Assembly: GCA_002104895.1 (NCBI GenBank)
Contig: MCFG01000415.1
Coordinates: 1 to 50,000 of the forward strand
From: Anaeromyces robustus
Lineage: Eukaryota > Neocallimastigomycota > Neocallimastigomycetes > Neocallimastigales > Neocallimastigaceae
DNA: 50,000 bases
Direction of reading: 5' to 3'
Shown: in pieces, positions 1 through 50,000 of the stretch
How positions within the stretch are numbered: the first letter of the stretch is position 1
How the letters are laid out: each line of letters opens with the position of its first letter
Made by a program: the position numbers and the translations under genes
Notes under the pieces: model-generated
The model's input: the letters and a program-made list of their open reading frames with translations, nothing else
Database searches by the model: none
Told to the model about the DNA's origin: nothing

Positions 1-420
1 TAAAAACTTAGGATATTTTGTTTAAAAAAATAAATAAGGAAGTAAATAAACAAATAATAGAATGAATAGAAAAACTATAAAGAAAAAAAAAAATAAAAGA
101 ATACTATTATTATTATTACTATTATTATTCTTTTTAGAAATTTCTTTAATAAAACTAAACTAAATATAACATAACATCATAATTAACTTTTAAAATAAAA
201 AAAAAGATACAATAATAACATAATTATACATAAAATTAATAATTAATAATTAATAATTAAAATAAGAATAATTCTTTTTTTTTTTTTTGTGATTTGAAAC
301 GTCTATTGTTGTTATTATTTTTATATTTTATTTTTTTATTTATTTTTTTTTTGTTGTGTTATTGATATATTATTATTATTAATTAGTTAGCCTTTTATTA
401 TAATTAGATTTTATTATTTT

Positions 421-712
<292 letters not shown>

Positions 713-1620
713 AATAATTTTCATAAAATTTTCAAAAAAAAAAAATTTTTTTGATCGTAATATTATATTATATTATTGTAAATGTAACAAAAAGTAAATT
801 AAATAAAGAAATATATTAATTTATTATAACCTATAATATTATATATTATTATATAATATAATATATGTATAATATATATAATTTAATATAATAATTAAAA
901 ATATAATTAAAAAAACACATATAAAAAATACATTAAAAAAAAAAAAAACCAGCCCAAAAATAAAATTTTGAATTTCTATTTAATTATTTAATAATAAAAA
1001 ACTTCTTTTTTTTTAATTTATTTTAAATTTTATTGGTTTTAAAATATAATAAAAAATAACAAATAAAAAAAATCATTAATAATAATAATAATAGGAAAAA
1101 AACAAAACAATTATTTTAAATAATAAATAATAAAAATAAATAATAATAATAATAATAATAAAAATATCCATTATTAAAATTAATATAAAAAAAATTTCTG
1201 TTTTTTTTTTAAAATTTCTATTTAATTATTAAATATAAAAATAATTATTAATTTATTTTTATTTTATTGTTTTTTTGTTGTTTTTGATTTTAATTTTGTG
1301 TTTTGTTTTGAATTTTGGCTTTTTTTTTTCTAATTTTAATTTTATTATTATTTTTTTTAAATTATTCCTAGATGATAATTAAAAATAATGAAATAAAATA
1401 AAAAATTAAAAATTGAATACAAAAAATTATAATTATAAATAATTATATAATAATTATATACATGTTAATAGATTTAATATTATAATTGTATGAATTGTAT
1501 AATTGTATAATTGTATACATGTGTTAACTTTAGTATTATAATAATTATTATACATAAATTAATAATTATTCATTATTATAAGTATTAACTATTATTTAAA
1601 TGATGTACATTTAATGATTA

Positions 1621-1766
1621 TTATTTATTTATTTTATTTATTTACATATATAGTTTTTTATTTATTTATTTATTTACATATATAGTTTTTTATTTATTTA
1701 TTTATTTATTTACATATATAGTTTTTTATTTATTTATTTATTTATTTACATATATAGTTTTTTATA
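1621..1766. repeat. minisatellite with ACATATATAGTTTTTTA core
   Basis: Four tandem units, each made of a variable TTTA run followed by the fixed core ACATATATAGTTTTTTA. Unit length varies with the number of TTTA steps (roughly 31-39 bp). The core itself is unchanged in all four units. Confidence 0.9.
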
Positions 1767-1891
1767 AATTTATTATTTACTTATTTACTTATTTATTTAC
1801 TTATTTATTCATTGATTATTAATATATTTTAATAATATTTTATTTTATTAATTTTCATGCAAACTTTTTAAAATGGAAATATTTTATATAA

Positions 1892-1922
<31 letters not shown>

Positions 1923-2544
1923 AAGATAAAACAAAAAAAAAATATAAAACAAAAAAAAAAATATAAAACAAAAAAAAATGAAAATATAAAACAAAAAAAT
2001 AAAAATTAAATATTAAAAATTAATTATTAATTATTATTTTAATTATTAATAAATATTAATAATGGAATAATGGAATAATGTTTAAAAAATTAGTGACGTT
2101 TTTTTTTATTATAATCATCAATAACTTTTTAAATACTAAAATATTAAAAAGAGAAAAAAAATAAAAATCTATTTTTAATATTATTTTAAAATAATATTAA
2201 ATAATGAATTATTATTGGTATAATTAATTATTATTATTATTATTATTATTATTCATTCTTTTGACATGTATTATTCATAAATGATGTATGTATTATTTAT
2301 TATTTATTATTTATTTATTTATTTATTTATTTATTATATCATGAATAATTTTGTTCAATTTTTTTTTAATTTAATATAATTTCTTTAAATCTTTTTTTTT
2401 TTTATTTATTATTTATTATTATTATTATTTTACATTTTATATATAATTATTTTTTTTATCTCTTAACTTATTTAATTTGTGTTTAAAAATATTAAATTAT
2501 TTTTTTATTTCTTTATTAGTTATTTTTTTTTTAACTTTTTTTTT

Positions 2545-2601
2545 TATTTTATTTTATTTTATTTTATTTTATTTTATTTTATTTTATTTTATTTTATTTT
2601 A
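2545..2601. repeat. (ATTTT)n microsatellite
   Basis: About eleven uninterrupted ATTTT units inside a T-rich block. Confidence 0.9.
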
Positions 2602-3092
2602 TTAATATTATTCTTTTATTATTATTTATAATTATTATTATTATTAATTATTCATAATTATTGTTATTATTATTCTTGTAACTTTTTAATTTAGTTTATT
2701 ACTATATTTGTATATGTTGTATTTAATTTGTTTAATGATAATATTAAGTGGAAAATTGCTTTTAATTTCATTTTTAATGATTAAAAAATAAAATAAAAAA
2801 AAAGAAGAAAGAGAAAAAAAAAAGATGTTATTTTTAATTTAATTTATATTTATTTTATTAAAATAAGTGATACAATAAATTTTAAGATTTAGAAAAAGTA
2901 ATACAATAAAAATTATATATACTAAATATTTATATTATATATTATATTATATTGTATTATATTATATTTAGCACATTATATATATTATACATTATATTTA
3001 ATAAAAAAATAAATTAAATATTGTAAAACTCTAAATTATATCATAAAATTAATTTTTATTCAAATCATTGGATAATACTAACAAAAAAACTA

Positions 3093-3256
<164 letters not shown>

Positions 3257-3322
3257 AATCATAATTTTTTTTCTGTCAAGAATAAAAAATTTTTTTTTTC
3301 TTTCTTTAGAATAAACGGATAA

Positions 3323-3800
3323 AACATTTATATTAAAAAATTATCATAAACAGAAAAAGAAAAAAAAATTATATAATATAAATGAATAAATTATTGAAGT
3401 GTTAATAAATAAATACTATGGAAACTAATAAATATAAATGAATAAGTAAACAATAAATAAATAAATAAATCTCTAATGGGTCATAAAACAAATAAATTTC
3501 TAATAGTCATAAAATAAAGAATACTAAATAAAAAAAAATAAAATAAAAGTAAAAAGAAAAATAAAAATAAAAATAAAAAATAATTTTTTTTTTTACTTTA
3601 TTCTTAACTTTAAGAAATGGAAAAATGATTATTCATTATTCATTAATTAAATGTTTTATTTATTAATTTAAATGTGTTTTATAAATAGACATTTTTATCT
3701 TGATATCTTGGTATTCTTAAATTAAAATATAAATTAAACGAACACTTTTATTATTATTATTATTATTATTATAAATTAAATGAACTTTTTTTAAATGGAC

Positions 3801-3839
<39 letters not shown>

Positions 3840-4333
3840 TCACTAATTTTTTCTAAAAGAAAAAAGAATTAGAATAAAATAAAATAAAAAAGAAAATGTT
3901 TTAGAATAATTAAAATGATTAATATTTTTAAATGCTTATTATTAATAATAATAAACACAAAAAAAAAGAAAATCACTTTTCTTTTATTTTTTTTTTATTT
4001 AAATTAAATCAATTTAATGTATTTCTTTTTGATATTATAGGAATAATTAGGAAAGTTTTTTTCTATTTTTTTTAAATATTTTTTTTTCGAAAATTAGGAA
4101 GAATTAGGAACATCTAGAATTTTTTTTTTTTTTCGTTAAAAAAAATTATTTATTATTATATAGGAAAAATTAGGAATTTTATTTTTTTATTAGGAAAATT
4201 TAGGATAATTATTTTTTATTATTATTTTTTTAAAAAAAAAAAAAGAAAAACTTTGGTATAAAAAATAGAATATTATATTTTAAAAAATAGAATAAAAAAA
4301 TGATAAATAAAACGATTATAAATAAATAAATAT

Positions 4334-4372
<39 letters not shown>

Positions 4373-5549
4373 TATAATTATTCTTTTTTTCAATAATCAA
4401 TTACTATTAATACCAAACATCCAAACATTATCATTTATAAATTATATTTTTTTCTTTTATTTTATTTTTTTTTTTTTTTCTTTCTTTCTTTTTAATTCTA
4501 ATTTTTTTTTTTTTTAAATTTTCGTATTTTTAAATTAATATCTAATTAATTTAATAATTTATTTTTATTTTTAATAATTTTTATTGAATATTCTATTTTT
4601 TTTTTTTTTTAAAAAATTTATAATAAAAATTAATTATTTATTTATTCATTTATGGATTTTTTAATTATAGATAAATCAAATAAAAAGATAAATGGATAAA
4701 TATTAACTAATTAGTGATATAAAATGTATATTTTTAACCTATTTTTCTTTAATATAATAAATTAAATATTTAATATATTATAATATATTATAATATATCA
4801 TTTAATGTATAATTTTATTTTTAATAACTTTTTGATGGTCAATAATAATTAAAATAATAAATCATTAAAAAAAATAGGTATACTCTACAACATATATTAT
4901 TTATTATATACAATATATTATGTATCATTGTAGAATATAAACGAATATATAATTAATAATAATAATAATTATATATACAAATTTCTATTAATAGTAATAA
5001 TAAAATAATAATAATAAAATAATAATAAAATATATAAAATATTTATAACACATAATTATGAAACAAATATAAATTATATTTTATTTTTACTAACTTTGAA
5101 TAATTAAAAAGTAAAATTAAAAATTAAAAAAAAAAATAAATCTAAAATAAAAAAAAATAATAATAATTAGAGATTATGGATAAATAAACTTTAAACAGAA
5201 TAAATAAATAAAAAATAAATAAACTAATAAAAGATAATAATAGAAATGAAATTATGGAAAAATTAATAATAAATGATAATAATAAAATAAATGAAAAAAT
5301 AAAAAAGTTTAAATATATATAAAAATAAAGAAAAAAAGAAAAAAGAAAAAATAGAAAAATAGAAATTAGAAAGATAAAAAATTATAAAAAAGATATTGAT
5401 TTTTAATCTAAATAATTATTTTTTTTTTTTGTGTGTAGGTAATACAAAAAAAATTTAATAAATAAAATAATCTACTTTTCACACTTTTTTTTTTTTTTTT
5501 TTTTTTGTGGAAATATAAAATAATATAAAAAAAAAAAGATAATTTTATT

Positions 5550-5592
<43 letters not shown>

Positions 5593-5900
5593 TAAAAAAT
5601 AAAATAAATTAAAAATTAAAATAAAAATTAAAATAAAAATTAAAATAAAAAATAACAATGAAAAAAAAAAACTTTTTTAATATAAAAATAAAACGATTTA
5701 ATAAAAAAGAAAGAAAATAAAAAACTAAAATTTACTACAATTAAATATAATTAAAATAAATAGATTAATAATTAAATTAAACATAAAAAGTCTTTTTATA
5801 ATTATTTTTTATTATTATTAATTATGGTTATTATTAATTATTAATTATTATTATCATTATCATTATTAATTAACTATTTTTTTTTTTTTTTTTTTTTTAA
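3323..5900. other. gene-free region: TAGGA-motif cluster, A-rich block
   Basis: No supported gene. A cluster of TAGGA motifs lies at about 4038-4210, a TTTA array at 4328-4372, a T-rich block at about 4430-4620, and a nearly T-poor A-rich block at 5060-5760 that contains a 34-nt A run at 5554-5587. Confidence 0.7.
4038..4210 (+). repeat. cluster of eight TAGGA motifs
   Basis: TAGGA occurs eight times in about 175 bp, mostly as paired forms such as TAGGAATAATTAGGAA, TTAGGAAGAATTAGGAA and TAGGAAAAATTAGGAA, separated by T runs. GG dinucleotides are rare in the surrounding DNA, so the clustering is conspicuous. Its function is unknown. It may be a decayed tandem repeat or a protein-binding array. 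Confidence 0.55.
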
Positions 5901-8900
5901 CAGCATATAAATGGTTAGTAATTGTTTCATATACAAAAAAAACAATTTTATGATTCGTTTTACTTTTTGATATTTTGATAGTATTATTAAGGTAGGACAA
6001 TAATATTTTAAATGTATTACAAAAATTATTACAAATAAATAAATTTAATATTTAATAAAATTAAATTTAACTATTTAATAATTTTTATTTTATAATTAAA
6101 AATTTTATAATGAAATGAATTAAAATTAAATTAATAAATTGAATTTTTAACTTTATATAATTATTTATTTTGTTTTTTTTTTTTTGATCTCTTTCTAAAT
6201 AATTGTTTTTTTTTTTGTTTCATTGGTTTTATCCACTTTAATAATTTCATTTACTTTTTTTTTTCTTTTTTTTTTTTTCTCATATCTCATATATCTCATA
6301 TGTTTTTTTCTCTAACTTTAATTTATTTATTTAATTTATTTGTATTTTAATTTATTTTATTTAGTTTTTTTTTTTTTTATTTTATTTTTATCTCATACTT
6401 TATCCACTTTTTGTTTATTTATTTTTATTTTATTTTTATTTTATTTTATTTTTCTTACGTAATTAAATTCTAAATTATTATTTTTTTTTCTTTTTTTTTT
6501 TTCTTTTTTCTTATTTATTTTTTTTTTTTTCATTTTCTTTTTTCTATTTTTCTATATGTCTATCTTATTAAATATTAATTATTATTTTATATAGGTATAT
6601 ATTTAATTTATTTTATTCCATAAATAATTAACTTTTTTTTCCCGCTTTCATGGATTTATATTATTATATCTTTTTTATCTTTTATTATAAATATTTTTTG
6701 TTTCATATTTTTAATTATTTCGTAATTTAATTCTATAATTGTTAATTTGTAATCCTATAATCAATAAATGTAAAAAAATAAAAAATAAAAAATAATATTA
6801 AATTAAAAATTTAAATTAATTATTAATATAAAAAAAATGAGAGATTTGAAACTGATTAGCAAGGAATGATTAAAAATAATTTGACCGGATGAAAAAGAAA
6901 ATAATTTAAAAAAAATAAAAAATAATTAATTATTATATCCACAGTGTATATAATACATAAGAAAAATGGAAAAAAGGAAAAAGAAAAGGAAAATAATAAT
7001 AATGATGATGATGATGATGATCAAACAATGATGGATGGATTGAACGAAAATAATAATAATAAGAATAATAAAATTAATATTATATATTAAAAATTAAAAC
7101 TAAAACTAAAAATTAATGTTTGAAATTAGTATTAAAATAATAAATAAAATAACTCCTCTTTTTTTTCTTTTTTTTTTTTTATTTAAAATAATTAATAATC
7201 TTATCCACAATAATGTATATACTCTAGATTATTAAAAAAAAGTATTAATAATGATAAAGAAAAAGTAAAAAACAATAAAAAAAGATAATATCATATATTT
7301 GGGAATTTATAAAAAAAAATATTATTTTTATATTTATGATGAAACTAAAAGTAATAAAATAAAAAGTTTTATTTTATTTATTTAATTATTAATTTTATTA
7401 TTGATATGATTTTAATAAATAAATACTAAAATAAATAAATGAAGGTTATGTAATTGATATTAATAATTTAAATATTGTTTTATTATTTTTTTTTACTATA
7501 AAATTAAGGGGAAAAAGTATAATGGTTTTTTTATATTTTTTTATTTATTTAGTTCATCCTTTTTTATTTTTTTTTTATTTAAATCCTTTTAACCCTTTAC
7601 TTATTTTATCTAAATTTTATATTTATTCCTTAATAATCAATAAACTAACCCTATAAAAGCAAGAATCATAAAAAAATGAAAAAATTTTATTTCAGTTATA
7701 TAAATTATATAAAATAAATATAAAACAATATAATATTAATATATTATATAAATATATTATAAATTAATAGAATATTTAATTTTATTAAAAATAAAAATAA
7801 AAATAAAAAAGAGAGAAAAGATAAAGTTGATTTATTATCCTATAATTATATAATCAAATTATCATATTATTATTATTATTTAAATTATTATTTAATAATT
7901 ATTTATTTTTATTTATCTTTATTTATCTTTTATTTTTTTATATTGTTTAAAATAAAAAGTAAATATAGAAAATAATTATTTTAAATTAAATTATATCTAT
8001 TACTTTTCCTATAAAAGTCTTTTTTTTGTATTATTTTATAATTAGAATTAAATTTTTTTTCAAATTTTATTATTTATTATATTATTTTTTTTTTTATTTA
8101 AAAATTTTCTGTCAAAAAAAAAAAAAAAAAAAAAAAAGTAAAAAAATTACTCATATAGAAAATACGAGCAAAAAAAATTTTATATTAAAAATTAATAATT
8201 AAATAATATATGTAAATAATATATAAATAATATATTACATAATATATAAATAATAAATGATGTATTAATAATAATAATTATTTCGAAAATAGAGGCTTAT
8301 TATTTATTATTATTTATTTTTATTTTTATTTTTAAACTTGATTATGATTATTAAATAAAATTATTAAATTAAATTTTATTAATAAAATAAATTTTAATTA
8401 TTTTAATTATTTTAATTATTATTATTATTTTTAATTTCCTTTTATGGTAGAAACCTTTTTGAAACAAATACGAAATAAAATAAGTCAAAATAAAAAAAAT
8501 AAGTCAAAATAAAATAAAATAAAAATTTAAAAATTAAAATAAATTAAAAAAAAATAATTAAAAAGTATTATAAGGAAAAATAAAAAAATTTTTTTATTTA
8601 TTAATGATATAGACAATTATATTTTTACATTATTATTATTATTATTAAATATTAAAATTAAAACCTATTTTATTCAAGACATTGAGTAGTCGACATTTGA
8701 CAATTAAATTTTGACATTCCTTCATTTATTATTATTAATGTTAATGTCAATTCATCAATGTCAAAAAAAAAAAAAAAAAAAAATAGATTTTATACCTCAT
8801 TATTATACATTATATACAATATCATTAACTGTATATCATTATTATTATTATTTTTATTTATTTTCTGTTATTTTTAATCTATCCATTATTTTAATTTTTT

Positions 8901-8950
8901 ATTTTCTTATTATTTCAAATTATTTTTTTTAACAACATTTTTTACGGAAG
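5901..8950. other. gene-free region: pyrimidine block and weak exon-like patch
   Basis: 6150-6560 is strongly T-rich on the + strand. At 6837-7090 the sequence is more complex: a possible acceptor, TATCCACAG, ends near 6943. The frame after it is open for about 46 codons, through Lys/Glu-, Asn- and Asp-rich sequence plus QTMMDGLNE, to a stop. This could be an exon remnant, but no partner exon is visible. The rest is A/T repeats, including an A run at about 8115-8138. Confidence 0.5.
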
Positions 8951-9179
8951 AAAAAAAAGAAAAGATGAATTTTAAAACAAAAAAAAATAATTAAATATAT
9001 ATATAAAAGTAGATACAAAATAAAATAAAAAAATAAAAAAAACATTTTTATTATTATTTTTTTTATCAAATTTTATCATAAATATGAAACATTTGAACAC
9101 ATCAATAGGCTAAGAAAATATATATATATATTTTATTAAAGAAATGTAATAATAATAATGTTTAATAAGATTAAAAGTA

Positions 9180-9223
9180 TAGAAATAGAAATGGAAATAG
9201 AAATAGAAACAGAAATAGAAATA
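9180..9223 (+). repeat. (GAAATA)n hexamer repeat
   Basis: About seven units of AGAAATAG-type sequence, with single changes to GGAAATA and GAAACA. All residues are purine except the T and one C. Confidence 0.85.
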
Positions 9224-9523
9224 TCTATCCTAATCATGGATAATAATATTTTATATAAAAAAAAAGAAAAACAAAAATATATAAAAATAATAAACTTAAT
9301 TAATAATATCTTAATATATCATAAACAATAAAACATAATAATTAAAAAGAAATACAATTATAAAACATGTACAATTATAAAGCATAATAATCTAAAAACT
9401 TTTTTTTTTTCTTTCTTTTATGGATGAATGGATGAATGGGATACTTTCTTTTTTTCTTTTTTAAAACATAGTATCAACTTATTTAATTGTTAAATATATT
9501 TACTTAGTTAGTTAATATCTATT

Positions 9524-9554
<31 letters not shown>

Positions 9555-9644
9555 TTTTTATTCTTTGATTATTAATTATTGATTATTGATTATTATTATT
9601 AAAATATTATTATTATTAATTATTGATTATTATTAATATTATTA

Positions 9645-9679
<35 letters not shown>

Positions 9680-10509
9680 TTCCATTTATTTCATTTATTG
9701 TATTTATGGGTAGAATTAAATTAATACTTCTTATAATTATCAATAGGGAAAAAAAAAAGTCAAAATAATAATAAATAAAATTAAATTGTCAATCTTTCCA
9801 TTAAAAAAATAATATTATCCATAATAATATATTGTCATTTCTTATTATTAAATTAATTCTTTTAAAATATATTTTAATATATCTATTATTATATTATTAT
9901 ATTTATACATTATTTTAAAATAGTATACATTATATATATTATCGTATATATATTAATTTTTTCTTTCTTTTATAAATTTTATATAAATCGAAAAAAATAT
10001 AAAATAAAATACAATAAATAAAAAATATATATAATAATAGTAAAATAAAATTAGATAATATTAGTTTCATAATAATAATAGATTATAAGTAGAATAATAA
10101 ATATAAATAATAATAAATAATTTGAATTATAAACTATGATTTTTAATGAAAATTAAAAAAATAAAAGAACAAAAAAAACCTCAATTATTAATTTTATTAG
10201 TAGTAATTTCATTAATATTAGGTAAGAATTATAATTAAAAAAAACCTAGTATTTACAATAATTTTTACCAATAACTTTTTTTAGTATTATTATTTTTTTT
10301 AATAAAATATTTTATTATTTTTTTATTAATAAATTTAATTAAATTAAAAAAAATAATAGAAAATTTAATTAAATTTATTAATTATAATTAATTAGATATA
10401 TATATTCAAATTTATTTCATACATATATAAATATATACTATTTATAATACTAATGAAATCATTCTAATAAAAATCATTAATTTTTTTAATTTGATCTGTT
10501 TAATTAGCA

Positions 10510-10550
10510 AATAATCCTAATAATCCTAATAATCCTAATAATCCTAATAA
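10510..10550 (+). repeat. (AATAATCCT)n nonamer repeat
   Basis: Four to five tandem copies of AATAATCCT. The period is a multiple of three and the minus strand reads Leu-Leu-Gly repeats, but no gene surrounds it. Confidence 0.85.
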
Positions 10551-11683
10551 TTTTAAACATAATAATTTTTTGAACATCATAATTCTAAGCATAATAATTC
10601 TAAGCATAATATGAAATAAAAATAAAAATGAATAATGATAATGATTAAAAAATAAGGTTAAAAAAGAGAAGGTTAAGTAAATAAGCAAAAAAAAAAAAAA
10701 AAAAAAAAACAGTAAAAATTAATTTATTGACAATATTTTAATTATATTTATAATAATAATAATAATAATAACAATAATACTAATAATACTAATAATAGTA
10801 GTAATAAAAAATTTGTTGGCTTTTTTTTAATAATATATTTATATGTATAATATGAAAAAAAAAAAATTCGGTGTGATGCCTCTTTTTTTTTTTCTTTTTC
10901 TTTTTATTGTAAATTTTTTTTTTTTTTACATTTTTTTGTCATTATTAATATACATATTTTAGACAATACTTTAAACTTTTCGTTAGACCAATAAAAAGTC
11001 AAAAAAGTTAATAATAATAAAATATTATTCTTATTAATATCATTATTTATTAATTAAACTAAAATAAAAAAAATAAAGAGAAAAAAAAAAAAGGTTAATT
11101 TAAAGTCATGAAGTATGAAAGAATATATAAAATAAAAAATAATAAAAAATAACAGAATACTAAAAGTAATATTAATATTACTCTTTTTTTATAATTTTTT
11201 TCTTCTTAATTTGTTTATAATTAAAGGATAAAATAAAATTATTTATTATATTTTTATTTATTTATTTATTTTATAATTGTCAAAAAATAATAAAATAAAA
11301 TAAAATAAAAAAAAATAGTTTTATTTATTTTAATTTTTTTTTATTTATTGATCATCAATAAGTTAAGTTTGTTAGATTAAATAGAATATATAAATATAAA
11401 TATATATTAATATATTAATAGTATATAATCTACTTAATATTATATTTATATTTATATTTATATTTATATTTTATTTAATTTAATTATAAATTTTTTTAAT
11501 TAAATGGATACTATAAAATTAGGTTAGGTATTCCATAATTTTTTTTTTTTTTTTTTTTTAGATGTTTTTTGTTATTATTTTTGTACTGTGGTTTAATTAA
11601 AAATAAAATAAATGAATGAAATTAATTCAAATAAATAAATAAATTATTAGAAAGAATTTTTAAAAGTAAATGTTAATTATCTA

Positions 11684-11685
<2 letters not shown>

Positions 11686-11747
<62 letters not shown>

Positions 11748-11782
11748 ATATAAAATAAATAAATAAATAAATAAATATAAAA

Positions 11783-11849
<67 letters not shown>

Positions 11850-11851
11850 AT
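11686..11851. repeat. (AAAT)n microsatellite, about 165 bp
   Basis: AAAT array interrupted twice by a TATAAAATAAAT block. The repeated interruption suggests block duplication inside the array. Confidence 0.95.
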
Positions 11852-13478
11852 ATAAAAAATTAATTTTGAGATTAAATACAAAAAAATTGTATTTTGTTAA
11901 TTAATTTGTTATTTCCATATATTTCCATATAGTTCCTAGTAATTATTATTATATAATAGGAAAATATTTAAATAAAAAAATTTTTTTTTTAATTTTTTGT
12001 ACAACCATGAATTAAATAAATAATTATTTATTTATTTATTTTATTATTTTATTATTTTATTATTATATTATTAAATCATTTAATTATTATTTAATAAAAT
12101 TATTTGGTATTAATTGGAGAAGTGGTTGGAGATTACAAAAAAAAAAATTTTTTTATTTACTTGTTTATATAATAAAAAATATAAATATAAGTATAAATAA
12201 ATAAAAAAAATAAAAAAAAAAAGTATAATGGTTTATAAACAAAGTAACAGAATAATAAATAGAAAGATTCATGTAAAGAAATAACAATAATAAAAAAAAT
12301 AAAAAAATAAAAAAATAAAAAAATAAAAAAATAAAAAAAAATAAAAAAAATAAAAAGTTTTAAAAAATATAATAGAAACAAAATTTTTTAAAGTTGAAAA
12401 CTTAATTAAACGGTAATAAAATAAAACCTTTTTTTTTTATTTATTTATTTTTTTATTTAACCTTTTTTTTTTCTTGTATGGTATTGCAATAACTTTAAAA
12501 GAAAGAAAAAAGAAAAAAATTTTTTTTTCTTATTTTTTAAAAATAAAATCATGCCATTTTTTTTATTTTTAATATTATTTAAACCTCTTGTCATTTCGTG
12601 TCTTTTCTTTTTTTTTTTTTTTTTTTTTTTTAATTCATTATGGAAAATTAATTAATTAATATCTATATAATTTATGAAATAAATAAAAAAAAATTAATAT
12701 ATTATATTTATAAAAATAGGTATAATAAAGAAAATCAAAAAAAAAAAAAAAAAAAAAAAATAGTAATATATGTTAATATTAAAAATAACGATTTATTAAT
12801 TTATTATTATTTTTTTTTGTCATTATTTATTATAATCATTGTCATAATTACCATCATCATATAATCATTATCATATATATTATTTATAATTCTTTATTTA
12901 TTTTTTTCTTCTATTAGAAATTAATAATAGTTATACAGAGTGATAGAAAAAAAAAAATCATAATCTATAATAATTAATCTATTATATTATAGTAATTAAT
13001 GAGATAATAGTAATAAATAAATAAATAAATAAAAAAAAATATATATGTCAAGTATATATCATTTTATCTTATGACCATTGGTTAAATATATTTTTTTATA
13101 TTAATCAAAAAAATTCATTTTTTTTTTTTTTTTTTTTTTTTATAAAATCTGATCTCCGATTTAGATATATAAATATAAATAAAAGTTAAGATTTTTATAA
13201 TTTATTAATAATTCATAATAAATAATAAATAATTCATAATATTAATAAAATAATAAAAAAAAAGACAACGACTTTTTATTTATATTTATATTATATATTA
13301 ATTTGTACCGAAACAAAAAAAAAGGAAAAATATATTATATTTTATTTATTAGTGATACTTAACATTAAGAAATATATATATAATATATTAAAATATAAAA
13401 AAATAATATAAACTATATATATTTATTTAATTAAAAAAAAAATTTTTTTTTAAAAATTAAACTTCATCTATTATAAAA

Positions 13479-13559
<81 letters not shown>

Positions 13560-13783
13560 ATTGTATATGTAGTTAAGGTCATATAACGTATTAAAATATA
13601 ATAATTATTATTATATAAAAAATAATAAATGTCATATTTATTTATTTATTTTTTGGATTAATTATTTAATTTATTTATTAGTTGATATATTTATAGAACT
13701 TTCATTATAGATTTAGATTAATTAAAAAGACATGATGATTCTTAAATTTTTATTATAAAATAACATTGTCATATTATATAAAT

Positions 13784-13815
<32 letters not shown>

Positions 13816-14870
13816 TGAATGTTTTAAAAAAGGGTCAATTTATTTTTAATAATTTTAAATCATAATAATAAAAAAATAATAATTATTAATAATAATAATA
13901 AAAATAAAATTTTTAGAAATAAAATTTAAAAAATGAGATTTATGGGATGATTTTCATAATTAATTAAAATTTTTTATTTTTTATTTTTTTTTAATTATTA
14001 CATAAATTTAAATAATAATAAAAAAAAAATTTTTTTTTTGGTTAATAATTTTTGTTTCAGGTAAAATAAAAAAAAAATTGGTGTCATTAATAAATGAAAA
14101 AAAAATTTTTTTTATTACTTATTCAAGTAATACAAAACAAAAAAAGTAATACAAAAATAGTAATACAAAATTTTTAAAAAATTTTTTTTTTAGTACAATT
14201 TAATTACAAAATTTACATTTACTTTAAAAAAATATAATTAAAATAATTAAAATTATAATTATAATTATATAATATAATATAAATTTTAGAAACATTTTTT
14301 TTTGTTAATTATTTTTTTAATTAATATATTGGAAATATTAAAACAGAAATAAAATTAAAAATTATAATAAAATAAAAATAAAATAAAATAAGATTTAATA
14401 ATAAAAAATATATAAAAAATGTAACAAAAAAATTATAAGAAATAGTTATGAATAAATAAAAAAAAATAATACTAATATCAAATAATATGATATTAATGAA
14501 TAATAAAAAATTTAATATTAATATGTAATAATTTTTTTTTTAAAAAAAAAGCATAAATTTTGATATAATTTATTTTAATTGTATTCATTTGTATTTTAAT
14601 GTATAAATTTTTTTTTTATTATAATTAATGTATTATGCCAATATCATCATATTAAATTGGAACAAATCATATAAAAAGAATTTCAGTATAAAGTTCACCA
14701 TTTTTACTAAAATAGAAATTATGATTAAATAATATTAAATATTAAAAATATTTAATAATGTTAAATTATGATTAAAATAATAATGTTGAATAGTATTAAT
14801 AATAATAGTAATAATAAATAATGAATAATGAATAATGAATAATAATAATAAATAATGTTAGTAAATAAGA
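11852..14870. other. gene-free A/T region
   Basis: Includes a run of A5-6T units at 12298-12356, an AAAT array at 13485-13558, several A and T runs longer than 15 nt, and a cluster of GTAATACAAA motifs at 14127-14176. On the minus strand at 14692-14628, a TTTTAG-like acceptor is followed by a short open frame reading NGELYTEILFI, too short to call an exon. Confidence 0.65.
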
Positions 14871-14877
14871 CTTAATA

Positions 14878-14957
14878 AATAAAATAAAATAAAATAAAAT
14901 AAAATAAAATAAAATAAAATAAAATAAAATAAAATAAAATAAAATAAAATAAAATAA
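14878..14957. repeat. (AAAAT)n microsatellite
   Basis: About sixteen uninterrupted AAAAT units (ATTTT on the other strand). Confidence 0.95.
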
Positions 14958-16629
14958 AGACAAAATTAAAATTATAATTAAAATAAAATAATTATAAATA
15001 AATAAAAAAATAAATAAATAAAAATAAATAAATAAATAAGAATAAATAAAAAAATTTGTCATTACTTGTTACATTTAAAAAATTTTTTAACAAAAAATTT
15101 ATTATTATACAAAAAAGTAATACAAAAATAAAAAGTAATACAAGGGTAATACAAAAAAAGTAAAAAAAAAAAAAAGTTTTAAAAATTAGTTTTAAATTAA
15201 AAAAAATAATTAATTTGAGTAACGTTAAAATTGATAAAAATAAATTAAAGATGTTACATAATTTAATAAATTATAATTAAAAATAATATTAAATAAATAA
15301 TTGTATTTTTCAATAATATTAAATATTAAAAATAAAAATAAAATAAAATAATAAATAAAATATAATAAAATATTATATAATAATAAAATATTAATTTATA
15401 ATCATTTTATAATATTAATAATAAAAAATCAATTATAATTATTATATTGTAATATATTATTAGAATAGTATTCTATTTATTATATTAAAAAAAAATTGTT
15501 AAAAAATGTTTTTTTTTTTTTTTTTAATTATTTTAAATTATTTTAATTATTAGTTGTAACTTTTTTTTTTCCTTCTTTTTTTTAATTATGAAAAATAATA
15601 ATAATTAATATTAATCCTAAAATAAATAATAAAATAAAAACTAAATTCTATTTTCTAATTAATTTATTATATATTAATTTAATTATGTATTCATTATTAA
15701 TCGTTTTTTTCTTTTTTTTTTTTTTATTCTTTTTTTCTTTTTTTTTTTTATTATATTTTATTATTTTTCCTTTATTTTTTTTTCCTTTTTTAAAATAGAA
15801 TTTTAATATAAAATAAAATATTGATAAATAAATAAATAAATAAATATTATATATATAAATACGATAAATAAAAAATGAATAAAATAAACAAATAAATATA
15901 TAAAATATATATAACTAATTTTGATAATTCTTTTTTAATATTATATAATTATAATTAATTTTGATATTATTTAATTCTTTTATTATATTAAATGAGATAT
16001 TTTTTTTTTTAGAGAAATTTAAAAATACTGCCTTTTTTATTAAATGTTTTTAAATTTTAATTAATAAATAATTTGTATTTAAAATAAAAAATTTTAAATA
16101 TTAATTATTTCCTTTCAAATTTTTAATATATTTAATATTATATTATATTCATTTTATATTATATAAATATAATATTAAATAATATTAATATATTAATTTT
16201 TTTTTGTTTCATTTTCATTAAGTTTATTTATAATTTACAAAAAAATATTTTTTTATGTAACAAAAATTTAAATTTTAAAATATAATAGAAAAGTTTTTTT
16301 AAAATAAATAAAAAATTAAAAAAAGGTTACTCTATATATAAACTTTTTATTATTATTTTTTTTTAAATATCTAATTTTTTTTAAAAGCCATTATTTATAT
16401 ATTATTCCTTTCTTTTTATTTTTTTAATTAATAACATTTGGTTTATGTTAATTAAATAGCAATAATTTTATATAAATGTATATTTTTTTTAAAGCTACTA
16501 GTTAAGAATTTTATATTATAATAATTCTTTTGGTATAATTTTAATCTATTAACTATTAATTATTATCATTTTTGTATACGTTTTTTTATTTATTTTTTTC
16601 TTTAATATATATTTTAATTATTATTATTA
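14958..16629. other. gene-free A/T region before the first SINE copy
   Basis: Holds a second cluster of GTAATACAA motifs (about 15114-15160), T-rich blocks near 15690-15795, and otherwise unstructured A/T sequence. No coding sequence is visible. Confidence 0.7.
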
Positions 16630-16640
16630 TTATAATATTA
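16630..16640 (+). repeat. target-site duplication, 5' side of SINE copy 1
   Basis: TTATAATATTA directly precedes the element and is repeated exactly after its A-tail at 17070-17080. A perfect 11-bp flanking repeat is the footprint expected of target-primed reverse transcription. Confidence 0.85.
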
Positions 16641-16658
16641 GTCGACCAGTTTCTATCC

Positions 16659-16670
16659 TGGTTGTTAAAG
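16659..16670 (+). promoter_or_regulatory. candidate Pol III A box (SINE copy 1)
   Basis: TGGTTGTTAAAG resembles the A-box consensus TRGYNNANNNG with one shift. It lies 18 bp from the element's 5' end and 39 bp before the candidate B box, close to tRNA spacing. Confidence 0.5.
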
Positions 16671-16697
16671 CGTTTCCTTAGCATACATAAGGCTTCT

Positions 16698-16708
16698 GGA
16701 TCGACACC
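16698..16708 (+). promoter_or_regulatory. candidate Pol III B box (SINE copy 1)
   Basis: GGATCGACACC matches the B-box consensus GGTTCGANTCC at all but two positions, keeping the core TCGA and the closing CC. Confidence 0.6.
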
Positions 16709-17033
16709 GCATCTACCCCAAGCACAAGTGGTTTTCTCCTTCACGGGTTTTACACTGTGGCAAGGTAGTGCACAGGTATAGTATTTGTGGCGTAGCTACT
16801 CACGCCTCATTAAATAATATAAGTATATGAGTAGATCTTTAAGTCTAATAATGTGGGGTGCGGCTCTAAATTATTGGGCGGTTTCCTTGGTGACTACTAT
16901 TCATATGTGGGGCTTGTAGACTGGACCCGTTATTAAGTTAGCGTTAGGGTTTAAGTACAAATGTAAAATATATGAATATACCAAGGGCGTCGACGCCGAA
17001 AAGGTAAGGCAGGGAATTTAATTCCGATACATT

Positions 17034-17051
17034 CATGTGAAAAATCACATG
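17034..17051 (+). other. 3' hairpin of SINE copy 1
   Basis: CATGTGA and TCACATG pair perfectly around an AAAA loop, about 10 bp before the A-tail. A structured 3' end is what a LINE reverse transcriptase would recognise. That role is inferred. Confidence 0.7.
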
Positions 17052-17069
17052 ATAAGTCTATAAAAAAAA

Positions 17070-17080
17070 TTATAATATTA
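17070..17080 (+). repeat. target-site duplication, 3' side of SINE copy 1
   Basis: TTATAATATTA, identical to the 11 bp just before the element. Confidence 0.85.
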
Positions 17081-17153
17081 TATTAATTATATTATATTAT
17101 ATATATTTATATTTTAGGTTTTATAATTATAAATGGTTATGATGAAAAAAATC

Positions 17154-17177
17154 GTGCATCATGCACCCCCCTTTTTT
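17154..17177 (+). other. palindrome followed by C6T6 tract
   Basis: GTGCATCATGCAC is a 13-nt palindrome with a central C, followed directly by six C and six T. In RNA it would form a GTGC/GCAC stem with a 5-nt loop and a downstream U run. No gene lies beside it, so a terminator role is not established. Confidence 0.5.
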
Positions 17178-17442
17178 AAATAAAAAAATATATATATAGG
17201 AAAAAGTAATATAGATTTTAAAATAAGAATAACATTATGAATGGCTTTTTTTTTTAAATTTAATATAATAAGATGATAGTTTTATTTTTTATTATAATAA
17301 TTAAAATTAAAAGTAATAATAATAAAAAAAAGTGTAAATTATTAATTTGATGAACAGATAGATAATAAATATATAAATAAAAAATATTATTTAAAATAAA
17401 AAAAAAGAAAACAAAACTTATAATAATAGTATAAAGGTAGAT

Positions 17443-17474
<32 letters not shown>

Positions 17475-18240
17475 TTATAATTTTTATCAATGTTTTAAAA
17501 TATAAATATAAATATATATTATATAAAATAATTTTTATCAATTTTATCATATACTATAAAAAAAAAACCTTTTTTTTTTTTCTTTCTTTTCTTTTTTTTA
17601 ATCATTTCTATCAATTTTATTAATTCTTAAAAAAGAAATATAATAATAATAAGAATAAATATATTTTATAGATATTTTATAATCATTATAATAATAAAAG
17701 AATGAAGTTTATTTTAAAAAAGTTTAATTTTTTTTTTTACTTATTGTATTATTTATTTATTTATTTTTGTATTTTTGTACTTTTTGTGTTTTATTTCATT
17801 AATATTATTGTTGGTGTTTTATTTATTTTTTATTTACAATTATTTTATTTTTTGTTAATATTCATCATTAATGATTATTATTGTTTTTATATTAAAAATA
17901 AAATAATGAAAAAAAAAGATTATATTTAAAGCCTTTTCTTTCTATTTATGTTAAGAAATTCATAATAATAATAAGAAAGAAAAAAAAAAAGTAAATAAAT
18001 AATTTATAAAATAGTTATCAAAAATTATTAAGAAAATGACAATAAAAAATAAATAAAGAAAACAAAAAAAATTAAATAATATTAAGAAAAAAAAAAGTGA
18101 CCTTTTTTTTTTTTTTTATTTAATGTTAATTAAAAACTTTATTAAAAAAAAATTTTTTTTTTCTTTTTCTTATTATTATTTGATATATTTATTGATATTA
18201 TAAATAAATATAAATATTAATAATATTAATATTAATATAA

Positions 18241-18288
18241 TTTTATTATTTAATAATAATAAAATTATTATTATTAAATAATAATAAA
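18241..18288. repeat. near-perfect A/T palindrome
   Basis: TTTATTATTTAATAATAATA and its near-complement lie head to head around an AAA centre, giving a roughly 46-bp palindrome made only of A and T. Confidence 0.7.
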
Positions 18289-18789
18289 TATATAAATTAT
18301 TAAATAAATCTTTTTTAAATATTAATGAATAAATTTTATCAATTAAATAAATAACTTTAATGACTATAAAATTTTATTTTCATCATTGAATTAAAAAAAT
18401 TTATTATACTTTAATAGTATAATATTATACATTTAATACATATAAATATATTTAATTTGAATATATTCCTATTATATATTATAATTAAAAATATAATTTC
18501 ATTTACTTTTATTTATATATTTATATTTATTTTATTTATATTCTTTATATATATTATAATTTATATATCTTTTTATTTATTGTTATTTATTTACTATTTT
18601 ATTTATTTATATATTATAATATAATATATTATTATTATATTTACTATCTTTTTTTATTTTTTTTTTTTAGAGAAAAAGGAAAAATAATTAATTGTTACAA
18701 CAAAAAATAATTTTTTGGAAGAAACTAAACCTAAATATTATTTCATAATTAATACATTTAAAATATTTTTTATCATTAATTAATTAAAG

Positions 18790-18793
18790 AAAA

Positions 18794-18888
<95 letters not shown>

Positions 18889-18918
18889 AGAAATAAATAA
18901 ATAAATAAATAAATAAAT
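18790..18918. repeat. (AAAT)n microsatellite, about 128 bp
   Basis: Uninterrupted AAAT units apart from one AAAG substitution near the 3' end. Confidence 0.95.
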
Positions 18919-19661
18919 TGATTTTAATTAATTAATTAAAAAAATCCATCTTTTGTGTTCTTTTTTTTTTATTTAATTTATTAAATTATATTTTATTCTA
19001 TTCAATATATTCTATATAATTTTATTATATATTAATTTTTATTATATATTGTATATTCTATACTTTTTCATTCTAATTTATCATTTATTATTACTTTATT
19101 TTTTTATTTATTATTTATTTATTTATTTATTTAAATTCTAATTCTATTAAAACCTATAAACTTTTTTTTTTTTTTACTGATTTTTTGTGTTCTTTTTTTT
19201 TTTTTTCTTTAATTAAAATAGAATATTTATATTATATTTTATATAATATATTAAATATTTAAATTATTTATTATTTATTATTATTATTTATTATTTATTA
19301 TTTATTATATATAATTTTATTTGTTTAAAAAAAAAAAAAATAAAAATTATTTGGTTTAAATGTAACACACATAAACAAAAAATAAAAAAAATAAAATAAT
19401 AATAATAAAAAAAATACCAATATATTTAATCAAAATTTAATAATTTTTTTATAATTTAATTTAATTTTTTTTTTTTTTTATCTTTTTTTTTTTTTTTTTA
19501 TTTATATAAAAATACAAGAATGTAATTTATATAAAAATACAAGAATGTAACATTACATAATAATGAAAAATGAACAAATAAAGAAATTAATAAAAAAAAA
19601 GAACAAATATAGAAATTATAATAATTATAATAATTATAATAAATAATAATAAATAAATAAT

Positions 19662-19680
19662 AAATAAATAAATAAATATA
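19662..19680 (+). repeat. target-site duplication, 3' side of SINE copy 2
   Basis: AAATAAATAAATAAATATA, repeated exactly at 20110-20128. It is partly AAAT microsatellite, but the shared ATATA end makes a chance match less likely. Confidence 0.75.
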
Positions 19681-20041
19681 TTTTTTTTATAGACTTATCA
19701 TGTGATTTTTCACATGAATGTATCGGAATTAAATCCCCTGCCTTACCTTTTCGGCGTCGACGCCCTTGGTATATTCATATATTTTACATTTGTACTTAAA
19801 CCCTAACGCTAACTTAATAACGGGTCCAGTCTACAAGCCCCACATATGAATAGTAGTCACCAAGGAAACCGCCCAATAATTTAGAGCCGCACCCCACATT
19901 ATTAGACTTAAAGATCTACTCATATACTTATATTATTTAATGAGGCGTGAGTAGCTACGCCACAAATACTATACCTGTGCACTACCTTGCCACAGTGTAA
20001 AACCCGTGAAGGAGAAAACCACTTGTGCTTGGGGTAGATGC

Positions 20042-20052
20042 GGTGTCGATCC
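20042..20052 (-). promoter_or_regulatory. candidate Pol III B box (SINE copy 2)
   Basis: On the minus strand this reads GGATCGACACC, identical to copy 1 and 57 bp from the element's 5' end. Confidence 0.6.
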
Positions 20053-20079
20053 AGAAGCCTTATGTATGCTAAGGAAACG

Positions 20080-20091
20080 CTTTAACAACCA
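20080..20091 (-). promoter_or_regulatory. candidate Pol III A box (SINE copy 2)
   Basis: TGGTTGTTAAAG on the minus strand, in the same place and context as in copy 1. Confidence 0.5.
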
Positions 20092-20109
20092 GGATAGAAA
20101 CTGGTCGAC

Positions 20110-20128
20110 AAATAAATAAATAAATATA
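20110..20128 (+). repeat. target-site duplication, 5' side of SINE copy 2
   Basis: AAATAAATAAATAAATATA, identical to 19662-19680 across the insertion. Confidence 0.75.
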
Positions 20129-20325
20129 TAAATAATATTTTATTGAAAATAAAGTACAAATAATTAATAAATATATAATATATAATATATAACAAATATA
20201 TACTCAATATATAATATATTCTATTACTACTAATTAATAAAATATATTTAATAATTTAATTAATAAATAAAAAGTAACAAAGGTTACAAAAAATATTAAT
20301 TATTAATAAAAAAATATAAAAATAA

Positions 20326-20370
<45 letters not shown>

Positions 20371-20780
20371 TAATAATAATATAAAAAAAAAATAAAACTT
20401 GTTCAAGGTAACAAATAAAAATAAAATAAACTAATTAAATAATAGTTTAGGCGATGTAATCTTTCAATGTTGACCTATTTATATTTTTATATGTTAAAAA
20501 TGATGGATAATATATATAATAAAATGAAATAAAAAAAAAAAAAAAAAACTAAATAAATCAATGTAGACCATGGTTCATAATGAAATAGTGGATAAAAATA
20601 ATGATGGTAAAAATTATTAGTTTTGTATTTGTAACTTTTTTTGTTTTATATTTTATTTATTTAAAAAAGAGTTTCATTTTATTCAATATTTATTTTAAAA
20701 AATAAATAAAAATTTATAATTATAATAATGATTCGTTTTATATTGAATAAAACATAATTAATAAAATATAGTTATTATAT

Positions 20781-20836
20781 AATAATTTTGTATTATTATT
20801 TAATAATAATAATAATAATAATAATACAAAATTATT
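20781..20836. other. foldback hairpin, 20-bp arms
   Basis: ATAATTTTGTATTATTATT at 20782-20800 is the exact reverse complement of 20817-20835, with one further pair outside and a 16-nt loop between. The TTTTGTA core shows that this is not simply a chance match of two TTA arrays. Confidence 0.7.
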
Positions 20837-21256
20837 TATTTATATGATTCAACTCATTTTTTAACATAAAATAAAACAAAAATATTAATAAAATATTAAT
20901 AATAAAAAATAAAAATATTAATAAAAAATAAAAATATTAATAAATATAAATAAAGTATTATTTATTTTTATTTTTATTTTTATTTTATATAATTATATAA
21001 TTATTATTATTACAAATTTTTTTTTTGTTACTATTTGAATTTTTTGCAAATTATTATTAAATAAGGTTTATTAAATTATTTTTCTTTTTTTTTTTTTTTA
21101 ATTATTTTTTAATATAAAATTGAAACCAATATTTTTTTTGGTTACTAATGTAAATAATTAGAATGGTAAAAAATTATATTTAAAAAAAAAAAATAAAAAA
21201 AAAAAATAAAAAAATTAAAATAAATTAAAATAAAAGGAAAAAAGAGAAAAAAAAAT

Positions 21257-21290
<34 letters not shown>

Positions 21291-21501
21291 TAAAAATATT
21301 TTATTATTAAACAATAGAATAAAAAGAAATATTTAAAAAAGTAATAACAATTTTAAATTTAAACGAATGAATTAATGGAATGGAAATACTTTAAAAAATT
21401 TTATTAGTATTATTTAATAATAATAATACTAATAGTAATAATAATTAGAATTTGAAAGAATAATAATTATATATAACAATAGTAAAAAAAAAGTTAAATA
21501 A

Positions 21502-21541
<40 letters not shown>

Positions 21542-22581
21542 GTAATTATACATTTTGAACACACATACGAATATTCATAAATACAAACACACAAAAAAAA
21601 AAAAAAAGTTAAAAAGGAAATTTATATATAAATAAATAAATAATAATTAATAATATTTGATAATGTTTTAATAATAAAAAAGTTTAATTTGTATTTGTTT
21701 TATATACAATTAATAAAATAAATATCATAGAATAATCAAAAGTTTAGAATAGGTAATTATTATTATTATTAATTATTGTTATATTATTATTTATTATTTT
21801 TTATTATTATAATTATTATTATTTTTAATTAATAAGTTGTTAATATATCAATATAATATAATATAATATAATATAATTAATATAATAATAATATTAAATA
21901 TTCAAACCAATAAATGATTAATAATTGAAATTTTGAAAAATATTGATTTCATTTTAATTTCATTAAAAGATAAGGAATAAAGTTTTTTTATTGTATAAAA
22001 TATTCTGTATTCTTTTGAATTGCCTTTTTATCAATAAATAATTGGTATTAATTAATTATAATTATTATAAATATAAATAAATAATTGTATATATTACTTT
22101 TATGGATACAATATTTCAAGAAATAGAAAAAAAAAAAAAAAAAAAAAGGGAAAAAAAATAAAGGAAAAAAACCATGCTTTTCTGATAAAATAATTTAAGG
22201 TTTTTTTTTTTCCTTTTCAGAATTTTCCCTTTTTTTTTCTATTTATATCATTTAATATATTAAAAAAAAATCAAATCTTTAGAATATATATAAATATATA
22301 TAATTTTTAGTTATAGAATTATTTTATTTTATTAAAAAGGAATAAGGAATAAGTATAGAATTTTAATGTATTTATAGACCATTAATTATTATATATAAAA
22401 TCAAACAATCAAAAAATCAAATAAACCAAAAAATTAAATAATTAATTGTTTTTTTTATATTTAATAAATAATAATTAATCGATTAATTTAAATTAATAGT
22501 AATAATTTAATAAATTATTTTATTCTGTATAATTAATGTCTCTCTTTGTTTTTTTTTTACTATGACTTTTCTTTTTATATC

Positions 22582-22583
<2 letters not shown>

Positions 22584-22652
<69 letters not shown>

Positions 22653-22653
22653 T
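22584..22653. repeat. (AAT)n microsatellite
   Basis: About 23 AAT units. The poly-Asn reading has no coding flanks. Confidence 0.95.
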
Positions 22654-22985
22654 TAATATTAATAATAAAAAAGAATTCATTTATTTATTTATTTTTTTTT
22701 TAAACACTATAAATATTTTTTATTTATTTTATAATTATTTTCTCACATTTTTTTTTTTTACTAAATAAAAACCTTAAAACAAATAGAAAAATGTGTTTTA
22801 TTAATTATTATTACGTTTTATTTATTTTTTTTGTTTTATTACATATTTATACTTATTTAATAATAATTTTATGTTTATATTAACATTTGTATTTATGTTT
22901 ATTTAATTACAAATTCTTATTGGAATTAAGAAATTTATTTTATAATAAGAGAAAATAAAAACAATTTTTTTTTTTTCTGTTTTAT

Positions 22986-23098
22986 TAGAAAAAACAAATA
23001 AAAAAGTTGTAGGTGATCACGAAAATCCCAAAACACATTTTATATTAAAAAACATAAAAATTTATATACAAAAAAAAAAAAAAAAACATATGAGATAA
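22986..23098 (+). pseudogene. possible exon remnant
   Basis: After TTTTATTAG the frame is open to a TGA at about 23105 and includes VVGDHENPKTHFILKN, in a short patch with about a third G+C. The flanks are A runs and no partner exon or start is visible. It may be a decayed exon or chance; I do not recognise the protein. Confidence 0.2.
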
Positions 23099-23181
23099 AA
23101 ACCATATGAGAAAAAAAAAAAAAAAAAAAAAAAAAAAAGACATACGGAAAAATATATATTAATAAATAAATAAATAAATAA

Positions 23182-23213
<32 letters not shown>

Positions 23214-24060
23214 GATGGTATTAATTAATAATTAATAAAAAATATTTAGTATTATATAAATATTTAATATATTTAATATAAATATAAAAAAATATAAAAT
23301 TTTAATACAAAAAAGAAAAAAGTTCATGATAAATTATATTTAATTAATAAATAAATAAATAAATAAATATAAAAATAAATAAATAATATATTAAGGTCAA
23401 TAAATAAATAATTATGGATTAAATAAAGTCAAAGACGTATGTTTCACGCGACTTTATTATAATAAACTCTTCATGTTTTTAATAAATCAAATAAATAAAA
23501 ATATTATATTAAATTATATATATTATAATATATTATAATATATGTAACTTATTATATTTTTTTTAAATTTATTTAATTTTTAATTTATTTATTTAATTTT
23601 TTTTTTAAACTAAAATTTTATTTTTTAATTTATTTGTATAATTTTAAAATTTATAATTATTAATATTGAGGTATAACACTTTAAGGTTCAGAAAAATTTT
23701 TAAATAAGGAAAGAATTTTGTTTTAATAAACTTTATTATATTTATTAGTTATTTATTATATTTTTGAACTTTAATTTTTGACTACATTTTATATTAGATA
23801 TTTTTAATTCTTTTTATACTTTTAAAATTATAATTATTTAATATTTGCATAATTATTTCTTTACCTTATTTTTAAGGAGAAAAATAAGGAGTTTATAATT
23901 ATAACTAATGTAAATAATTAATCACTATTTTCTATGTTATAAAACTATAATTAATGTAAATAATACATTAATTTATGTATATAATAAAATAATTTTATAG
24001 ATTTTATGTTTTTATATTATTAATTAATTTCTTAATAAATTTATATATTGTAATAAAATT
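23099..24060. other. A/T region with a perfect hairpin
   Basis: An AAAT array lies at 23163-23216. Around 23425-23500 a more mixed patch, including ACGTATGTTTCACGCGAC, has a short open + frame reading VKDVCFTRLYYNKLFMF, which cannot be tied to a gene. A perfect inverted repeat is at 23864-23889. Confidence 0.5.
23864..23889. other. perfect inverted repeat CCTTATTTTT / AAAAATAAGG
   Basis: Ten-bp arms pair perfectly around the 6-nt loop AAGGAG. The GG/CC ends are unusual in this DNA. Confidence 0.75.
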
Positions 24061-24100
24061 TAATACGTATTAAATGATTATATAATTTACATGAGAGAGT

Positions 24101-24124
24101 TGCATTTCGAAAATTTGTATTTCG
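24101..24124 (+). repeat. 24-bp direct repeat, copy 1
   Basis: Identical to 24966-24989. It contains TTTCGAAAATT followed by TGTATTTCG. Confidence 0.85.
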
Positions 24125-24407
24125 TAAGATGGCTTGAATATTTTTTATTTAAAGCCACTTAATTTCATTAAAAATTTAATAAATAAATAATAATTAATTA
24201 AATAAATAAAGTTGCAATTTGTAAAAATTTTTAAGTCACGTATAATTACGTGGGGCGTATATGCAATTGTGTCATTGTTTTGTGGGTTATTTCTACAATT
24301 TTTTTAAAGCTATATATTTAATTTATGGCGTTAATAATAATTGTGTTGATATTTTATGACGTAAATATAAAAGCCACCAAAAATTTGGCGAATAAATTAA
24401 AAAAAAA

Positions 24408-24498
24408 ATAAAAAAACATTTTTTTTAAAAAAAATTAATAATAAATAAAATAATACATAAAGAAATAATAAATAATTAATAATTAAATAAATGTTTTA

Positions 24499-24505
<7 letters not shown>
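24408..24505. repeat. left arm of large inverted repeat
   Basis: Reverse-complementary to about 24721-24824. The inner 46 bp (the end nearer the loop) match without a gap, and the outer half differs by a short insertion in the right arm. Confidence 0.75.
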
Positions 24506-24534
<29 letters not shown>

Positions 24535-24543
24535 TTTTTTTTT

Positions 24544-24656
24544 TAAACATTAAAAAATAAAATAAAAATAAGTAAACATTTTATTTTTTTAAACATTAAA
24601 GAATAAAATAAAAATAAGTAAACATTTTATTTTTAAGCATTAAAAAATAAAATAAA
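24544..24656 (+). repeat. tandem units of about 45 bp in foldback loop
   Basis: Two full units and one partial unit start with AAACATTAAA or AAGCATTAAA at about 24545, 24591 and 24635. Each full unit runs through AATAAAATAAAAATAAG to AAACATTTTATTTTT. Confidence 0.8.
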
Positions 24657-24720
24657 CCAAAATAAAAAATAAAAAAAACATTTTAATATAAAAAAAATAT
24701 ATTCTTTTTTTTTATATTGA

Positions 24721-24824
24721 AAAATAAAACATTTATTTAATTATTAATTATTTATTATTTCTTTATTTATTATTTCATTTATTTATTTTATTATTAATTT
24801 TTTTTAAAAAAATGTTTTTTTATT
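24721..24824. repeat. right arm of large inverted repeat
   Basis: Pairs with the left arm at about 24408-24505. It has an extra stretch of about 9 bp around the CATTTATTT segment. Confidence 0.75.
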
Positions 24825-24965
24825 TTTTATTTTGTTTTATTTTATTTTTTAATGATTAAAAAAAATAATTACTCTTTTTATTTTATTTTTTATTATAAAG
24901 GTATTAATAAGAATGCCTAACCTAAATATTATTATTTATTAGAGTGTTGTATTTTGCGATGGTGG

Positions 24966-24989
24966 TGCATTTCGAAAATTTGTATTTCG
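24966..24989 (+). repeat. 24-bp direct repeat, copy 2
   Basis: Same 24 bp as at 24101-24124. Here the second 15-bp unit is complete and continues into TTTCGAAAACA. Confidence 0.85.
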
Positions 24990-24999
24990 AAAACATTTT

Positions 25000-27473
25000 T
25001 AAATAAAATACTGTTAAAATATATATGATTTTGATATTGATATCTTAATTTATTTTTTATTAATAATTTATACTTTAAAGTTTTATTCAAAAATATAAAC
25101 TAAAAAATTATTCACTAATTTATGATTAATAATAATAATTAACAGCATATTTCAATTGTTAATTATTAAATATACTAATACGTTATTAAAAGAGAAGAAT
25201 AAAATTTCAAGAATTAAAAATAAATAAGAAATTTATATTAGAATATTAAAATCGTATAAAAAATGGTTAATTTAAGTATCAATTAATATGATTTTAAATA
25301 TTTTTAATAATAAATACTTTTATATTTATAATATTGATTAATTTATAATTAAATTTATTTTTTATTTTTTTACATTATATAATAATTTATTGTGGCGCAT
25401 TATTTACTAATAATTTTAAATTTATGTTTATTTTACTTCAAAGAAATTAAAAAAAATAAAATTTAAAAAAAAACAATAAAAATTAAAGAAAATTAAATAA
25501 ATAAAAATTAATTATATAATATATTATTTAATTTATTTCTATTGAAATTTATTATTCATCCATATATTATTTATATATTATAATTATATATTAAGAATAT
25601 TGTTTATAAAGTTTTTTTTTCTATTTTTTTTTTATTTTTTATTCTATTTTATTTAATATGAATTTAAAACAAGAAAATAATACAAAAATACACAAAAAAA
25701 AAAAAAAACAAAAAAAAAGCAGATGAGTTTAAAATAATACTACTACTACTATTACTACTAATAATAAATAAAAATGTTATAATAAAAAAAAATGAAATAT
25801 ATAAATAAATCTATAATTTCATAATTTCATAAAAGAAATATATATCAACATTATTTATTATAAATAAATAATGACGAAATAAACTAACTAATTAATTAAT
25901 TAATAATTAAAAGTGAAAATCATTAGGTAAATTAACTAGTTAGTATGTATTACGTAATAATTAAAATTAATTTAATCTTCATTGAATATTTCTTTTAAAT
26001 AATTTATTTATTTAATTCATTAAAATCATTAAAAGAGTCAAAAAATAAAAAAAATAAAAAAAATTTTTTTTTTTAACTTATTTTCAGCCTTATTTTATAT
26101 TAAATAAAAAAAAAGTATAAATTTATGAATATAGTTTCATATTTATTTATACATATTTAGGGATATAAATATTAATTATTAATATAACCATTGTTATAAT
26201 ATATTAATTATTAATGTGTTTAAGTAATTTAATTTATGTGTTTAAGTAAATAAATAATGTAAATAAGTAAAATAATTTATGTGGAAAAGTCATAATATAT
26301 TCATATGATAAAAATTTATATTTTACTACGCCACATTATTTTATATAAATATGTAAAAATTTATTTCCATTAATCTATGTAATTACCTATTTATTTTAAT
26401 AATAAATAAACTTAATATATTAATAAAACTATTTATAACAACCATTATTATTATTAAAAAAGAAATAAAAAAAGAAAAGATCATCATTTAATATTTGACA
26501 TTATTTATCATTCATCTTTAACTTCATTTATTATTATTATTATTTAATTTCATTATTATTATAAGAATTTTTATTTACAGAATGAAATTTAAATCATTTT
26601 TATTAAAATATAATTTTTTTATTTCTATTTCAAAAATATATAGATATAATAAATAAAATAAAATAAAATAAATATATATAAAAAGTTTAAATTTTTTTTT
26701 TTTAATGAAAAGAAAAAAAAACATAAAAAAAAAAGCTATTTTTAGATTGCGGCAAATCAATTTTATATAAATATTTATTTTTTTTATTATTATATTAAAA
26801 TAATTAAAAATCTATTTAAATGATATCTTTTTAGATAATAATAATAATAATGATAAAAAAAAGTCAAAAAAAAAATGTATGTAAAATAAAAAATAATTAT
26901 AGTAAAAAAAATGTAACAAATTAAAATAAACTAATTTAGAATAAAAAAAATAAAATAAATTTTTTTTTATATAATTATATAATTATATAATTAGATACAT
27001 AAACTATAATTATTAATATTTTTTATTATTATTAATGTATAAGAAAAAAAAAAATTTTTTTTTTTTACTTTAATAAAAATGATAAAAATGATATATATAT
27101 ATATTTTATTTATTTACTTTCATGGAAAAATATTTATGTTATTTTTTTCTTCTTTTTTTATATTATTTTATATAAATAAAAAAAATTCTATAATATTTTT
27201 TTTTTTAATTTTATTATTTTATATTTTTATGTGTTGTTAAGTTTTAAGTTTATATATTCTAAAAAGTAAAATTAAAATTAAAAAAAAAAAAAAAAAACCA
27301 TTTACTTATTAAATGAAAATAATAATAATAAAAAAAGTATTACAAAATCAAAAGATCAAAAAAAAAGTTTTTTGTTATATATTATATATAATTTTTGAAC
27401 TATAAAATTTTATCATTTTTTTATTTTTATTTATCATTTATTAATCATTAATCTTATTAAAGAATTTTGTTTT

Positions 27474-27507
<34 letters not shown>

Positions 27508-29700
27508 AAAGAAGGCTTATTTTATTTAAGCTTTGTTTTAATTTAAATTTATTTATTATTTTTTTATTCTATTTTATATAATGTGAAATAGATAAAAAAA
27601 TCAATTTTCATTTACAATTTATGCAATAGCCTACAAAAAATACCATATATTTTTTTTTTTAATTTTTTTTTATATTTGGTAGAATAAACTAAGAATAATA
27701 AAGTAAATCAAAAAAAAAAAATATATATATATATATATTCAATAATCGGTTGTTTTTTTTTATTATTATGTATATATAATATGGCAAAAAAAAAACTTTT
27801 TTTAATTTTTGATTATTTATTATTTTAAATGTTTTTATAATTTTAAATCTATTATTTTAATCCCATGTAAATAAATAAAATAAATAAAATAAATAAATAG
27901 ATAGATTAATAATTTTTTTTTTTCATTGTTATATTAGATTGATTGATATTTCTTTTTTCTTTATTTTATATTTATCATTGTGAAAATCATGGCTGAATAA
28001 AAGTTTAAAAAATAAAAAATAAAAAAAAAAAAAAAAAAGAATTTTTTACATTAATTAAAAAAAAAAATAATAAATAAAATAATTATGAAAGTCTTTTTTT
28101 TTTTCTACTGAATATATTTTTAAAAATATTATAATATTATTATTTTTATGTATTATTTATTTGGTATTTTATTTATTTATTTACATGAATAATTTATCTT
28201 TTATATATAATATTTATTTTTTTTAAACAATTAAATGAAAAATGAATAATTGTTTAAAAAAAAAAAAATAAATAAAATATAATATTGTTATACTGAATGA
28301 TTTTATTATAACTTTAAAGTCATTATCTACTGAAATGTATTATATCTATTTATATTGTTTAAATATCTATTAACATAATAAATGAAAATTATTACAAAAA
28401 AATATAAATAAAACTATATTACAATATTACAATAATACTAAATAATTAATAGAAAAATGAAATAATTGAATATTGAATCGTTGATAGAATTAATAATAAT
28501 TTAATATTAAATACTAAATATTAAATACTAAATACTAAATATTAAATATTATATTATTTAATGATATTTAATAAAATAGTGTAAGCATTGTTAGGTTACG
28601 TAACAAAAAAGAAAATTAGTTTTTTTTTTTTATTTATTTATAATGATAATATATTATTATCATATATTAATTAAAAATCAAATTAGAAGATAAATTTATA
28701 GATGATTTTTATTTTATTTCAATTTTATTTCATTTTATTTTATATTTATTTCATTTATTTAAAATTAATTATTTTTTATTATTTTTATTATATATAAAGG
28801 AAAAATAAAAATAATTTTAAAATATAATAATAGGATATAATTTCCATTTTTTTTTTCTTTTTTAATAAGTACAATATAAAGTTATATTATATATAATATA
28901 TCTAATTAATGAATATGATTAAATTAATTATTAATTATTAATTATTAATTATTAATTAGTATTATTAAGTATTATTATTATTAATTAATTATTAATTATT
29001 ATTTATTATTTGTATTCTAAAATTATTAATATTAAAGTTTATTTTACATTATTTTATAGTGTAGTATAATTTTTTTTTTGTTTTAAAAGTCAACTTTTAT
29101 TTTTTTTATGTTATTATTCATTTTTCATTTTTTTTTGTTAACAAAACCTTTTTTTTTTTTTATTTTGACTTTATAATCATAATATATAGATTATCCATTC
29201 ATTTACCTTTAAAAATAAAAATTAAAAAAGAAAAATTAAACCTTTCTTTATAACAAAAAACTTTGCTTTAAACTATTTTATTTTATTTTATGGTCTGATT
29301 TTAATTTTTAGTTTTATTCATTTTTAAAAAAAAAAATTTTTTTTTTATTTTTCCTTTATAATTTTAAAATATACTAAAAGAATGGAATAACTAAAAATAT
29401 AAAATAAGAAAGGAAAAAATAAAAAAAATACTAATAAAAGTTAATAAATAATTAATAAAATTTTATTATTTATTAAAGTTAAAAAAATAAAATAAAATAA
29501 AAATTTATAAATACATTTTTGAACATTGAAAAAAAAAAAAAACTAAATAATTTTTTTCATTATTTTTCATTTATTCACAACTTTTTTTTTTTTTCTCATA
29601 CTTTTATAATGGATAATACACTAATTTATCAATATAGAATTTAATAAATTTTTTAATATATATAATATATTAGATTATAATAGAAATATATAATAAATTT
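25000..29700. other. gene-free region with few microsatellites at its start
   Basis: 25000-26400 is A/T-rich but poor in simple repeats, with isolated GTGGCG-type islands at about 25393 and (reverse strand) 26326, possibly old decayed sequence. Beyond that are ordinary A/T runs, including long A runs near 27280 and 27488. No coding frame is supported. Confidence 0.6.
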
Positions 29701-29731
29701 TTATTATTTCATAATTTTATTTAATAGTTTT

Positions 29732-29781
<50 letters not shown>

Positions 29782-31141
29782 TACCTATTTTTATATATAT
29801 GTAAATTTTTGATATTTCCATTTTAATTTAAATTAAACTAGTTAAATTTATTGAATTGTAATATATTATATCATATATAATAAAAATAAAAATTGACATA
29901 GAGGATAATAATAAATTAAGAAATTTATAATTATTAATCAAAAAATTTTTAATATAGTATAAATTTCTAATATAGTGTATTATCCATAAGAATATAAAAT
30001 TCTATATATTTTATTATATTATAAAATAAATTAATATATTTAAAATTTTTTAAAATGATTACCGTTTTAAATATAAATAAATATATTCTTAATATATAGT
30101 ATAATTAAATTGTTATGCCATTTTTTTTATTTTAAATAGATATATATAGTTTAATAAATTAATTATTATATATAGTTAATTTTTTTTAATATATGTAATA
30201 TATAATTAAGATATAATAAAATATAATTTATAATAAAAAAGTATAAATTAAACTTTATATAAAATAAATATATTCTTTTTTATATTAGATATAGAATACT
30301 TTATTAAAAACTTTTTATTGTAATATATATCATTAATATATTTTAATATACATGGTATAAAATTATATTTTGATTTATTGTACTTTTTTTTTTTATTTCA
30401 TTTATTTTAAAATATATTATTAATATATCATTTTATTTTAAAAATGTATTATATTATATATATTTACAGTACTAGGTAATACATTTATTTATTGAATAAG
30501 ATAAATAAAGAATCATTTTTAATAATAATATTCATGTATATATATTAATTTAAACTTTTATAATATTACTTTATATTTTAATATATATATTTTTATATTT
30601 ATTATATATTTATTTTTTTTAAACACAAAGTATTCTATATATATTACTGTATATATTTTTTTATGTATTATAAAAAATCTATAGATTTATATGTTAAAAG
30701 TTTATTTTTTACTTTTATTATAAAGAATTTATTATATATTCAATACTATTGAAATTTAAATAGAATTATATTATATGTAACTTTTTTTTTTTTTAAAAGT
30801 ATTACTTAATTTATTTTTATATATTATTAAGTATAAAGATGGTTTTTTTTTTGATTATAAAATAATATTAATTAAAATCAATTGTTTTGATATATTAAAA
30901 TGTATTATAATTATATATTAAATTTTTATTATTTTATATCATTTTTTGACTTGTATTTCCATACTAAAAAACTCTTTTTTTATTGTTAAATATTGTTTAA
31001 AGCGTAATATTGTAAAATATTAAAAAAATATTTATTTAATATATTTTTAAATATTAACAAAAAAATAAAAAAACTTATTTTTTATTATTATTATTAAGTT
31101 ATATTTTTTTATTTTATTTTATTTTAATTGTTTAAAAAAAA

Positions 31142-31172
<31 letters not shown>

Positions 31173-31526
31173 ATTTTATTTACTATTAAATATTCTAAAA
31201 AAAGAAAAGAAAAACTTTGAAATAAATAAATAAATGAATGAATAATTACTTGATTAAATAAATTATTAAAAGATTAAAAATTATTATTTATTATTATTAT
31301 TTTTTTATTTAATTTATCCATTTCTTTTTTTTTTTTTTTAATTCAAATTCAAATATATCTATCAATTAATCTCATTAATATTATTCATTATATTGTTATA
31401 TATTATTTAATATGATTTTTATTTATATTTTAATTATATTTTATATATTCATTTTTTATTATTCTTTTTTTAAACTTGGTTATTTTAATTATACTTTTCA
31501 AAAATCATCATACATAAAAATACTAA

Positions 31527-31569
<43 letters not shown>

Positions 31570-31963
31570 AGAAAAAAAATAAATAATTTATAATATATAG
31601 AATGAATACTATTGATTTAATTATATAAATTTATTATTATGATATATTAAAACCATTGATTAAAGTATAAAGCTTCTTTTTTAATTATATTATTCATTTA
31701 TAAAAAATAAATAAATAAGTAAATATATGAATAAATAAGTAAATTAATAAAATAATAAAAATAATAATAATAATAATAAAAAATTGCTTAGTATAAATAA
31801 TAAATAAATACATAAATACATAAATAAATAAATAAACAATTATTTATTTATAATCTTTTTTTTTTTTAATATGGTTTAAATAAGAAGTTATTTTAATAAT
31901 AATAATAATAATAATAATAATAGTAAAAAATTTAATAATAAAATTATTATATAAGAAGTTATT

Positions 31964-31999
<36 letters not shown>

Positions 32000-32640
32000 G
32001 TAAAAAATTTAATAATAAAATTATTATTATTATATTAAATTAAATAGTATAAAAAATAATTTTTTTTAATATAAATTATTAAAACAAAACAAAACAAAAT
32101 AATAATAATAATAATAATATAAAAAAAAAAACAATAATTAAAAAATTTTTTCAAAAAGGTATAAATATTTGAATTTTTACCTTTTTTTTTTTTTTTTTTT
32201 TTTTTAATTTTAAAAAAAATTTTACAATTTAAAAAAAATATTTAAAAAAAATTTTTTTACCAAAAATTTTATTAGTAATAAAAACTTTTTTTTTATTTTA
32301 TTACTTTTTTTTTTCATTTCAAATTTAACATTTTTAAATAAATTCTTTCTATTTTTTTTAATTCATTTACAATTAAAAAGAATTTACCTTTTATAATTTA
32401 ATTAAAAAGCAACCTTGTTTAAAAAAAATAATTAAAATTTTTCATATATAATATATTTAATTATAATTATTAATTATTACTTAATAACTATAATTATATA
32501 TTATATAATTACAAAAAAAAAAACATTTTCTTAAAAAAAAAAATTACCTTAATAATATAAATAATAATAAAGAAATAATGTTTAAAAAATAAATAATAAT
32601 AAAGATATTTCAATTATTATTAATTTTTTTTATTCATTAT
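29701..32640. other. gene-free A/T region
   Basis: A TTTA array is at 29727-29774. 29800-31020 is full of degenerate ATATATT sequence without clear periodicity. AAAT arrays lie at 31138-31174 and 31526-31570, and a tandem duplication at 31881-32026. No gene is visible. Confidence 0.7.
31881..32026 (+). repeat. tandem duplication of a 71-bp block
   Basis: TAAGAAGTTATTTTAATAAT, an AAT array, and TAGTAAAAAATTTAATAAT occur twice in a row, starting at 31881 and 31952. The copies differ mainly in the number of AAT steps. Confidence 0.85.
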
Positions 32641-32941
32641 TCATTTTTCAATTCAATTAATTTAATATATATCAATATTCTATAAAATATATATATATAA
32701 TATTTTGTTTTTTTTTATATTATTATAAAGGAAAAAAAACAATAATTATTAATATATATTTTTATGTTATCACTTCAAATAACTATTAATATTATACCAA
32801 ATATATTTCAATTAATTTTTTTTTAATACTAAATATGTTATGATAGATATATTATTTGTAACATTGTAACATTATCATTTATTCATAAGAGATTTACAAA
32901 CACTATTATTAAATACATACATACAAGATATATACAACAAC

Positions 32942-32981
<40 letters not shown>

Positions 32982-33262
32982 TATAACACATATATTAATA
33001 AATATTAGTGATAACTATTATATTTTAATTTTACTATTCTTTTTTTTACTTATTAAACTTTTTTTTTTTTATACAAAATATAAAATAAAAAATTATCTAT
33101 TAAAGAATTTCCTTTACAATTATAATAATAATAATAATAATATTTAATAATAAATAATTAATCATTGTTTTATTTTAAAATATTTACAACATATTACAGT
33201 ATAATTTTTTAAACCTTTTTTTTTTTTTTTAAAATTAAAATAAAAATTAAAATAAAATAAAA
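32641..33262 (+). promoter_or_regulatory. upstream region of the cyclin gene
   Basis: A/T-only sequence with an AAT array (about 32939-32981), T runs at about 33059-33070 and 33215-33230, and an A-rich leader just before the ATG. No clear TATA, MCB or SCB site can be picked out, since TATA-like strings are everywhere. Confidence 0.4.
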
Positions 33263-35620
33263 ATGACCGTTAATAATAATAAAAATAATAAAACATGTTT
33301 TTTCACTCCACCACAATCACCAATTATGTTAAAGGATAATAATAATAATAATAATCGAAAATCAAATAATAAGTCAAATGGAAGCAGATACCCTTCTTAT
33401 AAAAGAAAGCAACCACAAGACTTAAAAGTTGATACTAAATGTAATAATAATAATAATTATAATAATAATGAATCTTCTACTTCTAATTCAATATACCCAA
33501 TGACATATCAAATGTTTATCGCTGAAAGACAAGCTAATTATCAAAAAATTAGTTCTGCTTCTTCTAAAACCACTACTAATACAACTTCATCTTCTTCTAC
33601 CATTTCTCAACAAAAGTATATGGAAAAGGTTATGGAAAATACTAATTTAATTTGTTCCTTTTTAAAGACGCTTTGTGTTGGTATGCCAATTGATGATAGT
33701 TATCTTACTTATGGTTTACCAAGTCCAACTTTAACAGATGATCCTTCCAAAAAATCTAATAAAGTTGTTTCTTTAGAAATTTTTGTTGCTAATATTCTTT
33801 ACCGTACTAAATTAACAGATGCTTTTGTTATTGTTGCTTTACTTTTCGCTAATAAATTCATTAAAACTAGACATGAAATAAAAGCAAGATATGAACCATT
33901 ACCTTCTCCACAAAAAAATATTTGTAAAAAGGAGGTTGTTCTTCCAAAATCTATGGCTACTAAATTAGCTCATAATTCTACTTCTAGACGTCGTCATAGT
34001 ATTAGTAAAAGTGAAAGTAAAATGAAAATGAATTCTCAAGCTTTAGAAAGTATATTACAATGTCAAACTACCTCAACCACCACAACCACCGCAACCACAA
34101 CCACCACAACCACAACCACAACCACCACAACCACCACAACCACCACATCAATTAAAGAAAATAATGATCATTATCAATCATTAGATTCTCGTATTGTTGT
34201 TAGTCATCATTATCTTCCAAAGGAAACCTTAGTTAGAACTCAAAAAGATTTAATATTTGCTGCTTTTATTTGTTCTTCTAAATATCTTGATGATAATTCT
34301 TATTGTAATAGTGCTTGGGTAAAACTTACGGATAAAACTTTAAAAGAAGTTTGTGATTTAGAAAGAGAATTTTTAATGACTCTTAATTATAAACTTTACT
34401 TTAGTAATAAAGAATGGGAGGAATGGTTTCAATGGATATCTGATTTTAAAGTTTTATTAGATATTAATATGGCTACTACTCCAGTGGAAGAATCTTCTCC
34501 AAGTAATTCCATTTCTGTACCTTCTCAATCTTTACTTCCTTTAAATGTTTTACAAATTATAAATCAACAAAAACAACAACAACAACAATCTCAATCTCAA
34601 GGACAATCTCAGATACAAGTACAACCTCAAGTACAACCTCAACCTCAACAACCACCACAACCACAACCACAACCAAAAAGACCATTCCAAACTGTACTTC
34701 CATCCCCAGTGGATGTTACTACACCAATTTCTGCTAATAATTCTTCTTTATCTAAAATACCATTTACATTTGATGAAGAAGATATTCAAGCTCAAACTCA
34801 AGCTCAAGCTCAAGCTCAAAATAATGTTAATACTACTTCCTATTTACCAACTTTATCTGCAGTTGCTGCTTATGCTAATAGTTTTCCTTCTTTAGATTAT
34901 ACCACTACTACTTCCACTACTACTTCTACTTCTACTACTACTACTAATACCATTCCAAATTCTTCTTCTTATTGTTTTGTTCGTCGTTGTCCAAGAACTT
35001 TTTCAATGGAAGATATTCGTTTATCTGTTGCTGGTCAACAACCACAACCACAATCACTACCATCATTACAACCACCACAACATCCATCTCATTATTTACA
35101 AACTCAACAACGTTTTAATAAATTAAGACGTTACAGAAGAAATAGTTTTTCTTTCCCATCCTCATCATCATCATTATCATCATCATCAAGAAGAATAACT
35201 ATTACTCCAATGGATTATTTAGAAACTTTTGAATCACAAAAAATGGCTTTTATTTCAAAAGAAGAACCACAATTATCACAATCACATCCAATGAATACAA
35301 CTACTACTTCTAATACTACTACTACTTCTAATACTAGTACTAGTACTACTAATTCTTCTTTTTATATCCCTTTAAATAATAATAATGGCTATAATAATTT
35401 TCTTGTAAATACTATTAATACCTCCTTACTTTCTCAAGTTCAAGATTCTCCTCTTGATTTTACTGAAATTCAAGAATTAAGTCAAAAATATAACTTTGCT
35501 TTTAAAAAACCAATTTTACCAACATTAACTTCTGCTAATCCATTTGATATTGTTAATATGCCAATTAAATTAAATCCATCTATTAATACTTCTACTAATT
35601 TTTTTATGCCATTTTATTAA
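33263..35620 (+). CDS. PCL-type cyclin for a Pho85-like kinase
   Basis: A single-exon gene of 785 residues. The cyclin box is split. Residues 169-203 carry the first helices (SLEIFVANILYRTKLTDAF and VALLFANKFI). Residues 323-391 carry the rest: FAAFICSSKYLDD, then NSAWVKLTDKTLKEVCDLER, then EEWFQW. The W-x3-TD-x4-EV-x2-LERE pattern is that of yeast Pcl1/Pcl2 and other fungal PHO80-like cyclins, which activate the CDK Pho85 in G1, morphogenesis or nutrient signalling. About 100 extra residues sit inside the box, including a Thr18 run (278-295). The N-terminus is Asn-rich with TPPQSP; the long C-terminus is Gln/Pro-, Ser- and Thr-rich. Basic-Ser motifs (RRRHS near 245; RRNS at 625-628) and several S/T-P sites suggest phosphorylation. 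The start is the first ATG after an A-rich leader. The family call is firm; the exact PCL class is not. Confidence 0.85.
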   Translation: MTVNNNKNNKTCFFTPPQSPIMLKDNNNNNNRKSNNKSNGSRYPSYKRKQPQDLKVDTKCNNNNNYNNNESSTSNSIYPMTYQMFIAERQANYQKISSASSKTTTNTTSSSSTISQQKYMEKVMENTNLICSFLKTLCVGMPIDDSYLTYGLPSPTLTDDPSKKSNKVVSLEIFVANILYRTKLTDAFVIVALLFANKFIKTRHEIKARYEPLPSPQKNICKKEVVLPKSMATKLAHNSTSRRRHSISKSESKMKMNSQALESILQCQTTSTTTTTATTTTTTTTTTTTTTTTTTSIKENNDHYQSLDSRIVVSHHYLPKETLVRTQKDLIFAAFICSSKYLDDNSYCNSAWVKLTDKTLKEVCDLEREFLMTLNYKLYFSNKEWEEWFQWISDFKVLLDINMATTPVEESSPSNSISVPSQSLLPLNVLQIINQQKQQQQQSQSQGQSQIQVQPQVQPQPQQPPQPQPQPKRPFQTVLPSPVDVTTPISANNSSLSKIPFTFDEEDIQAQTQAQAQAQNNVNTTSYLPTLSAVAAYANSFPSLDYTTTTSTTTSTSTTTTNTIPNSSSYCFVRRCPRTFSMEDIRLSVAGQQPQPQSLPSLQPPQHPSHYLQTQQRFNKLRRYRRNSFSFPSSSSSLSSSSRRITITPMDYLETFESQKMAFISKEEPQLSQSHPMNTTTTSNTTTTSNTSTSTTNSSFYIPLNNNNGYNNFLVNTINTSLLSQVQDSPLDFTEIQELSQKYNFAFKKPILPTLTSANPFDIVNMPIKLNPSINTSTNFFMPFY
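34073..34146 (+). repeat. Thr-coding CAA/CCA tract inside the cyclin gene
   Basis: ACC and ACA codons alternate irregularly, so the + strand is almost only A and C for over 70 bp. The mixed codons argue against simple recent slippage and suggest that the Thr tract is maintained at protein level. Confidence 0.8.
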
Positions 35621-35991
35621 AAATTTTTTAAAATAAAAAACCAAAAACCAAAAACCAAAAAAAAAAAAAGGAAGAAGATGAAAAAAAAAGAAAAAAAATT
35701 CTTTAATATACCAAATACTAATAATAATAATAAAAATTCCTTTATATCTTTTTTTTTTTTTTAAAGAGAAAAAAAAATTATCAAAAGTATTAATTCATGA
35801 TAAGATTAATTATTATTATAATATAATAAAAAATTTTTTTTATTTATTTAATTTATTAAATATATTTAATATTTAGATAGAGAGTTTTTTTTTTAGTTTT
35901 TTTTTTTATTTATTTTTATATAAATATATATTTATAATATCTTATAATTTTATATTTTAATAATTAATAATTAATAATAATAATAATTATA

Positions 35992-36070
<79 letters not shown>

Positions 36071-36468
36071 GAAATGAAAATGAAAGAAAAAAAAAAAAAT
36101 AAACTTTTTTTTTTCTTCATAATTATCAAAAAATTAATTAATAACTTAAAAAAAATAAAAATCATGATACTCGTTAATAAAAAAAAAATAATTCAAATCC
36201 TATATTATTTATCCTATTTTTTCTATTTTTTTATTTTCTTTTTCTTTTTTTTTTATTCAATTTTAAAAAAAAAACAACTTTTAGAAAATGATAAATTTTT
36301 AGTACCCTTTTTTTTTTTTTTAAATAATAATAATAATAATAATATTAATAATTAACTAAAATATATTATTTTATTTTTATTATGATAAAAGAAAACCATA
36401 AAATAATATATAATGTTATGTGTACATAAAATAAAAATAAATAAAATAAAAATAATAAAATAAAAAAT

Positions 36469-36505
<37 letters not shown>

Positions 36506-36630
36506 AAATAAAAATAAAGCATAATAATAAATTTTAATAATAATAATAATGGAATTTACTATTTTTTTTAAAAAAAAACATAAAGCAAAAAAAAAAAAAA
36601 AAAAATAACAATAATAAACATAAAATCATT
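35621..36630. other. 3' flank of the cyclin gene and microsatellites
   Basis: After the stop come three CCAAAAA units (about 35640-35660) and A/T runs. An AAT array fills about 35991-36071, and an AAAAT-type array about 36430-36520. Frames across these are repeat-driven. No gene is seen. Confidence 0.7.
35991..36071. repeat. (AAT)n microsatellite
   Basis: About 25 AAT units, with ATTATA interruptions at the left edge. Confidence 0.95.
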
Positions 36631-36637
36631 AATATTT

Positions 36638-37198
36638 TCGAATCTCAATCATCTCTGAAACTTTCCCTTGGAAGAGGAGTAGTTATATAAACATTACCAA
36701 TTAAAATTTTGACTTATTATATGTTTTTTTTTTTTTTTTTACTAATAAATATATAATAAACCTTTTTTTTTTTTTTAATTGAGGTAATTTAGTTGAACCT
36801 ATTATATTATATTCTATAAACTCATGACAAAAGATTATAAAAAAGGATAAATTTATTTTTATTTATTTATTTATTTTATTTATGGACTCGGACAAAAGAA
36901 CAAAAGATTATAAAAGACAATATAAGCATTAATATAATATATATATATATATATTATATTATAATATTACTTAAATGTTTTAATGCTTTAATTCTTAACG
37001 ACGCTTTCCTTAATATGCATTATATGCATTAGAAAAAAAAAAAAAATAGAAAAAAAAATTACTAAATATTAATAAATATTACTAAATATTAATGTGAAAC
37101 AGAGACAATGGGCATTAAACTACTTTATTCATCATCAAAGGTTTATCAGAATCTACGATTCCCAATTATTGTTGTGGATTTGTTACAATTTTTCTTAC

Positions 37199-37250
<52 letters not shown>

Positions 37251-37436
37251 TTGCCAATTATCCCAATTATGCCAATTATTAAATATATATACATATATAT
37301 ATTGGATTTCTTTTCAATTAATTGGTATAATAACCATAAGAACATTCCGAAAAGTTAAAAGGCATGAAATTTATTCCATTACAGATTTGAATGGTATTAT
37401 GATATTTCATTCGTTGAATGGGAAAAGTTAATAAAA
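36638..37436 (+). pseudogene. possible decayed coding sequence
   Basis: Several short patches are richer in G+C than their surroundings: 36638-36700, 36870-36915, 36995-37030, 37094-37195 and 37330-37436. From an ATG at 37108 a frame stays open for 107 residues. It starts MGIKLLYSSSKVYQNLRFPI, runs through a Leu tract encoded by a TTA array (about 37196-37250), and ends TFRKVKRHEIYSITDLNG...LNGKS. Another frame near the end reads FHYRFEWYYDISFVEWEKLI, so a frameshift in the TTA array may have broken an older gene. I do not recognise a family. It may be a decayed gene or transposon, or a small real gene. Confidence 0.3.
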
Positions 37437-38482
37437 GTTTTTAACTTTTTTTTTCTTTTTTTTTCTTTTTTATTTATTTAAAAGTTTTAATTTAATAGTT
37501 TTAATTTGATAATTTGATTTATATCGGTTACATAATAAAATTTATTATTATTATTTTGTATTTTTTTTTTATCATTACTTTTAATATATTTTTTTTTTTT
37601 ACATTTCATGTATTGTATATTCTTTACTTTATAATGTAAATCTATATTTTTTATATATGCATGTTAAATATTTTAATTAATTATTTTAAATAAAAAATTA
37701 ATCCTAGCCAAAAAAAAAATTTTATAAATTTTTTTTTAAATTTTTAATATTTGTTTTTTTTTTTTTTTTTTTTTTATTTATTAATTATAAACTATTTAAT
37801 GGCTTTCATTATAATTATTATTATTATTATTACTTTTGCTTTCTTTTTCTTTTTATATAATTTAGTTTCGTTTATTATTATGTATTAAACTTTTAAAAAA
37901 TATTTATTTTTTTTTTTTTTATTCATTTTTATAAACTAATTCGTGATTCAATATTTATTAATAGATAAAAAAAATGTCGTAAAATAAATTTTTTATTTAT
38001 TTGTTCAATATTAACATTATTATTAATATTATTTTTTTTTTTTAGAAAAAATGTAAAATGAGTGCATATTATATTTATAAAGTTATTATTATTACTATAA
38101 AAATAGTTAATAGTAATTATCTAATTACTATTAAATTTAGAATCTAAATATAATAATATATCTATATCTAATTCACATGGTTTTTTTTATAACAAATTAT
38201 AATAAAAATAAAAAAAAAAATTGATTTAACTTTTTTTATAAAAATAAAAAAAAATTGATTAACCATTAAAAAAGAAAAATATATACATTTTATTAATAAT
38301 AATATAAAAATTTTAAATATTTTAAATTTTAAATATAAAAAGGTCCACATGATTTTATATATATATATATATATATATAAAAGAAAAAAGAAAAAGAAAA
38401 AGAAAAAAAAAAAAAAAAAAATTAAATAGAAAAAAAAAAATGATTACAATTTTTCAATATAAAACATTTAAAAATATTAAAG

Positions 38483-38553
<71 letters not shown>

Positions 38554-38572
38554 TATTCATTATTATTTATTA

Positions 38573-38661
<89 letters not shown>

Positions 38662-39390
38662 TATTCATTATTATTTATTATTATTTATTATTATTAATTA
38701 TTATTATTATTGTTGTTGTTATTTTTTTTAAAAACATTATTTTTATAGTATAATATTTTTTCTATTATTGATAATAAAAATAAAACATTTAAATAAATAT
38801 TTATTGAATTTTAATTTTATTTTAATTTATTTTAATTTTATTTTAATTTATTATTTTTTTTTATTTTATTTATTTTTTTTTATTAGTAAAAAAAAGGAAT
38901 AATTGATAAAAGCCTACTTTAACCATTTCTGTTTTGTAATATAACTTCTTTTTTTTTTTTTTAACTTTTTTAACCTTAACTTTATGTGTATTATCATTAA
39001 TATTATAATTTTGTTCCTATTTTTTTTTTTTTATTTTTAATTCATTGTTCTTATTATTATACTTTTAATCTATTTTTTTTTTTTTTTTTAATTAATTAAT
39101 TGTAATAAAATGAAAATCTTAAAAATAAAACGAATGAAATTTTTTTTTTTTAAAAAAAAAGAAAAAAAAGAAAAAAAAAGAAAAAGAAAAAGAGAAATTT
39201 AATATAGATTTATTAAATATATTATTAAAAAGAAAATATATATATATATATTATGGTTTTAAACGGATTAACAGTTTGTTTTTGTTTTTTATTATTATTT
39301 CTTTATCCTTATCTTTATTTTTCATATATATACTTTTTGTATTCAATAATAAATTATTAATGCTTATTTTTTTTTTATCCTTTTTTTTCT
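37437..39390. other. gene-free region dominated by a TTA array
   Basis: T-rich sequence, a TTA array at about 38483-38712 that contains an internal duplication, and A-rich and T-rich blocks on each side. No gene is supported. Confidence 0.7.
38483..38712. repeat. long TTA array with internal 108-bp duplication
   Basis: The interruption TACTATTATTCATTATTATT occurs twice, 108 bp apart (about 38548 and 38656), inside an otherwise uniform TTA array. The + strand can be read as poly-Tyr with two SLLFIII islands, but it lacks coding flanks. Confidence 0.9.
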
Positions 39391-39399
39391 TTATTTAAT

Positions 39400-39802
39400 T
39401 TATCTAGGTTAATAATACTAAAAATAGTTTAATATCAGGAAAAATAAAAAAAAAGGCAAAATATCTGTAACTTATTTATTTATTTTTATTTTTATTTTTA
39501 TATTATTTTATTTCATTTTTATATAAGATCATTATAAATAAATATATATTTTAGTTAATTGTTAGAATAGTATCTATCATATATAATTATAATTAAGTAC
39601 ATTGATAAATATATTATATATTAATTTATTTAGGTTAATAATACTAAAAATAGTTTAATATTATAGGTAAAACAAAAAGAAAAGGATAAAAAAAAAAAAA
39701 GTATCTGTAACTTACTTATTTATATTATTTATTTATATTATTATATAAGATCATTATACATAGATATATATTTTTAGTTAATTGTTATAATATTATCTAT
39801 AT
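39400..39802 (+). repeat. direct duplication, period 226 bp
   Basis: Two copies of a block of about 180 bp, at about 39400-39580 and 39624-39802. Both contain AGGTTAATAATACTAAAAAT, ATCTGTAACTTA, ATATAAGATCATTATA and TTTTAGTTAATTGTTA in the same order. They differ by point changes and by A-run and TTTA-run lengths, so the duplication is not new. Confidence 0.9.
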
Positions 39803-41150
39803 ATTTATTCATTTATATTAATATATATTTTTATATATAATATGATTATTTTATTTTACTTTTTTAATACTAATTTGTTTAATTGTACCTTATAAGTTAT
39901 TTTTTTTTTCTTTTTGTAACGAAAGCAACAAAATGATATAAAAAAAATCGAAATCATCTTAAAAATTCAAATAATCGAAACACACAAACACAAACACCTA
40001 CACACAAAAATAAAAAACTCCCAGTAAAATTTAAAACAGCAACCATAAATTTTTTATATAATTTTTATTATAATTTTTTAATATTTTTTTAATAAAAAAA
40101 AAAATAAATTAATTAATCCTCGACACAAAAAAAATTTTTTGCTTTGTTTTTTTAAAAAAAATTTTTTTGATGATTTCGATTCTTTCCTTTTTTTAACATT
40201 TCGATATTTCGATTTCTATTTTCAAAAAAAAAATTTTTTTTTTTTCTTCTTTTGATTTTTTATTTTGATTTAATGATTTTAATGATTATTTATCTATCTT
40301 GTTTTTATAACGTATTTTTTTTTCTTTATATCTGAATATTTATATAAATTATTTTTTATTATGAGATCATTTAATTAATGGTTATTTTAAATAAATTCAT
40401 TATTTAATTATATATTTAATTGTAATTTTCCTTACTTAACAATTTATCCATGATTCAAAAATAAATAAATAAATAAATAATAAATATAAATAAATAATTA
40501 ATAAATAATTAATAAATATTAATAAATATTAAATGAATATTAATAAATATTAAATAAACATTTGTTGTATCATTTATAAATATACTTTAAATCTAATTAA
40601 TTTATATATAAAGTATTAAACTCAAAAGTTAATTTTTATGATAATAATATAAATTAAATATTTAAATATTTAAATACTTATGTATTTATGTATTTATGCA
40701 TTTATTGTTTTAATTGATATTCTAAACAAAATAAAAATTGCTATTTTTTTTTAATTATTAAATAATGTTTATTTATTTATATATATATAAAATATGTTTA
40801 AAAATATATATATATATTGTTGATATAATCAATTACATCTTATTACTTATTTATCCGTTAATTATTTTTTCGTTATATGACCTATATTATATGACATATT
40901 TATTATTATTTATTATTTATTGTATTATTAATAAAGCGATCTTTTTAACATTTTTAACTTTACTTTTGATTTAACTTGTCTGTAATTATTTATTATTTAT
41001 TATTTATTATTTATATATTATTTATTATTTATTATTTGTTATTTATTATTTATTATTTGTTATTTATTATTTGTTATTATGAATATAAAGACTAGTTGAA
41101 AATGTTTAACTTTGTTTTTTATTTATCATATATTTTATATTTATTATATC

Positions 41151-41181
<31 letters not shown>

Positions 41182-43130
41182 ACTTTATTATAATATAAAA
41201 TTTATGATATATTATAAATACGCTTTTATATATAGTATTATTAATAATATTTTTATTATAGAGTATTATTATTTGTTTTATTATTATTAAGATATTATAA
41301 AATAATGTTTAAATAATAATAAAATAAATAATATTTAAATTTATACAAACATAAACTAAAAAAAATTGAACTTTTTTTTTTTTTTTTTAAAATTTAATTT
41401 ATTTTTAATTATTTTTTTTTTTTAAAAACTTTTTTATCATTTATGAAAAGATCAAATTAAATTTCTACTGAAAATTAATTCAGATCATATATTTTATTAT
41501 ATTAAAATATATTTTATAATATATTAATTTTTTTATACAATAAAAAAAGAATATATGATAAGAATATAAAAAAAAAAAAAAACAATACAATACAAAGGAA
41601 AAACTAAAAAAAAAAAAAAAAAAAAAAAAAAAATGATAATAATAGAAAGGAAAAACTAAAAATAATAAAAATAATAATTAATAATAATAATAATAAATAA
41701 TAAATAATAATAATAAATAAATAAATAAATAATAAATTTTTTTAAAAATATTAAATAATAATAAATAATAAATAATAATAATAAATAGAAATAAATAATA
41801 AATAAAAGAATTATTATTAAGTTTATGTCTTACATGTATATATTCTGATAAGATGTTTTTCCTCTATTTAATTATCTACTTATTATTTATTGGTTTAAAT
41901 TTCCTTTTTTTTTTTAAAAAAAAAAAAAAATTCATTTATTTTATTATATTATTTTTTTTTATTTTTCTCTTTCATTAAACCATATTGAAAATGTTTTCTA
42001 TTTCTTGTAAAAAAAAATTACAGTACATTGTATAGTTATAATTAATAAATATATTAGAATATAAATCATTAATTATTAATTAATTAATAATAATTAAATA
42101 AAATAAAATAAAAAAAAAAGGTACAACCTATCATATTTAGAATAACACAGTAATAATAATAATTAATAATAAAAAAAGGTTTAAATAAATTTATTATTTG
42201 AACTTTTTTATTTTTAGGTTAATAATATTACAATTTTTCTTGGTTCATTAATTATTATTTTTTAATTTATTATACTTTATTATCTTTACTATTATTGGTT
42301 TCCTAAAAGAATAAAATAAGAAAAAAAAAAGAACTTTTTTTTATTATAGTATTACTAAAATAATAATAATAATAATAAAAAAAGTTTTTTTTTATTTATT
42401 AAAATTCACTTTATTTAATTTTCATTTTTTTATTATTTATCCTTATATATTATATATTTATAATGTTATATATTCAAAATATATTAAACTTTTAATATAC
42501 TTAATATATACAACTATATTTATTTATATATAGTAATAATATAAATATGTATATTATAGGTATATATTATTATTATTATTATTATTCACATTTTTATTCC
42601 TATTTTATATTTCTATTTCTATTTTTCTTTTTTCTTTTTTTTTTTTTGTTTTACTTTTATGGAATACTGAATTCTTTAATTTAAATAAAGATTATTATTT
42701 TTTAAATGACTTATATTATAATTGGATGATTAAGATTATTATTTTTAAATTATTTTTATTAAAAAAGGATGTTTAAGATTATCTTTTTATATTAAAAAAA
42801 TATTAATTTATTTATTTTGTTATTGTTATTCGATTACCATTTTTATTATAGAAAAAATTTATATTCAGATCAAATTTTTCATATATTATTTATATATTAC
42901 TTTTAAAATCAAATATATTATCTCAATATATATTAATATAAAGTGTATATATTTAAAGGTTTTAGAATAAAAAAAGTATTAAAAAAAAAATAAAATAAAA
43001 CATTCGTTTTTTTTATTTCTATAAAAGTACATTAAAACAAAAAATTAGAAAAAATATTAATTAAAATTTAGAATATAGTAATTATTAATACTTGAATATA
43101 TAATGAATATATTTATTACATGATTTTTAC
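39803..43130. other. gene-free A/T region
   Basis: 39900-40220 has repeated TCGAAA/TTTCGA motifs and a 13-bp inverted pair AATCGAAATCATC (39948-39960 and its complement at 40168-40180). Around 42213 a third copy of TTTAGGTTAATAATA occurs. The rest is A/T repeats, including TTATT-type arrays at 40985-41080. No gene is seen. Confidence 0.65.
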
Positions 43131-43137
43131 ATATATT

Positions 43138-43196
43138 ATATTATTATTATATTTATTATTATATTTATTATTATATTTATTATTATATTTATTTTT
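43138..43196 (+). repeat. 15-bp tandem repeat ATTATTATATTTATT
   Basis: About four tandem units of a 15-bp A/T sequence. Confidence 0.85.
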
Positions 43197-43380
43197 TTTT
43201 CTTTGTCCTTTTTTTTTTTTAAAAATTTAAACTTTTTTTTTAGCTTAATAATTATTACATTAATTAAAAATAAAAGTTTTAATTGGTGTTAAATTATTAT
43301 AATTTTGTTGGATATGGATATGGATGGATATGGATAAATTTAGCAAGAAAAATAAAATAAAAATATTATGAAAAAAAAAA

Positions 43381-43427
<47 letters not shown>

Positions 43428-46400
43428 AAATGTAGATATAAAAAAATAATTTAAAAATATAAATAAATAATAAAAAATAAATAGATAAATAAATAATTAA
43501 TTAATTAAATAAATAATAAATAATAAATAATAAATAATACTTTAATATATTTATAAATAACTATTTTTTATAATAAATAGAATAAATAAATAAATAAAAT
43601 TAGGTAAATAAAATAAATAAAAAATAAAAAAATAAGAATATTATAGTAATTGGTAATTAATAGATAATTTGTTGGTAAATAAATGAAATATATTATTGAT
43701 AATTAAAAACCAAAAACCAAAAATAAAAAAAAAAAATTATTAATTTATATATATAAATATAAATCATAAACATTAATATAAAATATATATATTAAAAAAA
43801 TATAAAAAATATAAATTAATATATAGAATATATATTATTTATTATTATTATTATTTATTATTATCACTTTATTTGTATCATTTATTTATTTACTTATTTA
43901 TATTTATATTTACTTATTTATTATGAATTTTATTTTTTCTTTTTTTGTATTATAGCGGTTTTCTTTTTTTTTTTTTTTTTTTTTTTTCTTTCTATATATT
44001 ACTTTTTAATGGTTCATATATTATTTAATATATTGTATTCTAAACTTTATTATTATTGTATTCTGACCTATTCTTCTAATTTTGTTAAAAAATTTAAATG
44101 TTTATTTTATTATATAATAATAATCTATACATACTAACATACAAATTTTATATTCTATTCAGAATTCTATTTATTTATATTTTTTTTTCTGTATTCATTT
44201 TTTATTTATTTATTTATTTATTTATGTATGTATGTATTCTTTTTTTTTTTGTTTTGTGGAAATGCTTCTTATAAAAAAAAAGGTTGATTTGTATCTAATT
44301 TTTTTTTTCTTAAAAAAAAAATAAAGCATTCTATAATAAAAGTAAAAAAAAAAATTTTTAACATTCTATATTTGGTATAAAATATCGGTAAACCCTTATA
44401 TTGTGTTATATCACATTATATTGTATTATTATTATATTATATTATATTGTATTGTATATATAGTATATTATATGATTTAGATTATTAAATTAATATTATA
44501 TTAAATATGTTACATGACATTACATTAAATATATTAAAATTATATTTGACTTATATGATATAATAATGAAATATTTATTTAATTTTTATTCTATTTTTGT
44601 AAAAAAAAAAAAAAAAAAAAGCCTTTTTAACATTTTTTTTTCTTCTTTTTTCTATTTTTATTTATCTTATATCAACATTAATTATATAATATTAAAAAAA
44701 AAAAAGACAATGTTTAAACAAAAAAAAATAAAATAAAAAAGAGGTTTATTAAATAAATATTTTTTAGATTTTAGATTTTATATACTATAATAAAAAAAGT
44801 CCTATTTTTTTTTATTATAAAACTTTTCATATTATTTATTTATTAAAATAAATAAATAATGTTAAAAAAATAAAAATAAAAAGTGGAATTATTTTCTTTT
44901 TATTTTTTATGAAATAAATATAAGTGTAGAAATAAAAATAAAATAAAATTCTATATAAATAATAATTATTATTAATAATTAAAAAAAAACAATTCATTAT
45001 AATTAATATATTATTAATTTTTTTTTATTTTAATATTTTATTTTTATATTTTATTTTATTATATTTTATTTTATTATATTTTATTTTATTTATATTTATT
45101 TTTTTTTTTCGATCAAATTTAATAAAATTTTTTTTTTCGATTATTTTAAAATTTTTAAAATTTTTAAAATTTCTAAAACCATAATTTTTATATTAAAATT
45201 TTTTGGTAAACCAGACGTTTAATAATCTTTTTTTTTTTAAATTTATTATTAAAATTTTTAAATTATTTTTTTTAAAAAAAAAATTTAATTTTTATAGAAT
45301 AGTAAAAAAAAAAAAAAAAATTTTGTATTTTGAGAATATTATTTTTTTGTTGAAAGAAATCTTTTTGAAAAAAAAAAAAAAGTACATTAGGTAGATATAA
45401 GCTAAATATATAAATTATATATAAATATAAATTAATATAAATAAATAAATATGTTAAAATAAAATTAAATATATAAATAATATATTTAATAATAAATATT
45501 AAATTATATTATTACATAATACCTTGGTTAAAAAAAAAAAAAGAGAAAGAGAATACATTTGTATCATTTTTATGTAATGTTTATTCCATTTTAGTTTTTT
45601 TTTACTCCTTTTTTTTCTCCTTTTTTTGTTTTATCATATGAATTATTAGGATAATAGGAATAATTATTATTAATTTCTTTTAGTTCTTCGGTTAAAATTG
45701 AAAATATGGAGAATAAATCTAATTGAAAAAGGATACAAAAAATAAATGAAAAAAGAAAAGGAAAGAAACAATTATGTTTCCAGATTAATAAATGATATAT
45801 ATTAATTATTTATTAAAAATCTTATGAATTATGAATTGGAAACGAAAAAGTATTTGTAATATAAATAAACAAAATAAGAAATAAATAAGTTATAACGAAA
45901 TTCATAACGAAAAAAAAAAAAAGAACAAAAAAGGAATCTATTGTGTGACGTTACTCTAAAAGTAATAAATAATAAATAAAAAAAAATATGTATATACATT
46001 TTTTACCTATTTATTATCAATAGTATTTCTATATTTATTTTTATAATTGATTAATTTATTTATTTATTTATTATTTAAGTACAAAATAAGAAAAAAAAAT
46101 AAAAAGAAGAAAAGAAATTTTTTTATTTTATCCTATTTTCTTATTTTTTTTATTTATTGGTTAAAAATGTTACAATAAAAAAGTAACAAAAAATAAAAAT
46201 GAAATAAAAAAGGAAAATTGAAATAAATTAAAATTATTTTATATTAAAAAATCTTTTTTTATTTTTTTTTGAATTTTTTGATTTTTTGAATTTTTCTAAT
46301 TTTTTTTAAAAAAAATTTTTTTTTTTTTTGTTGATGTTGTGTTGTTGTTCTTGTTGAACTAAATTTAGTAAAGAAAGATAAATAAAAAAAAAAAACAAAT

Positions 46401-47271
46401 AATATATTTTATTTATTTTAAGTATTACATGAATTCTAAATACAAAAAGAAATATAAAAAAAAAGAAAAAAAATAAAAATAATAAATAGTTAAGGAATAA
46501 TTTTTTATGATTATTGACTTAATAAAAGTAAACAAAAAAAAAATTTAACTTTGATTACTATTTTTGTATAAAAAAAATTTTTTTTATAAACTTTAATTTT
46601 TTTTTTTTTTTTTGATCTTTTTTTTTTTTTTTTAAATATAAACTGAAAAAAAAAAATAAATAAATAAATAAGTACCAATTTATATATATTAAGAAAAATC
46701 AGAATAAATAAATAGAAAGAATAAAAGAACATTAATATAATAATAAAATATAATAAAGAAATAATAAAATAAAATAAAATAAAAAAATGTGAATAAATAA
46801 TAAAATATAATAAATAAATAAATATAAAAATATAAAAGGTAAATATAATAATAAAATATAATAAATAAATAAATAAATAAATAAATATAAAAATGTAAAT
46901 ATAATAAATAAATAAAAAAATATTAGTATTAAAGGAAAAAAATATATAATATAATATAATAATCAAATAAAAAGAATAAAAGAATATCAATATTAAAAGA
47001 ATAAAAAAAATAGTAAAAACAAAAATATATTTAAATAAAAAAAAAGTTAATAAACAAACAATAAAAAATAAATAAAGTTTACAAAAAATAAAAATAAACA
47101 AACAATAAATAATTTATATTCAAAAAAAAATTAATTAATGAAATTAATGATAATTTTCAACATTTCAATAAATTCTAAATACTAATTCATTATAATATTA
47201 TTATTATTTTATTATACTTTTTTACAAGTCTATTTTTAAAAAAAAAAAAAAAAAATTAAAAATTTTAAATT
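43197..47271. other. gene-free A/T region
   Basis: Holds a GGATAT hexamer patch (about 43310-43336), an AAT array (43382-43424), T runs, and AAAT arrays (46660-46930). At 45678-45745 a TTTTAG acceptor is followed by a short open frame, too short to call. A minus-strand frame at 46511-47101 (196 codons) is only Phe/Ile/Leu/Tyr/Lys from A/T runs and I reject it as a gene. Confidence 0.65.
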
Positions 47272-47704
47272 TTAAATTTTAAATTTTCGATATCGATCAC
47301 CTCCAGAAGCTTCTAAAACTAAAAAAATTAATTTGTAAAAGGAAAAATCATATAAAAATTAAAAATTAAAAAAAAAAAAATTAATTTTTTAATATATAAT
47401 ATATATAATATAAATAATGAAATCTTTTTTTTAAAAAACTTTGTTATAAAATGATAAAGGGTTATAAGAATTTTTTTTACTTATTTAAAAAAAAAAATTC
47501 TTTAATCTACAATAAAACCATTGTTAATAAAAAAAAAAAAAAAACTCATAATTCTTAAAAATGGTCTTATATCATGCTTTTTCTATTTTTATGCTAGGAA
47601 ACTTTGAAGTTTTCTAGTATAAAAATTTTTCATTTCAATATTATTAATACCACTTTCGATTAAATCTGAATCTAAATCATCTTCGTTTTTATTGTTTGCT
47701 TTAT
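47272..47704 (-). CDS. 3' part of an unrecognised spliced gene
   Basis: Two exon-like pieces on the minus strand. The 5' piece starts at 47704 after a TTAAC...TTTAAG acceptor and reads KANNKNEDDLDSDLIES. The 3' piece, after TTTTTTAG, runs 47318-47272 and reads LEASGGDRYRKFKI then a stop. Both are in the same splice phase (phase 1) for any of three possible donors: GTGGTA, GTATTA at 47650, or GTTTCC at 47602. The GTATTA donor would give DLIES-V-LEASGGDRYR. If no splice occurs, the first piece continues INNIEMKNFYTRKLQSFLA to its own stop. Upstream exons, and the start, are not visible before the RAD14 gene, so the 5' part is either missing or in very short exons. No family is recognised. Confidence 0.4.
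47586..47625 (+). ncRNA. 40-nt near-perfect hairpin, antisense to the minus-strand gene
   Basis: Arms of 19 nt, TTTTTATGCTAGGAAACTT and AAGTTTTCTAGTATAAAAA, pair around a TG turn. On the + strand all positions pair, two of them as G-U. On the minus strand those two positions become A-C mismatches. It lies in, or at the donor edge of, the intron between the two minus-strand exon pieces. Structure is seen; transcription is not known. Confidence 0.4.
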
Positions 47705-47971
47705 CTTAAATAAATAATTACGTTAACTTCTTCTCTAGATATTAAAAAAAAATCTTAATTTACAATAGGATTCTTATTTATATATTTGTAATATTTATAA
47801 TATTTACTATTTAATATTTAATATTTTTTTAGTATTTGATCTTTATTATTATTTAATATTTTAGATTAATTAATTAATTAATTATTTATTTATTTATTTA
47901 TTTATATTTATTTACTATTTATTTACTATTTATTGATTTAATTATTTATTTACTATTTATTTATTTACTAT

Positions 47972-48026
<55 letters not shown>

Positions 48027-48146
48027 TTAATTATTCATTACTAATCATAATTTTGATTAATAAAATTATTTGTTTATTACTAATGATCAATTTTTAAATA
48101 TAATTAAAGTTTTAAAAAAATAATTGAAAATTTAAAAAAAAAAATT

Positions 48147-48178
<32 letters not shown>

Positions 48179-48382
48179 GTAAAAGAATTGCAATATCCTA
48201 TATAAATTAATTTAAAAGAAAAATAATTTTAAAAAATATATTTGTATATATTAAAGAAAGAAAAATAACAAAAAAAGAGAAAAAAAATAAATAAATATTT
48301 GAAATAATATAACAAGATATATCTCCTTTATATTTAATTCTTTTTTTTTTAAAAAAAATTAATATTAAGAACTATAATAAAA
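47705..48382. promoter_or_regulatory. region between the minus-strand gene and RAD14
   Basis: Contains a TTTA array (about 47881-48028), a T run (about 48150-48178) and an A-rich leader before the RAD14 ATG. If the minus-strand gene is intact its 5' exons should lie here, but I see none. No specific control site can be supported in this composition. Confidence 0.4.
47881..48028. repeat. (TTTA)n microsatellite
   Basis: About 148 bp of TTTA units, with recurrent TTTACTATTTA interruptions in the first half. Confidence 0.95.
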
Positions 48383-49840
48383 ATGTCTGATTCTAAAGAT
48401 GTTGAAATAACGGGTACAAAAAAATTAGTTTTTAATGAAGAACAACGTCAATTTATGTTAAAAAGTAGAGAAAGAGCTATTAAAAAATTAAAATCTAAAT
48501 TAAAAGAAAAGAATAATAATAATAATAATAAAAATAAAAAGGAAGAAGAAGAAATTATAATATTTGATGATGACAATGACTTTGTAACCAATAATAATAA
48601 AAATAAAAACTCAAATATCAATTCCGAAACAACTGGAAATAATAATAATAATAGAAATCAAAAACAGGATACTCTAAAAGATATTATTAATTCTTCTATT
48701 ATTGAAAATGGTTTATCTGTTGATGACAATAATAATAATAAAAGATATCGTAAAAGAAAATTAATTTATTGTGATTATAATTTATCTGAAATTGTTGATA
48801 CGAAAGGTGGCTTTCTTATTGAAAAAACTGAAGAAGATCTTCTTAAGGATAAAGAACCAGAAAAAAAAGTTAAACATTTATTACGTAAGTTTTAATTCTA
48901 ATTTTAATTATCTTTTTTTTAAAAATATTTTTTATTCTATATAATGAATTTAATTAATTAATAAGATATATTTTTAAAATATATTTTATTAATTATAATC
49001 TTTAATATAAATTAAAATTGAAATAATAATGTAATTTTTTTATTAATCATCTTTAAAAAAAAGATCGAAATTAAACAAATATATATATTATTCATATATT
49101 ATTCATATTTTTTTAAATGTTACTTATTAATAAATTCAATTAAATTAATTTAAATTTTAAAATTTTTATTATTTTTTTTTTCTAAATTTAATAATAAATC
49201 AATAATAATCATATATAATTAATATTTTTTTTTCTTGTAATATATATACAAATAGCTATTGATCTTGAACTTCAAAATAATCCGAAATGTCAAGAATGTG
49301 ATTCTCTTGATATTGATTATAACTATTTAGATAATTTTAATGTTAAAGTTTGTCGTAATTGTAGAACTAAAATGCCCGAAAAATATAGTTTATTAACTAA
49401 AACAGAATGTAAAGAAGACTATTTATTAACGGATAGTAAGTTTTTATATATATATAATTAAAAAAAAATAATAACATTATAATAATTAATAGAATTAATA
49501 GTAAAAAATACTAAATATATAGATAAAAGATTTTAAAATTATTAAAATATGTATATATTTATATATATATTTTCCTAATTTTAAAATTTAATTTAATGTT
49601 ATTTTATTTTACTTTATATATTTTATTTTATTTTTATATTTCTTTAAAAAAAAAAAAAAGAAAAAAAATCATACAATTATTAATTAATTTGTTATTATAT
49701 ATAATTTTTATTTTGTTATTTATATGTTATATTATATTAAAAAAGGTGAACTTCGTGATAGAGAACTATTACCTTGTTGGGAAAGACCAAATCCTCATAA
49801 ATCAAGTTGGAATAATATGATGTTATTTGTTCGTTACCAG
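48383..49840 (+). CDS. RAD14/XPA nucleotide excision repair protein, N-terminal 259 residues
   Basis: Exons 48383-48884, 49256-49435 and 49746-49840 join in frame (phases 1, 1, then 0 at 49841); the gene continues beyond the window. XPA/Rad14 verifies DNA damage and places the nucleases in nucleotide excision repair in the nucleus. The N-terminus has a basic helix ([20 protein letters not shown], 22-41), then Asn-rich acidic sequence. Residues 119-147 hold the conserved pre-finger motif [16 protein letters not shown] after a basic KRYRKRK. The zinc finger is C179-X2-C182-X17-C200-X2-C203, the exact XPA spacing. Next come [20 protein letters not shown], close to fungal Rad14, and the start of the DNA-binding domain, ending MMLFVRYQ. 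The start is the first ATG, with RAD14-like sequence from residue 14. The missing part is the remainder of the DNA-binding domain. Confidence 0.93.
48885..49255 (+). other. RAD14 intron 1
   Basis: GTAAGT donor and AAATAG acceptor, 371 bp of nearly pure A/T, phase 1. Splicing turns the split codon into Pro168. Without it the frame ends three codons after the junction. Confidence 0.9.
49436..49745 (+). other. RAD14 intron 2
   Basis: GTAAGT donor and AAAAAG acceptor, 310 bp, phase 1, giving Ser228 across the junction. The T-rich stretch before the acceptor contains an accidental open frame that crosses into exon 3 in the wrong frame. Confidence 0.9.
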
Positions 49841-50000
49841 GTATAAATATATAATATAATATAACATAATATAATATAATACAATATATACATATATTTT
49901 ACACTTTAATATATATATATATTGTCTATTATATATAATATCATTGTATTATTAATATAATTTGTTTTTTGTTTTTTGTTTTTTTTTTTTTGTTTCTTTT
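49841..50000 (+). other. RAD14 intron 3, 5' part
   Basis: A GTATAA donor follows codon 259 in phase 0. The rest of the window is A/T sequence with a T-rich stretch at the end, where an acceptor may follow beyond the edge. Confidence 0.75.

Follow-up and report, generated by a model that had tools for sequence, protein, structure and literature searches.

The window, i.e., the whole 50,000-nt stretch of DNA that was analysed, contains two full-length copies of a 429-bp element that we assign to a SINE family of recent activity, the host of which is probably an anaerobic gut fungus. Copy 1 lies on the forward strand at 16641..17069, running from G16641 to A17069, and has 40.3% G+C, whereas the window without both copies has 11.0%. 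Both of its edges are sharp, and an exact 11-bp target-site duplication, TTATAATATTA, flanks it on each side (16630..16640 and 17070..17080); its last eight bases form an A8 tail (17062..17069, forward strand). The GC-rich element, its duplication and its tail are thus found at the coordinates given in the earlier note. Copy 2, which is also full length, lies inverted at 19681..20109 on the reverse strand and differs from copy 1 by one mismatch in 429 bases (99.8% identity, as between copy 1 and one place on contig C117). It has a target duplication of its own, which is 20 bp long and of low complexity. The longest reading frame of the window, at 33251-35617 on the forward strand (789 amino acids), has a short cyclin match that is barely above the Pfam cut-off (PF08613, E = 1.7e-5).

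The assembly that was searched comprises 70.17 Mb in 769 contigs. In a whole-length search, 40 of 330 candidates were scored, and 40 of 40 have 99-100% identity. An internal 34-nt piece of the element occurs at 49 places with at most 3 mismatches (reversed-pattern control, 0), the 5' 24 nt at 70 places with at most 3 mismatches (control, 0), and the 3' 20 nt at 178 places with at most 2 mismatches (control, 2; 100 of the 178 listed). The head-pattern places that were read (54 of 70) are all SINE copies, young or old. Among 19 tail-only places, 18 have an alignment to the element that begins only at base 140-402, and several of these are diverged or rearranged; the remaining one, L085, is cut by the contig end; a twentieth place that was read, L086, is a SINE copy interrupted by about 1.3 kb. 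One exact 26-nt piece of the element is absent from the viral contigs searched. Forty-three full-length copies diverge from their majority by 0-1.2%, with a median of 0.24%, and the family has therefore been active recently, while older relatives at 75-90% identity are also present in the assembly. The first base of the element among the 43 copies is G in 31, A in 6, and T in 6.

An exact duplication of at least 7 bp was observed in 49 of 62 scored copies, and one of at least 9 bp in 43 of the 62; among 3782 mismatched pairs of flanks, which served as a control, the proportions were 3.1% and 0.5%, respectively. The scored copies are those with a readable tail and both flanks, after the exclusion of tails shorter than 5 nt, short flanks, identities below 95%, and repeat fetches; in 13 of the 62, the test found no duplication of at least 7 bp. 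The duplications (7-20 bp) differ in both length and sequence between copies, and the tails, where present, are 7 to 67 nt long. The base two positions before the duplication is T in 86% of 43 scored sites against a background of 43%; the base immediately before the duplication is biased by the duplication test itself.

A short non-coding repeat that is dispersed at many places (49, 70, and 178 by the three patterns) and has differing target duplications and an A-rich 3' tail belongs to the SINE class. Judged from the sequence, dispersed copies with varied duplications, A tails, and 5' truncations are the marks of target-primed reverse transcription. The earlier note had proposed a retroposon family, in favour of which many copies with different duplications would speak, and such copies, with A tails, were found by the genome-wide search and the comparison of flanks. 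The objections that it had raised against its own proposal do not hold: the internal and 5' patterns find 49 and 70 places rather than two copies, Rfam gives no match that would indicate a structural RNA gene, no coding frame of at least 90 codons was found over the 429 bp among the window reading frames, and duplications that vary in length and sequence do not fit the end of a DNA transposon. Two loci deserve separate mention. L004 (contig C457) and L031 (C279) have near-identical flanks on both sides and different A tails, and are probably one insertion on two haplotype contigs. L058 contains two SINE copies of different age in one 4.4-kb stretch, the younger of which has an internal deletion.

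Head, B box, and predicted fold

The 5' domain (16641..16705, forward strand) is predicted to be closed by a 9-bp stem, in which element bases 1-9 pair with bases 56-65 with one bulge. The C3-G63 pair of this stem is changed on both sides in one diverged copy and broken in two, which supports it weakly. A B-box-like sequence, GGATCGACACC, begins at element base 58 (16698..16708, forward strand) and agrees with 8 of the 9 specified bases; 1.8% of 1000 shuffled sequences match as well anywhere, and 0 of 1000 do so at +40 to +80. The corresponding place in two older copies reads GGTTCAACATT and GGTTCAATATT, and other older copies differ. No A box was recognised, as the best score is reached by 63% of the shuffles.

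Covariance models for tRNA, 5S rRNA, and SRP RNA gave no match in the element or its head at E ≤ 10, the tRNA models were also without a match at E ≤ 5 when applied to four loci that hold older copies, and Rfam at the gathering threshold gave none in the window. A tRNA head, which was considered as a source, was rejected on the results of the covariance models and the A-box test, and another known RNA on the Rfam result. In terms of the established SINE classes, the element does not have the tRNA-related head with A and B boxes of tRNA-derived SINEs (SINE2), no 5S match within its 429 bp as in 5S-derived SINEs (SINE3), and no SRP match at E ≤ 10 as in 7SL-derived SINEs (SINE1). By the tests made, the SINE appears to be derived from neither tRNA, 5S, nor 7SL RNA. 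The earlier note had described a tRNA-like stem-loop near the 5' end and a B-box-like sequence. The latter is better than chance, and a closed stem is indeed predicted for bases 1-65; its tRNA-like character, and with it the tRNA derivation of the head, found no support in the young head or at the four older loci.

The predicted fold of the 429 nt surpasses that of every one of 100 shuffled sequences (z = -2.91). Among six aligned relatives, the covariation term is unfavourable (+2.66), with two-sided changes in 8 of 84 predicted pairs, and the RNA fold is therefore not established. A hairpin, CATGTGAAAAATCACATG, is predicted near the 3' end (17034..17051, forward strand). The body contains no run of T5, which is uninformative because 54% of the shuffles contain none either.

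The earlier note had taken the length to be above the usual SINE range; this is not unusual in fungi, since MgSINE of Magnaporthe grisea has 472 bp and the AfuSINE2 elements of Aspergillus fumigatus have 140-493 bp, according to the accessible text of the source (PMC5063351). In the same text, AfuSINE2 shares the short duplications, and one AfuSINE2 element resembles a LINE-like sequence. The heads of MgSINE and AfuSINE2 are described there as tRNA-related, whereas the present SINE gave no sign of a tRNA head or an A box.

A 3' segment in common with LINE-B

Element bases 342-390 (16982..17030, forward strand) correspond to the final codons of the reading frame of a LINE family, LINE-B, which was first met in L073. 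Over 45-50 nt, this segment is 88-92% identical to the LINE-B ends (E values from 2e-14 to 9e-12); it is matched by 10 of the 10 LINE-B ends that were read, and four ends from LINE families A and C gave no match. The hexamer AGTCTA at the tail junction (17055..17060, forward strand) is likewise common to the SINE and LINE-B; read by eye, it precedes the poly(A) in 9 of 10 LINE-B ends and in 0 of 4 other LINE ends. Bases 391-415, i.e., about 25 nt that include much of the 3' hairpin, have no match among the LINE ends read, and the exact donor of the LINE tail was not found among these. The earlier note had found the body of about 350 bp to resemble nothing that it recognised; this is partly wrong, since bases 342-390 correspond to the sequence with which the coding region of a LINE of this genome ends, at the protein's C-terminus.

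LINE-B carries RVT_1, and in the stretch read, its endonuclease match is below the Pfam cut-off. A search with the LINE-B 3' end, in which 40 of 457 candidates were scored, gave top matches at these 40 places that are 83-100% identical. The peptide encoded by the shared segment, KGVDVEKIRHGIYSDT, has a counterpart near the C-terminus in 8 of the 8 LINE-B relatives read (P0001-P0008; by eye), and the transfer was therefore likely from the LINE to the SINE. Protein relatives of LINE-B include those labelled Orpsp1 (a label that we take to stand for Orpinomyces), Anaeromyces robustus, and Piromyces sp. E2, in keeping with an anaerobic gut fungus as the host, which the earlier note had also assumed. 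The 5' DNA of LINE-B was considered as a source of the SINE head and rejected, as one LINE-B copy gives just one 20-nt antisense A/T match. In one LINE-B copy, L099 (C215:69250-70100), the borrowed C-terminal motif is duplicated in frame.

The SINE thus seems to be mobilised by a LINE from which it borrowed a coding end. As in the "stringent" pair SINEX-3_CR/L1-1_CR, the 3' end of the SINE is similar to the end of a LINE with which it shares its genome, and each partner terminates in poly(A) (PMC3747384). The shared part differs from that of the stringent pairs as presented in the available portion of that paper: here, it consists of 49 nt from the C-terminal coding end and the last 6 nt, while the LINE 3' UTR in between is not shared and the intervening 25 nt or so of the SINE match no LINE end read. 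The pair formed by the SINE and LINE-B suggests that the element recognised by the LINE may be located within coding sequence.

LTR retrotransposons upstream of the SINE and of tRNA genes

The 400 bp on each side of the copies were compared among themselves. On the upstream side, unlinked copies have repeats in common, the ends of which keep a constant distance from the SINE; on the downstream side, shared DNA occurs only in the probable allele pair L004/L031 and in L037/L057, where a repeat has been inserted. The upstream repeats belong to three LTR-retrotransposon families, Y, Z, and X. The LTR of family Y is 460 bp long, begins with TG and ends with CA, and is found as a solo LTR in L054 with a 5-bp duplication, TAATT, while in L045 it adjoins a gag gene (PF03732, E = 8e-8). 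The Z LTR has 593 bp and duplications of ATCAC (L018) and ATTAA (L029). X has 1212 bp, the same TG and CA ends, and 4-bp duplications of TCTT (L051) and TTTA (L059); in L086, just its last 51 bp are within the fetched stretch. The gaps between the LTR end and SINE base 1 are 60 and 60 nt for Y, 58 and 60 nt for Z, and 9, 9, and 8 nt for X. These LTR-adjacent SINEs make up 7 of the 51 separate loci with an intact 5' end (60 minus 9 repeat fetches). Downstream of the SINE, the flanks as fetched contain no copy of X, Y, or Z above 90% identity, apart from 53 nt of the interior of X in L059; in L048, an additional Z copy is situated 829 nt upstream of the SINE. When the flanks of X are joined in L059, the SINE duplication grows from 9 to 12 bp; X thus splits the 12-bp duplication, and the LTR was therefore inserted after the SINE at this locus. 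The same operation extends the duplication in L051 from 11 to 12 bp, a gain of one A only.

A 21-nt pattern for the Y/Z ends occurs at 165 places in the assembly (control, 0), of which 100 were listed, and these 100 were compared with 63 listed tRNA genes, so that both lists are partial. Two of the 100 listed ends lie 71 and 72 nt, from the pattern to the gene, upstream of a tRNA gene on the same strand (C219:21716-21789 and C378:47090-47163), which corresponds to 64-66 nt between the LTR end and the tRNA start; the expected count for a 21-nt window is 0.001. The other 15 of the 17 listed LTR/tRNA pairs within 2.5 kb have distances of at least 525 nt; one of these 15, on opposite strands at C151:69153, would have a distance of 66 nt if its LTR were 593 bp long. 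Three SINE starts at 58-60 nt are the loci from which the pattern was built and so are not independent of it; only the two tRNA genes are. No further SINE start was found near the 100 listed LTR ends. Contigs C219, C378, C151, and C181 carry many identical-scoring tRNA genes at intervals of 0.5-4 kb, and the spacings on C219 match those on C378, as in an amplified or duplicated array. The two contigs look like related tRNA arrays, and the independence of the two tRNA matches from each other should be viewed with caution. Transcription of tRNA genes starts about 10 bp before the mature sequence, according to the available text of a review (PMC5911963), and the SINE and tRNA groups therefore lie at a similar distance from the putative start.

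Such distances have counterparts in known systems, as far as the accessible parts of the sources describe them. Thirteen of 17 sequenced inserts of Tj1 in Schizosaccharomyces japonicus are at most 12 bp upstream of tRNA genes (PMC4600332), and Ty3, DGLT-A, TRE5, and further elements each have a characteristic distance of insertion from Pol III genes (PMC5006619). Family X, at 8-9 nt before SINE base 1, resembles Tj1 and Ty3 in its insertion at a presumed Pol III start, whereas their targets are tRNA and other Pol III genes and the target here is a mobile SINE (PMC4600332, PMC5006619). TRE5-A shares with Y and Z the class of distance and the logic by which insertions mark Pol III assembly sites, but it is a non-LTR element (PMC5006619), while LTRs flanked by 5-bp duplications are present in Y and Z, with a gag gene beside Y. 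On the basis of TRE5-A insertions, Pol III complexes have been postulated for loci that have A and B boxes but no tRNA context (PMC5391098). The accessible text of the review on Pol III targeting mentions SINEs, though not as targets (PMC5911963).

Proposed propagation of the SINE and composite copies

The explanation that we regard as likely for these observations as a whole is that of a young SINE with a LINE-B tail, which would be transcribed by Pol III and copied by LINE-B, and on which LTRs would mark the assembly of Pol III. RNA polymerase III would transcribe the SINE from base 1 with the B box at +58, and the LINE-B protein would recognise the borrowed 3' region of the SINE RNA and copy it into A/T-rich sites preceded by TT. 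On the simplest reading, LTR integration complexes would recognise TFIIIB/Pol III on tRNA genes and SINEs alike. Because the LTR families lie at fixed distances upstream of the SINE, two of them also before tRNA genes, their positions suggest, albeit indirectly, that Pol III machinery assembles on the SINE. The absence of an A box and of any tRNA, 5S, or SRP match in the element speaks against the Pol III step, and in Dictyostelium, an isolated B box is a poor target for TRE5-A, which the accessible text ascribes to poor recruitment of Pol III (PMC5391098). The balance tips slightly in favour of the idea that the three LTR families are directed to initiation complexes of Pol III, with SINEs serving as landing pads, in which case their insertions would be a natural Pol III footprint and every jump of the SINE would create new target sites for LTR elements. 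With a similarly modest preference, we take the SINE promoter to be, on that reading, a B box without a recognisable A box or small-RNA ancestry. The LTR positions link SINE biology with retrotransposon targeting, two usually separate fields, and they allow Pol III occupancy to be tested from sequence alone, an approach that could be extended to further genomes.

The lack of an A box and the poly(A) tail would also suit a SINE-like retroposon transcribed by RNA polymerase II, i.e., a short mRNA-like sequence or retropseudogene with a LINE tail, near which the LTR spacing would result from, e.g., open chromatin; the variable first base agrees with this as well. However, the LTR ends fall within 2 nt in each of the three families, a matching distance recurs at two tRNA genes, and a B box is present at +58, so that such an origin seems unlikely. 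The order of events could also be reversed, with the LTRs present first and the SINE machinery inserting at a fixed distance downstream of their ends, and in most of the seven loci, the duplications do not reveal which came first. This order is highly improbable given the split 12-bp duplication in L059, with which L051 agrees by its one A only, and given the two tRNA genes, which are not SINE insertions and yet have an LTR end of the same type at the matching distance.

The fold that surpasses all 100 shuffles (z = -2.9) might be expected of a family of processed copies of an unrecognised structural RNA gene, but the LINE-derived 3' segment is fixed in the family and Rfam gives no match, which leaves very little room for this origin. 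An internally deleted LINE-B, i.e., a LINE remnant instead of a SINE with its own head, would account for the common 3' segment; it is scarcely credible, because the 5' stretch of one LINE-B copy is unmatched apart from the 20-nt antisense A/T match and the 54 of 70 head-pattern places that were read are all SINE copies. With the SINE as the preferred reading, the element appears to represent a new family by its behaviour: the tail comes from LINE coding sequence, the head matches no known small RNA, and the use of Pol III is deduced from the insertions of other elements. The earlier note had suggested that the family may be new, and no description of a SINE from gut fungi (Neocallimastigomycota) was found in the open-licence literature searched.

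A composite copy on contig C16 (L009:1282-1876) consists of 5S rRNA, a 32-nt linker, and the SINE within one 11-bp target duplication. A complete 5S rRNA (L009:1293-1411; RF00001, 106.9 bits) begins exactly where the first copy of this duplication, AAATACAAGGT, ends, 151 nt before the SINE, and is followed by the purine-rich linker, the full SINE, the tail, and the second duplication. No second occurrence of the linker was found in the assembly when 3 mismatches were allowed. In a 5S search, in which 47 of 131 candidates were scored, the best match is this retroposed 5S and there is one other, weaker match (62 bits). The latter, L109 (C135:69600-69870), has no BLAST match to the C16 5S and looks bacterial or organellar in type, which is odd given that its contig also carries the SINE. 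The fusion could be explained by read-through from a 5S gene or by a template jump, and it is a possible first step by which a SINE gains a new head. It can be likened to template-jump chimeric retrogenes, such as the known fungal tripartite chimera WEIRD/Mg-SINE/MGL of M. grisea (PMC2104539) and the mammalian 5S/L1 chimeras (PMC13174262). In the latter, as far as the accessible text goes, the 5S is typically truncated and antisense, whereas the C16 5S is complete, in sense orientation, and followed by a linker.

A longer parent element was considered because L037 and L057 continue beyond the SINE into a common sequence of about 613 bp, and it was rejected, since this is a separate repeat inserted at a CTAT of the SINE. 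The repeat has TGAT...ATCA ends and, by eye, 4-bp duplications, which read CTAT in L057 and ACAT and TTAG at two further copies; the expected CTAT was not seen on its far side in L037. It also occurs in L065-L067 and looks like a MITE, and the same CTAT in the SINE tail was hit in two copies on different contigs.
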